DNA of 64,000 nucleotides from Nitrosospira sp. NpAV (GTDB lineage Bacteria > Pseudomonadota > Gammaproteobacteria > Burkholderiales > Nitrosomonadaceae): positions 1 to 64,000 of the forward strand of contig NZ_JXQM01000014.1 of the NCBI RefSeq assembly GCF_000832065.1, written 5' to 3'. Numbering within the stretch: the stretch's first letter is position 1; each line of letters starts with the position of its first letter. A model generated the notes under the pieces. It ran no database searches and was not told the origin of the DNA. It saw only the letters and a list, made by a program, of their open reading frames with translations. Positions 1 to 64,000 of the stretch are shown here, piece after piece. A program made the position numbers and the translations under genes.

Positions 1-1
1 C

Positions 2-94
2 GGCTGGGACAATACCGGCATGCTCATGCAGCAGATCGCCCAGCTCAACCGCGAAAAGGAAATCCTCCCCCCGCCCGGCGATCATGTGCATTGA
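2..94 (+). CDS. C-terminal end of an unidentified protein (partial)
   Basis: An open frame runs from the window edge to a TGA at 92-94 and encodes 30 residues, beginning GWDNTGMLMQQIAQLN and ending PPPGDHVH. It is 71 bp upstream of, and on the same strand as, the His-tailed exported protein. That spacing would allow co-transcription, and the metal-handling look of the neighbour makes a metal-efflux or metal-oxidase gene possible. The 30 residues are too few to recognise a family. Confidence refers to this being a real coding end. Confidence 0.5.
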   Translation, partial: GWDNTGMLMQQIAQLNREKEILPPPGDHVH

Positions 95-165
95 GGCGTC
101 CCAAAAAGATTCAGCGGCAATAAGGTTTCAAAAGTAGATCAACTGTTAGTTAAGGAGAGTCAAAA

Positions 166-666
166 ATGAATAAATCGATGGCCACCGTTTTGATTGGAGC
201 TACGCTGGCCGTGTCATTACCCGCGGGCGCGCATACTGAAGAATATTTCGATTCCATCACTGCTCCGCATGGCGGCCAGATGCGCATGGCGGGACCCTAT
301 CACCTGGAGCTTGTCACCAAAGAAAACGAAATCGTGCTCTATGTTACGGATCATGCGGATATTAAAATCAATACCGAAGGCGGCGTAGGCAAAGCAGCTT
401 TTCAAGTCGGCAAGGCGAAGCCAAAAGCTTCGATCAAATTGGAGCCAGGAGGGGACAATACACTCAAGGGTTCCGGAGATTTTTCCGTCACCCCGGAAAC
501 GGTGGTTATCGTATTCGTCAAACTGCCGGACCAGGAGGCGCAGTCTACCCGCTTCACGCCGCTCAAACCAAAGCCGAAGACAAAATCCACGAAACCTGCG
601 AAAAAAACCGGAGCCGAGAACGAATCAGCGGGTGAGCACGGCGGGCACCATCATCACGATCATTGA
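166..666 (+). CDS. Exported protein with His-rich C-terminus, putative periplasmic metal-associated protein
   Basis: A 166-residue protein with a Sec signal peptide (residues 1-23, ending AGAHT) and a good Shine-Dalgarno (AAGGAGAG) ahead of the ATG. The mature part has an HGGQMRMAGPYHLELV segment near residues 35-50, then a predicted beta-rich domain, a Lys/Pro/Thr-rich linker (about 130-150) and a tail from about 157 with seven His residues among Gly and Asp. Proteins with the HGG...YHLEL pattern are, as far as I recall, found beside heavy-metal efflux genes in betaproteobacteria. The His tail would fit binding of copper, nickel or zinc in the periplasm. The metal role is inferred; the signal peptide and tail are seen directly. 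Confidence 0.75.
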   Translation: MNKSMATVLIGATLAVSLPAGAHTEEYFDSITAPHGGQMRMAGPYHLELVTKENEIVLYVTDHADIKINTEGGVGKAAFQVGKAKPKASIKLEPGGDNTLKGSGDFSVTPETVVIVFVKLPDQEAQSTRFTPLKPKPKTKSTKPAKKTGAENESAGEHGGHHHHDH

Positions 667-732
667 AAAGGCATCATTGGCCTGGAAGGGATAGAATCGA
701 CGGGGGCGCCGACACACAATCGAAAGAAAGGG

Positions 733-2052
733 TTATCTTTCCGGAATGGTGTCGTCTAGGAGCGCCGCCCCCCGTCCCCGCTGCACGTCCACGCCCATGA
801 GTATTATCAATCCAATAATAAAGTAGATACCGGTAATCAGCATCGCAAGGCGATGATCCCCCCGCGAAATCCAACTCACCAGCCCATATGTCACCGGGCC
901 TAATATCGACGACAGCTTAACCGCGAGCCCCCATAGTCCGAAAAACTCCGCGCGGCGGGAGCCGGGACTGAAGTATCCTACCAGCGCCCTTCCCGCTGAT
1001 TGGGAAGCGCCAAGACATAGGCCTGCAATGTTGGCGGCCAGCCAGAACATGGTGCGGCTATCCGCCATCCATGCCACCAGCACCATGATAATCCAGCCGA
1101 TGAGGGTCAATGCAATGGTGGGAATATGACCCATCCGGTCTTGCAGGCTACCGAATGCAAAGGCACCCGCGGCGGCGGTGATATTGACTACCAGAACCAG
1201 AAGCATGGTATCGCTCGTGCTAAAACCCATCACCTGTTGAGCGTATATCGCCGCCAGCGTGATGACGGTCTGGATTCCCGCCTGATAAAAGACGAGGCAG
1301 GCGAGAAATCTTACCAAATCACGGTAATTCCGCACATGGCTGAATGTTTGGCCTAGCCGGGCAAACGCTTCACGCACCACATTGCGGCCGTCAAGATGTG
1401 CCTGAGGCTGCGCCCTTTCCTTCAAATAAAGAAAGGTAGGGAGGCTGGAGACCGCAAATAAACCAGCGGTTATCAGCATGGTGATGGGTACAAATTGCGC
1501 TGCTTGCATTCCCTGCCCCTGCGCCCAGGTCACATACGCAAGCGAACAACCCAGGCTCACCAGCCCGCCGATATAGCCGAGACTCCATCCCCAGCCGGAC
1601 ACCTTTCCCAGCGCTTCGCCTTGCGCGAGCTCGGGTAGAAATGCGGCGATCAAATTCTCGCCGCAACCGAAGAAAAAATTGGTAAGGATGATGAGTCCCA
1701 CCGCCAGCCACAAATCCCCCGGTCCGACCAGCGAAAGCATCGCGGTAAACACGACACAGCCGATGGTCGTGAGGAGAAGCAAACGTTTTTTTGCGGCATA
1801 CGCGTCCGCGTAGGCGCCCAACGCCGGCCCCGTCAGCATTATCAACGCATACGAAACCGCTAGGGCCGCCGTCCAGGCAAATGTTCCCCATTCCTGGTTA
1901 CCTGTTACCGCCGCAACAAAATAGGCATTGAAAATCGCGGTGATGACCACGGTTGTGTAGCCTGAATTGGCAAAGTCGAACATGGCCCATGACCAAACCT
2001 CACGGCGGCTTACACCCGCCGTGAGATGCGATGATTTGTCTTCTAGAGGCAT
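733..2052 (-). CDS. MFS transporter, UMF1/Atg22-like family
   Basis: A 439-residue polytopic membrane protein with about twelve hydrophobic segments. The N-terminal REVWSWAMFDFANSGYTTVV is typical of the UMF1 (Atg22-like) branch of the major facilitator superfamily, whose members begin with a W-x-x-YDxANS-like motif before the first helix. A GAYADAYAAKKR loop after TM2 corresponds to the MFS signature between helices 2 and 3. Length is normal for the family. The substrate is unknown; fungal relatives export amino acids from vacuoles, but that should not be carried over. The gene converges on the upstream exported-protein gene and no clear terminator lies in the 66 bp between them. Confidence 0.85.
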   Translation of the reverse strand: MPLEDKSSHLTAGVSRREVWSWAMFDFANSGYTTVVITAIFNAYFVAAVTGNQEWGTFAWTAALAVSYALIMLTGPALGAYADAYAAKKRLLLLTTIGCVVFTAMLSLVGPGDLWLAVGLIILTNFFFGCGENLIAAFLPELAQGEALGKVSGWGWSLGYIGGLVSLGCSLAYVTWAQGQGMQAAQFVPITMLITAGLFAVSSLPTFLYLKERAQPQAHLDGRNVVREAFARLGQTFSHVRNYRDLVRFLACLVFYQAGIQTVITLAAIYAQQVMGFSTSDTMLLVLVVNITAAAGAFAFGSLQDRMGHIPTIALTLIGWIIMVLVAWMADSRTMFWLAANIAGLCLGASQSAGRALVGYFSPGSRRAEFFGLWGLAVKLSSILGPVTYGLVSWISRGDHRLAMLITGIYFIIGLIILMGVDVQRGRGAALLDDTIPER

Positions 2053-2297
2053 GAATGCAGCCAGTTCGATAATTTTATTAGGTCATCCACGTATTTCACC
2101 GGGCACTATGGCATAAACAATGAACAAATAGGTAGTACCTCAGTCCAATGGATAATGTCCGCAAAATCCGTAAGATGCAATCATGGTGTAAACCCCATCT
2201 CAGGCAAGAACGTTAGTATCGCAGGATAGCTTGATTCTTCCCTGGTATTCTTTAACCGGTTGGCTAGTACAGCCAGCGACTTAAAAGGAGCCCGAAA

Positions 2298-2438
2298 ATG
2301 CATACCATCCTCGAGTCGGCGGCTTCACATACCCTCAGTTTCTTGACCCATTGTCTTGATATGATAGCGATGTGCTTCTGGCGGGAGCGGCGGCTCTCGG
2401 CGGCGGCGACGCAACGCAAGGAAAATCCCTCTGGATAA
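2298..2438 (+). CDS. Candidate small protein (46 aa), unknown
   Basis: An ATG at 2298 is preceded by AAAAGGAG at a spacing of 7 nt, one of the better ribosome binding sites in this part of the window. The frame encodes 46 residues, starting MHTILESAASHTLSFLTHC and rich in Arg and Ala at the end (CFWRERRLSAAATQRKE). There is no signal peptide or recognisable domain. It could be a real small protein, the 5' remnant of a lost gene, or chance. Support rests on the Shine-Dalgarno only. Confidence 0.3.
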   Translation: MHTILESAASHTLSFLTHCLDMIAMCFWRERRLSAAATQRKENPSG

Positions 2439-2536
2439 TGCTATCGCTTGACGTTACCCACGTGCAGAAATCCAAAAAGTAATTCTGCCGTGTATTTTTG
2501 TGGTTGAGTTTATCCGGTTCAGGGCATTGGCGCATT

Positions 2537-2560
2537 CCACACCGCAACATGCGGGTGTGG
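2537..2560 (-). terminator. Imperfect hairpin downstream of the DUF393 gene, possible terminator
   Basis: CCACACCGC and GCGGGTGTGG flank a 5-nt loop and pair with one bulge. It lies 22 bp beyond the stop codon of the minus-strand DUF393 gene. There is no run of U on either side, so an intrinsic terminator is doubtful. Confidence 0.25.
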
Positions 2561-2581
2561 GCGTTTCAAGCCCTTGCGATT

Positions 2582-2983
2582 TTATAACCGTTTATCGCGT
2601 CGAAGCCTCCGATTAACCTGCCAATGATAAAAATGGCTCAGTAACGGCCGAATGACGGGTAATCCGATAATCCAAGCCAGCGGCTTCAATACCGGCACCT
2701 TGTTCATGAGGACAATATAGGCGTCCAGCTCCGAAAAAACTTTCAGACTTTCATCCCTGACGTGCAGCTCCGTCAACGCCTTGTGAGGGTCGATGCCGCA
2801 TGCACGCAACTCGTCGTCTCTGCCGGTAATATCGACCCAGACCACATCCTCACCATCTCCACCCGCGAGATGCTCATAATTCCGCCTGTCCTTGATACAA
2901 CTCGGACAGGCGCCATCGTAATAAACAGTAATCCTTCCTCGCTCCGTACTCACCCTGATGGTCCAATAGGATAAATAGTCCAT
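2582..2983 (-). CDS. DUF393 (DCC family) thiol-disulfide oxidoreductase-like protein
   Basis: A 133-residue protein whose YYDGACPSCIKDRRNYEHL segment (about residues 21-39) is the hallmark of the DUF393/DCC family. The CPSC pair is the predicted redox centre in a thioredoxin-like fold. Family members have one domain of about 120-140 residues, so length is normal. A hydrophobic stretch near residues 90-110 may be peripheral to the membrane. The partner and substrate of this family are unknown. The ATG at 2981-2983 is the only start near the motif. The gene stands alone between the intergenic region and the island border. Confidence 0.85.
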   Translation of the reverse strand: MDYLSYWTIRVSTERGRITVYYDGACPSCIKDRRNYEHLAGGDGEDVVWVDITGRDDELRACGIDPHKALTELHVRDESLKVFSELDAYIVLMNKVPVLKPLAWIIGLPVIRPLLSHFYHWQVNRRLRRDKRL

Positions 2984-3106
2984 GCTTGGGAGACGTTGCT
3001 CCCTAGCCCACTCTGACTCCGGTAGCAGATGAAATATGGATGTTTCCGATTCCTCGTCGCAACACCTGTTCCCAGACCGGGTCCAATGGTAAACGAAAGA
3101 ACTTGT

Positions 3107-3152
3107 TGGTGCTGTTGAGAGGAGTCGAACCTCCGACCTACTGATTACGAAT
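3107..3152 (-). repeat. Left attachment site (attL): duplicated 3' part of tRNA-Thr
   Basis: Forty-six bases here are identical to 10352-10397, the 3' part of the intact tRNA-Thr gene (CCA end, acceptor strand, T arm, variable loop, and anticodon stem into the loop). Identity stops at 3106 and 3153. This is the product expected when a tyrosine integrase inserts an element into the 3' end of a tRNA gene. The left copy is the orphan and marks the left border of the island. The integrase gene starts 158 bp inside it. Confidence 0.92.
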
Positions 3153-3271
3153 TCTATTTCATGCTGTTAGAGATTATTTGAATATCTCGGAGAAAGTACT
3201 AAAACCCATGTTTTCACCTGTTTTTCTCGTTGATATTGTTTTAAACTTCCGGTCCCAGTTTGACACATCCT

Positions 3272-3290
3272 GTCTACACTGTGTCTACAT
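3272..3290 (+). repeat. Left copy of the GTCTACACT repeat, candidate integrase arm-type site
   Basis: GTCTACACTGTGTCTACAT is matched with one mismatch at 10288-10306 near the right border, in the same orientation. Each copy holds two GTCTACA half-sites 10 bp apart. A further GTCTACACT overlaps the integrase start at 3311-3319 and a GTCTACT lies at 9774-9780. Paired short repeats inside both ends of an integrated element are where integrases usually have arm-type binding sites. Function is inferred. Confidence 0.45.
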
Positions 3291-3309
3291 TAAAGAAGGA
3301 AGTTAGAAC

Positions 3310-4468
3310 ATGTCTACACTAGTTTCAGCACTGCCCGTCAGGATAACAAAATCTGTTGTCGATAGGTTGATTGCTCCCAAAGCAGGGCAAGCCTTTACCC
3401 GCGATTCCAAACTTAAGGGTTTTGCGGTCCGGATTACTACCTCTGGCGCAAAGTCCTTCATTTTGGAAAAACGTATCGATGGCAAAGTAAAGCGACTTAC
3501 TCTTGGCCGGTATCCGGAATTGACAGTCGGAAAAGAAGCAAAAGGAACTGCAAGCCACAACACTACAAAAAGCCTTCGATGATTTCCTAATTGCAAGGAA
3601 GAGCCTCAAGCCGCGCACGCTTTACGACTATCAGCGACTGATGAAAGTGGCTTTTCCCGATTGGCAAAATAAAGCTCTGATGGATATTAGCAAGGAGATG
3701 ATTGCCAAACGTCATGCCAAGATTGGTGCGGAAAACGGGGAGGCTTACGCTAACTTGGCTATGCGCTTTTTAAGGGCATTATTCAATTTCTCTATTGCGC
3801 AATATGAAGATAGCAGTGGCAATGCCATCGTGCGAGAAAACCCTGTTGTGCGACTTACACAGACTCGCGCATGGTATCGGGTAGAGCGCCGGCAGACCGT
3901 TATCAAATCTCATCAGCTTAAGCCTTGGTATGAAGGAGTAATGGCACTCAAGAATGACAAAACGTCACGACAGTCTGCGCTCGTTGCCGATTATCTTCTC
4001 TTCCTACTATTTACCGGACTCCGTCGTCAAGAAGCGGCAACCTTGAAATGGTCGGATATCGATCTACATGGACGCTCGTTTACAATCCGGGATACCAAGA
4101 ATAGAGACCCGCTCACATTGCCGCTCACGGACTTTGTTTACGGCTTGTTGGAAAGTAGAAGGGCTAATGCCGATTCAGAGTACGTTTTTGCCGGGAATGG
4201 AAAGGCCGGGTATTTGATCGAGCCTCGCAGTCAAGTGAAGAAAGTGATTGAAGCGTCTGTTGTACCATTTACGCTGCACGATCTGCGCCGCAGCTATATA
4301 ACCATCGCTGAAAGCATAGATATCTCCGCTTATGCATTAAAGCGCCTGGTGAATCACAAAATGAGTAATGATGTCACTGTGGGCTATATTGTTAACGATG
4401 TGGAGCGGCTAAGAGAGCCTATGCAAAAAATTACCGATCATATTCTTAGAAGCGTTAGGTTCAAATAG
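3310..4468 (+). pseudogene. Tyrosine integrase (DUF4102-type), interrupted by frameshift and deletion
   Basis: The first frame (3310-3582, 90 aa) holds the N-terminal DUF4102 arm-binding domain up to the LGRYPELTVGKEA motif. The protein then continues in the next frame from about 3542 (KELQATTLQKAFDDF), through the core-binding domain, to a complete catalytic domain ending at 4468. Catalytic residues are present in the second part: Arg in TGLRRQE, His and Arg in HDLRRSY, His in LVNHK and the nucleophile Tyr in VGYIV. Compared with the usual family layout about 20-30 residues between the two domains are missing, so the change is a deletion with frameshift and not a simple slip. The product is probably inactive unless a shortened catalytic half is made from 3641. 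Confidence 0.8.
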
Positions 4469-4471
4469 CAT

Positions 4472-5608
4472 ATGGCCCGCGATTTTATTAAGGAAGTTGA
4501 AGAAATCTCCTATCCCACCGAGCATCTTGGAAGCCTCAAGCGAGCCATGCCGCTAATAATGGCTGCTATAGAGCGAGACGGCCTGCCAATTGAGAGCGGA
4601 TTAATTGATCTAGGAGCGGTAGACAAAGGCCTTGATGTTGCTCTTTTCTTTTTCTACTGGGTCTCTGAAACAAATGAAATCATTGAAAATATCAATGCCG
4701 TGTTGACAGACATGCGGGAGCTTCCAACCAATTACGCCTTTCTCAGGGGATCGCCGAAAACGAGGTACTACCTTCTAGTCCGCACATTTTTCTACGAATT
4801 CTACCGATTCAGAGAAATATACCACCAAGTTGCCACACCAAGGGAAGCACAAACTTATTTGAACAAGATATGGAGTCGGATACGCTCCAGGCTTGATGAT
4901 AGGGACTTAACGTACTACGGCATGCGCGTTGTTAAGCCCCAGCATGACGATACCCCACATTGGCACCTATTGTTCTTCATGCCAAAAGAACACGTTGAGC
5001 AAGTCGGTAGCGTCATCCAAGACTACGCCATGCGCGAAGATGGAGATGAAGCAGGTGCTGCCAAGCACCGCTACAAAGAAGAACATATAGATCGATCAAA
5101 GGGCACGGCTGCCAGTTATATAGCGAAATACATTTCCAAGAACATCGATGGCTTTGGCCTGGATTGCGATATTGATGGTGGAGAGCCTATCAGTGCGGCT
5201 GAACGGGTAAGAGTATGGGCCAGCACTTGGGGCATCAGACAGTTTCAGCCGATTGGGGGACCGTCTGTAACGCTATGGCGCGAACTGCGCCGCATGGGTG
5301 AAATGGGTGTTACGGGAGAGTTGAAAGAATTGAGAGATACGGCGGATAAAGGCGAATGGGATCGTTTTGTGATGCTGATGGGCGGGCCGCAAGCAAAACG
5401 CAAGAATTTCCCAATAACACTCGCCAAGCAGTGGAATGACAAGCCTAACCGTTACGGGGAACCGAAAGGGGAAGAAGTAATTGGAATAGCGTGGGAAAAG
5501 ACAGTATTTCCTACCCGGATTCACCAATGGGTTATTAGCCATAAATCCGAGCCCGAAAGCAAAGAGGGCCGGTTGAGCTTAAAGAGGCTGCGAATGAAAA
5601 CGCAGTAA
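4472..5608 (+). CDS. Chimeric protein: unknown N-terminal part fused to a phage HUH replication endonuclease (GpA-like)
   Basis: A 378-residue frame. Residues from about 123 onward resemble the catalytic part of the P2 GpA-type rolling-circle replication endonuclease: IWSRIRSRL, then the HUH motif in TPHWHLLFF (His163, His165), then the tyrosine motif YIAKY (Tyr216, Tyr220), then WASTWGIRQFQPIGGPSVTLWRELR. The first 120 residues (with LFFFYWVSETNEI and YYLLVRTFFYEFYRFREIY) do not belong to that family and look like the start of another island protein. The large N-terminal and C-terminal parts of a normal GpA (about 700 aa) are absent. It starts 3 bp after the integrase stop. Most likely it is a deletion fusion that stayed in frame; whether it nicks DNA is unknown. 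Confidence 0.65.
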   Translation: MARDFIKEVEEISYPTEHLGSLKRAMPLIMAAIERDGLPIESGLIDLGAVDKGLDVALFFFYWVSETNEIIENINAVLTDMRELPTNYAFLRGSPKTRYYLLVRTFFYEFYRFREIYHQVATPREAQTYLNKIWSRIRSRLDDRDLTYYGMRVVKPQHDDTPHWHLLFFMPKEHVEQVGSVIQDYAMREDGDEAGAAKHRYKEEHIDRSKGTAASYIAKYISKNIDGFGLDCDIDGGEPISAAERVRVWASTWGIRQFQPIGGPSVTLWRELRRMGEMGVTGELKELRDTADKGEWDRFVMLMGGPQAKRKNFPITLAKQWNDKPNRYGEPKGEEVIGIAWEKTVFPTRIHQWVISHKSEPESKEGRLSLKRLRMKTQ

Positions 5609-5801
5609 TAATTTCATTACATAAGACTCGTCCTGCCCCCTTGGAGTACTGTCAATAACTGTACGCATAGCGAAAGCTCATCTAGATTTATTTTCCACGC
5701 TATTGTTATACTGCGCTCACCTACCTAGTTCAGATGGAGTAATCGGGTGGAGATGCTTGCTGGAGTTACACGGCCGAGCTTGGTTGCTAGAGTCAGAAAC
5801 T

Positions 5802-6377
5802 ATGAATACAAGTATTTGGGAATTTGTTCTGGCTTTGTTAGGTGCCTTGGGCGGCGGAGGTTTGATCGTGCTCGGGCTATCTCGTTGGCTGGGCGAAGTA
5901 TGGTCGAGTCGTATAGCAGAGAAATTGAGAGCCGCAAATGCACATGATCTTGAGCGTACAAAAGCTGCACTTCTCCACGAAGTGGAGAGCCACAAGATCA
6001 GGCTTAAGAAATCTGAATTTCTTTTTCAAAAGGAATTTGAAGCAGCGTCCTCCTTTTCCGCCGTTTTTAGATCCCTACATCCCGGCTTTAATCATCCTAA
6101 TATGGACTGGTACGAAGCATGCGATGAGATTGCGCAGCGCCTTGGTTCAATTGAAAAAAAGCTGGAACACTATTTCTCTGCATTCTCCGCCGTACTAACG
6201 GAAGAAGAAAGGAATATCTTGTCGGATGCTATTTCTGATGCGGGATATTGGAAATTTGAAGTAATAAATGGGGTCGTGTCCTGCGAATCTAGTGAAGCAG
6301 CAGGTACACTTTATCTCAAGCTCAAAGACTTTGACTCAAAGTTAATCGCGCGTATTCGTGATCAAGCAAGTCCCTAG
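5802..6377 (+). CDS. Membrane-anchored coiled-coil protein of unknown function
   Basis: A 191-residue protein starting at the ATG at 5802 (MNTSIWEFVLALLG); the frame is open further upstream to 5703 but that extension is not protein-like. Residues 5-27 form one transmembrane segment with a GALGGGG turn, followed by WLGEVWSSRIAEKLRAANAHDLERTKAALLHEV, which reads as a long amphipathic or coiled-coil helix. The C-terminal half is helical with no catalytic motif I can identify. Proteins built this way (one TM helix, a WLGxVWxxRI motif, a coiled coil) recur in defence-type islands in my recollection, but have no assigned function. It converges on the DNA polymerase gene. Confidence 0.65.
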   Translation: MNTSIWEFVLALLGALGGGGLIVLGLSRWLGEVWSSRIAEKLRAANAHDLERTKAALLHEVESHKIRLKKSEFLFQKEFEAASSFSAVFRSLHPGFNHPNMDWYEACDEIAQRLGSIEKKLEHYFSAFSAVLTEEERNILSDAISDAGYWKFEVINGVVSCESSEAAGTLYLKLKDFDSKLIARIRDQASP

Positions 6378-6438
6378 CATTTGAAATTGCAAGCGTTCAT
6401 GTTATTCGAGTTCGATCAACACTGCGACACTTCAGGTG

Positions 6439-8055
6439 TTACTCAGAAAAACTTGCATTAAGTATCCTCGGCTTAACATTTCCAATCCACTTTCTGAAAG
6501 CTTGTTCCATTATGTAGATCGCAGTTTCTTCTGCTCGCTTAATTCTCTCGGGCGACTCATCAAACTGCACAAGAACGGCATCGTGCATAGGAAGCAGAAT
6601 GCTGTCATTTCCGAACTCTCTTGCTAGTCCGATAACGCTCTCCTTGAAAATTAGAGACGCAGTGCCTTGCACCATTTGGCTTACAGCCCACCGGCGCTCT
6701 TTGTGACTAAGGCTTCCTTTGGCTTTTATGCTACGGCGGCGCCTGTTCCCAAAAATACTCGATACATAGCCATCGTGTAACAGACCTGTTTCGAGACGCT
6801 TTTTATACTCATCCAGTTTAGGAAATTCATCAAAAAACCGCTGTACTACTAGTTCGTACTTAGTAAGTTGCTCTCCCGTTGTATTTGCTCCCGCTAACAA
6901 TTTCGCTATATTTTCCCGTTTCATACCATAGCAAAATCCGAGAAAAATGCGCTTGCATAAATCCCTCTGATCCGCATTGCCGAACAGCGCTTTGCTCAAA
7001 GAAACGTACAAGTCAGTTGTATTATATTGTTCAATGAAGGTTGCATCTTCTGCAAGGGAGGCAAGTATCCCAGGTTCGAACTGCGTATAATCAAGGTATC
7101 TTAATTGTTTGTGCTCATCCGCTACCAATATAGAGCGATATTTTTTACGTAGCCCTTGCAACCGCGGTTCCGATACAAGGACGCGTCCTGTAACAGTCCC
7201 AAAGGGATGAAATATCGGATGGATACGATTACCACCCCCACAGATTCGTTTCAAGATGGATAAATCTTGCGATGCTCGGTTGTACTGTAAAAATGAGCGG
7301 GCAAAGTCGGAAGTATGTTGAGCAATTCGGAAGTATTCTTGAAGAGAGGCCATATCTGAGAATTCACTCAGGTGGTGCGCATCTGTCTTCGACAGAAACT
7401 CGCCGACATTTGCGAACCCCAGCCCTGCTGGGCTAAACCCTAAAGCTGAGGCAACGGCCTTGAATGCAGAGTATTTTTCGTTCTTCACCGCTTCCAGCAG
7501 TTGATCGGCGAGTTCTTTGTCTACACGAATTCCTTTATATTGCCTGTACCAAAACACTTGCTGCGCCGGTATTTCTATCTTAAGAAACCGTTCATACTCG
7601 TCATTTACCTTTAAATCTTGCAGTAGTTGTTCCCACAATCCTCTTAAAGCTTGGCACATAACTTTAAGCAACCGAATAGATTCTTGATGATCCGTCGCTC
7701 TCCGTTGAGCCTGTGTTAGGGCGTATACTGCTTCTCTATCCGCTTCGCTTACAAAAAAGGGTTTCAGTGCCCGCCACACATTCCATTTACGCTCCCCTCC
7801 TTGATCTCTAGCAAGACCGGATTGCAAGCGCACTGCGTCTCCGAGATCAATAAGTTGAGGAGGAAGTGCTTTTCGTGCCCGTCGCAGTTCGTCTATAAGC
7901 AACCATGTATCATAGGTGACCAATGCCCCAGCATGTTCGGATACTTCATCAATAAGGCATTCAGCATAAACCCCCGCTTCATTGAAAATCAACAACTTAG
8001 GACCCCAAACTTCGAACGGATCAGGTAAGTATGCTAAAAAACTTACACTATTCAT
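6439..8055 (-). CDS. Stand-alone family A DNA polymerase (PolA-like), partner of the adjacent reverse transcriptase
   Basis: 538 residues from the ATG at 8055 (an upstream GTG at 8061 is possible). The C-terminal half is a family A polymerase domain: TGRV in the thumb/palm region, motif A LDYTQFEP with Asp322, motif B (O-helix) RDLCKRIFLGFCYG with Arg364, Lys368 and Tyr376, and motif C MHDAVLVQF with His491-Asp492. Both metal-binding Asp are kept. Departures from Pol I are Leu at the Phe762 position of the O-helix and Ala where HDE has Glu. There is no 5' nuclease domain, and the first 150 residues look at most like a degenerate 3'-5' exonuclease. The start codon overlaps the RT stop, so the two are probably translationally coupled. 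It is clearly not the cell's replicative PolA. Confidence 0.88.
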   Translation of the reverse strand: MNSVSFLAYLPDPFEVWGPKLLIFNEAGVYAECLIDEVSEHAGALVTYDTWLLIDELRRARKALPPQLIDLGDAVRLQSGLARDQGGERKWNVWRALKPFFVSEADREAVYALTQAQRRATDHQESIRLLKVMCQALRGLWEQLLQDLKVNDEYERFLKIEIPAQQVFWYRQYKGIRVDKELADQLLEAVKNEKYSAFKAVASALGFSPAGLGFANVGEFLSKTDAHHLSEFSDMASLQEYFRIAQHTSDFARSFLQYNRASQDLSILKRICGGGNRIHPIFHPFGTVTGRVLVSEPRLQGLRKKYRSILVADEHKQLRYLDYTQFEPGILASLAEDATFIEQYNTTDLYVSLSKALFGNADQRDLCKRIFLGFCYGMKRENIAKLLAGANTTGEQLTKYELVVQRFFDEFPKLDEYKKRLETGLLHDGYVSSIFGNRRRRSIKAKGSLSHKERRWAVSQMVQGTASLIFKESVIGLAREFGNDSILLPMHDAVLVQFDESPERIKRAEETAIYIMEQAFRKWIGNVKPRILNASFSE

Positions 8056-9685
8056 AGTCACGGTCCAAGTCGGCTACCTTAGCGATTGACATCCTTTCAG
8101 GAGGCAAGAAGTAACGGCCTTTTTTTTCGCTATTAAGCTTGCGATATACCCCAACCAAGTCATCCCTCACGTACTCTTTAACATGGACCTTTATGTACGG
8201 ATTGAATGCCAATTCGTGCATTGCGATTAGGGCGATTCTCTGCCCCAAGAATGACTTTAAGGTTCTGAAGTTTTGAGCAACCTCAATCTTGTCATCAAGA
8301 CCGCCGGTTGCTGCAATGTATATTGTTGCGCCCGCACGCACAGGCCCATCAGGTTCAGCTTTCAGAACATCTTTTGCAAAGTGAAGGTGCTTGGAGTCCT
8401 TATATCCCTTCTGAGCCAGCAGGCTCCACAGTCGATAATTCTGCCAACTGTAGATGGCTCTTACCCCATCACGAAGATATTCGACCACTGATGCCAGGCT
8501 TTCAGGGTCAGTAGGTACTGCAAGAAGATAACGAACGAATTGATCTGTAGAAGCAGGATGATCGGGAATTGCCTTTATTATCTGTGGTGTCACGTCTGAA
8601 TAAAGCTCTGGCGGGACATAAAAATCATTACACAGCGCCAAGAATTCCATTCGCCTTATGCAATATCTGAAGTCACGCGAGTCGGTTTTATTTTCGGTAA
8701 TCAGTTGTTGAAATAAGGCCTTCAAATCGGGGATCGATCTTAAAATTGCGCTTCTGGAACGCGTCTTCCATATTTCATCAATTCGCTGTACTTCAGGGGA
8801 CCCATCATCAAGACACTCGGCTATCAGCTTGCTATCCGTTCCAGGGGCTATTACCGTTTTCTTTGAGTTGATAGACAGGCCGATATCGCGAAGACAAACG
8901 CTGAGCTGTTTTAGCGCACTGCGCGCCTCAAAAACGCTAGAGCAGACGATCTTTATATCATCCATATATCGAAAGTACGCAAAGCCTGCGCGCAGCATTG
9001 TTAAATCAACACGTCGCATATACACATTTGCAAGGAACGACGACGCGTCTCGATTCTGCGGAAGACCTCTATCGGGCTCATAAGTCCAAGCCTGCAAGCA
9101 ACTAAAAAGTAGTTGGATGTGTGACCTAATGTCAGCTTTTTGGGCGCTATTTGCCTGAACTTCGGGGAGCATCTCAAGAAAAGCGCTCTTTAACCGGGGT
9201 AGGGAAATATTTTCAAAGTAATTAGCTATATCTGTAGAAAGCAGTATCTTGTCCTCCCCCATGTCACTACGAACGGTGCCGACAAAATCCTGCCATGCTG
9301 GAATGGCTCTACGAAACATATATCTTTCATTTGGCCGAAGATAGTTGTAACGATGACTAAAAACATTCCAAGGAATAAGCTTGTCAAAGAAGGGGATAAG
9401 AAATGAGGCAAGACCATGATAAAGCGCGCGATCTGCCAAGCCTGTTTCTAGCGCATAGCGCAATGTAAAGTTGGGTTTCGGAACATTTAGTATGTGCCGC
9501 GCTGATGGCACGTATTCGCCGTGATTCGACTCAAAGTTATCATTGATACGCGTCGTGATGAGCCCTGTATCAATCATATCTTCATAGCCCAGAGGATCAG
9601 GAAACCAGTCATCTTTAAGATCATATCGCAGCTGCTTAAATAAGCTGCTTTCGCTAAATTGAATTCGTCCTAATTCGATTATCAT
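8048..9685 (-). CDS. Reverse transcriptase with C-terminal helical extension, possible defence-associated RT
   Basis: 545 residues from the ATG at 9685, chosen because MIIELGRIQF begins the recognisable protein and a promoter-like sequence lies just upstream; the frame is open to a TTG at 9745. RT motifs in order: RRAIPAWQDF, motif A STDIANYFENI (Asp152), motif B GLPQNRDASSFLANVYM (207-223), the catalytic YMDD (240-243) and INSKKT (272-277). Motif B lacks the PQG of group II introns and retrons. No maturase, endonuclease or Cas1 domain is fused. Residues 300-545 are a helical, HEAT-like extension, as seen in the UG/Abi group of bacterial RTs. It is the first gene of an operon with the family A polymerase and overlaps it by 8 bp. 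Confidence 0.9.
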   Translation of the reverse strand: MIIELGRIQFSESSLFKQLRYDLKDDWFPDPLGYEDMIDTGLITTRINDNFESNHGEYVPSARHILNVPKPNFTLRYALETGLADRALYHGLASFLIPFFDKLIPWNVFSHRYNYLRPNERYMFRRAIPAWQDFVGTVRSDMGEDKILLSTDIANYFENISLPRLKSAFLEMLPEVQANSAQKADIRSHIQLLFSCLQAWTYEPDRGLPQNRDASSFLANVYMRRVDLTMLRAGFAYFRYMDDIKIVCSSVFEARSALKQLSVCLRDIGLSINSKKTVIAPGTDSKLIAECLDDGSPEVQRIDEIWKTRSRSAILRSIPDLKALFQQLITENKTDSRDFRYCIRRMEFLALCNDFYVPPELYSDVTPQIIKAIPDHPASTDQFVRYLLAVPTDPESLASVVEYLRDGVRAIYSWQNYRLWSLLAQKGYKDSKHLHFAKDVLKAEPDGPVRAGATIYIAATGGLDDKIEVAQNFRTLKSFLGQRIALIAMHELAFNPYIKVHVKEYVRDDLVGVYRKLNSEKKGRYFLPPERMSIAKVADLDRDYE

Positions 9686-9717
9686 TGTTATTGGTGAATG
9701 TGAAAGCAGTGCAATAA

Positions 9718-9747
9718 GATACTGGAATAAATCATTGGAGCGCAATG
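9718..9747 (-). promoter_or_regulatory. Candidate promoter of the RT-PolA operon
   Basis: Reading the minus strand, TTGCGC is followed after 18 nt by TATCTT, about 35 nt upstream of the ATG at 9685. The match to a sigma-70 promoter is modest. It sits between the hairpin terminator at 9831-9859 and the RT start, which is where a promoter is needed. Confidence 0.3.
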
Positions 9748-9824
9748 ATCAATTCGGTTACAACCTCAAGCGTGTCTACTCAAACGGAATCCAATGCGGA
9801 AACCTTGTCGATAGATCGTAAGAA

Positions 9825-9864
9825 ATAAAAACGGCCTAGAGAAAATATCTCTAGGCCGTTTTTT
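9825..9864. terminator. Strong bidirectional hairpin terminator upstream of the RT
   Basis: A perfect 12-bp stem (ACGGCCTAGAGA at 9831-9842 and its complement at 9848-9859) closes a 5-nt loop. It is followed by a T run on the plus strand and flanked by an A run on the other side, so it can work in both directions. It is the clearest intrinsic terminator in the window. On the minus strand it shields the RT operon from transcription entering from the tRNA side. On the plus strand it could end a short RNA starting near 9750. Confidence 0.85.
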
Positions 9865-10099
9865 GTTAGCATGGAAAGCATTCAAGCCCGCGACTTAATC
9901 AATTAAGCGGTCCTAATTAGCCTGAATTCTAATTCTATAAAGCGATAACGTTTGTGTTGTAGCAAATACATATTGCTCCGATTTGAATACTGCTCAGACG
10001 CCGCCGATGTGGTCAGATTTAAGCTATCCTTCATACTACTACCGGTCTACTACGCTGAGATAATAAAAAGTTACGTCGAGATAGGTACTTGAAAGAACG

Positions 10100-10142
10100 G
10101 TGGGTCGTGAGCGGCTCGAACGCTCGACCTCCGGATTATAAG
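10100..10142 (-). pseudogene. Orphan 3' half of a tRNA (second attachment-site remnant)
   Basis: On the minus strand this reads as the 3' part of a tRNA: anticodon loop CTTATAA and stem TCCGG, variable AGGTC, T arm GAGCG-TTCGAGC-CGCTC, acceptor strand ACGACCC, then A and CC. The 5' half that should precede it is missing; the sequence there cannot form the D arm. It differs from the island's own target tRNA-Thr and from tRNA-Lys at 37014. If the loop is read as an anticodon it would be TAT. Such 3' fragments are usually left by an integrase that uses a different tRNA target. Confidence 0.6.
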
Positions 10143-10287
10143 AGGCGGTTTTTACTACCTTCGAAGAGCCCACCCACTGCTACCCATAAGCTGATGTTTG
10201 CGGTAGCTTACGAGGCTCCAAGTACCACTTCCGCTGGGGAACTCCAAGCCCAGAGTATCGCAACTAGATAGCAACTCATGTGCTATC

Positions 10288-10306
10288 GTCTACACTCTGT
10301 CTACAT
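10288..10306 (+). repeat. Right copy of the GTCTACACT repeat, candidate integrase arm-type site
   Basis: GTCTACACTCTGTCTACAT differs by one base from the copy at 3272-3290 and lies 46 bp inside the right attachment repeat. Same orientation as the left copy. Confidence 0.45.
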
Positions 10307-10351
10307 CTCTGCACAGTCATTTCAATATAAATTTCTAAGTTGTTGATTTCA

Positions 10352-10427
<76 letters not shown>

Positions 10428-10780
10428 TTCGAAGAAAATCGAATTACGATTATAGAGGTTTGGGAAACCGCGGGCAAATTGGTCGACGCCTGGAACCGGC
10501 GAAAGAGGTGCAGCAAGTTCGCAAATCCTGCGGATGTATCGCATACGCGCCTCCGGAAGAAGCCCATACCCTTTCATAACGATCCGACTTATCACCCCGA
10601 TTTATCGAGAAGATGGGAAAGGTCGCGGGAGACAGCATGCAGCGAAGCCTTAATCCCATTAGTGCACAACTTTCGCACATTCCTTTCATCGATACGCTCA
10701 AGTATAGATATTTTCTTCTATTTTCGTCGATTCTCTCCTAACATATGGACATTTTTCACCAGTTGCGGCACACTTATTGA
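10428..10780. other. Intergenic region between tRNA-Thr and aroQ
   Basis: Contains the tRNA promoter at its left end. I see no gene remnant or hairpin of note in the rest; the region just before aroQ is AT-rich and probably holds its promoter and leader. Confidence 0.6.
10449..10477 (-). promoter_or_regulatory. Promoter of tRNA-Thr
   Basis: On the minus strand TTGCCC (10472-10477) is followed after exactly 17 nt by a perfect TATAAT (10449-10454). The predicted start is about 15 nt upstream of the tRNA 5' end. Confidence 0.75.
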
Positions 10781-11236
10781 ATGAAAACCAAAGAATATCA
10801 AGTAAAAAATATTTTAGTCCTTCACGGCCCTAACCTGAATGTTTTAGGCAGGCGCGAACCCGAAGTCTACGGATCAACGACGTTAGAAGAAATTAACGAG
10901 AATTTAATGAATTTGGCTAAAGAGGCCGGAATAAGCTTGGCAACTTTCCAAAGTAACGCCGAGAGCGAATTAATTAATCGTATTCAGCGGGCCATGGAGG
11001 ATGACACCGATTTTATCATTATTAACCCGGCGGCATATACCCATACCAGCGTCGCCTTGCGAGATGCGCTTGCCGCTACAAGACTGCCATTCATTGAAGT
11101 TCATCTCTCCAATATCTTTGCCCGCGAATCCTTTCGCAAGGAGTCGTATTTTTCTGATCTGGCACTTGGCGTTATTAGCGGTTTAGGCGCCAAAGGTTAT
11201 GAGCTGGCCTTGAAATATGCTCTGGCACCCCGCTAG
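10781..11236 (+). CDS. aroQ: 3-dehydroquinate dehydratase, type II
   Basis: A 151-residue type II dehydroquinase that removes water from 3-dehydroquinate in the shikimate pathway, working as a dodecamer in the cytosol. The N-terminal [20 protein letters not shown] holds the catalytic Tyr30 and the lid Arg; [16 protein letters not shown] (81-96) and EVHLSNI (His108 region) form the rest of the active site. Length is usual, with about seven extra N-terminal residues. It is followed 196 bp later by accB, and the aroQ-accB-accC order is common in beta- and gammaproteobacteria. Confidence 0.97.
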
Positions 11237-11432
11237 TGCACTTCTCAAAATCAAGATGTCTCGAATGTTTGACGGGCTTTGTATGTTTATTGAGCGAAAT
11301 TAACGGAAGATAGAAGCTATCTGCGTTATTTACGACATGGAATGTTGCAAGCGGTAGAGCCCTATGCTGATTATGATAGCGGATTTAGATAATTAGAGAT
11401 GCCCCAAGCGGGCGTTGTTCCGGGAGGTCTTT

Positions 11433-11888
11433 ATGGATCTGCGAAAACTTAAAAAACTGATTGAACTGGTGGAGGAGTCGGGTATCGGCGAACTGGAGAT
11501 TACAGAAGGTGAAGAAAAAGTTCGCATCAGCAAATCCGCATCCTCCACGCAGACTTATGTAACTGCGCCGCCGGTCATGCAAGCGGCTACTCCGGCCGCG
11601 GTTGAGCCCGTGGCAGCTACCCTGCCGCCCGCGGCGGCTGAGCCATTGCCGGAAGGCCATGTAGTGAAATCTCCAATGGTGGGAACATTTTATCGTACGT
11701 CGACTCCTGGCGCGAATCCATTCGTAGAAGTGGGACAGGCAGTGAAGGCCGGCGAAACGCTATGCATCATTGAAGCAATGAAGCTGCTCAACGAAATTGA
11801 ATCGGACAAGGATGGGGTGATCAAGGCGGTTCTCGTGGAAAACGGTCAACCCGTAGAGTACGGCGAGCCTTTATTCGTGATCGAATGA
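11433..11888 (+). CDS. accB: Acetyl-CoA carboxylase biotin carboxyl carrier protein
   Basis: 151 residues from the ATG at 11433, which has GGGAGG 6-7 nt upstream; an in-frame GTT-rich extension to 11415 is less likely. It carries biotin for the first step of fatty-acid synthesis. The N-terminal helix [23 protein letters not shown] is followed by an Ala/Pro-rich linker (about 45-75) and the biotinyl domain with EAMKLLNEI, where Lys117 is biotinylated. The PMVGTFYR thumb motif is present. It is followed by accC 73 bp downstream, forming the usual accBC operon, whose products bind each other. Confidence 0.97.
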
Positions 11889-11961
11889 TTTGAGTGCTGT
11901 TTTTATAGGGCGGAGAATAGAAAAGATGGTCGGCATCCTCGTGGTTCAATAGAGATATTCC

Positions 11962-13317
11962 ATGTTTGAAAAAATTCTAATAGCCAATCGCGGCGAGATT
12001 GCCCTGCGTATCCAGCGCGCCTGCCGTGAAATGGGCATTAAAACAGTGGCGGTACATTCCGAGGCGGATGCCAATGCAAAATATGTGAAGCTTGCCGATG
12101 AGTCCGTGTGTATTGGACCGGCGCCGTCGGCTCAGAGTTATCTCAACGTTCCTGCCATTATCAGCGCGGCTGAAGTAACCGACGCGGAAGCTATTCATCC
12201 CGGTTATGGCTTTCTCTCCGAAAATGCGGACTTCGCCGAGCGAGTGGAAAGCAGTGGTTTTGTCTTCATTGGTCCTCGCCCCGAAACCATCCGTATGATG
12301 GGCGATAAGGTCAGCGCCAAGAATGCAATGAAAAAGGCGGGGGTTCCCTGCGTTCCGGGATCCAATGGCGCATTGCCGGAATCTCTCGATGAGATCCGGG
12401 GAATCATCCGTGCAATTGGCTATCCCGTCATTATCAAGGCATCAGCGGGTGGCGGCGGGCGCGGGATGCGCGTGGTTCATACCGAGGCCGCATTGTCGAA
12501 TGCGGTCATAATAACCCGCAACGAGGCGCAGGCGGCATTCGGCAATCCTATGGTCTACGCAGAAAAATTTCTGGAAAATCCTCGGCATATCGAATTTCAG
12601 GTGCTGGTTGATGAACACCGCAATGCAATCCATTTGGGGGAACGCGAGTGCTCAATGCAGCGTCGCCACCAGAAAATCCTCGAAGAAGCGCCTGCCCTGG
12701 GCATTCCCCCCCGGCTACGTGACAGGATGGGTAGCCGCTGCGCCGATGCGTGCCGCCGTATCGGTTATCGTGGATTGGGAACATTCGAGTTCCTGTTTGA
12801 GAAAAACGAATTTTATTTCATCGAAATGAATACGCGTTTACAAGTGGAGCACCCCGTTACCGAGGCAATTACCGGAATAGATCTGGTAAAAGCACAAATT
12901 CGCGTCGCCGCGGGGGAAAAATTGACTATCCGCCAGCGAGATGTTTCGTGGAAAGGGCACGCAATCGAGTGTCGCATCAACGCCGAGGATCCTTATAAGC
13001 TTACGCCATCCGCTGGCCGTATCACGCAGTATCATGCGCCTGGCGGCCCCGGCATTCGTGTCGACTCCCATATTTATCATAATTACCTGGTGCCACCCTA
13101 CTACGATTCGATGATCGCCAAGGTGATTGCTTATGGCGACAACCGTGACCAGGCAATCGCCCGAATGCGCATTGCACTGTCGGAAATGGTGGTTGAAGGC
13201 ATCAGCACCAATATTCCATTGCATCTCGACCTGTTGTCAGATGCTGCATTTCTGACGGGTGGCACCAGCATCCACTATCTTGAGCAAAAGCTGGCCAATT
13301 ATAATAAGCCGGGTTAA
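11962..13317 (+). CDS. accC: Acetyl-CoA carboxylase biotin carboxylase subunit
   Basis: 451 residues, the normal length. It carboxylates the biotin of AccB using ATP and bicarbonate. Domain order: biotin carboxylase N-domain ([17 protein letters not shown]), ATP-grasp domain with the glycine loop [13 protein letters not shown] (about 160-172), the HIEFQVL strand, the metal site in [14 protein letters not shown] (about 288-301), and the C-terminal lid domain with [12 protein letters not shown]. All catalytic segments look intact. It lies in an operon with accB, and prmA follows 51 bp downstream. Confidence 0.98.
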
Positions 13318-13368
13318 GCAAGGTGAGCGGCATTGCAGGGGAGTTTCCCTGAATAAGTATGGCAATAT

Positions 13369-14286
13369 ATGCCCTGGATTTCTCTTACCGTGGAAACCGA
13401 TGATGTGCATGCCGAGATCCTGAGCGATGCCATGCTTGAACTCGGTGCATTGTCCACGGACATACACGATGCGGCTGCCGGCACCGAGCGAGAGCAGCCG
13501 CTATTCGATGAGCCAGGCGAACTGGCGGGGGAAATCTGGTCCGTGCCGGAAGTTACCGCTTTATTCGCAGCGGATGCGGACATAACGTCCATCGTTCAGG
13601 CTGCGGCCCAGGCGGCTCAGCTTTCCGCCCCGCCCGCCTACCGGCTGACGTACGTGGAAGAGCAGGATTGGGTGCGGATGACGCAAGCGCAATTCGGTCC
13701 GATACAAATATCGTCACGATTGTGGGTCGTCCCCACCTGGCATCAGGCGCCCGATCCCGATGCCATCAATCTGATACTCGATCCCGGGCTGGCTTTTGGC
13801 ACAGGCAGTCATCCCTCCACTAAACTGTGCCTTGCCTGGCTTGACGAAAACCTGCAAGGGGGCGAAGATGTCCTTGATTATGGTTGCGGCTCCGGCATAC
13901 TTGCTATCGCCGCCTTGAAGCTCGGCGCAAACCGCGTAGTGGGAGTAGATATAGATGCGCAGGCGGTTGCGGCCAGCCGTGAAAATGCCGCGCTCAATCA
14001 ATGTGACGAAACAAAAACGGAATTTCATACGGCGCATTCTGGGGCTCGGACAGATCCGGCACGTGAAGCCTGGGCGGATGTGATTGTCGCCAATATTCTT
14101 GCCAATCCTTTGATCATGCTGGCTCCGATATTGATGCGTGCTGCCCGGCCGGGGGGAAGCATAGTGCTTTCCGGCATACTGGTGGATCAGGCGGAGGAAG
14201 TAAGGCAGGTTTATCAGCGATGGTTCAATATGCGTATCGCCGGAGTACAGGAGGGTTGGGCATTACTGACAGGGATCAGAAAATGA
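13369..14286 (+). CDS. prmA: Ribosomal protein L11 methyltransferase
   Basis: 305 residues. PrmA trimethylates ribosomal protein L11 using S-adenosylmethionine. The N-terminal substrate-recognition domain starts MPWISLTVE; the catalytic domain has [19 protein letters not shown] (about 138-156), the SAM-binding loop [20 protein letters not shown] (about 167-186) and the NPPY-like VANILANPL. Length matches the family. The Shine-Dalgarno is weak. The position after accBC is conserved in beta- and gammaproteobacteria. Confidence 0.95.
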
Positions 14287-14314
14287 ACTTGAACTTCTTG
14301 CGAAAGAGCGGGCC

Positions 14315-14983
14315 ATGGCCCTTATAACCCGTTGTCCCGACTGCGCCACTGCTTTCCGTGTGACGCCTTTGCAGTTACAGGCACACGGCGGGGAGGTACG
14401 GTGCGGACGCTGTGCGCATGTATTCAACGGTTTTGCCACGTTGGCCACAATGCAGGGACCGGAAGCTGTTGAGTTATCCAATGACGCAACTCCAGACAGA
14501 GCGGAAAGCCCGCGGGCTCCTTCTCCCTCTGTAAGTGATTCGATCATCGCCGCTTTAGCTGATCAGGAAGAATCCCGGGCCACTGGAAGCGAAACAGCAC
14601 AGCCCGAAGCTGCATCAGAAAGTCCGGTTCAGGAAGCGCCAGAACCGGGACCGCCAGAACCGGAACCGCCCGCTAGGGAAGAACCGACCCTACAAGTACC
14701 GCATGCAGCCAGTGCGCCGGGGAATGGCGCAACGGAACATTACATCGGGGACGATTATGCGGATAACTACGCGGATGATTACGGCTTCGATGCGCCGCCG
14801 TCGCGCAAGACTTCTCCTATATGGGGTATCGCGAGTTTGTTTCTGCTTGTTGTGCTGGCCGCGCAGGCCCTTTACTTTTTTCGCGCCGAGCTTTCTATCA
14901 TCGCACCGGCTACCAGACCATTTCTAGAACAATACTGCGAGTTATTGGGATGTACGATTTCGCTGCCCAGCCAGCGTATTTGA
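14315..14983 (+). CDS. MJ0042-type zinc-ribbon membrane protein, short DUF3426 relative
   Basis: 222 residues. The N-terminus is an MJ0042 zinc ribbon with paired cysteines CPDC (7,10) and CGRC (30,33). Residues 50-130 are a disordered Pro/Glu/Ala-rich linker with repeated PEP-like units, followed by an Asp/Tyr-rich acidic patch (about 144-158) and one transmembrane helix (about 171-190). The last 30 residues, with a CELLGC pair, are the beginning of the DUF3426 domain, which is normally over 100 residues longer and periplasmic. The gene is therefore shorter than its usual relatives after prmA. Function is not established. Confidence 0.8.
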   Translation: MALITRCPDCATAFRVTPLQLQAHGGEVRCGRCAHVFNGFATLATMQGPEAVELSNDATPDRAESPRAPSPSVSDSIIAALADQEESRATGSETAQPEAASESPVQEAPEPGPPEPEPPAREEPTLQVPHAASAPGNGATEHYIGDDYADNYADDYGFDAPPSRKTSPIWGIASLFLLVVLAAQALYFFRAELSIIAPATRPFLEQYCELLGCTISLPSQRI

Positions 14984-15030
14984 ATTAAAATTGACATCCC
15001 TGTCAAATCCAGAAGCCGCCTTCAAGCAAG

Positions 15031-15843
15031 ATGACCCCTGAGACGTTAGTTGAAATCAAAGGCTTGAACTTCTCCTACGGAGAGCGTTCCATCCTGAAAG
15101 GGGTCAACATGACGATGTCACGCGGTAAAGTCATCGCCATCATGGGCGGCAGCGGCAGCGGCAAGACCACGCTGTTGCGCCTTATCGGCGGTGCGGTCCG
15201 CCCCTCCTCCGGCTATGTAAAAGTTGCCGGCAAGGTAGTGCATGAGCTTAAAAGGGATGAGCTTTTCGAGATGCGCCGGAAAATGAGCATGCTATTCCAG
15301 TTCGGCGCGCTGTTTACCGATTTGTCGGTGTTTGACAATGTGGCTTTCCAGATGCGCGAACACACCGATTTGCCGGAATCCATGATCCGCGATCTGGTAC
15401 TGATGAAGCTGCAGGCAGTGGGTTTGCGCGGCGTGCACAATCTGATGCCCGCGCAACTTTCGGGCGGCATGGCGCGGCGGGTAGCGCTGGCCCGTTCGAT
15501 TGCGCTTGACCCGCTACTCATCATGTATGATGAACCGTTTACCGGGCTTGATCCCATTTCATTGACGGTCATCGGAAACCTGATCCGCCGTCTGACGGAC
15601 GCACTCGGTATGACCTCCATTGTCGTAACACACGATGTGCAGGAGTCCCTGAAAATTGTGGACTATGTTTATTTCATTTCGGAAGGAGTGATCGCGGCAC
15701 ATGGTACACCCGCGGAAGTGCGCGGATCGGTTGCGCCCTTTGTCCATCAGTTCGTGCATGGCGAAGAAGATGGTCCTGTGTCATTCCACTATCCCGCAGA
15801 GACTTACGCGAGCGACCTGAAATTGGAGAAAGGTTTTGCCTAG
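15031..15843 (+). CDS. mlaF: Phospholipid ABC transporter ATP-binding protein MlaF
   Basis: 270 residues. MlaF is the ATPase of the MlaFEDB inner-membrane complex that moves phospholipids between the inner and outer membrane and keeps outer-membrane asymmetry. Walker A is GGSGSGKTT (39-47), the ABC signature [14 protein letters not shown] (about 144-157), Walker [14 protein letters not shown] and the switch His in VVTHD. The following mlaE starts inside its last codons. First gene of a compact mlaFEDC-B cluster. Confidence 0.96.
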
Positions 15844-16633
15844 GCGTATCGTCATCGGCATACGGGGTGTGGGTCATCGCGTGATAGACAGCATTTGGCG
15901 ACTGGGCTACGCCAGCCGCTTTTTCCTGTTGACGCTGCTTAAATCGGGCATCAGCTTTCGGCGCTTCGGCCTGGTTATTCGTGAGCTTTATTTTACGGGC
16001 GTATTGTCGCTGATTATTATCATCGTGTCGGGATTGTTTGTCGGTATGGTGCTGGGTTTACAGGGTTACGAAACGTTACAGAGATTCGGTGCCGAATCCG
16101 CCGTAGGCACGATGGTTGCGCTGTCGCTTGTCCGGGAACTGGGGCCCGTGGTGGCGGCGCTATTGTTTGCCAGCCGGGCTGGCTCCGCCATTACCGCTGA
16201 AATCGGCCTAATGAAGGCCACGGATCAATTGGCGGCGATGGAAATGATGGCGGTGGATCCGATTGCGCGGGTGGTTGCCCCCCGATTCTGGGCGGGTGTG
16301 ATTTCCATGCCGTTTCTGGCGGCAATGTTCTCCGTGGTCGGCGTGTTTGGCGGTTACCTGGTAGCGGTAGTATTGATCGGCGTGGACGATGGTTCATTCT
16401 GGTCACAAATGCAAAACGCGGTGGATTTCCGGTACGACATCGTCAACGGCGTCATCAAGACCTGTGTTTTTGGTGTGGCAGTGACGGCAATCGCCGTGTT
16501 CGAGGGTTATGACGCATCGCCCACGGCTGAGGGGGTGTCCGGCGCGACCACCCGCACCGTGGTGACTTCCTCGCTGGCGATTCTAGGACTGGATTTTGTT
16601 TTGACCTCGGTCATGTTCAGGGGAATGAGCTGA
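15836..16633 (+). CDS. mlaE: Phospholipid ABC transporter permease MlaE
   Basis: 265 residues, the inner-membrane permease of the Mla complex, with about five or six hydrophobic helices. The conserved core [44 protein letters not shown] (residues roughly 100-143) is diagnostic for the MlaE/YrbE family. The proposed start is TTG at 15836, overlapping mlaF by 8 bp and preceded by GGAGAAAGG; a GTG at 15880 is the alternative. The non-ATG start with tight overlap suggests translational coupling to mlaF. Confidence 0.95.
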
Positions 16634-17133
16634 TGCAACGGACAACAATGGATTTATGGGTAGGGGTATTTGTCATGGCAGGAATCGGCGCGTTGCTGAT
16701 TTTGGCTTTGAAAGTGGGAAATCTGGGCACTTACAGCGCAGCGGAGAGCTATACACTGATTGGAAATTTTGAGAATATCGGTGGGTTGAAGGTCAGGGCG
16801 CCGGTAAAAAGCGCCGGCGTGGTAGTGGGGCGGATAACAGATATTCGATTCAACACCGAGACTTACGATGCCGCGGTGACCATGAACATAGACAATCGCT
16901 ACCAATTTCCCAGAGACACTTTCGCCAGCATCCTTACATCGGGTCTTTTAGGTGAGCAATACATTGGCTTGGCGGCGGGTGGCGATGAGACAGTACTGAA
17001 GAATGGCGATAAAATCATGAAAACCAACTCCGCAATGGTTCTGGAAGAAATGATCGGGCGATTCCTATTCGATAAAGCATCGGAGAACAAGGCATCAGAA
17101 GACAGCGACAGCGATGATGACGGCAAGAAATAG
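16633..17133 (+). CDS. mlaD: Outer membrane lipid asymmetry protein MlaD (MCE domain)
   Basis: 166 residues. An N-terminal transmembrane helix (about 8-28) anchors the single MCE domain (about 38-118: YTLIGNFENIGGLKVRAPV and GLLGEQYIGLAAGG), which forms the hexameric periplasmic ring through which lipids pass. The tail is acidic (SEDSDSDDDGKK). The ATG overlaps the mlaE stop (ATGA arrangement), so expression is coupled. Length is typical. Confidence 0.95.
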   Translation: MQRTTMDLWVGVFVMAGIGALLILALKVGNLGTYSAAESYTLIGNFENIGGLKVRAPVKSAGVVVGRITDIRFNTETYDAAVTMNIDNRYQFPRDTFASILTSGLLGEQYIGLAAGGDETVLKNGDKIMKTNSAMVLEEMIGRFLFDKASENKASEDSDSDDDGKK

Positions 17134-17214
17134 CCATATATTCACGGCGTGGCATGTCTTGGCTTACGATGCGGTTTAAAATCTATGGTTCAACTAAATT
17201 CTAGCGAGGAAATC

Positions 17215-17853
17215 ATGAAAAAATATCTGAGTATCTTTGTATTGCTGGCGGCGTGGCTGCCTGTGCTTCCCGCATGGGCAATGGAAGCCACCAGTCCCGA
17301 TAAGCTGGTGGATAACACCGCGCAGGAGGTGCTTACCATCGTCAGGCAGGACAAGAGCTTGCAAGGCAGCCACGCCAAGATTCTCGACTTGGTGGAAGCC
17401 AAGATATTGCCCCATTTCAATTTCAACCGGATGACCCGGCTGGCGATGGGCAAGAATTGGTCCAAGGCCACGCCTGAGCAACAGGAGCAGCTGGTGAAGG
17501 AGTTCCGTACTCTCCTGGTCCGTACCTATTCCAATGCATTGACCGATTATCGTGACCATACCATCAAGGTTGAACCGCTCAAACTCGCGGCGGAAGACAC
17601 CGATACCACGGTAAAGACGAAAGTGATGCAAGATTCAGGTCAGCAGCCGGTTCCTATCGATTACAGCATGGAAAAAACGAATGCCGGCTGGAAAGTTTAC
17701 GATGTGACGGTTGCAGGAGTAAGTCTGGTAACCAATTACCGCAGCACTTTCAATAACCAGGTTCGTGATGGCGGAGTGGATAAGCTGCTTAAAACGCTGG
17801 TGGATAAGAATCGTTCTCTGATAGCGGCTGATAAAAAGGCTGATGCGCGATAA
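17215..17853 (+). CDS. mlaC: Periplasmic phospholipid-binding protein MlaC
   Basis: 212 residues from the ATG at 17215, which has GCGAGGA 5 nt upstream; the frame is open upstream but the signal peptide (MKKYLSIFVLLAAWLPVLPAWA) marks the true start. MlaC shuttles phospholipids across the periplasm between the outer-membrane MlaA and the MlaFEDB complex. Recognisable parts include ILPHFNFNRMTRLAMGKNWSKATPEQ, EFRTLLVRTYSNAL and the YDVTVAGVSLVTNYRS segment. mlaA is not in this window. Confidence 0.95.
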   Translation: MKKYLSIFVLLAAWLPVLPAWAMEATSPDKLVDNTAQEVLTIVRQDKSLQGSHAKILDLVEAKILPHFNFNRMTRLAMGKNWSKATPEQQEQLVKEFRTLLVRTYSNALTDYRDHTIKVEPLKLAAEDTDTTVKTKVMQDSGQQPVPIDYSMEKTNAGWKVYDVTVAGVSLVTNYRSTFNNQVRDGGVDKLLKTLVDKNRSLIAADKKADAR

Positions 17854-17959
17854 ACCATGATCCTGATCGTGTCCATTGCCAGCTCATTTTTCAGCTTGGC
17901 AGGGTGATCCAAGAAGAGATTTACATCGTTGATTTTCACATTCAACCACCGGATTTGGC

Positions 17960-18253
17960 ATGAGGGCTGAGGTAGCACTATCCGAGGACGGCAAACTGAA
18001 CGTCAATGGATCGGTCACTTTCAATAATGTCGCTGCGGTGGTCGAGCGGGGCATTGCATTGTTTAATCATGATGATCTGGTAATCGATCTCACGCACGTG
18101 ACCGAGGTGGATTCGTCAGCCGTCAGCATGTTGTTGGAATGGCAGCGCGAGGCGGGCCGTCGTGGGCACCGGATGTCTTTCGCCAATATGCCGCAAAACC
18201 TGCGGGGTCTGACTCAACTATACGGCGTTTCCGAATTGATCTTGCAAGCGTAA
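17960..18253 (+). CDS. mlaB: STAS-domain protein MlaB
   Basis: 97 residues, a single STAS domain. MlaB binds MlaF on the cytoplasmic side and is needed for assembly and activity of the lipid transporter. The STAS loop EVDSSAVSMLLEWQREA (about 49-65) carries the conserved DSSA serine. The gap of 106 bp after mlaC is wider than in the rest of the operon, but order and strand fit one unit. Confidence 0.88.
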   Translation: MRAEVALSEDGKLNVNGSVTFNNVAAVVERGIALFNHDDLVIDLTHVTEVDSSAVSMLLEWQREAGRRGHRMSFANMPQNLRGLTQLYGVSELILQA

Positions 18254-18274
18254 ATCATAAATTGTTACGGCTTG

Positions 18275-18302
18275 GAGGAAGTGCAAAAACGGGTACTTCC
18301 TC
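18275..18302 (+). terminator. Hairpin after mlaB, possible terminator
   Basis: GAGGAAGT and ACTTCCTC (8 bp) enclose a 12-nt loop 22 bp after the mlaB stop. No U tract follows, so it may be an RNA stability element or a weak terminator. Confidence 0.3.
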
Positions 18303-18397
18303 GACCAGCGACGGGTAATTCGCAGGGTGAATACTAAAAACCCGCTATCTATTTGCCCGCTATACATGCCTGACATTCCTTATCCTGGTTCCTTTCA

Positions 18398-19321
18398 ATG
18401 ACGCTGGCAATCGAAGTCAAGCAGATGCATAAACGCTTCGGCGCATTGCAGGCTTTGGACGGCGTCGATCTTGAAATCGGCACCGGTGAATTTTTTGCGC
18501 TGCTGGGTCCCAACGGCGCGGGCAAGACTACGCTCATTAACATCATTGCGGGCCTGACTCTTGCCAGCAGCGGCAGCGCCAGGGTAATGGGCTACGATAC
18601 TGTTGCCGATTACCGTGAAGCGCGGCGCATGCTGGGCGTGGTGCCGCAGGAACTCGTATTTGATCCGTTCTTTACTGTTCGAGAAACGCTTGCGATTCAA
18701 TCGGGCTATTATGGCCTGAAGAATAATAGTTCCTGGATAGAGGAGATAATCCACCATCTGGATCTCGCCGACAAAGCCGATGCCAACATGCGCACGCTGT
18801 CCGGTGGCATGAAGCGGCGCGTGCTTGTGGCTCAGGCATTGGTGCACAAGCCGCCGGTAATCATTCTGGACGAACCCACCGCCGGGGTGGATGTGGAATT
18901 GCGCCAGGCGCTTTGGCATTTTATCAAACAGTTGAACCGCAACGGCCACACTATTGTGCTCACTACGCATTACCTTGAGGAAGCGGAAGCTTTATGCAGC
19001 CGCGTGGCAATGCTCAAGCAAGGGAATATCGTCGCACTCGACAGTATCAAAAATCTCATCAATAGCATTTCCGGATGCTCGGTGCGATTGCGGTTGTCGC
19101 CCGATACGCTGCCTTTACCGCTACAACCCCTAATGAGTAATTATGAGGATGGATATTATATCCTGGCGATCAGCGAATATGCCCAGCTCGAAAGTGTCAT
19201 GGCAGCGCTGCGGATGGCACAGGCGCAAGTCCTGGAGATGCAGGTGTTGCAACCCGATCTGGAAGAAGTATTCGTGAAGATCATGGGTCATACTAAAAAT
19301 CCGCAGCCAGTATCTCGATGA
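18398..19321 (+). CDS. ABC transporter ATP-binding protein, YadG-like
   Basis: 307 residues. Walker A GPNGAGKTT (37-45), signature LSGGMKRRVLVAQA, Walker B VIILDEPTAGVDVELRQALW and a switch His in LTTHYLEEAEAL. The C-terminal 80 residues are the usual regulatory extension of the DRR/CcmA-like ABC-2 ATPases. It overlaps the permease gene by 4 bp. In betaproteobacteria this pair commonly lies between the mla genes and a BolA gene. The exported substrate is not known. Confidence 0.93.
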   Translation: MTLAIEVKQMHKRFGALQALDGVDLEIGTGEFFALLGPNGAGKTTLINIIAGLTLASSGSARVMGYDTVADYREARRMLGVVPQELVFDPFFTVRETLAIQSGYYGLKNNSSWIEEIIHHLDLADKADANMRTLSGGMKRRVLVAQALVHKPPVIILDEPTAGVDVELRQALWHFIKQLNRNGHTIVLTTHYLEEAEALCSRVAMLKQGNIVALDSIKNLINSISGCSVRLRLSPDTLPLPLQPLMSNYEDGYYILAISEYAQLESVMAALRMAQAQVLEMQVLQPDLEEVFVKIMGHTKNPQPVSR

Positions 19322-20073
19322 CCGGATTTTTTACTTTGCTCCACAAGGAGCTGCTGCGTTTCTGGAAAGTCGGGTTACAGACCCTATTTGCACCGATGCT
19401 TTCCACGCTGCTCTATCTGCTGATTTTTTCCCATGTGCTGGAGGAACACGTGCAGGCGTATCCGGGCGTCACATACATTGCCTTTCTGGTTCCGGGCCTG
19501 GTGATGATGGCTATGCTGCAGAATGCTTTCGCCAATTCGTCATCCAGCTTGATTCAATCGAAGATCTCAGGCAATTTCGTCTTTGTCCTGTTATCGCCGC
19601 TTTCTTACCAGGAAATATTTTTGGCTTATGTGCTGGCATCGGTTGCGCGCGGCCTGGCGGTGGGAGCGGGAGTTTACCTGGTAACGCTCGGATTTTTCGA
19701 AATACCGGTGAGCTCGTTTCTATGGGTATTCGTGTTTGCCCTGATGGGCAGCGCATTGCTGGGGGCACTCGGTATTATTGCCGGTATCTGGGCGGAAAAA
19801 TTTGATCAGCTGGCCGCTTTTCAGAATTTTGTCATTCTGCCCCTGACGTTTTTATCCGGCGTGTTTTATACGATTCATTCATTGCCTCCCTTCTGGCAGG
19901 GATTGTCGCACCTGAATCCGTTTTTTTATATGATCGATGGTTTCCGCTATGGTTTTTTTAGCGTGTCGGACATTTCACCTTATGTCAGCCTTGGGATTGT
20001 GGCGACATGCTTTCTGGCGGTATCATGGCTGACACTGCAGATGCTTAAGGCGGGGTACAAGATCCGCCATTAA
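19318..20073 (+). CDS. ABC-2 type permease, YadH-like
   Basis: 251 residues with about six transmembrane helices. It has the ABC-2 family signature near the end (AFQNFVILPLTFLSGVFYTIHSLPPFWQGLSHLNP, about residues 164-198). The ATG overlaps the ATPase stop by 4 bp, so the two subunits form one transporter. The substrate cannot be inferred from sequence; a role in envelope maintenance is suggested only by proximity to the mla operon. Confidence 0.93.
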   Translation: MTGFFTLLHKELLRFWKVGLQTLFAPMLSTLLYLLIFSHVLEEHVQAYPGVTYIAFLVPGLVMMAMLQNAFANSSSSLIQSKISGNFVFVLLSPLSYQEIFLAYVLASVARGLAVGAGVYLVTLGFFEIPVSSFLWVFVFALMGSALLGALGIIAGIWAEKFDQLAAFQNFVILPLTFLSGVFYTIHSLPPFWQGLSHLNPFFYMIDGFRYGFFSVSDISPYVSLGIVATCFLAVSWLTLQMLKAGYKIRH

Positions 20074-20189
20074 GGGCATCTGAAACCGTGTGCAGGCCGA
20101 TCACCAAAGTTGAAGCCGATATAGGCCTCATTATTCGAACCGCATCATCGCTCATTTATTGAAGCGTCATTCATATAAAGGAAGAAAAA

Positions 20190-20432
20190 ATGGTCACAGC
20201 GGAAAGCATAAAAAATCACATTGAAGCGTCCATGCCATGCGAACTTGTGCATGTGGAGGGCGATGACGGCCGTCATTTCAGCGCAATCATCGTCAGTCCT
20301 GAATTCCGGGAAAAGAACATGGTGCAGCAACACCAACTGGTCTATCGTGCACTGGGTGACAGGATGAAACAGGAGATTCATGCCCTGTCCATGAAAACCC
20401 TCACCCCGGAACAGTGGGCGGAAAGCAATTAG
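20190..20432 (+). CDS. BolA/IbaG family protein
   Basis: 80 residues with a GGAAG Shine-Dalgarno. The single BolA-like domain covers nearly all of it: VTAESIKNHIEASMPCELVHVEGDDGRHFSAIIVSPEFREKN and the loop after it. The short length and the Cys in the MPCELVHVEGDDG stretch match the IbaG (YrbA) subgroup, which works with monothiol glutaredoxins on iron-sulfur centres. In many relatives murA follows; here it does not. Confidence 0.9.
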   Translation: MVTAESIKNHIEASMPCELVHVEGDDGRHFSAIIVSPEFREKNMVQQHQLVYRALGDRMKQEIHALSMKTLTPEQWAESN

Positions 20433-20542
20433 CCTGAAGGCTATAAGGAATAGTCAAATGGCGTCAATTTTCTGCCAGGTCCGGACGATGAAGATCGAGA
20501 AGGGTAGACATATTAACAACCTTCGTCGGTAGCGTTTTATTC

Positions 20543-21064
20543 CTACTCCCGGGTCCCGTTCTTCTCGATAAACTCTCCAATCTGACTGACTGAATATGCG
20601 ATCAATCCCATGCGCGTCGCTTCGTCGGACTTGAACGTGGGATTATCCACCAACTCCAGACCATGGTAGGCTTTGCCGCCCTCAAGTTCCGCTAACAGCT
20701 TACCCATGGGGGTCTTGAAACGGGCGGTGTACTTCAAGACGGCCCGCCCCGCCCCGAAACCGATCAGTGTACGCAGAGGCCGGTTTCCCGGATCAAATTC
20801 ATGTACGCTCACCTCAAGAATCATTTGGGGGGCCGTATCGACCAGCGCATACCCTATGGATTGCAGCCTGCCTCTGAGCAGGCCTGCAAACATGGGCAAG
20901 CCGTTTTTGGAATAGGCAGTGTTAACGGAGTCCGTTACGATCAGCTCTATTTTCTGGAATCCCCTCAAATCCACAGGATCCCCAGAGGGCTGCGTGACTT
21001 GCGGTGTAACGCAACCGGACAGCAGTAACGCTACGCTAAAAATGAAGACTTCTTTTACAGTCAC
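20543..21064 (-). CDS. DUF4410-type lipoprotein
   Basis: 173 residues with a lipoprotein signal peptide ending LLLSGC (Cys18 is the lipidation site). The mature part, with a hydrophobic FQKIELIVTDSV strand, LRGRLQSIGYAL, MILEVSVHEFDPGNRPLRTLIGFGAGRAVLKY and a Gly-rich turn, matches the DUF4410 layout. Function is unknown; such proteins are single outer-membrane lipoproteins. It is transcribed towards the BolA gene, converging over a 110-bp gap. Confidence 0.75.
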   Translation of the reverse strand: MTVKEVFIFSVALLLSGCVTPQVTQPSGDPVDLRGFQKIELIVTDSVNTAYSKNGLPMFAGLLRGRLQSIGYALVDTAPQMILEVSVHEFDPGNRPLRTLIGFGAGRAVLKYTARFKTPMGKLLAELEGGKAYHGLELVDNPTFKSDEATRMGLIAYSVSQIGEFIEKNGTRE

Positions 21065-21161
21065 AGGGAAAGGAGTCGCGAGCTTATTTCGCCGCTGTTG
21101 ATTTTATGACGTCTATAATCGGGCGCGATATGCGACTTCCCGTTCCCGATTACTTGACTAT

Positions 21162-22007
21162 TTATGCAACCGCTACCATCGTCCCCCGCATTTTCTCCAT
21201 TGCCTTGGCTTCAATCTGACGAATCCGCTCCGCGGATACACCCAGCTCCTCGGCAAGATCATGCAGCGTTGCGGCGTCGTTTTCCCGCAGCCAGCGCGCC
21301 TCGATGATGTGCCGGCTACGTGCGTCCAGGTTTGCCAGCGCCTGCTCCAGCCCTTCTCCGCGCAAACGCGTGGTTTGTTCGGCTTCAAGCAATTGCGGCG
21401 GCTCTGTACCGTCGGTAAGATATGCGATGGGGCTGAATGTCTCATCATCGTCTTCAGACAGCGGTTCCAGCGAAATGTCGCGCCCGTTGAAACGGGTTTC
21501 CATTTCCACCACTTCCTCGGCCTTGACGCCCAATTGCTTGGCCATGGCGTTAACTTCCTCGGGATTCATGGTATCCAGAACCGGCTTCATGCTGCGCAGG
21601 TTAAAGAACAACTTGCGTTGCGCCTTGGTTGTGGCGATTTTAACCAGGCGCCAGTTGCGCAATATGAATTCGTGGATCTCCGCCTTGATCCAGTGTACCG
21701 CAAACGACACCAGCCGTACGCCGCGCTCCGGATCATAGCGCTTGACCGCTTTCATAAGACCGATATTGCCCTCTTGAATCAGATCCGCCTGGGGCAAACC
21801 ATAGCCTTTGTAACCGCGAGCAATGGCGACCACTACGCGCAAGTGCGATAAAACCAATTGACGTGCCGCGTCTATATTATCTTCATCTCTCAGGGATCGT
21901 GCCAAACGGATTTCTTCTTCCTGAGAAAGAATGCGAAAGCGATTAACAGCCTGAATGTAACTTTCAATGCTGCCGCCCGCTGTAGGTATGGTTAAAGCGA
22001 AAGTCAT
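21162..22007 (-). CDS. rpoH: RNA polymerase heat-shock sigma factor RpoH (sigma-32)
   Basis: 281 residues from the ATG at 22007, which has GGAGAA upstream; the frame extends to 22028 but the Shine-Dalgarno decides the start. Region 1.2/2.1 (LSQEEEIRLARSLRDEDNIDAARQLVLSHLRVV), region 2.4 (DPERGVRLVSFAVHWIKAEIHEFILRNWRLV), the RpoH box QRKLFFNLR and region 4.2 (LHDLAEELGVSAERIRQIEAKAMEKMR) are all present. It directs transcription of chaperone and protease genes. In E. coli rpoH also follows ftsYEX, as here. Confidence 0.97.
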   Translation of the reverse strand: MTFALTIPTAGGSIESYIQAVNRFRILSQEEEIRLARSLRDEDNIDAARQLVLSHLRVVVAIARGYKGYGLPQADLIQEGNIGLMKAVKRYDPERGVRLVSFAVHWIKAEIHEFILRNWRLVKIATTKAQRKLFFNLRSMKPVLDTMNPEEVNAMAKQLGVKAEEVVEMETRFNGRDISLEPLSEDDDETFSPIAYLTDGTEPPQLLEAEQTTRLRGEGLEQALANLDARSRHIIEARWLRENDAATLHDLAEELGVSAERIRQIEAKAMEKMRGTMVAVA

Positions 22008-22028
22008 ACATTCTCCTTGATTCTGCAA

Positions 22029-22057
22029 AAAGTAACCTTTCCTGATAAGAAAGTCAA
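22029..22057 (-). promoter_or_regulatory. Candidate sigma-70 promoter of rpoH
   Basis: On the minus strand TTGACT (22052-22057) is followed after 17 nt by TACTTT (22029-22034). This would start the transcript about 15 nt before the rpoH ATG, a short leader that still includes the Shine-Dalgarno. Confidence 0.4.
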
Positions 22058-22098
22058 CTGGGTGAAAAGTTCCCGGGGTTAATACCTAACCTCATGAA

Positions 22099-23007
22099 TT
22101 AACTTGGTTCTATCTGCCACAGATGGTTTGCTACCGACAACCACGCCCCCACCCAGCCTAGACATGCCGAGAGTAATAACAGAGTCAGGCTGTCTTCCGG
22201 GGAAAGATGATAGAGAGGAAAATCCACCACGTAGAGCCGCGTCAAATTCCTCAGTTCATCATCTACCAGATGGATACCAAGAGAAATGATCAGCCATGCC
22301 GCCACCCCTCCGGCCATTCCCTGGATAGCGCCGAAGTACAGAAAAGGGCGGCGGATGAAACCGTTGGTAGCGCCGATCAACTTCGACACTTCTATTTCAT
22401 CCCGCTTGGTGAGAATCTGCAGGCGTATGGTGTTGAATGTCACGGCTACCAGCGCAAAACTCAGCAGGGCGGCGAGCATCAGTACCGCCAACCGACCCAG
22501 ACTGACCAGGGCATCCAACCGCTTTGCCCACGCCGAGTCCAGTTGCACGTGTTCGATTCGGGGCCATTTTTGCAGCTCCGCCCGGAGTTCCTCCAGTGCC
22601 GCTGGCGAGAGGTTGCTGGCATTGATCACGAAAGCGTCGGGTAGCGGATTTCGTTCAAGGCCATCCACGAGATCTGCCAATCCGTTATCCTGCGTGAGCT
22701 GCCTTAGAGCGCTGTCTCTGGGAATGAACTCGAAGCTCGCTATCTGCGGATGTTCTTTAAGGCGGCCTTCAATCTGCGCTACCTCGTCACTGTCGGCCCC
22801 CATCTCAAGGAACACGCTCAGTTGCGGCGTACCCGAGACCTGTGCGGAGAATGCCTGAAGATTTTCCAGCAACATGTAGATTCCCGCAGGCAGGCTGAAG
22901 GCAATCCCGATCACGATAATGCTGAGAAGATTCCCGATGGGTGCGCCCGCCAGCCGTTTAAGCGCCAGGACGAAAGCGTGCCAGTGATGGGCCAGCCATA
23001 CGTTCAT
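22099..23007 (-). CDS. ftsX: Cell division ABC transporter permease-like protein FtsX
   Basis: 302 residues with four transmembrane helices (about 20-45, 172-195, 225-250, 275-295) and a periplasmic domain after the first helix, the topology of FtsX. With FtsE it regulates peptidoglycan hydrolases at the septum and is part of the divisome. VFLEMGADSDEVAQIEGRLKEHP is typical of the large loop. The start overlaps ftsE by 4 bp, so the genes are coupled. Confidence 0.95.
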   Translation of the reverse strand: MNVWLAHHWHAFVLALKRLAGAPIGNLLSIIVIGIAFSLPAGIYMLLENLQAFSAQVSGTPQLSVFLEMGADSDEVAQIEGRLKEHPQIASFEFIPRDSALRQLTQDNGLADLVDGLERNPLPDAFVINASNLSPAALEELRAELQKWPRIEHVQLDSAWAKRLDALVSLGRLAVLMLAALLSFALVAVTFNTIRLQILTKRDEIEVSKLIGATNGFIRRPFLYFGAIQGMAGGVAAWLIISLGIHLVDDELRNLTRLYVVDFPLYHLSPEDSLTLLLLSACLGWVGAWLSVANHLWQIEPS

Positions 23008-23657
23008 ACCGTCAGCTCGCCGTGATTGAGCGCAAAGATACGCAGCGGCGTGCCACGCAGCAATTCCACATCATGGGTCGCTATCAGCACGGTCACGCCC
23101 ACTTGATGAAATGATTTGAACATCATCATGATGTCTTTCGCATAATCAGCATCTAGGTTGCTGGTGGGTTCATCGGCGATCAGTATGGAGGGGCGGTTTA
23201 CGATCGCGCGGGCGATGCAAAGGCGTTGCTGCTCACCGCCGGAGAGCGTAATGGGCCGCGCTTTTTCCCTGTCCAGCAATCCTACCTTGTCGAGCGCGGC
23301 GCGCACTCGTCCAGTTGCCGCTCGAGAATCGAATCCGCTGATTTGCAGAGGCAGCAGCACATTGTCGAACACCGTGCGGTCAAACAGGATTTTTTGGTCT
23401 TGAAAAACCAGTCCGAGATTTCGCCGCAGAAACGGGATCGCGCCTCCATTGAGCGTACTGACATTCTGGCCGTTGACAATAATACTGCCGGAAGTAGGCC
23501 GCTCTATGGCGGCAATGAGCCTCAGCAGCGTACTTTTTCCTGCACCCGAATGGCCAGTAATCAATGCCATCTCACCTGCCTCGAGCGTAAAGCCGATATT
23601 CTTGAGCGCGTTGAAACCGTTGGGATAGCGCTTGCAGACCTGACTGAAGCTGATCAT
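23004..23657 (-). CDS. ftsE: Cell division ATP-binding protein FtsE
   Basis: 217 residues. Walker A GHSGAGKST (about 35-43), signature LSGGEQQRLCIARAIV, Walker B ILIADEPTSNLDADYA and switch His in LIATHDVEL. ISFSQVCKRYPNGFNALKNIGFTLEAGEM is the standard FtsE N-terminus. It drives conformational signalling through FtsX at the division site rather than transport. It follows ftsY by 92 bp in the ftsYEX order. Confidence 0.97.
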   Translation of the reverse strand: MISFSQVCKRYPNGFNALKNIGFTLEAGEMALITGHSGAGKSTLLRLIAAIERPTSGSIIVNGQNVSTLNGGAIPFLRRNLGLVFQDQKILFDRTVFDNVLLPLQISGFDSRAATGRVRAALDKVGLLDREKARPITLSGGEQQRLCIARAIVNRPSILIADEPTSNLDADYAKDIMMMFKSFHQVGVTVLIATHDVELLRGTPLRIFALNHGELTV

Positions 23658-23749
23658 GGAGAAGTCTTCACCGCAAAGGGTTCATTTTACCGTCAAGAGC
23701 GCCTCTGGTTCCCGAGGATTGAACTCCGTCGTATCGAACCACTTTGTCC

Positions 23750-24736
23750 TCAGTCAAATAGCGCCTCGACAAACTCATTTGCGTCGAACGGTCTCAAATC
23801 ATCCATGCCTTCGCCCACGCCGATGAAGCGTATTGGCAATGGTTGTTTCTTCTCCCGTTGCCTGGCGATCGCGGCAATTACCCCGCCTTTGGCGGTGCCG
23901 TCAAGCTTGGTAATGATGAGACCCGTAAGACCGAGCGCGTCATCGAAGGCCTGCACCTGATTGACCGCATTTTGTCCCGTGTTGGCGTCCAACACCAAAA
24001 GTATCTCATGAGGTGCATCCGGTTCCGCTTTGGCAATTACGCGCTTCACTTTTTTGATTTCTTCCATTAGATGCAGTTGAGTCGCGAGCCGTCCAGCGGT
24101 GTCCGCCAACACAATATCAATACCGCGTGCTTTAGCAGCGCTCACCGCATCGAATATCACCGCCGCGGGATCCCCCCTTTGCTGGCCGGCGGTCTCCTGC
24201 GCAATAACGGCGACGTTATTACGCTCGCCCCAGGCCACGAGTTGTTCACGCGCGGCGGCACGGAAGGTATCGCCGGCAGCGAGCAGCACGGTTTTTCCTT
24301 CTGACTGGAAATGATGGGCGAGTTTGCCGATCGAGGTGGTTTTACCCGCCCCATTTACGCCTGTCAGCATAATAATAAAGGGTTTGTTCGTGTCCGTATC
24401 AAGGGGTTGCGCCAGCGGTGCGAGCAGATTGACAAGTGCATGCTGTAATGCACCCTTGAGTTGCGCCGCATCAGTCAGGCCATCGCGTTTGACTTGTCTG
24501 CGCAACTCATCAAGCAGCCAAGTCGTCGCGTTTACGCCGGTATCGGCTGTCAGCAATATGGTTTCCAGTTCTTCATACAGGGCTTCATCGATTTTGCCCC
24601 CACCGAATAACCCGGATAACTGCTTGCCCAGATTGTCCCGGGTGCGGGAAAGGCCTTGCCGGACCCGGGTTGTCCAGTTTGCGGCTGGTACACCGGCAGG
24701 CGTTGCACTATTTTTGGATTTGAAGAAACTTGGCAT
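23750..24736 (-). CDS. ftsY: Signal recognition particle receptor FtsY
   Basis: 328 residues starting at the ATG at 24736 (MPSFFKSKNSATPAG); the frame is open upstream to 25012 but that part overlaps a repeat region and is not FtsY-like. FtsY is the GTPase docking the signal recognition particle at the inner membrane. The NG domain has GVNGAGKTTSIGKLA (G1), AGDTFRAAAREQL, the DTAGR loop and LVLDANTGQNAVNQ, TKLDGTAKGG and a final GEGMDDLRPF. The acidic A domain usual in E. coli is nearly absent, as in many betaproteobacteria. Confidence 0.96.
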   Translation of the reverse strand: MPSFFKSKNSATPAGVPAANWTTRVRQGLSRTRDNLGKQLSGLFGGGKIDEALYEELETILLTADTGVNATTWLLDELRRQVKRDGLTDAAQLKGALQHALVNLLAPLAQPLDTDTNKPFIIMLTGVNGAGKTTSIGKLAHHFQSEGKTVLLAAGDTFRAAAREQLVAWGERNNVAVIAQETAGQQRGDPAAVIFDAVSAAKARGIDIVLADTAGRLATQLHLMEEIKKVKRVIAKAEPDAPHEILLVLDANTGQNAVNQVQAFDDALGLTGLIITKLDGTAKGGVIAAIARQREKKQPLPIRFIGVGEGMDDLRPFDANEFVEALFD

Positions 24737-24796
24737 TCTGTTAGGCTGTCTACATGTGTCGAAATACGGGGCGAAAACTGGCGAGCAGGATATTAT

Positions 24797-24824
24797 CCTA
24801 GATCCGGCGGTTGGTCGCTCATTT
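24797..24824 (-). repeat. Dispersed repeat copy 1 (ends ...CCGGATCTAGG)
   Basis: Read on the minus strand: AAATGAGCGACCAACCGCCGG followed by ATCTAGG. It matches copies at 39754-39782, 39839-39859 and 47817-47845, with a shared AATGAGC...CCGGATTTAGG core. It points towards ftsY, about 60 bp upstream of its start. Confidence 0.6.
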
Positions 24825-25016
24825 AATAGATCAATATTATGATCAATAACAATATTCCGTATTGTTTGGATGCTCACCTTCCGGATGAGGGCCGCCACGG
24901 GCGTGAATTGCACAGTTTTTTGCGGCACGGGCTTGCGTTGGTCGCAACGCCTGGGAATGGAATTGTCATTCAGCGTCTTTGCGCCTTGCTCCGCATCCCA
25001 AAAACCGCACACTTCA

Positions 25017-25040
25017 CGCCGTCGAACTGCCGGATTTAGG
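25017..25040 (+). repeat. Dispersed repeat copy 2 (ends ...CCGGATTTAGG)
   Basis: CGTCGAACTGCCGGATTTAGG aligns with the right part of the other copies; the AATGAGC part is lost. It lies 50 bp upstream of the M16 peptidase start and faces it, forming an inverted pair with the copy at 24797-24824. Confidence 0.5.
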
Positions 25041-25089
25041 ATTATTCCGGAATTTTATTCAGTTTACCCTGATTTAGGTTATTAAAAAA

Positions 25090-26496
25090 ATGACAGTTTA
25101 TTGTTGTGTTGCCGCTCCTTCTCTTTCGCGGCCCGTTGCGAAAATACTGGCGCTACTCGCGCTCCTGGTTGCTTCGGCGGCCTCCGCCACTACGCATGAG
25201 TTCATGCTCGCCAATGGGCTTAAGTTGATCGTCAAGGAAGATCATCGTTCTCCCGTAGTCATTTCTCAGATCTGGTACAAGGCGGGCAGCATTGATGAGC
25301 TGAATGGGACTACAGGGGTAGCTCATGTATTGGAGCATATGATGTTCAAAGGAACCCGCAAAGTCCCCGGCGGTGAATTTTCCAGGCGTATCGCGGCGGC
25401 GGGAGGGCGCGAAAACGCATTCACGAGCCGTGACTACACCGCTTATTTCCAGCAATTACAGAAATCCAGACTACCGCTCGCCATGGAGCTGGAGTCTGAC
25501 CGCATGCGCAATCTCGTGTTGACAGAAGCTGAGTTTGCCAAAGAAATCAAGGTGGTGATGGAAGAACGGCGCTTGCGCACCGATGACCAGCCTCGCGCGC
25601 TGGTGCATGAGAAGATGACCGCCACATCTTTTCAATCGCATCCATACCGGCATCCAGTCATAGGCTGGATGAATGATCTGGAAAATATGAATTTCCGAGA
25701 CGCCAAGGAATGGTATGACCGCTGGTATGCGCCCAATAACGCCGTGCTGGTGGTAGTGGGTGACGTAGACCCGAAAGAAGTGTTCGTTCTGGCGCAAAAG
25801 TACTACGGTTCTATACAGTCGCGCCCGCTATTGCCGTTGAATGAACGCAAGCCGCAGACAGAACCACTACAAATTGGCATCAAGCGGCTTACAGTAAAAG
25901 CGCCCGCGCGTTTGCCGTACCTCGCGATGGGCTATCATGCGCCGGTAGTGCGCAATCCCGCTACGGATTGGGAGCCTTTTGCGTTGGAAATGCTTGCGGG
26001 GGTGCTGGATGGCAACGAATCCGCACGACTCAATAAGGAATTGGTGCGCGAGCAGCGTATTGCCAACTCGGCGGGCGCGGGTTACGACTCCACCGCACGC
26101 GGTCCCGGCATGTTTTATCTCGATGGTACGCCCAGCGAAGGGAAAACGGTGGCCGATCTGGAAGTCGCTTTACGTGCGGAAGTGGAAAAACTTGTGCGCG
26201 AAGGTGTAACTGAAGAGGAGCTTGCGCGAGTCAAGGCTCAGGTCGTGGCTGGCCATGTCTTTCAGCTCGACTCGATGTTTTATCAAGCGATGCAGATCGG
26301 CCAGCTGGAAAGTATTGGAATGTCCCACCGTGATGTGGAGACGATGTTGAAAAAGCTGCAAGCTGTTACCGCCGAACAAGTGCGCGAGGTGGCAAAAAAA
26401 TATTTGAAGGATGACAGTCTGACGGTTGCGGTGCTCGACCCGCAGCCACTGGAACAGAAAGCTCCTTTTGCCGCGCCTAGCGGGCTGCGTCACTGA
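25090..26496 (+). CDS. M16 family zinc metallopeptidase (catalytic subunit)
   Basis: 468 residues with a signal sequence (hydrophobic LALLALLVASAASA, about 19-33). The inverted zinc motif HVLEH (His79, Glu82, His83) and a downstream Glu in KVVMEERRLR mark an active pitrilysin/M16 peptidase; it is the processing-peptidase-like bacterial form. The following gene encodes a homologue without the zinc motif, and such pairs act as a two-subunit enzyme, probably in the periplasm. No strong Shine-Dalgarno precedes the ATG. The substrate is unknown. Confidence 0.92.
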   Translation: MTVYCCVAAPSLSRPVAKILALLALLVASAASATTHEFMLANGLKLIVKEDHRSPVVISQIWYKAGSIDELNGTTGVAHVLEHMMFKGTRKVPGGEFSRRIAAAGGRENAFTSRDYTAYFQQLQKSRLPLAMELESDRMRNLVLTEAEFAKEIKVVMEERRLRTDDQPRALVHEKMTATSFQSHPYRHPVIGWMNDLENMNFRDAKEWYDRWYAPNNAVLVVVGDVDPKEVFVLAQKYYGSIQSRPLLPLNERKPQTEPLQIGIKRLTVKAPARLPYLAMGYHAPVVRNPATDWEPFALEMLAGVLDGNESARLNKELVREQRIANSAGAGYDSTARGPGMFYLDGTPSEGKTVADLEVALRAEVEKLVREGVTEEELARVKAQVVAGHVFQLDSMFYQAMQIGQLESIGMSHRDVETMLKKLQAVTAEQVREVAKKYLKDDSLTVAVLDPQPLEQKAPFAAPSGLRH

Positions 26497-26638
26497 GTGA
26501 CATGGGTCTGGTCCCGATCCTGTGTGGTTAATTGGAAAAAGATGTTTCCCGCTATCGCAAAAAATTATTACTCGATCAAGATAACGCCGATCAGTATTGA
26601 GGTTAAAAAGTGATTCAGAATTATCCGGAGAGGTTTTG

Positions 26639-27949
26639 ATGCCAGTGATACGTTGCATATTTATTCTGCTTCTGGGCGCCTGTTCCCAATGGGCGTCCGC
26701 CACCCTGCCAATCCAGCACTGGCAGGCGGCTTCGGGTGCACAGGTATATTTTGTCGAGAGCCGTGATTTGCCGATACTCGATGTCAGCGTGGATTTCAGC
26801 GCGGGTAGCAGTACCGACACGCCGGATAAATCCGGCCGTGCGGGTCTCGTGCTGTATCTGCTGAGTCTAGGTGCAGGGGGGCTGTCCGAAGACCAGATTG
26901 CCAAAGCGATAGCGGACGTCGGCGCCCAACTGGGTGCTCATTTCGATCAAGACCGAGCGGGCGTTACGCTGCGCACATTGAGCAACGCGCGGGAACGGAA
27001 GCAAGCACTCGATATACTCGGCCGGCTCATACAGCATCCTGAGTTTGTGGTCAGCGTCCTGGAGCGGGAGCAGCAGCGGATAATTGCCGGATTGAAAGAA
27101 GCCGATACCAAACCAGACCTCATCGCTGATCGCTTACTGATGAAGATGCTCTACGGCAGCCATCCTTACGGATTGCGAGGTTCGGGCGAGATTGAGACGG
27201 TGGGTGCATTGCGGCGCGACGATCTGATGGATTTTTACCGGTCCCGTTATTCCGCAGCGGGGGCGGTCGTGTCCATCATGGGAGACGTAAGCCGTGCAGA
27301 AGCGGCCGCCATTGCTGAATCGCTGACGAATGAACTGCCGCAAGGCAAACCTGCGGATGTTGTGCCGGCGGTGACAGCACCCGCCCCGGAGATAAAGAGA
27401 ATCGCTCATCCCGCAACACAAAGCCATATTCAGCTTGCTTATCCGGGACTGCGACGCGATGATCCCGATTATTTTCCGCTACTCGTCGGCAATCATGTAT
27501 TGGGCGGTGGGGGATTCACCTCGCGTCTGATGGAAGAGATCCGGCAGAAACGCGGATTGGCTTACAGCGTTCATAGCCATTTCTCCCCACTCAGAGAGAA
27601 GGGACCGTTCGAAATCAGTTTGCAAACCAGGAAAGAGCAGTCGGAAGAGGCGCTGGTACTGACGCGGAAAGTTCTAGCGGACTTCGTGTCGGGGGGGCCA
27701 ACAGAAAAAGAACTTGCGGAAGCCAAGCAGAATATTATCGGCAGTTTTCCATTACGCATAGACAGTAACAGGAAAATTCTCGGATATCTCGCCGTGATTG
27801 GTTTTTACGATCTGCCGCTCACTTATCTGGATGATTACCTGAAAGCGGTGGAAAATGTGACTGTCGCTCAAATCAAGGACGCTTTCCAGCGCCGTATCAA
27901 ACCTGAAGGGATGGTGGGTGTTGTGGTGGGAGCATTGGAAAAGAAATAG
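26639..27949 (+). CDS. M16 family peptidase-like protein, non-catalytic partner
   Basis: 436 residues from the ATG at 26639 (GGAGAGG 6 nt upstream), beginning with a signal peptide (MPVIRCIFILLLGACSQWASA, with a possible lipobox LLLGAC). The position of the HXXEH motif reads AGLVLYLLSLGAG, so no zinc can be bound. The C-terminal domain keeps the RRDDLMDFYRSRYSAAGAVVSIMGDV and GGGGFTSRLMEEIRQKRGLAYSV segments of M16 substrate-binding subunits. It is 142 bp downstream of the catalytic gene, and the two are expected to form a heterodimer. Confidence 0.9.
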   Translation: MPVIRCIFILLLGACSQWASATLPIQHWQAASGAQVYFVESRDLPILDVSVDFSAGSSTDTPDKSGRAGLVLYLLSLGAGGLSEDQIAKAIADVGAQLGAHFDQDRAGVTLRTLSNARERKQALDILGRLIQHPEFVVSVLEREQQRIIAGLKEADTKPDLIADRLLMKMLYGSHPYGLRGSGEIETVGALRRDDLMDFYRSRYSAAGAVVSIMGDVSRAEAAAIAESLTNELPQGKPADVVPAVTAPAPEIKRIAHPATQSHIQLAYPGLRRDDPDYFPLLVGNHVLGGGGFTSRLMEEIRQKRGLAYSVHSHFSPLREKGPFEISLQTRKEQSEEALVLTRKVLADFVSGGPTEKELAEAKQNIIGSFPLRIDSNRKILGYLAVIGFYDLPLTYLDDYLKAVENVTVAQIKDAFQRRIKPEGMVGVVVGALEKK

Positions 27950-27988
27950 AAGGTAGTATCCAATTCCTTATCACGCGTTTTGCCTGGT

Positions 27989-29269
<1,281 letters not shown>

Positions 29270-29302
29270 GCACGCTTACCGCAACGTGACTCACAATGGG
29301 AG

Positions 29303-30043
29303 TTACTCAGGTTTCCCCTGCAGGATAGCAAGCTCCTCCGGGATAGCATAGCGCCGTGGTCCGAAGATTGCTGTACCGATACGAACCATGGTTGCGCCTT
29401 CTTCGATAGCGATATCCAGATCCTCCGACATACCCATCGAGATTGTGTCAAGGTCATAGCCAGCCTGCTTGAGCCGATCGTAAGTTTCCTTCAACATGCG
29501 GAACTGGCTGCGTTGCAAAGCTGTCGCTTTAGTAAGCTCGGGAATGGCCATCACTCCTCGTAGTTTCAGGCGGGGCAATCCCACTACGTACGCTGCCAGA
29601 TCGGCGGCTTCCTCGGGCGCCACACCGCTCTTGCTATCCTCTCCGCTCACGTTTACCTGCACGCATACCTGAAGGGGCGGCAACGACTCGGGTCTATCCT
29701 TCGACAAGCGGTCGGCAATTTTTTTCCGGTCTATGCTATGCACCCAGGTGAAGTTCTCCGCGATGCGTTTTGTTTTATTGCTCTGGATGGGTCCGATGAA
29801 ATGCCACTCGATGGGCAAATCGGCGAGCGCCGGCATTTTAGCCAGCGCCTCCTGGAGATAATTCTCTCCGAAAATAGTCTGTCCAGCCGCAAAGGCCTCA
29901 CGCAGGCACTCGGCAGGGTTGGTTTTACTTGCAGCTAAAAGTGTAATCGCTTCGGGTTGCCGGCCGGTTTTGCTGGCAATCTCCCTGATACGGGTTCTTA
30001 CCTTCTGTAAGCCCGACGCAATGGTGGTCGTATTGGGTTCCAT
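29303..30043 (-). CDS. YggS family pyridoxal phosphate homeostasis protein
   Basis: 246 residues, a single TIM-barrel domain. PLP binds Lys40 in TLLAASKTNPAECLREAF. Other family segments are FGENYLQEALAKM, IEWHFIGPIQSNKTKRIAE, CVQVNVSGEDSKSG and the phosphate-binding SMGMSEDLDIAIEEGATMVRIGTAIFG. YggS has no known enzymatic activity; it binds PLP and balances vitamin B6 and amino-acid pools. It stands alone; proC, a frequent neighbour, is not here. Confidence 0.93.
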   Translation of the reverse strand: MEPNTTTIASGLQKVRTRIREIASKTGRQPEAITLLAASKTNPAECLREAFAAGQTIFGENYLQEALAKMPALADLPIEWHFIGPIQSNKTKRIAENFTWVHSIDRKKIADRLSKDRPESLPPLQVCVQVNVSGEDSKSGVAPEEAADLAAYVVGLPRLKLRGVMAIPELTKATALQRSQFRMLKETYDRLKQAGYDLDTISMGMSEDLDIAIEEGATMVRIGTAIFGPRRYAIPEELAILQGKPE

Positions 30044-30272
30044 TTTTTTACCTTTTATGATGCTTCCATATGATATTCAGCAGGAGAGATGAAGCGAAGC
30101 GCAACCTATCATTTCTATATAAAGCACCAAACCAGGGGGTGGTTCATAGGCCAATTTAAATGGGTCCGCAGCCCAGGCAATATTCTCTACCAGGATGCAA
30201 AAATATCGAACGTGAGCATAGTAGAGCTACTGAACTATTCGGTCAAGAATAAAGGCACATGGTGCGAGAACG

Positions 30273-33200
30273 TCAGTAAATCACTTTGATATTCTCTACC
30301 TTGAAGTGCGCTGACAGCGATTGCAGCAAATTGTCTTGCAGGCTTACGCGCCATGCATCACCCAGCTCCAGTTCACACACCGCCTTTTCATTGCGATAAA
30401 TCACCGACACCGGACAGTACGCATTGGCGCGTTGGCTATTGTCAACTTTGCCGGCATTAATGCTGCCACGATAGGGTGCAAGCAGCTCTTTCAGCTTGAC
30501 TGCGTCGGCTAATCCATTGCAGTGCAGCTTCATGCGTTTGGCGTAGCGTGAGCGGGCACTGTCGAGGCTATATAATTGATCGGCGGCGATACGCAATTCA
30601 TCACTATTCTCGTCGTCACCCCTTTTATGGTTCACCCTGGCCTCTACCAAAAGTAGTTGATCTTCTTTTAGCCAGCTGCGTACAGACTCGAATAGTTCAT
30701 TGTACACAACAACCTCTACCCGGGCGGCGCCGTCGTCCAGTACGATCACTCCCATCTTGCCACGGCGAGTCATCTGCGTGCGCACGGCATAGATGATTCC
30801 CGCCAGAAGTTGCGGCTCCCGTTGGGGATTCAATCGGTCCAGTCGTGTGCGTACGAAACCTTTCAGGTCTTCCGCATAGTCATTGAAGGGGTGACCGCTC
30901 AAATAGAACCCGAGTGCCATTTTTTCGTTCTTCAATTTTTCTTTTTCCGCCCACGGCGGAACGTTAATCAAACTTGTTTGTTCCATGGAGTCGTCACTCT
31001 CGCCAAACAAACTCACCTGATTAATCGCACGACCGGCTTGCTCGGCGGCTTCAAGTGCAATACCGACCGATGCCAGCAAGCCCGCCCGATGACTATTGAC
31101 GGCATCAAACGCGCCGGCGCGGATAAGCGATTCCACCACGCGGCGATTGACAATGCGTTTGTCCACCCGCCGGCAGAAATCGAACAAATCAATGTAGGGC
31201 CCACCTTGATCACGCGCCTTGATAATCGCGGTAATCGCCGATTCCCCCGTCCCTTTCACCGCCCCCAGACCATAGCGTATGGTTTTTCCATCTACCGGAA
31301 CAAAACGATGACTGGAAAGATTGATGTCGGGTGGCAGGATGGCGAGCCCATTGGCAATGCCATCCTCAAAAAAAGCATGCACCTTATCCGTATCGTCCAT
31401 ATCGGCGGACAGCGTGGCCGCCAAAAATTCAGCGGGATAATGCGCTTTGAGGTAGGCGGTCTGAAATGCAATCAGGGCATAAGCTGCCGCGTGCGACTTG
31501 TTGAAGCCGTAACCCGCGAATTTCTCCATCAAGCTGAATAACTCGGTCGCGTCGCGTTCTGTCAAGCCGTTCCTGGTGGCGCCGGCAACGAAAATATCGC
31601 GTTGCATGGCCATTTCTTCGACTTTTTTCTTGCCCATTGCCCGCCGCAGCAGGTCGGCACTCCCGAGACTATAGCCACCTATCACCTGAGCGATTTGCAT
31701 GACCTGCTCCTGGTAGATCATTACGCCATAAGTGGGCTCGAGTATGGGCTGCAAACGTGGATCAAGATACTCCACGCGCTTGCCATGCTTGCGTTCGGTA
31801 AATTCGGGAATCAGGGCCATCGGCCCTGGACGATACAATGCTACCAGCGCGATGATGTCTTCAAAACAGTCAGGTTTTGCCTTCTGCAACAGATCTTTCA
31901 TGCCCCGGGATTCGAACTGGAAAATTCCGACGGCATTGCCTTGCCGCAGCAGTGCGTAGGTGGTCGGATCGTCCATGGGGAGATTATCCAGAGAAAAGGC
32001 CGCCAGGTTCGGCTTTGCCGGGTCGGCAGCTGCCTGGCTTACGCCAATGGCGGACTGTCCAGGTTTACACATTCCGCCCTCCGGTTTTCGCTGCCTGATG
32101 TATCTGACAGTCCAGTCCAGGATGGTCAATGTTCGCAGGCCCAGAAAGTCGAACTTCACCAGACCGATTTTTTCCACATCATCTTTATCTAGTTGGCTTA
32201 TTACCGAATCACCCAGGTCCGTGCAGTAGACGGGGCAAAAATCAGTAATCTTCCCCGATGCGATCAGTACCCCCCCGGCGTGCATGCCAACATTGCGTGT
32301 AAGCCCTTCGAGACGTTCGGCCAGTTCCAGCAGATTGCGTACCTCTTCCTCGGTTTGCGCGCGCTGATTCAGCTGCGGTTCTTCGGCACGCGCTTTTTTC
32401 AGGGTCATACCAAGGTCAAACGGTACCAGCTTTGCCAATTGATCGACGAAGTTGTAAGGCAAATCCAGTACTCGCCCAACATCGCGCACCACCGCTTTTG
32501 CCGCCATGGTGCCAAATGTTGCAATCTGCGAAACACTCTCGGCGCCATACTTCTGTTTGACATAATCGATCACATGTTCACGCCCGTCCTGGCAAAAATC
32601 GATGTCAAAATCAGGCATCGAAACACGTTCCGGGTTCAGGAAGCGTTCAAACAGTAAATCGTAGCGAAGCGGATCGAGGTCGGTGATACCCAGGGAGTAA
32701 GCCACCAGCGAGCCCGCGCCGGAGCCCCGGCCGGGACCCACCGGCACCCCATTGTGCTTGGCCCAGTTGATGAAATCGGCAACGATCAGAAAATATCCGG
32801 CGAATCCCATCTGCACAATGGTGGAGGCCTCGAAATCCAGCCGTGCGCGATATTTTGGCATTTGCGCATTGCGCTCGGTGATATCGGGATAGAGGGCTTT
32901 CATGCGCTCTTCAAGGCCGACTTCCGATTGAGCGCGTAGATACAGTTCCAGACTCTGGTTGTTGGGCGTGGGAAACAGTGGGAGACGGTTGACTCCCAAT
33001 TCCAGTGCGAGATTGCAGCGCTTGGCGAGTTCTACCGTGTTGGCGAGCGCAGCCGGTATATCGGCGAACAGTGCTGCCATCTCCGCCTGGGTCTTGAAAT
33101 ACTGCTCTTCGGTGCAATGCTTCGGGCGCCGGCGGTCGCCCAGTACATAACCTTCCGCGATACATACCCGCGCCTCATGCGCCTTGTAATCGTCAGGATT

Positions 33201-33827
33201 CAGAAACTGTACCGATTGTGTTGCCACCACCGGTAGGCGCAATGTGGACGCCAACGCCAGCGAGCGCTGCAAGAGAGTCTCGGTATTGGCGTGTCCTATT
33301 CGCTGCACTTCGATATAAAAACGGTCCGGGAACAAATCTGACCACTCGCGCGCCAGTGTTTCCGCCTGAGCCGGATTATTTTGCATCAACATCAGACCAA
33401 TATCACCAACGTTCGCCCCGGACAGGGCAATCAGTCCAGCTGTTCCGCTTCCACCTTCGGTAAACCAGGATTTTCTGATTTCCGCCCGGCCCTGGCGCTG
33501 GTTTTCACGATAGGCGCGCGACAGCAGGCGGCACAACAATAGGTAGCCCGAGTTGGATTGGCACAACAATAAAATACGCGCGGGTTTGTTCGGATCATCT
33601 TCGTTACTTATCCAGACATCGCAGCCGATGATCGGTTTTATGCCTTTGGCACGCGCCTCCTGGTAAAACTTCACCATGCCGAACAGATTGGAAAGATCCG
33701 TCAGCGCTAGAGCGGGCATATTGTCCGACGCCGCTTTTGCCACCGCATCGTCGATGCGCACGATGCCATCCACGACGGAATACTCGCTATGCATGCGCAG
33801 GTGGACAAAGATGGGAGATGTGACCAT
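30273..33827 (-). CDS. dnaE: DNA polymerase III alpha subunit
   Basis: 1184 residues, the catalytic subunit of the chromosomal replicase. Order: PHP domain (HLRMHSEYSVVDGIVRIDDAV at the start), polymerase palm with the catalytic Asp pair in MPDFDIDFCQDGREHVIDYV (about residues 400-420), fingers with GRGSGAGSLVAYSLGITDLDP and KMAxKAVVRDVGR-like segments, helix-hairpin-helix region (TYGVMIYQEQVMQ to GYGFNKSHAAAYALIAFQTAYLK), OB fold (LLAGIIYAVRTQMTRRGKMG) and C-terminal tau-binding part. Length is usual. Monocistronic, with 229 bp to yggS. Confidence 0.98.
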   Translation of the reverse strand: MVTSPIFVHLRMHSEYSVVDGIVRIDDAVAKAASDNMPALALTDLSNLFGMVKFYQEARAKGIKPIIGCDVWISNEDDPNKPARILLLCQSNSGYLLLCRLLSRAYRENQRQGRAEIRKSWFTEGGSGTAGLIALSGANVGDIGLMLMQNNPAQAETLAREWSDLFPDRFYIEVQRIGHANTETLLQRSLALASTLRLPVVATQSVQFLNPDDYKAHEARVCIAEGYVLGDRRRPKHCTEEQYFKTQAEMAALFADIPAALANTVELAKRCNLALELGVNRLPLFPTPNNQSLELYLRAQSEVGLEERMKALYPDITERNAQMPKYRARLDFEASTIVQMGFAGYFLIVADFINWAKHNGVPVGPGRGSGAGSLVAYSLGITDLDPLRYDLLFERFLNPERVSMPDFDIDFCQDGREHVIDYVKQKYGAESVSQIATFGTMAAKAVVRDVGRVLDLPYNFVDQLAKLVPFDLGMTLKKARAEEPQLNQRAQTEEEVRNLLELAERLEGLTRNVGMHAGGVLIASGKITDFCPVYCTDLGDSVISQLDKDDVEKIGLVKFDFLGLRTLTILDWTVRYIRQRKPEGGMCKPGQSAIGVSQAAADPAKPNLAAFSLDNLPMDDPTTYALLRQGNAVGIFQFESRGMKDLLQKAKPDCFEDIIALVALYRPGPMALIPEFTERKHGKRVEYLDPRLQPILEPTYGVMIYQEQVMQIAQVIGGYSLGSADLLRRAMGKKKVEEMAMQRDIFVAGATRNGLTERDATELFSLMEKFAGYGFNKSHAAAYALIAFQTAYLKAHYPAEFLAATLSADMDDTDKVHAFFEDGIANGLAILPPDINLSSHRFVPVDGKTIRYGLGAVKGTGESAITAIIKARDQGGPYIDLFDFCRRVDKRIVNRRVVESLIRAGAFDAVNSHRAGLLASVGIALEAAEQAGRAINQVSLFGESDDSMEQTSLINVPPWAEKEKLKNEKMALGFYLSGHPFNDYAEDLKGFVRTRLDRLNPQREPQLLAGIIYAVRTQMTRRGKMGVIVLDDGAARVEVVVYNELFESVRSWLKEDQLLLVEARVNHKRGDDENSDELRIAADQLYSLDSARSRYAKRMKLHCNGLADAVKLKELLAPYRGSINAGKVDNSQRANAYCPVSVIYRNEKAVCELELGDAWRVSLQDNLLQSLSAHFKVENIKVIY

Positions 33828-34246
33828 ATTGTCGCGGTCTGGATTAATGTTTGGTCTCAGGGATCGATCGCTGTCGAGCTTACTTTTATGGAATCGACCG
33901 GTGGCTCAACACTCAGGCAATATCGAAAATCGACATTCGATTTTACACCAATTGCCCATACCCAAACTTTTACTCCCTCTTGGCCGCGTTCCGGAAAGTA
34001 GATCCGCTTCCAATGGTAAGACGCATGTTATGCGGGGCATTTCCGGCACCGGATTATTGCGAACGGATGCGTTTATTCCCGCTGGGGCGGTGGGTGTCGC
34101 TTCACCCAATGCATTTCAGAGCATGCCTAACCTGGCCGTTTTATAAATTGACGCACGCTCTGCTGGTTCTCTGTTTCATATGAAAATTTTGTTCAACCGG
34201 GCGGATGAGCAACTACGCCACTCTTTCCCAAAGTCTCGCATACCGG
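33828..34246. other. Intergenic region between the hydrolase gene and dnaE
   Basis: Both flanking genes are on the minus strand; this stretch should hold the dnaE promoter. I can support no gene, strong hairpin or repeat in it. Several overlapping frames run through it in different phases, none protein-like. Confidence 0.5.
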
Positions 34247-35287
34247 TTAAGAAGTTCTCAGCGCAGATAAATTCATTTGGGGACTGCGGTAGACTTCAGC
34301 GCCCTGTTCCACGAAAAAGCTGATAATTCTTTCCGGCAGCCATGTCAGCCTCCCCGGAAAAGGTGCGTTAAGAAATCCCGCGTGGCCTCCCTCCTCGGGA
34401 AACTCTAGCGTGACAAAGGGGGAAACCTCATTGGGTTCAGGCAACGCGGATGCCGGCATGAAAGGATCGTTGAAGGCATTGATGACGAGCGTAGGCACCT
34501 GGATGTGCTTGAGCCATGGCTTGCTACTGGATTGGTGCCAGTAGTCTTCGGCATCTCGAAAGCCATGCAGCGGTGCGGTCACCAGGTTGTCGAATTGATA
34601 TAACGTAGTGCATGCGGCTACCGCGCCCGCATCAAACAGACCGGGAAAGCGGCCAAATTTCTCCAGCGCCTTGCGTTTCAACGTATCGAGAAAGTGACGG
34701 GTATAAAGCAGGTTGAAGCCGGATGCCAGGGCGCTTCCCGCAGCGGCCAGATCCAGCGGTACGGAAACCGCCGCGGCGCTGTCGATCAGCTGTCGGGCGT
34801 GCTGACCTTGCTCACCCAGCCATTTCAGAAAAGCATTTCCCCCCAGCGACACTCCGGCCACATAAAGCGGCGCGGAACTCGACAGCTTGTTTTGTTCACT
34901 TATCCTGCGCAGTATCCAATTGATTTCTATTGAATCGCCGGCGTGATAAGCACGCGGCAGACGATTGGGCGAACCCGAGCAGCCACGAAAATGCACGACT
35001 CCGCCGCGCCAGCCCAGATCCCGCAGCATGGTCATCATACTCAGAATGTAATGACTGCATGAATCTCCTTCAAGCCCATGAAACAGCACCACCAGCGGCG
35101 CATCGGCAGGATTGTCCAACCAGTCGATATCAATGAAGTCGCCATCATCCAGTTCCCAGCGTTCGCGCCGGTAAGTAACCCGCGGACGTGACAGCAGGTA
35201 AGGATAAATGGTCTGCGCGTGGCCTCCCCGCAACCATGTAGGGGCCATATAGGGTTTGGCGCGTAAAGGGAGGGTGGAGATTTTCAC
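34247..35287 (-). CDS. Alpha/beta hydrolase, YheT family
   Basis: 346 residues. The N-terminal YMAPTWLRGGHAQTIYPYLL is the signature of the YheT/EMB8 (UPF0017) group. The fold carries LVVLFHGLEGDSCSHYI (oxyanion region), the nucleophile elbow VAGVSLGGNAFLKWLGE with Ser in GxSxGG, an Asp in NAFNDPFMPASA and His in EEGGHAGFL. Natural substrate is not established; relatives act on esters. The gene is isolated on the minus strand. Confidence 0.92.
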   Translation of the reverse strand: MKISTLPLRAKPYMAPTWLRGGHAQTIYPYLLSRPRVTYRRERWELDDGDFIDIDWLDNPADAPLVVLFHGLEGDSCSHYILSMMTMLRDLGWRGGVVHFRGCSGSPNRLPRAYHAGDSIEINWILRRISEQNKLSSSAPLYVAGVSLGGNAFLKWLGEQGQHARQLIDSAAAVSVPLDLAAAGSALASGFNLLYTRHFLDTLKRKALEKFGRFPGLFDAGAVAACTTLYQFDNLVTAPLHGFRDAEDYWHQSSSKPWLKHIQVPTLVINAFNDPFMPASALPEPNEVSPFVTLEFPEEGGHAGFLNAPFPGRLTWLPERIISFFVEQGAEVYRSPQMNLSALRTS

Positions 35288-35483
35288 GCTAAGTCTTTAT
35301 CAGACACAAATTCCAACTGGTGGCCAATAAACTAAGGATCAAGTTTATCAATAAGTTACAACACAATGAGCCGTTAGAGCCGATTGCACATCATAACATG
35401 CGGAGCTTATCAGCTTGGCGAGCTGTTTTCAGCTGATTGCAAAGGTGGGTGCGGGATGCCAACGCAACAACTGTACGCTGCAA

Positions 35484-35506
35484 ACAAAAACCCGCCGAAG
35501 CGGGTC
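35484..35506 (-). terminator. Intrinsic terminator of the PEP-CTERM gene
   Basis: On the minus strand ACCCGC-TTCG-GCGGGT is followed by TTTTTG, 23 bp past the PEP-CTERM stop codon. A six-pair GC-rich stem with a stable UUCG tetraloop and a U tract. Confidence 0.8.
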
Positions 35507-35528
35507 TGTTTTGACGCGTGAATTGGTT

Positions 35529-36662
35529 TTACGATTTCTTGCGGCGGCTCAAACCCAGACCCGCCAGGCCGAGGCCAAGAAGTGCAAGCGTGGCAGGTTC
35601 GGGCACCTCACCGACCTGCGCTGCCGTATCCGGGATATTATTTACAGTGCCAGTCAGGTTCAGGGTGAGGCTATAGGAAGCCCGGCTGGATGCCGCGCCG
35701 ACATCCGCGTCCGACAGGCTTAATAGGTAGCTGGCGCTGAAAACTCCAGCAGAGGAGGTATCCAGCATGGCCAGCCAGTCGTGGCTTGAACCCTGGCCCA
35801 AGCTGCCGAAGCTACCTAGGTCAGTTAATAGCGTGCCGATGTCGCCGCTGCCGGAGATGCTGTCGAGATCGAGGCCGACCCGGTTGTCATCAGCCAGATT
35901 GAAGAGATTGAATCCAAGAGTGGCAGCATCACCCACGAAGAACGTTCCGAAATCCAGGTTCAGGGTCAACATCGTTGAGGAATCGTCGAAGGATGGCGCG
36001 GCATGTAACAAGTAGTCATAAGTGGCACCAACATTGCCCGCCCAGGTGACCGTGTACTCTGTCGTCTCCGTGCCGGTGAATTGGGCACTGGTCTGGGTTG
36101 CCGTCAGTGTCGGGGCTGTGCGTGCCAGCGTTACATCGCCGGTGCCGACATAGTTATCAAGGTTGGCGGATGATACCGCCTGATTCAGGTTGGTGGTGGT
36201 GGCGGAACTCGTGGTAGCACTGCCGGTACACGCCCCCCTACGATTATCCGTGCATGAATCGCTACCACTGATAGCCGGTAAAAAAGTAGCATTTACACCC
36301 GGTCCCGAGATATTGGCGGTGCTACTGCCAGTCCCATTCGTGGTCCCATTGGTGTTAGCGCCGGTATTGGGGCCATCCGTGGATCGAACCCAGGTGCTTT
36401 GTGTGCGCGTCGAAGTGAGATTCAGGGTGGTGCCCATCAGCACGCCCTGATTCGAGTTGAACTGGCTGATGGTACTGGTTCCGAGACTGGCACCGTTGTT
36501 GTTGCTGGCGCTGCCACCTTCGGTATCGGAAGCGCTTGCGGAGTTGCTAAAGCCTGTCGGGGAGGTATTAATCAGAAGAGCACTGGCTGGCAGCGGGATC
36601 AGCACCAAAGCACTCAATGCGAAAGTGATTTTTTGGTGCAGAGTCTTGGGTATGAATCTCAT
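35529..36662 (-). CDS. PEP-CTERM sorting domain protein, exported
   Basis: 377 residues. A signal peptide (about 1-28, with ALSALVLIPLPASA) and a C-terminal PEP-CTERM tripartite signal: VPEPATLALLGLGLAGLGLSR followed by RKKS. Such proteins are exported, processed by exosortase and linked to exopolysaccharide production. The middle is very rich in Ser, Thr, Asn and Gly (SNSASASDTEGGSASNNNG; NTNGTTNGTGSSTANIS), suggesting a disordered, possibly glycosylated surface protein, then a beta-rich part. One Cys pair around SDSCTDNRRGACTG may form a disulfide. Specific role unknown; no exosortase gene is in the window. Confidence 0.9.
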   Translation of the reverse strand: MRFIPKTLHQKITFALSALVLIPLPASALLINTSPTGFSNSASASDTEGGSASNNNGASLGTSTISQFNSNQGVLMGTTLNLTSTRTQSTWVRSTDGPNTGANTNGTTNGTGSSTANISGPGVNATFLPAISGSDSCTDNRRGACTGSATTSSATTTNLNQAVSSANLDNYVGTGDVTLARTAPTLTATQTSAQFTGTETTEYTVTWAGNVGATYDYLLHAAPSFDDSSTMLTLNLDFGTFFVGDAATLGFNLFNLADDNRVGLDLDSISGSGDIGTLLTDLGSFGSLGQGSSHDWLAMLDTSSAGVFSASYLLSLSDADVGAASSRASYSLTLNLTGTVNNIPDTAAQVGEVPEPATLALLGLGLAGLGLSRRKKS

Positions 36663-37013
36663 TTTTTATTCCGTTGAGGGAAAACTGACTCTATTAGAGA
36701 AAGCGCTATGAACCCATCTTATTCGCCTGTTTAATAAGCATTTTTCATGCCATAAATAAAATATCATTAATATTAAATGAGTTGTACGGAATCCATCATT
36801 TGTGGCGAACCAAAGTGTAAAATTTTTCGACAACGAGATGGTCAGAGTTGAAGTCCGCTTTGTTTAAATGCGCGACTCGAAGTTCGTTGAAGGTATGAAT
36901 CGTTGCACGATTATCGGGCTATCTGAGTGACCCTACGGTAAGAAGGAGATTTTCATTTGAGACATGGGGAGAGTCACTCACTCAGGTCAGTATACTGAAC
37001 TAAGCGATTGATC
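36663..37013. other. Intergenic region upstream of the PEP-CTERM gene
   Basis: An AT-rich 351-bp region between the PEP-CTERM start and tRNA-Lys, likely to hold the PEP-CTERM promoter and leader. No gene is supported; an AAGGAG at 36943-36948 precedes only a 13-codon frame. Confidence 0.5.
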
Positions 37014-37089
37014 TGGTAGGCCGTGCCAGATTCGAACTGGCGACCAACGGATTAAAAGTCCGCTGCTCTACCGGCTGAGCTAACGACCC
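37014..37089 (-). tRNA. tRNA-Lys (anticodon TTT)
   Basis: A 76-nt tRNA with encoded CCA on the minus strand. Anticodon arm GCGGA-CTTTTAA-TCCGT gives anticodon TTT for Lys. T arm GCCAG-TTCGAAT-CTGGC is perfect. The acceptor stem GGGTCGT/ACGGCCT has two G-U pairs (1-72 and 4-69), and the anticodon stem one, which is more wobble than usual. Confidence 0.94.
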
Positions 37090-37110
37090 AATGATACCCA
37101 AGGGACGAGC

Positions 37111-37138
37111 ATTATACCGGCTCACCCTTCCAATACAA
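37111..37138 (-). promoter_or_regulatory. Promoter of tRNA-Lys
   Basis: On the minus strand TTGTAT (37133-37138), a 16-nt spacer and a perfect TATAAT (37111-37116), placing the start about 15 nt before the tRNA. Confidence 0.7.
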
Positions 37139-37230
37139 AGTTTTTTGGATCATGTTCTCCAGGGATTGTGCGCTTATCCTGTGTCGCCACGAAATTTGCA
37201 TTAAACTGGTTGCATGCAAGGGGTCAATTT

Positions 37231-38346
37231 TTGAGCGACGTGATTGTTATAGGCGGGGGAATTGCCGGGCTGGCCACGGCACGCGAATTATTACGGCAGG
37301 GAGTGAGTGTAACCATACTGGAGCGCAATCGCTGCGGGCAGGAATCGTCCTGGGCGGGCGGGGGCATCCTTTCTCCGCTATTGCCGTGGGATTACTCCGA
37401 TCCGGTAACGCAATTGACGCAATTGAGCAACTGCCTGTATCCCGGATTTATCCAAGCGTTGCGGGCGGAAACAGGCATCAATCCGGAGTTTCATGCAAGC
37501 GGCATGCTGGTGCTGTCCGGCTCTTCCAGCGATCCCGAGAAGGCTGCGCAACAGGATGCTCGCCATCGCGCAGCTGAAACCTGGTGCGCCCGGCATGACT
37601 TAGCCATAAGAAGGGTCCGCTCTCGTCAAGTCGTGCCGGTGCTTGCACGTGACGAACCGGCGCTTTGGTTGCCTGAAATCTGCCAAGTGCGTAATCCTCG
37701 TTTGCTACAGGCGCTAGTGCAAGCTGTGGAGGTGAATGGAGGCGTCATTATTGAACATGCCGACATCACAAGCTGGAAGATAGCTCAGGGGCGAGTCCAG
37801 TCGATCGGTACCCGCCGTGGCGAGGAATATACCGCAGCCAGTTTTATCGTTACCGCCGGGGCATGGAGCCGGCAGCTTTTACGCGAACATGCGTTAAAGC
37901 TCGATATCTGGCCGGTGCGCGGACAGATCCTGCTGTTCAAGGCACAGCCCGATTTGCTGGGTGCAATGGTCCTACAGGCACCTGATAATTTTTATCTGAT
38001 ACCGCGTCTAGACGGGTACGTCCTGGCCGGCAGTACGGTGGAGGACACCGGTTTCGACAAACACACCACTGCCAGCGCCCGGGAAATGTTGCTGTCGAGG
38101 ACTTGTGCTTTAGTGCCTGCATTGACCGAAGAAATGCTTGCCGGCCACTGGGCGGGTTTGCGTCCGGGTTCGCCAGATAATCTACCGGTTATCGATAGTC
38201 ATCCCGCCATTTCGAATCTTTATCTCAATAGCGGCCACTACCGGTACGGCGTCACCATGGCGCCAGGTAGCGCGCGGCTTGTATCCAACTTGATTCTGAA
38301 CAAGCCCCAGCCGCTGGATATTGCGCCCTATCGATGGCCGGCATGA
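37231..38346 (+). CDS. thiO: Glycine oxidase ThiO-like FAD-dependent oxidoreductase
   Basis: 371 residues from the TTG at 37231 (AAGGGG upstream), directly before SDVIVIGGGIAGLATARELL, the FAD-binding Rossmann motif; a GTG at 37168 would add 21 unlikely residues. The DAAO fold follows: GQESSWAGGGILSPLLPW, FIVTAGAWSRQLL, YVLAGSTVEDTGFDKHTTASA, GHWAGLRPGSPDNLPVI and the C-terminal LYLNSGHYRYGVTMAPGSARLVSNLIL. ThiO makes iminoglycine for the thiazole part of thiamine in aerobic bacteria. Other thi genes are not adjacent, so related amine oxidases remain possible. Confidence 0.85.
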   Translation: MSDVIVIGGGIAGLATARELLRQGVSVTILERNRCGQESSWAGGGILSPLLPWDYSDPVTQLTQLSNCLYPGFIQALRAETGINPEFHASGMLVLSGSSSDPEKAAQQDARHRAAETWCARHDLAIRRVRSRQVVPVLARDEPALWLPEICQVRNPRLLQALVQAVEVNGGVIIEHADITSWKIAQGRVQSIGTRRGEEYTAASFIVTAGAWSRQLLREHALKLDIWPVRGQILLFKAQPDLLGAMVLQAPDNFYLIPRLDGYVLAGSTVEDTGFDKHTTASAREMLLSRTCALVPALTEEMLAGHWAGLRPGSPDNLPVIDSHPAISNLYLNSGHYRYGVTMAPGSARLVSNLILNKPQPLDIAPYRWPA

Positions 38347-38472
38347 GCGCCAGCGTCCAGTTACGTCGCGGTACAGTGTTGTTTCGGGTAACAATCTCCC
38401 CCAAGCTTTATCCCCGGCATACGGGATGGTAATATTGCACACCTCAATAAAGGCAGATAAGGCAGATGCATC

Positions 38473-39198
38473 ATGGCGGGTCATAGCAAGTGGGCTAATA
38501 TCAAGCATAAGAAAGCAGCGCAGGACGCCAAGCGCGGAAAAATTTTCACCCGGCTCATCAAGGAGATTACCGTCGCCGCGCGGCTCGGCGGAGGAGATCC
38601 CAACAGCAATCCACGGTTGCGCCTGGCCGTCGATAAGGCTTACGAACAAAACATGCCCAAGGATAATGTCGAGCGCGCGATCAAACGTGGCAGCGGCGAT
38701 CTGGAGGGCGTGAATTATGAAGAGATACGTTATGAAGGCTACGGTATTGCCGGTGCGGCGGTATTGGTGGATTGCATGACCGACAACCGCGTGCGTACGG
38801 TCGCGGATGTGCGTCACGCTTTCACCAAGTACGGCGGCAACCTGGGCACGGATGGTTCGGTTGCGTTCATGTTCAAGCATTGCGGACAATTGCTTTACGC
38901 TCCCGGGACCGATGAAGACAAGCTGATGGAAGCGGCGTTGGAGGCGGGTGCGGAAGATGTGATCAGCAACGGCGATGGCAGCATCGAAGTCATTACCGCA
39001 CCCTATGAATTCGTCGGCGTCAGGACGGCGCTGGAGAAAGCCGGTTTCAAGGCGGAACTCGCCGAAGTGACCATGAAACCCGCCAACGAATCCATGCTGG
39101 CCGGCGACGAGGCGGTGAAAATGCAAAAACTGCTGGACGCGCTGGAAAGTATCGACGATGTGCAGGAGGTCTATACGACAGCGGTAATTGATGAATAG
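38473..39198 (+). CDS. YebC/PmpR family protein
   Basis: 241 residues beginning with the invariant [23 protein letters not shown], followed by a [15 protein letters not shown]-like segment and the three YebC domains. The family includes DNA-binding regulators, and some members help ribosomes through proline-rich stretches. It lies directly upstream of ruvC, a conserved arrangement. Length is usual. Confidence 0.95.
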
Positions 39199-39233
39199 AT
39201 TCTTATCTGCCAGGTGAAAAAGGAGTCCAGCCT

Positions 39234-39752
39234 ATCCGTATTCTTGGCATAGATCCCGGCTTGCGTATTACTGGGTTCGGGGTCATCGATAAAATGGGCA
39301 ACAAGTTGGCCTATGTCGGCAGCGGTTGTATCAAGACATTGGACGGCGAACTTCCGTCGCGTCTGAAGTCCATCATGGACCATCTTAACGAAGTTATCGC
39401 GCAGCACCGTCCCGATCAGGTCGCGGTGGAGCAGGTTTTTGTCAATGTCAATCCAAAATCCACGCTGATGCTCGGACAGGCGCGCGGGGCCGCGATCTGC
39501 ACGGCGGTGCTGAATAATCTCGTTGTTGCCGAATATACCGCGCTGCAGATCAAGCAGGCGGTGGTAGGCAAAGGTCATGCGAAGAAAGAACAGGTGCAGG
39601 AAATGGTGAAGCGGTTGTTGCAGCTTGCCGGCAGCCCCAGCGCGGATGCGGCGGATGCACTTGCCTGCGCAATCTGCCATGCCCACGGCGGACTGGGGCT
39701 GGGCGGGATTTCGACAGCAGGCTATCGCATGAAACGCGGGCGGCTCGTATGA
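39234..39752 (+). CDS. ruvC: Crossover junction endodeoxyribonuclease RuvC, non-canonical start
   Basis: 172 residues if translation starts at the ATC at 39234, which lies 9 nt after AAAGGAG. With this start the four catalytic acids fall at Asp7, Glu66, Asp138 and Asp141, exactly the E. coli RuvC numbering. The frame has no ATG, GTG or TTG upstream of the catalytic Asp7: the first canonical start is a TTG at 39261, which would remove the IDPG motif, and the frame is closed by a TGA at 39192. RuvC cuts Holliday junctions with RuvAB. Followed by ruvA and ruvB. Confidence 0.93.
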
Positions 39753-39753
39753 G

Positions 39754-39782
39754 CCTAAATCCGGTGGTTGACCGCTCATTTT
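39754..39782 (-). repeat. Dispersed repeat copy 3 (ends ...CCGGATTTAGG)
   Basis: Read on the minus strand: AAAATGAGCGGTCAACCACC then GGATTTAGG. It starts 2 bp after the ruvC stop and faces back into ruvC. It forms an inverted pair with the copy at 39839-39859. Confidence 0.65.
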
Positions 39783-39838
39783 CCAGTTTAGCGCTTTATG
39801 ATGTACAAGATGCTTTATGCTACTTGACCTTCACATTT

Positions 39839-39859
39839 TGATGAGCCGCCGGATTTAGG
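39839..39859 (+). repeat. Dispersed repeat copy 4, abutting the ruvA start
   Basis: TGATGAGCCGCCGGATTTAGG ends immediately before the ruvA ATG. GGA at the -9 to -11 position could serve as a minimal Shine-Dalgarno. A few bases are missing between GAGC and CCGG compared with the other copies. Confidence 0.65.
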
Positions 39860-40453
39860 ATGATTGGCAGAATAACGGGTTTGTTGCTGGAAAAATTTCC
39901 GCCACTGGTGCTGGTTGACGTGCAAGGTGTGGGGTATGAAATCGATGTACCGATGAGCACGTTCTATAATTTGCCGGCCATCGGCGTCCAAATCACGCTG
40001 CATACGCATCTTGTGGTGCGCGAAGACGTGCATTTGCTTTTTGGTTTCGCCACCGAAGCAGAGCGGCAAGCCTTTCGGCAACTCGTAAAAATTTCCGGTG
40101 TCGGGGCGAGAACTGCACTGGCGTTGCTATCAGGCTTGAGCGTTGCCGACTTGCATCAAGCGGTGGTCGCTCAGGACAGCGGGCGGCTGGTCAAAATACC
40201 CGGTATCGGCAAAAAGACTGCCGAACGTTTGCTGCTGGAACTGCGCGACAAGCTCGATGCCGGCATGGCGGGCATCACTGCGGCAGGGGGAGGGACGTCC
40301 GTGCCAAGGGCTGGCGGCGACGTGCTCAATGCGCTGTTATCTCTGGGATATAATGACCGGGAAGCCAACTGGGCGACCCGGCAATTACCCGCTGATATTA
40401 CGGTATCTGAGGGCATACGGCAGGCGCTTAAGCGTCTATCGAAAGAAAAGTAA
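39860..40453 (+). CDS. ruvA: Holliday junction branch migration protein RuvA
   Basis: 197 residues. RuvA binds four-way junctions as a tetramer and loads RuvB. Domain I begins [31 protein letters not shown]; two helix-hairpin-helix motifs follow ([19 protein letters not shown] and [19 protein letters not shown]), then a flexible linker ([16 protein letters not shown]) and domain III ([19 protein letters not shown]). Length is normal. The start codon directly follows the dispersed repeat. Confidence 0.97.
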
Positions 40454-40498
40454 CTTGACTTACTCTGCCATGTGCAATCAAGTGAATCGCATTTTTGA

Positions 40499-41542
40499 AT
40501 GATTGAAACCGATCGGTTAATCGCCTCCGCCTCCGCTTCTCTGCAGGAAGAAGAACTGGAGCGGGCGCTGCGTCCCAAGCACCTGAACGAATACATTGGT
40601 CAGGAAAAAATTCGCGGGCAGTTGCAGATATTCATCGAAGCGGCAAGGCGGCGCCGGGAAGCGCTTGATCATGTGCTGCTGTTCGGCCCGCCCGGTTTGG
40701 GTAAGACCACGCTTGCTCATATTATTGCCAGAGAGATGGGCGTAAGTTTACGCCAGACTTCCGGTCCGGTACTGGAGCGTCCTGGCGATCTGGCAGCTCT
40801 TTTGACCAACCTCGAACCCAACGACGTACTATTCATCGATGAAATCCACCGCCTTTCCCCGGTGGTGGAAGAGATTCTTTATCCCGCGCTGGAGGATTAT
40901 CAGCTTGATATCATGATCGGTGAAGGTCCCGCGGCGCGATCGGTCAAGCTTGATTTACCCCCGTTCACTTTAGTGGGCGCCACCACGCGCGCGGGCATGC
41001 TCACCAATCCACTGCGTGACCGCTTTGGCATTATTTCGCGGCTGGAGTTTTATTCGGTGGAAGAGCTAACCAAAATTGTCATGCGCTCGGCGGGGTTGTT
41101 GAATGTTGAAATCTCTTCCGATGGAGCGGTGGAAATCGCGCGCCGCTCGCGCGGAACGCCACGCATCGTCAACCGTCTGCTGCGGCGGGTGCGCGATTTC
41201 GCCGAGGTCAAAGCCGATGGTTACATTACCCGTCCGGTGGCAGATGCGGCATTGATCATGCTGGATGTGGACCTCCTTGGCCTCGACGTGATGGACAGAA
41301 AGCTGCTGTTGGCTGTCATGGAGAAATTCGGTGGGGGGCCGGTGGGCGTGGATAATCTCGCCGCTGCCATCAGCGAAGAGCGCGGTACCATAGAGGATGT
41401 GCTGGAGCCCTATCTGATCCAGCAGGGCTATATGAAGCGCACGCCGCGCGGCCGCATGGCTACGGTTATCGCCTATCGGCATTTCGGCATGGCTCTGCCG
41501 AAGAACGGGCTAAGCGGAGAATTGTGGGAAGATAATCAATAG
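40499..41542 (+). CDS. ruvB: Holliday junction branch migration helicase RuvB
   Basis: 347 residues, the AAA+ motor of branch migration. Walker [13 protein letters not shown], Walker [12 protein letters not shown], sensor I in [20 protein letters not shown], and the C-terminal winged helix ([27 protein letters not shown]). The N-terminal [22 protein letters not shown] is standard. Starts 45 bp after ruvA in the ruvCAB cluster. Confidence 0.98.
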
Positions 41543-41757
41543 CAAGAGAGAATGTGAGTAATTGGCAGAGTAACCGGGCTCTGCGTAAACCCGCTTACCC
41601 AATTCAAGCAACTTTCCGTTTTTAGCGGCGTTTATTAATTCAGATTTCGCGTTTTTAAACTCAGAAAATCCATAGGACGCGAAATGATGGCGAAGCAAAC
41701 CGATGGCCACCCTTCAAGGTTCAGAGAGCCGCCTAATGGATTATTCGGGTTAAAAGT

Positions 41758-42207
41758 ATGAAAACCACAGCAAAAACTGATGATTTGATGCTTATTCCGA
41801 ACAAGAATACTTTCACTCTGCCAGTTCGGGTCTATTATCAGGACACCGATGCAGGCGGAGTGGTTTATCATTCCACTTATCTTGATTTCATGGAGCGTGC
41901 CCGCTACGAGTGGCTGCGGGAACTGGGATTTGATATTCATTCATTGATTCAGACTCACAAGGTAATTTTCATGATACGTTCGCTCAATATCGAATATTAC
42001 AAACCGGCATTGCTGGACGATTTGCTACAGGTCGCCGTGCAGCCCGAAAAACTGGGCAGAAGCCGCATCACACTCACCCAGCATGTGCTGCGTAGCGGGG
42101 CCACTTTAGCCAGCGCCACTGTTCACGCGGTATGTGTGAGTGCTGATAGATTAAAGCTGGTGAGTGTGCCGCCGGCACTACGTCATAAACTTGGAAAACT
42201 CTCATGA
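41758..42207 (+). CDS. ybgC: Tol-Pal associated acyl-CoA thioesterase YbgC
   Basis: 149 residues, a hot-dog fold thioesterase. The catalytic motif is VYYQDTDAGGVVYHSTYLDFMERAR, with the conserved Asp after YYQ. It starts about 20 residues further upstream than the shorter relatives, with alternative ATGs at the tenth codon or so. It hydrolyses short acyl-CoA and is linked to phospholipid metabolism; ybgC is the first gene of the tol-pal operon. Overlaps tolQ by 4 bp. Confidence 0.94.
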   Translation: MKTTAKTDDLMLIPNKNTFTLPVRVYYQDTDAGGVVYHSTYLDFMERARYEWLRELGFDIHSLIQTHKVIFMIRSLNIEYYKPALLDDLLQVAVQPEKLGRSRITLTQHVLRSGATLASATVHAVCVSADRLKLVSVPPALRHKLGKLS

Positions 42208-42890
42208 GTGCAACAGTGACACAGGATATGTCCATGTTCCACCTCATCGGCAGCGCCAGCTTGCCGGTGCAACTGGTAATGGCGTTACTGTTGGTGACAT
42301 CATTTTTATCGTGGTGGTTTATATTTCGCAAGTTGTTTGTCATCCGTCAAGCGATGAGGCAGAGTGACGAGTTCGAGAATGTTTTCTGGAAAGGTCCTGA
42401 TCTCAACGCACTCTATCAAAGCGCCGCGAGCTCGCGCCATACCGCAGGCAGCATGGAACGGATTTTTGAGGCGGGGTTTCGTGAATTCATCAAACATAAG
42501 CGCCAGCCGGGGATGGATATCAGTACCGTGATGGATGGCACCCGGCGGGCCATGCGAGCCACATACCAGCGGGAGATGGACAGCCTCGAATCGCACCTTT
42601 CCTTTCTGGCGACGGTGGGGTCGGTAAGTCCTTATGTCGGTCTGTTCGGTACCGTCTGGGGGATCATGAATTCCTTCCGGGGCCTCTCCAATGTTACCCA
42701 AGCCACTATTGCTCATGTCGCGCCAGGCATTGCGGAAGCATTGATAGCGACCGCGATGGGGTTGTTCGCTGCGATTCCCGCGGTCATCGCCTATAATCGC
42801 TATGCCAACAACATCGATCGGCTGGCGACCCGTTTTGAGAGTTTCATGGAAGAGTTGTCCAATGTATTGCAGCGGCAGGCAACTGGATAA
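42204..42890 (+). CDS. tolQ: Tol-Pal system protein TolQ
   Basis: 228 residues with three transmembrane helices (about 18-40, 135-158, 168-192). TolQ and TolR form the proton-driven motor that energises TolA and helps constrict the outer membrane in division. Characteristic pieces: LVTSFLSWWFIFRKLFVIRQA, YVGLFGTVWGIMNSFRGLS and AEALIATAMGLFAAIPAVIAYN. ATGA overlap with ybgC. Confidence 0.97.
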   Translation: MSATVTQDMSMFHLIGSASLPVQLVMALLLVTSFLSWWFIFRKLFVIRQAMRQSDEFENVFWKGPDLNALYQSAASSRHTAGSMERIFEAGFREFIKHKRQPGMDISTVMDGTRRAMRATYQREMDSLESHLSFLATVGSVSPYVGLFGTVWGIMNSFRGLSNVTQATIAHVAPGIAEALIATAMGLFAAIPAVIAYNRYANNIDRLATRFESFMEELSNVLQRQATG

Positions 42891-42911
42891 GGATTTCAGG
42901 GGACCGATATC

Positions 42912-43331
42912 GTGAGTGAGCGCCGTGCCAAACGCCGTCTGATGAATGAGATAAACGTCGTGCCGTACATCGACGTAATGCTGGTGTTGCTGGTGATATT
43001 CATGATTACGGCGCCGCTTATCAGCCCCGGTCAGATTGAATTGCCGCAGATCGGCAAATCGCTTACGCCTCCGGTTGCGCCGATGGAGGTAGTCATCAAG
43101 GCCGATGGCAGCCTGAGATTACATGATCGTGCCACCTCCAGCGGCGAACAAAAGGTTAGCCGGACTGAGTTGGTCGAGGCAATCAAGCGGAAGCAGGCGC
43201 AAAATGCTGAGCAGGCGGTGGTGATCGCCGCCGACAAAAGTGTGCGTTACGAGGAAGTGACGAATGTGATGGATATTCTGCAACAGCAGCAGGTAAAGAA
43301 GGTGGGGCTGCTGGCCAGGCCAAAATCTTGA
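42912..43331 (+). CDS. tolR: Tol-Pal system protein TolR
   Basis: 139 residues with one N-terminal transmembrane helix (about 16-38: NVVPYIDVMLVLLVIFMITAP) holding the conserved Asp of the proton path, then a periplasmic domain. It is the ExbD-family partner of TolQ. The start is GTG at 42912; the ERRAKRRLMNEINVVPYIDVMLVLL N-terminus is standard. Confidence 0.96.
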   Translation: MSERRAKRRLMNEINVVPYIDVMLVLLVIFMITAPLISPGQIELPQIGKSLTPPVAPMEVVIKADGSLRLHDRATSSGEQKVSRTELVEAIKRKQAQNAEQAVVIAADKSVRYEEVTNVMDILQQQQVKKVGLLARPKS

Positions 43332-44191
43332 CCGGCGGGATGGCATTGCGAGGTTCCTCGCAGGTTGAGCCAGGGCGCGTACCGGCAGGCGTGCTGGCGG
43401 TACTGGTGCATATCATTTTCTTCGCGTTCATGATTTTTGGTCTCAACTGGAAAACTTATCCGCCCGAAGTCATGATGGTGGATTTATGGAGTAATTTGCC
43501 TCAGCCGGAGCAGCCGATTACCAAAGCAACACCGCCGCCCCCCGCGCCCGCGCCTGTGCAGCCGCCGCCTGAAGTAAAGCCGCTGCCGCCTGAGCCGCAA
43601 ACGCCGCCTCCGCCCCCCAAGCCGGATATCGCGCTCAAGGAAAAGATCGAGAAGCCCAAGCCTGTGGAAAAGAAGCCATCCGAGAAAGAACTAAAAGAAC
43701 TGAAAGAAAAGGAACTGAAAGCGCAAAAAGAAAAAGAGCAAAAGGAAAAAAAGGAGAAAGAGCAAAAAGAGCAGGAACTGAAGGCGCAGAAAGAAAAGGA
43801 ATTGAAGGAACAGCAAGCAAGGATAGCCGCCGAAGTGGAACAGCTTCAGCGGGAGCAGGAAGCCAATAACCGGCGCCAGGCACAGGCGGCGGCACAGTCC
43901 CGCCTGGGGAACGAGATAGCGGAATACAAAGCCAAGATATTGGCTAAAATCAAAGGCCATATTATTATGCCGCCCGACTTGCCGGGCAACCCGGTTGCGG
44001 AATTCGACGTTACACTGCTGCCGGGCGGTGATATTCTCGATGTCAAGTTGCGCAGAAGCAGCGGGTTTGCCGCTTTCGACAGTGCGGTAGAGCGTGCCAT
44101 TTTTCTGGCCAAGCCGCTCCCTTTGCCACCCGACCCCGCGTTGTTTCCGAAATTTCGTAATTTGAGTCTCAAGGTACATTATCGCGAATGA
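43328..44191 (+). CDS. tolA: Tol-Pal system protein TolA
   Basis: 287 residues. A transmembrane helix at about 20-39, a proline-rich stretch (about 55-100: TPPPPAPAPVQPPPEVKPLPP), a long Lys/Glu/Gln-rich coiled coil (about 100-185) made of repeated KEL/KEQ units, and the C-terminal globular domain (about 190-287) that contacts TolB, Pal and phage or colicin proteins. The start is taken as TTG at 43328, overlapping the tolR stop; ATG at 43340 is the alternative. The repetitive coiled-coil DNA is prone to length variation. Confidence 0.94.
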   Translation: MTGGMALRGSSQVEPGRVPAGVLAVLVHIIFFAFMIFGLNWKTYPPEVMMVDLWSNLPQPEQPITKATPPPPAPAPVQPPPEVKPLPPEPQTPPPPPKPDIALKEKIEKPKPVEKKPSEKELKELKEKELKAQKEKEQKEKKEKEQKEQELKAQKEKELKEQQARIAAEVEQLQREQEANNRRQAQAAAQSRLGNEIAEYKAKILAKIKGHIIMPPDLPGNPVAEFDVTLLPGGDILDVKLRRSSGFAAFDSAVERAIFLAKPLPLPPDPALFPKFRNLSLKVHYRE

Positions 44192-44240
44192 CTGAGGTAT
44201 AATCCCCGGTACTATCGCGAATTCCTTAAGAGTTATTTCT

Positions 44241-45539
44241 ATGCAGATTCGCTCACCTGAATTTTTCCCGTATGTCCTTGTCTTGTTCCTGTGGTTGATT
44301 GGCACGCCAGCCCATGCCGCGCTCGACATCGAAATTTTCGGCGGGGGCGCGACACAGATTCCTATCGCTATCGTTCCCTTCGCCGCGGAAGAAAAGCTCA
44401 GTCAAGGCATCACACCGGTCGTGGCTGCCGACTTGCAGCGCAGTGGTTTGTTCAGAATGGTCGATCCGGCCGGTCTCGCGCCACACGAGCCGGTCGAAGT
44501 CGTTTATTCGGAATGGATCAATCGTGGCGCCAATGCGCTGGTTATTGGCAGCACCACAGCCCTGCCCGGCGGACAAGTCGCTGTGCGCGTCCGTTTGCTT
44601 GACGTTGCAAAACAGGTGCAATTGGCCAGCTATACCGAAACCGTTCCCGCGGGACAGCTGCGGGCCGCCGCGCATCGAATAGCGGATCTGATTTATGAAA
44701 AATTGACCGGCGACGCGGGAGTATTCAGCACCCGTATTGCTTATGTGGTGAAAGAAGGCAAAAAATATTCGTTGCAGGTAGCGGATGCTGATGGGTTTAA
44801 TGCCCAACCTGTGATCGAATACACCGAGCCGATTATTTCACCCGTATGGTCGCCGGATGGCAAGCAACTGGCCTATGTCTCCTTCGAGAACAAGAAACCG
44901 GTAGTTTATGTGCAGACTCTTGCAACGCGGACGCGCAAGGCGGTAGCTAATTTTAGGGGGAGCAACAGCGCACCGGCCTGGTCACCGGATGGGAAGAGAT
45001 TGGCGGTGGTGCTGTCTTTGATGGGTGGTTCGCAGATTTTTTTGATTAACGCTGATGGCAGCGGCTTGCAAAGATTCACCCAGAGCTCCGGAATCGATAC
45101 TGAACCCAGTTTTTCGCCCGACGGCCAATCAATCATTTTTACTTCCGATCGGGGCGGCAGTCCGCAGATCTATCGCATGCAAATAACAGGACGGCCATCG
45201 GGGACGGCGGAGCGCCTTACCTTCGAGGGGAGCTATAACGTCAGCCCCGATTATAGCCGGGATGGAAAAAGCTTTACCTTCATTCATCGCAATGGTGATA
45301 AATTCAATGTCGCGACACAGGATCTGGCAACCCGCCAGGTGCAACTGCTAACTGATTCGAAATTCGATGAATCTCCCAGTTTTGCTCCCAACGGAAGGAT
45401 CATTTTGTATGCAACTGAGGTAAAGGGCCGTGGTATATTATCCGCGGTATCAAGCGATGGCAGAACAAGACAGCAACTTTCAACGCAAGCTGGCGATGTG
45501 AGAGAACCGGCATGGGGTCCTTTGCCAAGGCTGCAGTAA
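44241..45539 (+). CDS. tolB: Tol-Pal system beta-propeller protein TolB
   Basis: 432 residues with a signal peptide (MQIRSPEFFPYVLVLFLWLIGTPAHAA). An N-terminal alpha/beta domain (about 30-160) is followed by a six-bladed beta-propeller with repeated SPVWSPDGKQLAYVSF, APAWSPDGKRLAV, EPSFSPDGQSIIFTSDRGG and SPDYSRDGKSFTF motifs. Periplasmic; it binds Pal and TolA. Length and order match the family. Confidence 0.98.
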   Translation: MQIRSPEFFPYVLVLFLWLIGTPAHAALDIEIFGGGATQIPIAIVPFAAEEKLSQGITPVVAADLQRSGLFRMVDPAGLAPHEPVEVVYSEWINRGANALVIGSTTALPGGQVAVRVRLLDVAKQVQLASYTETVPAGQLRAAAHRIADLIYEKLTGDAGVFSTRIAYVVKEGKKYSLQVADADGFNAQPVIEYTEPIISPVWSPDGKQLAYVSFENKKPVVYVQTLATRTRKAVANFRGSNSAPAWSPDGKRLAVVLSLMGGSQIFLINADGSGLQRFTQSSGIDTEPSFSPDGQSIIFTSDRGGSPQIYRMQITGRPSGTAERLTFEGSYNVSPDYSRDGKSFTFIHRNGDKFNVATQDLATRQVQLLTDSKFDESPSFAPNGRIILYATEVKGRGILSAVSSDGRTRQQLSTQAGDVREPAWGPLPRLQ

Positions 45540-45578
45540 TTCGGAATGCCGTATTTAGTCAACTATAAAGGAATGCAC

Positions 45579-46094
45579 ATGAAAAAGATATTTGGCGTAT
45601 TGTTGATCAGTTTGCTGGCGGCATGCGCCAGCCAGACTACGCAACCCACCCCCGAGGTGGAAGACAAGTCTATCGGCACCCAGCCGGGGATGGGGAGTGG
45701 TGCTACCACCGGCGAAGCCGCTCCCAGCCTGAACCCGCTTACCGATCCCAATAATATCCTCTCCAAACGTAGTGTTTACTTTGACTTCGATAGCTATGTC
45801 GTGAAGGATGAATATCGATCTCTAGTGCAGGCTCACGCCCAATACTTGCGCGACAATGGAAATGCCAGAGTGCTGTTGCAAGGTAACGCCGACGAACGTG
45901 GCAGCCGGGAGTACAACCTTGCGCTGGGTCAGCGCCGCGCCGATGCGGTAAAGCACGCCATGACGTTGTCGGGCGCTAAGGAGTCCCAGGTCGAATCCGT
46001 CAGTCTGGGCGAAGAGAAGCCGCGGGCGACGGGCCATGATGAATCCTCGTGGGCCGAAAACCGCCGCACGGATATCCGCTATCAAGGCGAGTAA
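45579..46094 (+). CDS. pal: Peptidoglycan-associated lipoprotein Pal
   Basis: 171 residues from the ATG at 45579 (AAAGGAATG upstream); an upstream in-frame ATG lacks a Shine-Dalgarno and signal. Lipoprotein signal MKKIFGVLLISLLAAC with Cys16 lipidated. The OmpA-like domain (about 65-171) has VYFDFDSYVVKDEY, LQGNADERGSREYNLALGQRRADAV and the EEKPRATGHDESSWAENRRTDIRY end. It ties the outer membrane to peptidoglycan and to TolB. It overlaps cpoB by 1 bp. Confidence 0.97.
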   Translation: MKKIFGVLLISLLAACASQTTQPTPEVEDKSIGTQPGMGSGATTGEAAPSLNPLTDPNNILSKRSVYFDFDSYVVKDEYRSLVQAHAQYLRDNGNARVLLQGNADERGSREYNLALGQRRADAVKHAMTLSGAKESQVESVSLGEEKPRATGHDESSWAENRRTDIRYQGE

Positions 46095-46963
46095 TGGTGC
46101 GGTTGCGTGCTTTCTGGTTATCGTTACTGATCGGTTGTAATTCCAGTTACGCCGGACTATTCGACGACGAGGAAGCGCGCAAGCAGATTGCAGCGCAACA
46201 GACATTGATTGGAGATCTGCGCAATCAAGGGCGGACACTGGAAGCACGCATTGTCAAACTCGAAGAAGCGCTCAACGATCAACCGTTGCTGGAGCTCCAC
46301 AACCAGATCGACACCCTCAGGCTCGATCTGAACAAGCTGCAGGGTCAGATAGAAGTGCTGGTCAATGAGAACGAGCTGACGCAGAAGCGGCAGAAGGATT
46401 TTTACATTGATCTGGATACCCGATTAAGGCGGTTAGAGCAGCCAGACGAAGCCAGTTCGGAATCCCCGCCTTCAGAGTCTCCTGCTCCGCCAGCTACCCG
46501 GTCCGAGACCGCACCGGAACCGAGTGTGGAGGCTCCGGCCAGGGCCGCCGTTGTGATTCCTTCTGCGGCAAGTGCTGCATCAACGGAAACCGCGGAGAGC
46601 CGTGAGTACGAGGCTGCCTACAGTCATTTCAAGAACGCCAAATATCAAGACGCCATTTCCCAGTTCAAGCAATTTATCAAGAACTATCCGGGCTCCAGCC
46701 TTGTGCCGAGTGCTCACTACTGGACCGGCAATTCTTATTATGCGAAGCGTGACTTCAAGAACGCCATCAGTACTCAAGAAAAGCTGATCGCCGCTTTTCC
46801 CAATAGTTCCAAGGCTCCCGATGCAATGCTCAACATTGCCAGCAGTCAGCAGGAAATGAATCAAAAAACCGCTGCCAAGAAAACCCTGGAAAATCTTGTT
46901 GCCAAATATCCAGGGAGTGACGCGGCCCAAAAGGCCAAGCAGCGGCTTGTCAATAGAAAGTAG
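46094..46963 (+). CDS. cpoB: Cell division coordinator CpoB (YbgF)
   Basis: 289 residues from the ATG overlapping the pal stop codon (TAATG), with a signal peptide (MVRLRAFWLSLLIGCNSSYA). An N-terminal coiled coil (about 25-115) trimerises the protein; a Pro/Ala/Ser/Glu-rich linker follows; the C-terminal half holds three TPR repeats (EYEAAYSHFKNAKYQDAISQFKQFIKNYPGS; HYWTGNSYYAKRDFKNAISTQEKLIAAFP; DAMLNIASSQQEMNQKTAAKKTLENLVAKYPGS). It links peptidoglycan synthesis to Tol-driven constriction. Confidence 0.95.
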   Translation: MVRLRAFWLSLLIGCNSSYAGLFDDEEARKQIAAQQTLIGDLRNQGRTLEARIVKLEEALNDQPLLELHNQIDTLRLDLNKLQGQIEVLVNENELTQKRQKDFYIDLDTRLRRLEQPDEASSESPPSESPAPPATRSETAPEPSVEAPARAAVVIPSAASAASTETAESREYEAAYSHFKNAKYQDAISQFKQFIKNYPGSSLVPSAHYWTGNSYYAKRDFKNAISTQEKLIAAFPNSSKAPDAMLNIASSQQEMNQKTAAKKTLENLVAKYPGSDAAQKAKQRLVNRK

Positions 46964-47007
46964 CCTACCAGAATCCCCTTTCGTGGTGATGGCGAACCCG
47001 TTCTAAA

Positions 47008-47700
47008 ATGGTTCACACCCCCTTCCCGTTGAAACACATAATCACGCAACCCGCTGATGCGGTAAATTTGCGCATCAGCGAAATATTTTTTTCTCTGCAG
47101 GGAGAGACTAGCCGCGCCGGGTTGCCTACGGTATTCGTACGCCTTACCGGATGTCCTCTGCGTTGTGGTTATTGTGATACTGGATATGCGTTTTACGGAG
47201 GTAAAAGCCTGTCAATTTCCGCCATTCTGGTGGAGGTGGCCAACTATGCGCCTCGCTATGTTACGGTCACCGGTGGCGAACCCCTGGCGCAAAAAGAATG
47301 CCTCACATTGCTCAGACTATTGTGCGACGCGGGTTACTCGGTCTCGCTCGAAACCAGTGGTGCACTGGATGTCTCCAAAGTGGATGCGCGTGTTTCCAGA
47401 ATCCTGGACATCAAAACACCTGGTTCAGGGGAAGCAGGAAGAAACCTGTGGTCCAATCTCGACCATCTTACCCGCCACGATGAGATCAAATTTGTATTAT
47501 GCGATGAAGCGGATTACCAATGGGCGATTGAAACAATACGTGAGCGTAAACTAGATATCATTTGCCCCATTTTATTCTCGCCGGTTTATGGCAAGCTGGA
47601 TCCTGCGATTCTCGCGGCATGGGTGTTGCGTGATCGTCTGGCGGTGCGAGTACAGATCCAACTGCACAAGTTGTTGTGGGGTGAGGGACCGGGCCGCTGA
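47008..47700 (+). CDS. queE: 7-carboxy-7-deazaguanine synthase
   Basis: 230 residues, a radical SAM enzyme of queuosine synthesis that converts carboxytetrahydropterin to carboxydeazaguanine. The radical SAM cysteines are in GCPLRCGYCDTGYAF (CX3CX2C). ISEIFFSLQGETSRAGLPTVFVRLTG is the usual start of the domain and VTVTGGEPLAQKECLTLL the SAM-binding part. The first ATG at 47008 adds about 20 residues before the domain and may not be the true start. queC follows after a 145-bp gap carrying the dispersed repeat. Confidence 0.94.
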   Translation: MVHTPFPLKHIITQPADAVNLRISEIFFSLQGETSRAGLPTVFVRLTGCPLRCGYCDTGYAFYGGKSLSISAILVEVANYAPRYVTVTGGEPLAQKECLTLLRLLCDAGYSVSLETSGALDVSKVDARVSRILDIKTPGSGEAGRNLWSNLDHLTRHDEIKFVLCDEADYQWAIETIRERKLDIICPILFSPVYGKLDPAILAAWVLRDRLAVRVQIQLHKLLWGEGPGR

Positions 47701-47816
47701 AAAGCAGGCGGACATACTGCGCAAGCTTGAGTTCTCAGGGCTATTCTTACTTAGGATGATCTGGTAGGGCGCCAAAAAGTACAGAAAAATCGTTATTTTC
47801 TATAATACTGATCTAT

Positions 47817-47845
47817 CAAATGAGCAACCCATTGCTGGATTTAGG
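47817..47845 (+). repeat. Dispersed repeat copy 5, abutting the queC start
   Basis: CAAATGAGCAACCCATTGCT then GGATTTAGG ends immediately before the queC ATG. The same junction GGATTTAGG-ATG-AT is seen at ruvA. A related TTAGGATGAT also occurs at 47751-47760, 90 bp upstream. A TATAAT at 47801-47806 just upstream of the repeat could be the queC -10 box. Confidence 0.65.
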
Positions 47846-48550
47846 ATGATAAAGGCTGTAGTGCTTTTATCAGGTGGATTGGACTCCGCTACCACGCTGG
47901 CCATCGCCCGCAGCCGCGGGTATGAATGTTACGCTTTAAGCGTGGATTATGGGCAGCGCCACGAATCGGAATTGGCGGCGGCGGTAACATTGGCGCGGTT
48001 CCTTGGCGCTTGTAAGCATAAAACCGTAAAAGTCGACTTGGAAGGGTTCGGTGGATCCGCGCTTACCGATAAATCCATTGCTATACCCACTGAAGGAACG
48101 AAGGCGGGTATTCCCGTTACTTACGTTCCAGCCCGGAATACCATCATGCTGTCGCTTGCCTTGGCCTGGGCCGACGTACTCAAGAGCTGCGATATTTTTG
48201 TTGGCGTCAATAGGGTGGACTATTCCGGTTATCCGGATTGCCGGCCTGAATACCTCGCGGCTTTTGAAGAAATGGCGAATTTGGCCACTAAAACCGCAAT
48301 CGAAGGTGCCAGGCTAAGCATTCATGCGCCGCTGATTGATTTGCCAAAGGCGGAGATTATTCGGCAGGGAATTTCGCTGGGCGTGGATTACAGCCTGACG
48401 GTGTCCTGTTATCAGGCAAATGAGGAAGGATTGGCTTGCGGTGTGTGCGATTCTTGCCGATTACGCCGGGCAGGATTTGAGTCAGCGAATGTGCCGGACG
48501 TAACACGTTATAAATCACGGATGATGCCGCAAAATATCGAAGATTCGTGA
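47846..48550 (+). CDS. queC: 7-cyano-7-deazaguanine synthase
   Basis: 234 residues. QueC makes preQ0 from carboxydeazaguanine, ammonia and ATP, the step after QueE. The PP-loop is [21 protein letters not shown] (about 5-25); [16 protein letters not shown] and [17 protein letters not shown] are conserved; the zinc-binding cysteines are [20 protein letters not shown] near the C-terminus. The start directly follows the dispersed repeat, leaving no conventional AGGAGG-type site. Confidence 0.97.
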
Positions 48551-48578
48551 TAATAATTGATACTACTCATCACTTCGT

Positions 48579-49277
48579 ATGATTCCCTGGCTCACTCCTG
48601 AATCTCCGTTTCCCCCGCTGAACACCGCACTTGCCAAGCCCAACGGACTGCTTGCTGCCGGCGGCGATCTCTCGCCGCAGCGGCTGATCGAGGCTTACCG
48701 CCATGGAATCTTTCCCTGGTTTAATGAGGGTGAACCTATTCTATGGTGGAGCCCGGATCCGCGCATGGTGCTGTTCCCCACCGAGATTAAAATTTCCCGG
48801 TCGCTGGGAAAAACGATGAAGAAGAATTATTATGAAATTCGTGTCGATAGCGCTTTTAGCGAGGTCATGCAGGCTTGTGCCGAGCCGCGCGGAGCGCAAG
48901 CCGGGACCTGGATCCACGCGGAGGTGATTTCAGCCTACACGGCGTTGCATGAAATGGGAATGGCCCATTCCGTCGAAATCTGGATACGTGGTGAGTTAAT
49001 GGGGGGGCTATACGGCGTTGCCCAGGGGAAAGCATTTTTTGGCGAGTCGATGTTTTCCCGAGTCTCGGACGCGTCCAAAATCGCATTCGTGCATCTGGTA
49101 AAGCAACTGGAGCGCTGGGACTTCCAAATGATCGACTGCCAGATGAAAACCGCTCATCTCGCCTCCCTCGGCGGGCGCGAAATTCCCCGGAAGGAATTTA
49201 GTCAGAAATTAAAAGAATTGGTAAACTACACCGGGCGAGTTGAAAAATGGTGCTTCGATCATGAGCAAATTGAATGA
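48579..49277 (+). CDS. aat: Leucyl/phenylalanyl-tRNA--protein transferase
   Basis: 232 residues. Aat adds Leu or Phe to proteins with N-terminal Arg or Lys, marking them for ClpAP degradation. The family start is [79 protein letters not shown] and [19 protein letters not shown] follow. Length is normal. It overlaps bpt by 17 bp, so the two branches of the N-end rule are co-expressed. Confidence 0.97.
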
Positions 49278-50007
49278 TCTACCTTCATCGGTACTACAGT
49301 TTTACACTACTGCGTCATATCCGTGCAGTTATCTACCGGAAAAATTGGCACGGTCCCAGGTGGCGACACCCAGTCACCTGATCGATACCGGCGTCTATGG
49401 CGAACTCGTAAAAGCCGGCTTCCGCCGTAGTGGCGCCTTTACCTATCGTCCTTACTGCGATAACTGCCGCGCCTGTGTACCCGTGCGGATTGTCGTTGAC
49501 GAGTTGATTCTCAGGCGGGCTCACCGCCGTGCCTGGAAACAGCACCAGCACCTGGTGGCAACGCAGCATGACCTCTATTATCATCCGGACCACTACGCAC
49601 TCTATCTGCGCTATCAGACGCAGCGCCATTACGGCGGCGGCATGGATCGTGACAGCCGCGAACAATACCGCCATTTCCTGCTGCCGAGCAATGTCAATTC
49701 CAGGCTGATCGAGTTTCACGAAAACGGACAGCTGCGCATGATCAGCATCGTCGATAAACTGCCCGATGGCATATCGTCTGTCTATACTTTTTTCGATCCG
49801 GATGTGCCGGGGGCGAGTTTCGGCACCTATAACATTCTGTGGCAAGTGCAACAGTGCCGTGCACTAGGATTACCCTATCTCTATCTTGGCTACTGGATCA
49901 AGGAAAGCCGGAAAATGGCCTACAAAGCCGGCTTCGGGCCTTTGCAAGGCCTGACGGATGGGCGCTGGGAGCCGCTGAGCGTCATACAAAGCAGAAGTCC
50001 CTTATAG
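49261..50007 (+). CDS. bpt: Aspartate/glutamate leucyltransferase (arginyltransferase homologue)
   Basis: 248 residues from the ATG at 49261 inside the end of aat. Bpt adds Leu to N-terminal Asp and Glu in the bacterial N-end rule. The N-terminal [24 protein letters not shown], the [13 protein letters not shown] cysteine cluster, [20 protein letters not shown] and [23 protein letters not shown] are family hallmarks. Paired with aat, as in many betaproteobacteria. Confidence 0.95.
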
Positions 50008-50060
50008 AGAACTTGGGTCATTTTCATGCTTGATGATGCTCGCATATCTGACACCAAGTT

Positions 50061-50996
50061 CTATCGCTGCATCTTCCGTATGGCTGCCGCACGTTTCTCC
50101 AGGGGCGCTGCTTTGCTGGCATAGCCAATATCCCGATATAGCTGCGCCAGGTTTTCAAGGCTCGTGGCAACATTGGGATGATCCGGTCCAAGCGCTTTTT
50201 CGGAAATGGCCAATGCGCGCTTGAAAAGCGGCTCCGCATGCGGGAATTTTCCCTGATCTTTATACAGTCCTCCCAGGTTATTCAGACTTAGCGCCACGTT
50301 GGGGTGATCCGGTCCAAGCGCTTTTTTTGAAATGGCGAATGCACGTTTATAAAGCGGCTCGGCTTGCGCATATTGTTCCTGAGCCTGGTATACCTGAGCC
50401 AAGTTATTCAGGCTGATGGCAACATTGGGATGATCTGGTCCAAGCGCTTTTTCTAAAATTGCCAGCGCGCGCTTGAGAAGCGGTTCGGCCTGAGCATAAT
50501 TTTCCTGGGCTTGGTATAGCTGAGCCAAGTTGTTCAAAGTGATGGCAACATTGGGATGATCCGGGCCGAAAGTTTTTTCATCGATCGACAATGCGCGCTT
50601 ATAGAGCGGCTCGGCCTGCGCATACTGCTCCTGGTTTCTGTACAGCATCGCCAGATTATTCAGGCTTGCGGCAACTTCAGGGCTTTCCGGGCCAATCGAC
50701 TTCTCAAAAATAGCCAGTGCGCGCTTGAGAAGCGGCTCGGCTTGCGTATATTGACCTTGTGCGGTATAGAGCATTGCCAGGCTATTCAAACTTGTGGCCA
50801 CGTCAGGATGATTGGCGTCCCGGGTCTGTTCGGCTGTTTGCAGCGCCTGCTTCGCCATAGAAGTGGCGCGGACATAGTCCCCCTGCTGATAATATGATTC
50901 CACTTCCGAATTGATCATCTCCCATTCCGTAGCGGCATGAGTGTGTCCGATAAGTATCACGAGACTCAGAACAAGAGAAAAAGAAGCCGGTTTCAT
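50061..50996 (-). CDS. Exported tetratricopeptide repeat protein (kinesin light chain type)
   Basis: 311 residues with a signal peptide (about 1-21, ending THAAT). From residue 45 to about 296 it is six 42-residue TPR repeats; five of them, starting with EP at 87, 129, 171, 213 and 255, share the core GPDHPNVAxSLNNLAxLYxxQ. This is the kinesin-light-chain type often seen in Nitrosomonadaceae and cyanobacteria. The near-identical repeats form a 126-bp tandem DNA repeat. It is probably a periplasmic protein-binding scaffold; partner unknown. The gene is isolated. Confidence 0.85.
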   Translation of the reverse strand: MKPASFSLVLSLVILIGHTHAATEWEMINSEVESYYQQGDYVRATSMAKQALQTAEQTRDANHPDVATSLNSLAMLYTAQGQYTQAEPLLKRALAIFEKSIGPESPEVAASLNNLAMLYRNQEQYAQAEPLYKRALSIDEKTFGPDHPNVAITLNNLAQLYQAQENYAQAEPLLKRALAILEKALGPDHPNVAISLNNLAQVYQAQEQYAQAEPLYKRAFAISKKALGPDHPNVALSLNNLGGLYKDQGKFPHAEPLFKRALAISEKALGPDHPNVATSLENLAQLYRDIGYASKAAPLEKRAAAIRKMQR

Positions 50997-51268
50997 AAAA
51001 GCGCCCCTAAAACATGCGGATGGTAACGAATCGAATTACTCATGATTTACATCCGTAAATCCCATTCATGAAAAGAAATAACCGTATCGGTGAAACCAGC
51101 GGATGCTCCTGATAGATTCCGCGGTTTGCGGCAACATGCACCATGCAAGATCTTTCAGATTCGCCCGTGGCGCCATACCGTTCCAACCTCGGATAGACAC
51201 CGTTTCATGATTGTTGTTACCAATCTTGCAATAATCGTTTAACAGGCGCACTACAGTTCCGGGTTAAA

Positions 51269-52324
51269 ATGGGTTCCATGCTCTATTCACTACTCCGGCC
51301 GCTGCTATTCAGTCTTGATCCCGAAACGGCTCATCGCTTTACATTCAATGCAATCGAGAAAGTTCGCCGGCTTGGCTTGCTTACCGGCGGCCCGATACCT
51401 TGCGAGTCGCGCAGTGTCATGGGTCTCGATTTTCCCAATCCCGTCGGGGTGGCCGCCGGAATGGATAAGAACGGCGAGCACCTTGAGGTCCTGGCATCGC
51501 TCGGCTTCGGTTTTATCGAAATCGGTACCGTTACACCCCGTCCCCAGCCGGGAAATCCTCCACCACGCCTGTTCCGCATCCCTCAGGCAAACGCCATTAT
51601 CAACCGCATGGGCTTCAATAACCATGGGGTGGAGAATCTGGTGGCAAATGTCAGGCGGACGAATTATCACGGTATACTTGGTATTAACATTGGCAAGAAC
51701 TTCGATACGCCGGTGGAACGCGCTGCAGATGACTATCTGATTTGCCTAAGTAAAGTCTATCGCTACGCCGGCTACGTTGTTGTCAATATTTCTTCCCCTA
51801 ACACCCCCCATCTTCGTCAGCTGCAAAATGCCGAGGAGCTGGATCATTTATTGGGTCTGCTGAAATCGAAGCAATTAGAACTCGCCGATGAGCATGCCAA
51901 ATATACTCCCCTGGTGGTAAAGATCGCTCCTGATCTGGTGCCGCCGCAAATCGTATCTATCGCCACCCTGCTGATGAAACATCAGATTGATGGGATTATC
52001 GCTACTAATACCACACTTTCCAGGGCCGGCGTGGAAGCATTGCCTCATGCGAGCGAAAAGGGCGGATTAAGCGGCGCCCCCCTTAAAGAATGTGCCACGG
52101 CGGTTATCCGTCACCTGCACGATATCCTACAGGGAACAATACCCATCATTGCCGCAGGCGGCATCATGTGCGCGGCGGACGCAAAGGAAAAGATAGAGGC
52201 GGGAGCAAGCCTGGTGCAGATATATAGCGGCCTGATTTATCGCGGTCCCCATCTGGTACACGAAGTGGCGCGTGCGCTCTGCGCATCGCCTGCGCCAGAT
52301 CTTTTATGCTCGGGTTCAGGATGA
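51269..52324 (+). CDS. pyrD: Dihydroorotate dehydrogenase (quinone), class 2
   Basis: 351 residues. It oxidises dihydroorotate to orotate in pyrimidine synthesis, passing electrons to quinone at the inner membrane. [20 protein letters not shown] is the membrane-associated N-terminus of class 2 enzymes; [14 protein letters not shown] binds FMN; the catalytic Ser is in [47 protein letters not shown] is the phosphate site. An ATG three codons downstream of the first is an equally good start. Overlaps the following gene by 4 bp. Confidence 0.96.
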
Positions 52325-53028
52325 GCAGAGATCCACTCATAGCGAAAATCGATGCCATCCTGCCGCAAACACAGTGCCGTCAATGCGGCTTTCCCGGTTG
52401 CGAACCTTATGCGACCGCCATCGCGGAAGGCCATGCCTGCATTAACCAGTGTCCCCCCGGCGGTGAGCAAGGCATACGTAAACTGGCGGAGTTGCTGGGA
52501 GTGAGCCCCGTACCGCTAAATACCGCGCACGGCATGACCAAACCGAGGGCTGTGGCGGTTATCGATGAGCAAGCCTGTATCGGTTGCACGCTTTGTATCC
52601 TGGCCTGTCCAGTCGATGCCATTGTGGGCGCGGCCAAGCAAATGCACACCGTGCTTGCCCAGGAATGCACCGGCTGCGAATTGTGTATTGCACCATGCCC
52701 AATGGATTGCATCAGCATGGTGTCCCTCAAGCCATCAGTCAGCAACGCCGCGGCTGAATCTTATGCCCCACTCGATGACCTGGCAGCGCACGAAGATGAA
52801 AAAAGAAAGAAAGCCGATCACGCGCGTGCGCGTTACCAGTTCAGGTTGCAACGGCTTGAGCGTGAAAAACAGGAGCAGGAAGAAAGGCTTGCACAAAAAA
52901 CCGGCGCAGTGAAATCCGTAAGCGATTTTTCGACAGGCGATCCGAGGAAAGCCGCCGTTCAGGCGGCCCTGGAACGTGCCAATGCTGTCCGGCCCCGGCT
53001 AACAGAGCACAATAATACGGATCGATAA
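52321..53028 (+). CDS. RnfB-like ferredoxin, soluble form
   Basis: 235 residues from the ATG overlapping the pyrD stop (ATGA). After [34 protein letters not shown], the [4Fe-4S] motif of the RnfB/RsxB Fes domain, come two [4Fe-4S] ferredoxin motifs ([16 protein letters not shown] and [16 protein letters not shown]) and a charged helical tail (about 155-200). The N-terminal membrane helix of true RnfB is absent, and no other rnf genes are nearby. In betaproteobacteria this form commonly sits next to nth, perhaps to supply electrons or clusters; the real role is unknown. Confidence 0.9.
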
Positions 53029-53046
53029 TTCTTCCCGCAAAAACTC

Positions 53047-53679
53047 ATGAACTCAACCATCCGCCATGAAATTTTTACCCGTTTCAAGGCAGCTAATCCT
53101 CATCCCACCACCGAGTTGGAGTACAACTCCCCGTTCGAATTACTTGTAGCCGTGGTGCTCTCCGCCCAAGCGACTGACAAAAGCGTGAATCTCGCAACCC
53201 GGAAACTGTTTCCCAAGGCTAATACACCCGAGAAAATTCTCGCCCTGGGTGAAGCCGGTCTGCGGGATGCCATCAAGAGCATTGGGCTCTATAAAACCAA
53301 GGCAAAGAATATCCTGGCGACTTGCACGCTGCTCATCGAAGATCACGGCAGTAAAGTGCCGAAAACTCGGGAGCAGCTGGAAAAATTACCTGGCGTGGGG
53401 CGCAAGACCGCCAATGTAATACTAAACACCGCATTCGGTGAACCCACTATGGCAGTGGATACCCATATTTTTCGTGTCGCCAATCGAACTAAAATCGCGC
53501 CCGGGAAAACCGTACTGGAAGTGGAGCTGAAGCTCCTAAAGCGCATTCCGAAAGAATTTCGCCACGACGCCCATCACTGGCTTATTTTGCATGGACGCTA
53601 TGTATGTGTGGCGAGGAAACCGAAATGCGCAATATGCATCATTAACGATTTGTGCGAATACAAGGATAAAAACCTTTGA
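53047..53679 (+). CDS. nth: Endonuclease III
   Basis: 210 residues. It removes oxidised pyrimidines and cuts the abasic site. The helix-hairpin-helix LEKLPGVGRKTANVIL contains the catalytic Lys, and VDTHIFRVANR the catalytic Asp. The C-terminal [4Fe-4S] cluster binding CVARKPKCAICIINDLC has CX6CX2CX5C spacing. Length is normal. It starts 18 bp after the RnfB-like gene, so they share an operon. Confidence 0.98.
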   Translation: MNSTIRHEIFTRFKAANPHPTTELEYNSPFELLVAVVLSAQATDKSVNLATRKLFPKANTPEKILALGEAGLRDAIKSIGLYKTKAKNILATCTLLIEDHGSKVPKTREQLEKLPGVGRKTANVILNTAFGEPTMAVDTHIFRVANRTKIAPGKTVLEVELKLLKRIPKEFRHDAHHWLILHGRYVCVARKPKCAICIINDLCEYKDKNL

Positions 53680-53712
53680 TGAAAAATATTCCTCGTTTTG
53701 GATTTATTTTGA

Positions 53713-54141
53713 ATGTTTAATCCATCCAGAGAGCAAGCGCGCCAATTTTTCTTCGACACGTGGCGCAAATACCGGCAGCGGGAGATGCTTTCCGCGATGG
53801 AAGGCATGGCGCTGGAGGTGATTTTGCTGCATCCGGAATACCATGCCATGCTTGACGACATAGAACGTTATCAAGATATGGATTATTTACCCGAAACGGG
53901 TGATACCAATCCTTTTCTGCACATGAGCATGCATATCGCCATCAGGGAACAACTTTCGATAGACCAGCCTGTGGGAATCCGCCATCGGTTCGACCGCTTG
54001 CTGACAAAAGCCGGCGATGAACACACCGTTATGCATCAAGTCATGGAGTGCCTGGCGGAAATGATTTGGCAGGCGCAACGCAGCCAATCAGCGTTTGATG
54101 CCGCAGTTTACTTTGAATGCCTGGATCGATGGGAAAATTGA
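53713..54141 (+). CDS. DUF1841 family protein
   Basis: 142 residues beginning MFNPSREQARQFFFDTWRKYR, the signature start of DUF1841, with HPEYHAMLDDIERYQDMDYLPETGDTNPFLHMSMHIAIREQLSIDQP as the core and a His/Glu-rich helical end (HTVMHQVMECLAEMIWQAQR). The HxMxxHxxxxE pattern is reminiscent of metal-binding DinB-like folds. Function is unknown. It follows nth by 33 bp and usually does so in this group. Confidence 0.88.
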   Translation: MFNPSREQARQFFFDTWRKYRQREMLSAMEGMALEVILLHPEYHAMLDDIERYQDMDYLPETGDTNPFLHMSMHIAIREQLSIDQPVGIRHRFDRLLTKAGDEHTVMHQVMECLAEMIWQAQRSQSAFDAAVYFECLDRWEN

Positions 54142-54221
54142 TCTATACTTGACGAAACGTGCTCTTGCGCATACACGCTGGACAAGCGGACAGAAAAAAG
54201 CTTTCCTGGCCGCTTACCTCA

Positions 54222-54548
54222 TCAGTATTTGGTTTTCAGGCCAGACTGGCTGGCAAAATAGGCTGCCAGATTTTCAATGTCTTCTTTGCTCAAGGCCGCA
54301 GCCATACCCGCCATGATGGGATCCTTGCGGGCACCCGACTTGTATTCATTCAGGGATTTTTCGATATAGCTCGCATGCTGCCCGGCAATCTTGGGGAAAG
54401 CTGGAGCGGGGCTGTTGCCGTCAGGGCCGTGACACGCAGCGCAAACTTCAGCCGCTTTTTTCTTCCCAGCCTCAATATTGGCTGCTATCCCCTGACCGGA
54501 AATCAGAAGTAATGCACCGCTTACCGCGGCAATAATAAAATTTTTCAT
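54222..54548 (-). CDS. Class I cytochrome c
   Basis: 108 residues with a signal peptide (about 1-23) and one haem site CAACH (Cys36, Cys39, His40). The likely distal ligand is Met in DPIMAGMAAAL. The C-terminal helix LSKEDIENLAAYFASQSG is typical of the c4/c5-type small cytochromes. It is 26 bp downstream of a close paralogue, so they probably form a periplasmic electron-carrier pair. Good Shine-Dalgarno (GGAAGG). Confidence 0.93.
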   Translation of the reverse strand: MKNFIIAAVSGALLLISGQGIAANIEAGKKKAAEVCAACHGPDGNSPAPAFPKIAGQHASYIEKSLNEYKSGARKDPIMAGMAAALSKEDIENLAAYFASQSGLKTKY

Positions 54549-54574
54549 AAGACCTTCCTTGCGTAATGAATAAA

Positions 54575-54904
54575 TTATTTTCCGGAACCGGCGTAATAAG
54601 CGGCTAGGTCTTCCATGTCCTGGTCGGAAAGAGCGGCTGCAATACCTTTCATGCTGGGATGACTGCGGGCGTCGGTTTTATATGCCTGAAGAGCCTTGAC
54701 CAGGTATTCGGCATGCTGGCCGCCCAGTCTTGGGACCTGATAAACCGTGGGATAGGATGTCCGGTATCCCTCTATACCATGACAACCGACACACATGGCA
54801 TTTTTCTGCTTACCCGCCACCGCGTCCCCGGCTGCTTGAGCGGCGCCGGTGAATGCCAGGAGCAGACCCCATGCAAGTATATTCACTATTGCTGGTCTTT
54901 TCAT
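54575..54904 (-). CDS. Class I cytochrome c, paralogue of the neighbour
   Basis: 109 residues from the ATG at 54904; an upstream in-frame start lacks a signal peptide. Signal peptide about 1-24, haem motif CVGCH (Cys38, Cys41, His42), distal Met in HPSMKGIAAAL and a C-terminal LSDQDMEDLAAYYAGSG. It is paired with the next cytochrome gene and resembles it along its length, so the pair arose by duplication. It may carry electrons between the bc1 complex or hydroxylamine pathway and an oxidase, but that is inference. Confidence 0.92.
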   Translation of the reverse strand: MKRPAIVNILAWGLLLAFTGAAQAAGDAVAGKQKNAMCVGCHGIEGYRTSYPTVYQVPRLGGQHAEYLVKALQAYKTDARSHPSMKGIAAALSDQDMEDLAAYYAGSGK

Positions 54905-54995
54905 TATGAGTGCCCTCTTTTCAAAAAGAGCGACTCTAAACGATGTGTCATTCCTGGTCAACGAATAAAGTAGCAGGATATATGGGAACTTATCG

Positions 54996-56921
54996 TTATT
55001 TCTTCTGTCTTGGGGTCGCCTGTTTCGCTTCCAGTTCCTCCCATCGAGCGAGGTAGCTCAGGAGTTCCGCTTCAATGACAGCAAGACGCCCTTGCAGGGC
55101 TCTGGCTTCATCCGGGCAATCACGGTAAATGGCCGGAGAGCATAACTGGCGGGCAATATCAGCTTGCTCCCGCTCCAGTGCCTCAATTTTGGAGGGTAAT
55201 CCATCAAGTTCGCGCATTTCATTGTAACCCAATTTGACGCGAACGGCCGATTCCTGCATTTTCTCCATCGGAATCGAGGATTGCTGTTGCGGTGCCTGTG
55301 GTTTTACAGCTGTTTCTAAAGAGTTTCTTGTCCGGACCCAGTCTTCGTAGCCCCCTACATACTCCCGCAGCCTGCCATCCCCTTCGAACGCGATGACCTG
55401 GGTTACCACGTTATCAAGAAATTCCCGATCATGACTGACCAGGAATAGTGTACCGGAATAGTTTTGCAGCAGTGCTTCCAGCAGTTCCAACGTTTCAATG
55501 TCCAGATCGTTCGTCGGTTCATCCAGAACCAGCACGTTGGCTGGGCGGGTGAACAAGCGTGCCAGCAATAGCCGATTGCGCTCTCCTCCGGACAGAGATT
55601 TTACTGGCGAGCGGGTCCGTGCGGGTGCAAACAAAAAATCCTCCAGGTAACTGATAACATGCTTTCTTACTCCGCCGATGTCGATAAAATCGGAGCCTTG
55701 GCTGATCGTTTCGATCAGCGTTGCTTCTTCATTCAATTGTTCGCGCATCTGATCGAAATAGGCGACCGCGAGTTTTGTCCCCTGCCGCACGGTGCCGGTG
55801 TCGGGCTGCAGTTCACCCAGTATCAGCTTGAGTAAGGTGGATTTTCCCGCACCATTGGGTCCCAGCAATCCTACGCGGTCACCGCGCAGGATACGGCAGG
55901 AAAAGTCTTCGATAATGGTTTTATCACCGTAGCTTTTACTGACGTGCTCCAGCTCCGCGACCATCCGTCCGGATCTTGCGCCCTCATCCACGTTGAGACG
56001 AACGGTTCCCACTCGTTCACGGCGGGCAGCCCGCTCCAGCCGCAACGTTTCCAGCCGCCGAACCCTGCCTTCATTCCGGGTGCGCCGTGCTTGGATTCCC
56101 TTGCGTATCCAAACCTCTTCCTGTGCCAGCACCTTGTCGAATTTTTGATTATGAGTTGCTTCGATTTCCAGCAATTCCATTTTCTTCTGCTGATATGCAG
56201 CGAAGTTACCGGAGAAAACCGTCAAATTTCCCCGGTCAAGCTCAATAATTCGTGTTGCCACATTGTTGAGAAAGCGGCGATCATGAGTCACAAATAGCAC
56301 GCTTCCGGTAAAATCTCGAAGGAGCCCTTCCAGCCATTCGATAGAGAGAAAATCAAGATGATTCGTCGGCTCATCCAACAGCAGTACCTCGGGAGATACC
56401 ACTAGCGCACGGGCCAGCGCAACACGTTTTCTGAGTCCGCCTGAAAGCTGTCCAATCAGCGCATCGGTGGGAAGATTAAGCTTGTCAATGGCGGTTTCCA
56501 CCCTTCCCTGAATGCGCCAGCCATCCTGAGCTTCCAGTTCAGTTTGCAGATCCTGCAAGCGGGAAAGAAGCGCGCTGGTATTCCCCGTGCCGTCGCTCAA
56601 CATATGGGAAACCTCGTGATACTCCAGCAGCGTTTGGCTGATTGCGCCTAGTCCTTTGGATACTTCCTGAAATACCGTGAGAGCCGAATCCAGCTCCGGT
56701 TCCTGCGGCACGTAAGCCAGCCTCAAGGCTGGCGCGCGCCAGATCCTGCCGTCGTCCGGTTTATTCTCTTCCGCCAAAATGCGCAGCAGGCTGGATTTCC
56801 CGCCGCCATTTCTGCCGATCAGGCCAATGCGCTCGCCGGAATCCAACTGCAAATCCACGTGATCAAGCAGTGTGTGATGTCCGAACGCGAGACTGACTTT
56901 TTCGAGAGTAAGGAGAGGCAT
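54996..56921 (-). CDS. uup: ABC-F family ATPase Uup
   Basis: 641 residues with two ABC cassettes. Walker A sites GRNGGGKSS and GPNGAGKST, signatures LSGGLRKRVALARALV and LSGGERNRLLLARLF, Walker B sites LLLDEPTNHLDFLS and LVLDEPTNDLDIET. The linker between them (about 215-310) is long and helical, as in ABC-F proteins, and the C-terminal coiled coil (about 555-635) is that of Uup. It acts on ribosomes or on DNA branched structures; it is not a transporter. Confidence 0.93.
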   Translation of the reverse strand: MPLLTLEKVSLAFGHHTLLDHVDLQLDSGERIGLIGRNGGGKSSLLRILAEENKPDDGRIWRAPALRLAYVPQEPELDSALTVFQEVSKGLGAISQTLLEYHEVSHMLSDGTGNTSALLSRLQDLQTELEAQDGWRIQGRVETAIDKLNLPTDALIGQLSGGLRKRVALARALVVSPEVLLLDEPTNHLDFLSIEWLEGLLRDFTGSVLFVTHDRRFLNNVATRIIELDRGNLTVFSGNFAAYQQKKMELLEIEATHNQKFDKVLAQEEVWIRKGIQARRTRNEGRVRRLETLRLERAARRERVGTVRLNVDEGARSGRMVAELEHVSKSYGDKTIIEDFSCRILRGDRVGLLGPNGAGKSTLLKLILGELQPDTGTVRQGTKLAVAYFDQMREQLNEEATLIETISQGSDFIDIGGVRKHVISYLEDFLFAPARTRSPVKSLSGGERNRLLLARLFTRPANVLVLDEPTNDLDIETLELLEALLQNYSGTLFLVSHDREFLDNVVTQVIAFEGDGRLREYVGGYEDWVRTRNSLETAVKPQAPQQQSSIPMEKMQESAVRVKLGYNEMRELDGLPSKIEALEREQADIARQLCSPAIYRDCPDEARALQGRLAVIEAELLSYLARWEELEAKQATPRQKK

Positions 56922-57021
56922 GATAGGATAATTAACAGGGGCGCAATTCTGCCACGCTTGACACGCCTTGGCAAAATTCTATTTTGCTTGGTTATGATTT
57001 GTTCGTTGATAAGCGATTTCG

Positions 57022-57537
57022 TCAAAAGTCAAGCGGTGGCCCCCGCCATGCGCCGTCCCGCGGCCGAGCGCGCGCAAGCGCTTGCGCCGCTTCGCACCAT
57101 CCTTCGCAGGCATTGCGTCCGGGCCGGCTTCGCCAGATATTCAACAACCCCTTGCACTTTGCATAGAAATGGAAGAATTGTATGACGCGGTGGCGTTGCG
57201 GCAAGTCGGGTGAGTGATCGCCACAGATAAGTTTGTCATCGGTCATGCCACGGTCTGTCAAAGTTACGGCCCCCCAGGCTTTGACTCGTATCCGTGTGCC
57301 ATACGGCAGGCGCGGGCCGAGCACCAACGCGTCGAGAAGATCGCCTTCAAGACCTACATAATTCGGGACGGAGCCATAGTTGAATGGACACGGCAGGGGC
57401 GAGATAAAATCAATACTCCCCGTGGAACCACGTTTAAGGAAACTGCCTCGCGGAACTTCGATCACTACCTCTACTACCGGTGGCTCGGATAGCGTCTCGT
57501 GGTCTGCATGCGACGGATAGTGATCTGCATCACTCAC
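57022..57537 (-). CDS. Inorganic pyrophosphatase family protein, divergent
   Basis: 171 residues. VVEVVIEVPRGSFLKR, CPFNYGSVPNYVGLEGDLLDALVLG and AVTLTDRGMTDDKLICG correspond to the E. coli Ppa segments IEIPANADPIKYE, YPCNYGYI...DGDPVDVLV and MTDEAGEDAK. The metal Asp67, Asp70, Asp97 and Asp102 are kept, but the first Asp of DxDxxD is Glu and the Arg of FVDRF is absent, and the Lys-rich end is unlike Ppa. The last 35 residues are Arg/Ala-rich with no homology I can see. It may hydrolyse pyrophosphate poorly or have another substrate. Confidence 0.75.
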   Translation of the reverse strand: MSDADHYPSHADHETLSEPPVVEVVIEVPRGSFLKRGSTGSIDFISPLPCPFNYGSVPNYVGLEGDLLDALVLGPRLPYGTRIRVKAWGAVTLTDRGMTDDKLICGDHSPDLPQRHRVIQFFHFYAKCKGLLNIWRSRPGRNACEGWCEAAQALARARPRDGAWRGPPLDF

Positions 57538-57555
57538 AGTCTGAATTCCTAAATG

Positions 57556-58410
57556 TCAGCCATATTCTCGATCGTGTGCCGGGATCTCGCTTTCGTTTCT
57601 TTCCACCAGCAGCGTATGCAACCTGCGGCTATCAGCGCGCAGCACGATGAACCTGAGAGCACCGACGATGACCGACTCACCCCGTTTGGGGAGCCGGCCA
57701 AATTTATTCAGTATCAGGCCGCCGATGGTGTCATAGTCTACGTCACTCAACCCCGTTCCAAGTCTTTCGTTAAAATCCGCAATTTCAGTCACGGCTTTGA
57801 CCCGGTAACCGCCGCCTGGGTCTGGGACGATGTTATCTTCGATTTCGTCAAAATCATGTTCATCCTCAATGTCGCCGACGATCTGCTCCAACACATCCTC
57901 GATGGTAATTAGCCCCGCCACGCCGCCATATTCATCCACTACGATGGCCAAGTGATTGCGGCTACTGCGAAAATCCTTGAGTAACACATTGAGGCGTTTG
58001 GATTCCGGAATGAATACCACCGGCCGGAGCATCTCGCGCACGTTGAACTCTTCCTCCCCGGCGTAATAGCGCAGTAGGTCCTTTGCCAGCAAGATGCCGA
58101 TTATGTTGTTTTTGTCGTTTTCGATGACAGGAAAGCGCGAGTGGGCAGTCTCGATGATCAATGGAATAAACTTGTCCGGGGATTCACCGATATCAATGAC
58201 ATCCATTTGCGAACGCGGAATCATGATATCGCGCGCCTGCATTTCCGATACTTGTATTACCCCTTCGATCATGTTCAGCGCATCGGAATCGAACAGATTC
58301 CGTTCATACGCAGAATGCAGTAATGCCACGAGTTGCTCGCGGTCTCCAGGCTCGCGCAGGACCAATGCGCTGACGCGTTCGAGCCAGCCAGGTTTGGAAG
58401 GATCATCCAT
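57556..58410 (-). CDS. CorC/YbeX family CBS-domain protein
   Basis: 284 residues. LVALLHSAYERNLFDSDALNMIEGVIQVSEMQARDIMIPRSQMDVI is the CorC N-terminus; two CBS domains follow (about 65-185, with FPVIENDKNNIIGILLAKDLLRY and AIVVDEYGGVAGLITIEDVLEQIVGDIEDEHD), then a CorC_HlyC domain (about 200-280). It has no membrane helices. Family members affect magnesium and cobalt transport and ribosome maturation. It forms a cluster with ybeY, phoH and miaB, a standard arrangement; lnt, often next, is not here. Confidence 0.93.
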   Translation of the reverse strand: MDDPSKPGWLERVSALVLREPGDREQLVALLHSAYERNLFDSDALNMIEGVIQVSEMQARDIMIPRSQMDVIDIGESPDKFIPLIIETAHSRFPVIENDKNNIIGILLAKDLLRYYAGEEEFNVREMLRPVVFIPESKRLNVLLKDFRSSRNHLAIVVDEYGGVAGLITIEDVLEQIVGDIEDEHDFDEIEDNIVPDPGGGYRVKAVTEIADFNERLGTGLSDVDYDTIGGLILNKFGRLPKRGESVIVGALRFIVLRADSRRLHTLLVERNESEIPAHDREYG

Positions 58411-58486
58411 ATTAATATGTCGGATAGTAAGTAGGAAGTCAGTTAATTAAGGACGACATAGGTAAAAGAAACCATTTCATCCGGAA

Positions 58487-58996
58487 TCAGAGTTCTTCAG
58501 TCTTCCCGCCAGTATTCTTGTAAGGATCGTCATGCCCTAGCTTGGTGACAATATCGGTTTCCAGTTTTTCCATTATCGTTGCGCTGGCGTCACTGTCGTG
58601 GTCATACCCCTGTAGATGCAAAATACCATGCACGGTGAGGTGAGCGTAATGTGCCGTCAGGCTTTTATCCTGCTGATTAGCCTCCCTCTCTATCACCGGC
58701 GCGCACAGCACGATATCGCCTGACAGGGGCTGCACATCGCGGTATACGAAAGTCAGCACATTAGTGGCGTAGTCCTTGCTGCGAAAATCCTGGTTGAGGC
58801 TGCGGGCTTCGGGTTCATCCACAATGCGTAGCACAATTTCCGCATCTTGCATCAGCGCAGCCTTTGCCCATCTGCGGAATTGAGGTCGGCGGGGTACGTT
58901 CTTGTCATGAGTTGCATATTGCGTTGTCAATTTCAACCTCGCTTCCTTCCGAGTAGCCCCTCCAGGAAATCCGGAAACGCTAGCTTTGCTTTTCAT
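58487..58996 (-). CDS. ybeY: Endoribonuclease YbeY
   Basis: 169 residues. YbeY is a zinc-dependent RNase for 16S rRNA 3' end maturation and 70S quality control. The zinc site is HLTVHGILHLQGYDHDSD, with the three conserved His; LNQDFRSKDYATNVLTFVY is the family midsection. The overlap of 17 bp with phoH indicates translational coupling. Confidence 0.96.
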   Translation of the reverse strand: MKSKASVSGFPGGATRKEARLKLTTQYATHDKNVPRRPQFRRWAKAALMQDAEIVLRIVDEPEARSLNQDFRSKDYATNVLTFVYRDVQPLSGDIVLCAPVIEREANQQDKSLTAHYAHLTVHGILHLQGYDHDSDASATIMEKLETDIVTKLGHDDPYKNTGGKTEEL

Positions 58997-60011
58997 ATTT
59001 TTCGTAGGCGTTGACGATTCTTTGTACCAATGGATGCCTCACCACATCGTCAGCGCCGAAATGCGTGAAAGCGATACCGCGCACCTTTTCCAGAACCTGT
59101 TTTGCCTCCACCAATCCGCTTTTCTGATGCTTGGCCAAGTCGATCTGAGTGACGTCACCGGTTACTACCGCCTTGGAGCCGAAACCGATACGAGTCAGGA
59201 ACATTTTCATCTGTTCGGGCGTCGTGTTTTGCGCTTCGTCAAGAATGATGAATGACTGATTCAACGTGCGTCCGCGCATGAAAGCGAGCGGCGCGATTTC
59301 GATAGTGCTGCGCTCGAACTGTTTGCTGGTTTTATCAAATCCCATCAGATCGTAAAGCGCATCATAGAGAGGCCGCAAATAGGGGTCTACTTTTTGCACC
59401 AGATCACCCGGCAGAAATCCCAGGCGTTCGCCGGCTTCCACCGCGGGACGCACCAGAACAATGCGCGCCACCACGCCGCGTTCAAGCGCATCGACCGCGC
59501 TCGCCACGGCTAGATAAGTTTTTCCGGTGCCTGCCGGACCAATGGCAAAGGTGATGTCATGCTTCTGGATTTGTTGCAGATACTGCACCTGCCGCGGCGT
59601 GCGGGCGCGCAAATCACTGCGCTGGGTTATCAGCACCGGTCCTGCCGGTGCTTGTGCCAGAGAGCCGGCGGCGGCGTGTTTTACCGAATGATGGGGATTC
59701 GTCACCTCGATCAATCCCAGTTGGATTTGCTCGATGCTTAGATGGTGCTGCGCCTGATTGTAAAAATTTCGCAGCGCTTCTGCGGCGAGCAAGGTCTGAG
59801 TCGATTTGCCACGCAAACGGAAATGTTCTCCACGCCGCGCAATGATGACATCAAGCACGGTTTCGATTTGCTTGAGGTTCTCGTCAAGCGCCCCGCACAG
59901 GTTGGCAAGACGCTGATTATCGATCGGAGAAAATGAAATTTCGACGGGCTGGACTTTCAAAGGCTCGGTAAAACCATGGTAGGGGGTTAATTCTCGCAGC
60001 GACACGCACAC
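58980..60011 (-). CDS. phoH: PhoH family ATPase
   Basis: 343 residues. Walker A GPAGTGKTYLAVA, Walker B QSFIILDEAQNTTPEQMKMFLTRIGFGSKAVVTGDVTQIDL, and GLVEAKQVLEKVRGIAFTHFGADDVVRHPLVQRIVNAYE. The N-terminal part (about 1-120) is the KH-like region of the PhoL branch, which neighbours ybeY. It is likely an RNA-acting ATPase. The start is 118 bp from the miaB stop. Confidence 0.95.
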   Translation of the reverse strand: MCVSLRELTPYHGFTEPLKVQPVEISFSPIDNQRLANLCGALDENLKQIETVLDVIIARRGEHFRLRGKSTQTLLAAEALRNFYNQAQHHLSIEQIQLGLIEVTNPHHSVKHAAAGSLAQAPAGPVLITQRSDLRARTPRQVQYLQQIQKHDITFAIGPAGTGKTYLAVASAVDALERGVVARIVLVRPAVEAGERLGFLPGDLVQKVDPYLRPLYDALYDLMGFDKTSKQFERSTIEIAPLAFMRGRTLNQSFIILDEAQNTTPEQMKMFLTRIGFGSKAVVTGDVTQIDLAKHQKSGLVEAKQVLEKVRGIAFTHFGADDVVRHPLVQRIVNAYEKYEKQS

Positions 60012-60128
60012 TTTGCAAGAAACGAAGGCAAGGAATCCCGGAATATGTCCTCATGTTCGCCCGTTCGCCGAACTTAAAGGAAATCGGCTGCAAATGCATG
60101 TGGCTGATCCATATTCCGCTTCGATTTA

Positions 60129-61484
60129 TCAGATACCGACAGGCTGCTGGTCATTCATGATTCTACCGCGCAATGAATGGGATAGCGCGGCGGTAATCCG
60201 GATATTCATGAAATGACCGATTTGTATCGGGTCGCCGGGGAAATTCACCATGCGGTTGTTGTCGGTACGCCCGCAAAGTTCGCTGGCATCCTTTTTGGAT
60301 ACCCCTTCCACCAGAACGCGCTGTATTGAACCGATCATGCGTTGGCTGATGGCCTGGGCCTGCTGCTCGATCTTCTCCTGCAAGCGTCGCAGGCGCTCCA
60401 ATTTGATTTCGTAGGGCGTATCGTCGAATAGTCCCGCGGCGGGTGTGCCGGGGCGGGGGCTATAAACGAAGCTGAAGGAATCATCAAAGTTCACACTTTC
60501 AATCAGCTTCATAGTCTCTTCGAAATCGGCCTCTGTTTCACCGGGAAAGCCAATAATAAAATCTGATGTAAGTGAAATATCGGGACGGGCAGCCCGGAGC
60601 CTGCGGATAATGGATTTGTACTCCAGCGTGGTATAGCCACGTTTCATTGCCCCCAGTATCCGATCCGAGCCTGATTGAACCGGCAGGTGCAAATGACTTA
60701 CCAGCTTTGGCAATTTTATATAGGCATCAATCAGCCGCGAAGTGACTTCTCTGGGATGGGACGTCGTGTAACGAATGCGTTCGATACCGGGAATTTCACT
60801 GATGTATTCAAGCAACAGCGCCAGGTCCGCCATTTCACTTTCTTCCGTATGCTCTATTGCACCTCGATACGCGTTCACGTTCTGGCCCAGCAGCGTGACT
60901 TCTTTGATTCCCTGATTTGCCAGTCTCGCGATTTCCACCAGTACATCGCCCAGAGGGCGCGAGATTTCCTCGCCCCGCGTATAAGGCACTACGCAAAAGC
61001 TGCAATATTTGCTGCATCCTTCCATAATGGAAACGAACGCAGTCGCGCCTTCAGACCGTGCGGGCGGCAAATGGTCAAATTTTTCGATTTCAGGAAAGGA
61101 AATATCCACCTGCGGACGGCCGGTAGCGTGGCGTGCCGAAATCAATTGCGGCAACCGATGCAGGGTTTGCGGGCCAAATACCAGATCCACGTATGGCGCA
61201 CGCTTTACAATTTCAGCGCCTTCCTGACTGGCGACGCAGCCCCCCACGCCGATGAGCAGATTGGGATTGGATTTTTTCAAATGTCTGATGCGTCCCAGAT
61301 CGTGAAATACTTTTTCCTGGGCTTTCTCCCGTACCGAACAGGTGTTAAACAGAATTACGTCGGCATCGGCGGGATTGTTGGTTTTCTCCATGCCCTGCGC
61401 AGCATGAAGCACATCCGCCATCTTATCCGAGTCATACTCGTTCATTTGGCAACCGAAGGTTTTAATGTAAAGTTTTTTTATCAT
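60129..61484 (-). CDS. miaB: tRNA-2-methylthio-N6-dimethylallyladenosine synthase
   Basis: 451 residues from the ATG at 61484 ([24 protein letters not shown]). MiaB adds the 2-methylthio group to i6A37 in tRNAs. The UPF0004 domain has the three Cys of the auxiliary cluster ([22 protein letters not shown]), the radical SAM domain [17 protein letters not shown], and a C-terminal TRAM domain. An upstream in-frame start adds a non-homologous extension. It opens the miaB-phoH-ybeY-corC series. Confidence 0.97.
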
Positions 61485-61566
61485 GACCGTATCGGAAGTC
61501 TTGTTAGATTGTCTTGAGAATGCCGCATACCCGATGCGCGCGACCACATAGCTTTTCTTGATTGGG

Positions 61567-63999
61567 TTATCCGCTGTTTCTCAACCCGGCAGCCACACCG
61601 TTAATGGTGAGTTGTATCGCGCGCTTTACGGTATCGGCGGCATCACCCGACCGGTAACGGCGTAACAGCTCAACCTGCAAATGATTGAGCGGATCGATAT
61701 AGGGGGTGCGGTTACGAATACTGCGAGCCAGGGTAGGGTTGTCCTGCAGCAATTCTGTGCGGCCCGTTACCGCAAACAACCATTTTACGCTGCGATCCCA
61801 CTCCGCCTGGATGCGGCCGAAAATTTCTTCGCGTAGCTCAATATCGCTTACCAGCTCGGCATAACGGGAGGCGATACCCATATCTGTTTTTGCCAGCACC
61901 ATATCCATGTTGGAAAGCAGTGTTTGCATGAAGGGCCAAGTGCGATGCATTTCCTGTAGAAATTCCAGTCCTTTTCCGCCCCGGTCTTCGCGCTGGACAA
62001 AAGCTTCCACAGCCGTGCCGAAGCCATACCAGCCCGGAATCATTGCACGATTGACGCTCCAGCTGAATACCCAGGGAATGGCGCGTAGATCTTCTATAAG
62101 ATCGGATTGCTTGCGGGATGGCGGGCGGCTGCCAATATTGAGTCCAGCAATTTCCCTGATCGGCGTGGATTCTTGAAAATAGCGCTTAAAGCCGGGGGTT
62201 TCATAGACCAGATTGCGGTAAGCCGCGAACGCGTCGCGCGCCAGCATTTCCATAATCAGGTAATATTCCGCGGCGCGTTCACCGAGGGGATCGTGGCTTA
62301 ACAACGTGGCCTCGACCGTGGCGGCTACCAGCGTTTCCAGATTACGCCGCCCAATTTCCGGGTCGGCATATTTACTACCGATGACTTCACCCTGCTCAGT
62401 AATGCGTATCTGAGCATTAACGCTGCCCGGTGGCTGAGCAAGTATCGCTTGATAGCTTGGACCTCCCCCACGTCCGACTGTGCCGCCGCGCCCATGAAAC
62501 AGGCGCAATTCAATCTTATGCTTGCTGAATACTTTGGTTAGCTCGGTTTCGGCTTTATAGAGTTCCCAGTTAGCGGCGAGGAAGCCGCCATCCTTGTTGC
62601 TATCGGAATAACCCAGCATGACCTCCTGCACATTGCCACGCGAATCCAGGAGCTCGCGATAATACGGTAGCGAGAATAAATCGTTCATGACATGGCTGCA
62701 GTTGCGCAAATCCGCGATGGTCTCGAACAATGGAATGATATTGACGTGAAGATAAGGCGTTTCCCCGGCCTGCAATAGCCCCACTTCCTTTAGCAGCAAG
62801 GCGACCTCGAGTATGTCGGAAATGCCGTCGGTTTTGGAAATGATGTAGTTTGGCAGTGCGGCCCGGCCGAAGCGCCGCTGAATTTCCGCTGCCACCTGCA
62901 GAATGCATAATTCGCTCTGGACAAGTTCGGAATAATCCAGATAAGGCGAACGAAGCGGACGCGGGCTGCTGATCTCGCTCAGCAGCCACTGTATACGTTC
63001 CGCCTCGGCCAATTCGGAATAACCTTTACGACGTGTCCCGTACTCGAACAATTCCGCCACAACCTGCTCATGCACATTGCTGTGCTGGCGCATGTCCAGC
63101 GGTGCAAGGTGAAAGCCGAAGACTTCCGCGGCGCGTCGCAGATGCCGCAACTCCCCGCGTGCCAACAAATTCGATTTGTGCTGCTTGAGTGAGTGAATGA
63201 CGATATCGAGATCATGCACAAAATCCGTGCTTTCCGCGTAAGGTGCGGCGGGACCGACGGGCCGCCTTTGCCTGATGACATGACCGAGTTCCTGGCTGGT
63301 AGCGGCAAGACGCGCATAAATACCAATTAATGCGCGCCGATAGGGCTCATCGACCCGGCTGGGCGCGCGGTCTGGCGATGCCTCGGACAATGCTGCCAGC
63401 TCATCGTCCACACCTACCAGGCGCTCTGTCAGGCTTAACCGGCGGCCAATCTGATGCACTTCGCCCATGTAATAATCCAATGCCAGCGCCGATTGACGTT
63501 CGGCCGCGTGCAGCATTACGTCATGTGTAACGAAAGGATTCCCGTCCCGGTCGCTACCTATCCAGCTGCCAATGCGTAAAAACGGCGGAATATGCGGTGC
63601 GGCTACGCCCATCCGGCGTTCGAGCAAGTCTTCGATTTCCGCGTAAAGACGCGGTACCTCGGTCAGAAAAGTATACCGGTAGTAGGCTAGACCATTCTTG
63701 ATTTCGTCATATACCGAAAGACGTTCAGGACGCAGCATGCGCGTTTGCCATAATATCTGAATGGCGCAACGCAACCCCTCTTCGTTGCTGCGTAATTCGT
63801 CAGGGGTAAGTTGCATGCGATCACGTTCATTCAGCAAATGCGCAATGGTCAACTGGCAGTCCAGTATGCTTCTGCGCTGTACCTCGGTGGGATGAGCGGT
63901 CAATACCGGTGAAACCAACGCTTTGGCGAAAAATCCGGCTAATGCCCTGCCATCGGTTCCGCTGGAGAAGACCCGATCCAGCGCCAGCGCCACACTGCC
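61567..63999 (-). CDS. ppc: Phosphoenolpyruvate carboxylase, N-terminus cut by the window edge
   Basis: The frame is open at the right edge; 811 codons are visible, and by comparison with the roughly 900-residue family about 100 N-terminal residues lie outside. The visible part begins before [15 protein letters not shown], with the catalytic His of PPC. Other motifs are [53 protein letters not shown] and the C-terminal [14 protein letters not shown]. The enzyme fixes bicarbonate to PEP giving oxaloacetate, an anaplerotic step. An autotroph or C1-limited cell would rely on it. Confidence 0.96.
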
Positions 64000-64000
64000 C

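Follow-up and report, generated by a model that had tools for sequence, protein, structure and literature searches.

The window analysed here, a stretch of 64,000 nucleotides from a Nitrosospira sp. NpAV contig, contains a 7.2-kb tRNA-Thr element that carries as cargo a reverse transcriptase (RT) gene and a family A DNA polymerase (PolA) gene, both open and intact on the minus strand. The features of the element and of its surroundings are the following:

3107 to 3152, no strand assigned: left direct repeat, a 46-bp copy of the tRNA-Thr 3′ part, exactly matching the right repeat.
3310 to 4468, plus strand: tyrosine integrase, decayed, in two frames and with an internal segment missing (Pfam PF13356, PF00589).
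4472 to 5608, plus strand: Phage_GPA-type Rep, N-terminally truncated, 378 aa versus 679 aa (PF05840, E 1.9e-43).
5802 to 6377, plus strand: 191-aa ORF with a hydrophobic N-terminus, helical by eye, of no family (no profile match).
6439 to 8055, minus strand: RTasPolA, RT-associated family A DNA polymerase, 538 aa (PADLOC RTasPolA, E 5.1e-147; AF2 mean pLDDT 93.1).
8048 to 8055, minus strand: overlap of the RT stop and the PolA start, 8 nt (tATGAATAG), the same in 24/30 full-length-RT loci.
8048 to 9685, minus strand: UG9 reverse transcriptase, 545 aa (PADLOC RT_UG9_small, E 6.6e-206; start taken from relatives; AF2 mean pLDDT 92.3).
9827 to 9863, no strand assigned: perfect 16-bp inverted repeat with a T run, lying just upstream of the RT gene and resembling a minus-strand terminator.
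10352 to 10397, no strand assigned: right direct repeat (46-bp exact match), inside tRNA-Thr(CGT) at 10352-10427 on the minus strand.

The original prediction had described a genomic island in which the pair is intact while the mobility genes around it are broken, and both statements proved accurate, given the exact 46-bp repeats, one of them inside the tRNA gene, the integrase split between two frames and the truncated Rep. The two integrase pieces are 83-85% identical to an intact 409-aa homologue, and the Rep, which lacks about 400 N-terminal residues, is 74% identical to residues 406-657 of its intact homologue. No empty site was found in sister genomes, most genomes of the same genus matching the repeat alone, without the left flanking gene. 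The 191-aa ORF, for which searches of Pfam, PADLOC and NCBIfam at E 0.1 were all negative, was considered as a third partner of the pair and rejected, as no homologue occurs in the other loci compared.

The RT most likely starts at ATG 9685 and not at TTG 9745, because close relatives begin with M[AT]IDLG or similar, and the polymerase most likely starts at the ATG at 8055, within tATGAATAG, and not at GTG 8061, giving 538 aa. The directly overlapping arrangement proposed earlier is real, with an overlap of 8 nt, and the starts TTG 9745 and GTG 8061 assumed at that time were corrected. In the AF2 model, an RT domain (residues about 60-296) is followed by a helical-repeat domain (about 297-520), which agrees with the helical extension already noticed in the translation; this is the HEAT-like layout of class 1, template-free UG/Abi RTs. 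The catalytic motifs read at the same time, STD152 of motif A, YMDD (D242, D243) and a non-canonical GLPQNRDAS, were all found in place. In the alignment of full-length RTs, window included, the motif B residues Q210, N211, R212 and D213 were invariant in 30/30 sequences, and therefore the odd motif B is characteristic of the family and no sign of decay. The same alignment, from which L033, L050, L055, L056 and L059 were left out (RT broken, shortened or at a contig end), indicated that the catalytic centre is kept across relatives and revealed invariant or near-invariant tyrosines at Y58, Y77, Y89, Y122 and Y417, which are at most candidates for protein priming. Plasmid loci L025-L027 were left out of the structure alignments.

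By its profile scores, the RT is assigned to the UG9 group of UG/Abi-type RTs, since it reached 683 bits with RT_UG9_small over residues 23-565 (numbered in the TTG-9745 frame), versus 282 with RT_UG9_large and 205 with RT_UG21. The expectation that it would be neither a group II nor a retron RT was borne out, considering that it scored 61.8 bits with the group II profile TIGR04416 (curated cut-off 300) and 36.7 bits with the retron St85 profile (cut-off 235). Additionally, in an RT tree built with no retron, three group II RTs formed a separate clade with support 95/89. In that tree, UG9 was joined with Drt4, a class 1 member, and Drt3b at support 51/5, so that its placement relative to these groups was not resolved. 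The loci compared there included L098, L102 and L104, each above the cut-off of its family, and L099, L100 and L101, which are Drt4-like and below it; L103, which has an internal stop, and a spurious ORF in L101 were left out, and the sequence labelled Drt3a is an ORF adjoining Drt3b in L104, named by its position.

For the polymerase model, the best Foldseek match was the Bacillus (Bst) large fragment. The retention of both catalytic aspartates and of the O-helix Arg, Lys and Tyr, pointed out from the window alone, was found to extend to the whole family, D322 and D492 of motifs A and C and R364, K368 and Y376 each being present in 29/29 sequences (L043, L046, L050, L055, L056 and L059 were left out of this alignment). 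In Klenow numbering, the equivalents of D705, E710, R754, K758, Y766, H881 and D882 were kept in 29/29. Motif C reads HDA in 31/31 sequences, that is, the 29 plus two viral loci, versus HDE in 7/7 control polymerases, and the enzyme differs from Pol I at two positions besides this missing glutamate; together, these departures may denote low or altered activity. In the N-terminal domain, where the profile alignment is unsure, exonuclease motifs (DxE and others) were not recognised by eye, and within residues 2-152, D12, P65, D70 and G80 alone reach at least 80% conservation in this unsure alignment. The host genome has its own full PolA besides RTasPolA, and the former carries SLDTETTG and YAAEDAD, neither of which was seen by eye in the latter.

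Among 84,980 species genomes scanned, 34 relatives were found, after L062 and L063 (partial, 23-28% identity) had been dropped; going by record titles, they belong to six phyla. The conserved adjacency of RT and polymerase supposed at the outset was upheld by this search, since PolA lies directly downstream of the RT in 29/29 relatives with a full-length RT, being interrupted in two. The identical 8-nt overlap occurs in 24/30 full-length-RT loci, window included (the exceptions are L030, L035, L037, L039, L047 and L057), and in 3/3 plasmid relatives read, and the two genes are probably translationally coupled through it. The adjacency was also observed in two close viral contigs, found independently by RT and by PolA queries, while among plasmids the five best PolA records were the five best RT records. 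Comparison of the RT and PolA trees gave a mirror-tree r of 0.95, versus at most 0.53 over 2000 permutations, in a statistic that ignores shared ancestry, and 14/25 splits were common and 11/25 different. No third gene recurred among the 127 flanking ORFs of relatives. No other genome with the pair was found among 397 in a phylum sample or 398 in an order sample, at the cut-offs used. As judged from these sequence searches, the pair is rare yet widely conserved.

This distribution bears on the proposal that RT and PolA form a DNA repair module that fills gaps and has no part in defence, comparable to the G2L4 RT as presented in the part of PMC12337344 consulted. The polymerase has the same fold as Pol I, a repair enzyme, and the persistence of a full host PolA implies that the extra one is specialised. 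However, the pair is patchily distributed, being missing from both genome samples, and it is found on plasmids, on viral contigs and in a cargo position occupied elsewhere by defence genes, which makes a repair function improbable.

The region upstream of the RT was also inspected for an associated RNA, of the conserved, structured and cis-encoded kind that serves as template in class 2 UG RTs such as DRT2, DRT9 and DRT10. A single terminator-like repeat was found versus a shuffle mean of 0.7, which is weak as a pattern match, and the 136 nt around it fold with a z of -4.77. Rfam matches at this hairpin (BTnc231, trpB, GibS) fell far below gathering scores and were put down to chance similarity with a U-tailed hairpin. 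Likewise set aside as a candidate RNA was a tRNA-like stretch that folds no better than shuffles (z -0.95) and is probably an old attachment-site remnant, because 40 nt of it (10099-10138) match the 3′ part of a tRNA-Lys(CTT) gene at 98% identity. No consensus pairs emerged in the alignment fold of 7 upstream sequences, two-sided changes affected 2/55 predicted pairs among 4 near relatives (few close relatives exist), and no Rfam match was obtained in the loci of 12 relatives. The first 100 nt upstream were slightly above fourfold-site identity in 14/15 pairs, and identity among near relatives, for which the downstream side was compared too, dropped to background within about 100-200 nt. Such mild constraint is what a promoter or leader would show, and a short leader RNA is possible. 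In the pair L029/L050, identity amounted to 60-71% over 150 nt upstream, versus 34% at fourfold sites (93 sites).

These observations concern the possibility that the RT copies a cis-encoded RNA or a host or phage RNA and that PolA converts the copy to double-stranded DNA, which would be integrated or used as a record, in the manner of a retroelement or an adaptation system. An RT and a DNA polymerase would be enough for such synthesis, motif B resembles that of templated RTs, and the upstream constraint, strongest in L029/L050, would fit a template. On the other hand, neither an integrase nor a nuclease nor any other gene recurs beside the pair, no array-like repeat is present in the island, and both the Rfam search in 12 relatives and the alignment fold of 7 upstream sequences were negative. 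It is an unlikely explanation, albeit slightly less so than gap repair.

With regard to function, the original prediction had suggested a perhaps antiphage role, and this is now more than a guess because sister elements carry antiphage genes in the same slot. In fact, 6/6 scanned sister elements, built on the same Int-Rep backbone, hold known or candidate antiphage genes there, namely a C5 methylase, HEPN and GmrSD_N (L074), HamA and HamB of Hachiman (L167), KwaA and KwaB of Kiwa (L168), a TIR-TPR protein at tRNA-Thr(CGT) (L169), a Thoeris-type ThsB (L170) and PDC-S73 (L171). This count does not include the element remnant L076, and from the Rep search the five long elements of highest similarity were taken, while G774:C18, which has an internal stop, and the partial G772:C42 were passed over. 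The same backbone argues against the pair being part of the mobile element's own replication machinery, a notion invited by the Rep gene of its element, since the sister elements carry other cargo and relatives of the pair occur in other contexts, including plasmids and viral contigs; we consider it highly improbable. Most likely, the RT-PolA pair protects cells from viruses. Defence genes beside UG9 in other genomes (at several loci HamB, PD-Lambda-4_A, ZacA/ZacB and type I and III methyltransferase models) accounted for at least about 8/127 flanking ORFs versus 2/114 control ORFs (E <= 1e-40), a modest enrichment that was not relied on as support, given the weak excess over random ORFs.

Taken together, the locus would represent a defence-associated RT system of the UG9 type, made up of two genes, borne as cargo by a small integrative element and acting through strand synthesis by RT and PolA, a reading to which we give even chances. 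On phage infection, the RT would begin a DNA strand, for which a tyrosine of the enzyme itself might serve as primer, as in AbiK. PolA, in which no proofreading motifs were recognisable, would then synthesise the complement, and the infection would be halted by the resulting double-stranded DNA or by the replication drain that its production causes. The first strand could be an RNA copy or the product of synthesis without any nucleic acid template, and both options are live; the double-stranded cDNA envisaged originally is one of the two, since the RT fold is nearest to template-free RTs and no conserved structured RNA was found. In Foldseek comparisons, the RT model matched DRT6 (TMq 0.65), AbiK (0.53-0.60 over five chains) and DRT4/UG15 (0.50-0.52).

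These structural neighbours, all template-free RTs or their relatives, also favour a different division of labour, in which the RT, like AbiK and DRT4, would work without a template and from a protein primer, and PolA, instead of making the second strand, would act on the product by extending, protecting or regulating it, or would sense phage DNA ends. The lack of a conserved structured RNA points in the same direction, and with HDA in 31/31 sequences a regulatory role or reduced activity of PolA is conceivable. Nevertheless, the invariance of the aspartates, the O-helix R/K/Y and the E710 equivalent in 29/29 polymerases argues for catalysis, and motif B of the RT retains PQ, so this alternative appears rather unlikely.

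The partnership itself is not new, and its novelty had been overestimated. The earlier remark that surveys place RTs beside family A polymerases was correct, as the 2021 myRT survey reported UG9 RTs with a PRK14975 polymerase at 94% co-occurrence (PMC8934634), and the PADLOC DRT entries PDLC03786 and PDLC03816 (UG9 RT plus RTasPolA) share with the window the RT family, the partner family and the adjacency. The pair studied here shows no essential difference from the catalogued ones and is one more member; what is new is the breadth (six phyla), the 8-nt overlap, the HDA signature and the cargo context. In the portion of Toro 2014 consulted (PMC4244168), UG9 was found in Proteobacteria alone. 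No functional study of UG9 RT-PolA was found in a literature search. The partnership between a UG9 RT and a Pol I-type enzyme known from surveys is now testable as a short intact operon with no recurrent third gene, with active-site residues for mutation named in both proteins and a genomic slot that points to phage defence.

Among known systems, AbiK, DRT4 and DRT6 share with UG9 the architecture of an RT followed by helical repeats, at 11-15% identity in the Foldseek alignments. According to the parts of PMC9508834 and PMC13213688 consulted, AbiK and DRT4 synthesise DNA without a template, and no PolA partner of AbiK, DRT4 or DRT6 is described in the portions of the literature consulted, whereas UG9 has one. 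Motif B of UG9 reads PQNRD, with PQ as in templated RTs, while the Drt4 and Drt3b sequences compared are of the IG type, and the analogy with untemplated RTs may thus be misleading. DRT3, in the sections of a preprint consulted (PMC13174585), consists of two RTs that make complementary strands and an ncRNA; like the UG9 pair, it encodes two DNA-synthesising enzymes together, but its second enzyme is another RT accompanied by an ncRNA, whereas in UG9 this place is taken by a family A polymerase, and the search for a conserved structured RNA was negative. DRT7 is an RT fused to a primase-polymerase (PMC13213688, itself resting on a preprint), resembling the UG9 pair in joining an RT with a second, unrelated DNA polymerase and differing from it in being a fusion, since UG9 employs two proteins and family A. 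DRT3 and DRT7 offer earlier examples of a DNA effector produced by two polymerases. More tentatively, and with less than even confidence, the UG9 pair could have arisen independently of these two as a third DNA-writing defence with two polymerases, in which an AbiK/DRT6-like helical-repeat RT with a templated-type motif B would pass its strand to a dedicated HDA PolA with a remodelled metal site, yielding a double-stranded DNA effector without a dedicated ncRNA, and whose carriers would be small Int-Rep elements with an exchangeable defence slot. If the RT indeed starts the DNA and PolA completes it, bacteria would have joined an RT to a second polymerase several times to make antiviral DNA.

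The RT-PolA module of the window is real, intact and rare, and consists of two minus-strand genes overlapping by 8 nt, in keeping with the original prediction of an operon formed by an RT and an overlapping family A polymerase:

9685-8048, minus strand, UG9 RT gene (PADLOC RT_UG9_small, 683 bits)
8055-6439, minus strand, family A polymerase gene (PADLOC RT-associated PolA match over nearly the whole length)
6577-6585, minus strand, motif C of this polymerase (HDA, as in every RT-associated PolA protein compared, L112 and L113 included)

The next distinct PADLOC group, UG21, reached 205 bits with the same RT, and the group II and retron models scored far under their cut-offs. The profile scores and the RT tree, in which UG9 held together (86/92) and group II formed a separate clade (95/89), bear out the suggested placement among UG/Abi RTs rather than group II or retron RTs; the node that would place UG9 with respect to classes 1 and 2 had a support of just 51/5. 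The genome also encodes a separate full-length PolA of the host's own.

The main UG/Abi survey is reportedly that of Mestre 2022, and the older one that of Kojima and Kanehisa, 2008. Models for both proteins were present in the PADLOC-DB of 2023; no functional study of UG9 was found in the open-licence literature searched, and the RT profile matched 28 PDB sequences, none of them named UG9. The UG9 RT and PolA are already catalogued as a pair: the earlier mention of surveys placing RTs beside family A polymerases is matched by the myRT survey, which gives 94% co-occurrence of UG9 with the polymerase domain PRK14975 (PMC8934634). Toro 2014 (PMC4244168) puts UG9 close to the Abi lineage, its relationships being uncertain, and reports it from Proteobacteria only.

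When a four-sequence RT alignment was searched against 84,980 species genomes, 36 loci were recovered, comprising 34 UG9 relatives and two distant RTs. According to their record titles, the UG9 relatives belong to Pseudomonadota, Verrucomicrobiota, Bacteroidota, Balneolota, Acidobacteriota and a Melainabacteria-type MAG, and a profile check confirmed UG9 for all six non-proteobacterial members and two others. PolA was found downstream of the RT in 31 of the 34, the RT being truncated, split or cut in the remaining three loci (L055, L056 and L059). Conserved adjacency across genomes, as proposed, was observed in every relative with a full-length RT (29/29), PolA lying directly downstream, with the PolA interrupted in two of them (L043 and L046), and the three plasmid loci read had the same arrangement. 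On viral contigs, the PolA query returned two loci and the RT query 64, among which only the two PolA-query contigs were close (33-34% along most of the RT length); each holds an RT-PolA pair. No match was obtained in the phage collection. In the phylum and order samples (398 and 399 genomes), the window's own genome was the sole match at the cut-offs used, indicating that the system is rare and patchy. Additionally, RT and PolA trees of 28 loci shared 14 of 25 splits, and their distance correlation was 0.95 against a maximum of 0.53 in 2000 permutations, which ignore shared ancestry. This agreement fits inheritance as a unit and says nothing firm about physical contact.

No recurrent third gene was detected beside the pair, since the 127 flanking ORFs (at most two per side at each of the 34 loci) included just two similar pairs, each common to two loci. 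The DNA upstream of the RT is alike among near relatives only, and the similarity is lost within 100-200 nt; over the first 100 nt it was slightly higher than the identity at fourfold sites in 14 of 15 pairs. The upstream alignments revealed no convincing RNA structure, and an Rfam scan of 12 relatives returned nothing at gathering scores; with few close relatives for comparison, a short leader RNA in this region is possible. As separate observations, about 150 nt upstream of the RT are 60-71% identical between L029 and L050, versus 34% at RT fourfold sites, which may reflect a locally constrained leader, promoter or short RNA. In Vreelandella lutescens (L043, 3990-4369), three tRNA-Asn(GTT) genes in tandem precede the pair, and parts of them share about 85% identity with the window's tRNA-Thr. 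In two Sphingomonas, a 1535-aa ORF lies just upstream of the pair (L041, 37-4644; L053, 132-4739); the two ORFs showed no mutual similarity by BLASTP and no PADLOC match, and Pfam gave HEAT_2 alone, in the L041 ORF.

The pair forms the cargo of a 7.2-kb element that is flanked by 46-bp repeats, one of which is in tRNA-Thr(CGT), and has a decayed integrase and Rep, so that the two genes are indeed intact amid broken mobility genes. An element with the same repeat in a same-genus genome (L074) has Int and Rep parts 75-84% DNA-identical to the window's and a different cargo, namely a C5 methylase, a HEPN protein and a GmrSD_N protein. With its Rep as query, 74 match rows were obtained, spread over 49 of the 125 genomes of the family (the window's own among them), and five further sister elements were taken from the closest matches, the choice resting on Rep similarity regardless of cargo:

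L167, HamA and HamB (Hachiman)
L168, KwaA and KwaB (Kiwa) and PDC-M36A
L169, at tRNA-Thr(CGT), a protein of 1262 aa matching TIR and TPR
L170, a ThsB-type protein (Thoeris-type)
L171, a PDC-S73 candidate, no integrase seen, limits unsure

Known or candidate defence genes were present in all six scanned sister elements (a seventh is the remnant in L076), and in five of the six Rep separates the cargo from Int, as in the window. Small Int and Phage_GPA-Rep elements in the host's family seem to have an exchangeable antiphage cargo slot. The RT-PolA pair probably has a defence role, the strongest evidence being guilt by association with such genes in its sister elements. At the same tRNA in genome G764, a further element (L075) has a distantly related integrase (25% identity) and type I restriction-like genes, the specificity subunit assigned by scan and the remainder by reading ORFs. 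Just upstream of the window's RT, within the tRNA-Thr element, 40 nt (10099-10138) duplicate the 3' part of tRNA-Lys(CTT) at 98% identity, probably as the attachment-site relic of a different element; the island may therefore be composite.

The PolA model (29 sequences; mean pLDDT 93.1) matched best the Bacillus (Bst) large fragment, with a TMq of 0.73 at the best E-value and of 0.69-0.78 among the 50 matches listed. In Klenow numbering, the equivalents of D705, E710, R754, K758, Y766, Q849, H881 and D882 are invariant in the set, including the palm Asp pair and the O-helix Arg, Lys and Tyr that the original prediction had read as retained. Relative to the host Pol I, R712 is replaced by G in 28/29, F762 by L in 29/29 (L also occurs in the three mycobacteriophage polymerases compared) and E883 by A in 29/29, giving motif C HDA, versus HDE in all seven control polymerases (four phage, two plasmid-collection and the host's). 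Among phage polymerases, those with the best sequence coverage come from mycobacteriophages (22-28% identity), which hints at a phage-type origin. No exonuclease motif was recognisable in the N-terminal domain.

In the AlphaFold2 model of the RT (30 sequences; mean pLDDT 92.3), the RT domain is followed from residue 297 onward by about 14 helices in repeat-like order, corresponding to the helical extension that had been predicted. The non-canonical motif B, GLPQNRDAS, was likewise confirmed; its PQ is shared with the aligned group II and Drt2 sequences, whereas those of Drt4 and Drt3b have an IG-type motif B. The best Foldseek matches by E-value were DRT6, UG15/DRT4 and AbiK; PMC13213688 and PMC9508834 report template-free DNA synthesis by DRT4 and AbiK, and describe DRT6 as structurally homologous to DRT4. 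With active-site residues pinpointed and just two genes, the system lends itself to direct tests of its mechanism. In one scheme, to which we give an even chance, the RT would start one DNA strand, with or without a template, and PolA would make the other. This model is plausible, not unique, since DNA synthesis by an RT teamed with another polymerase has been reported as a defence principle for DRT3 (PMC13174585, preprint) and DRT7 (PMC13213688).
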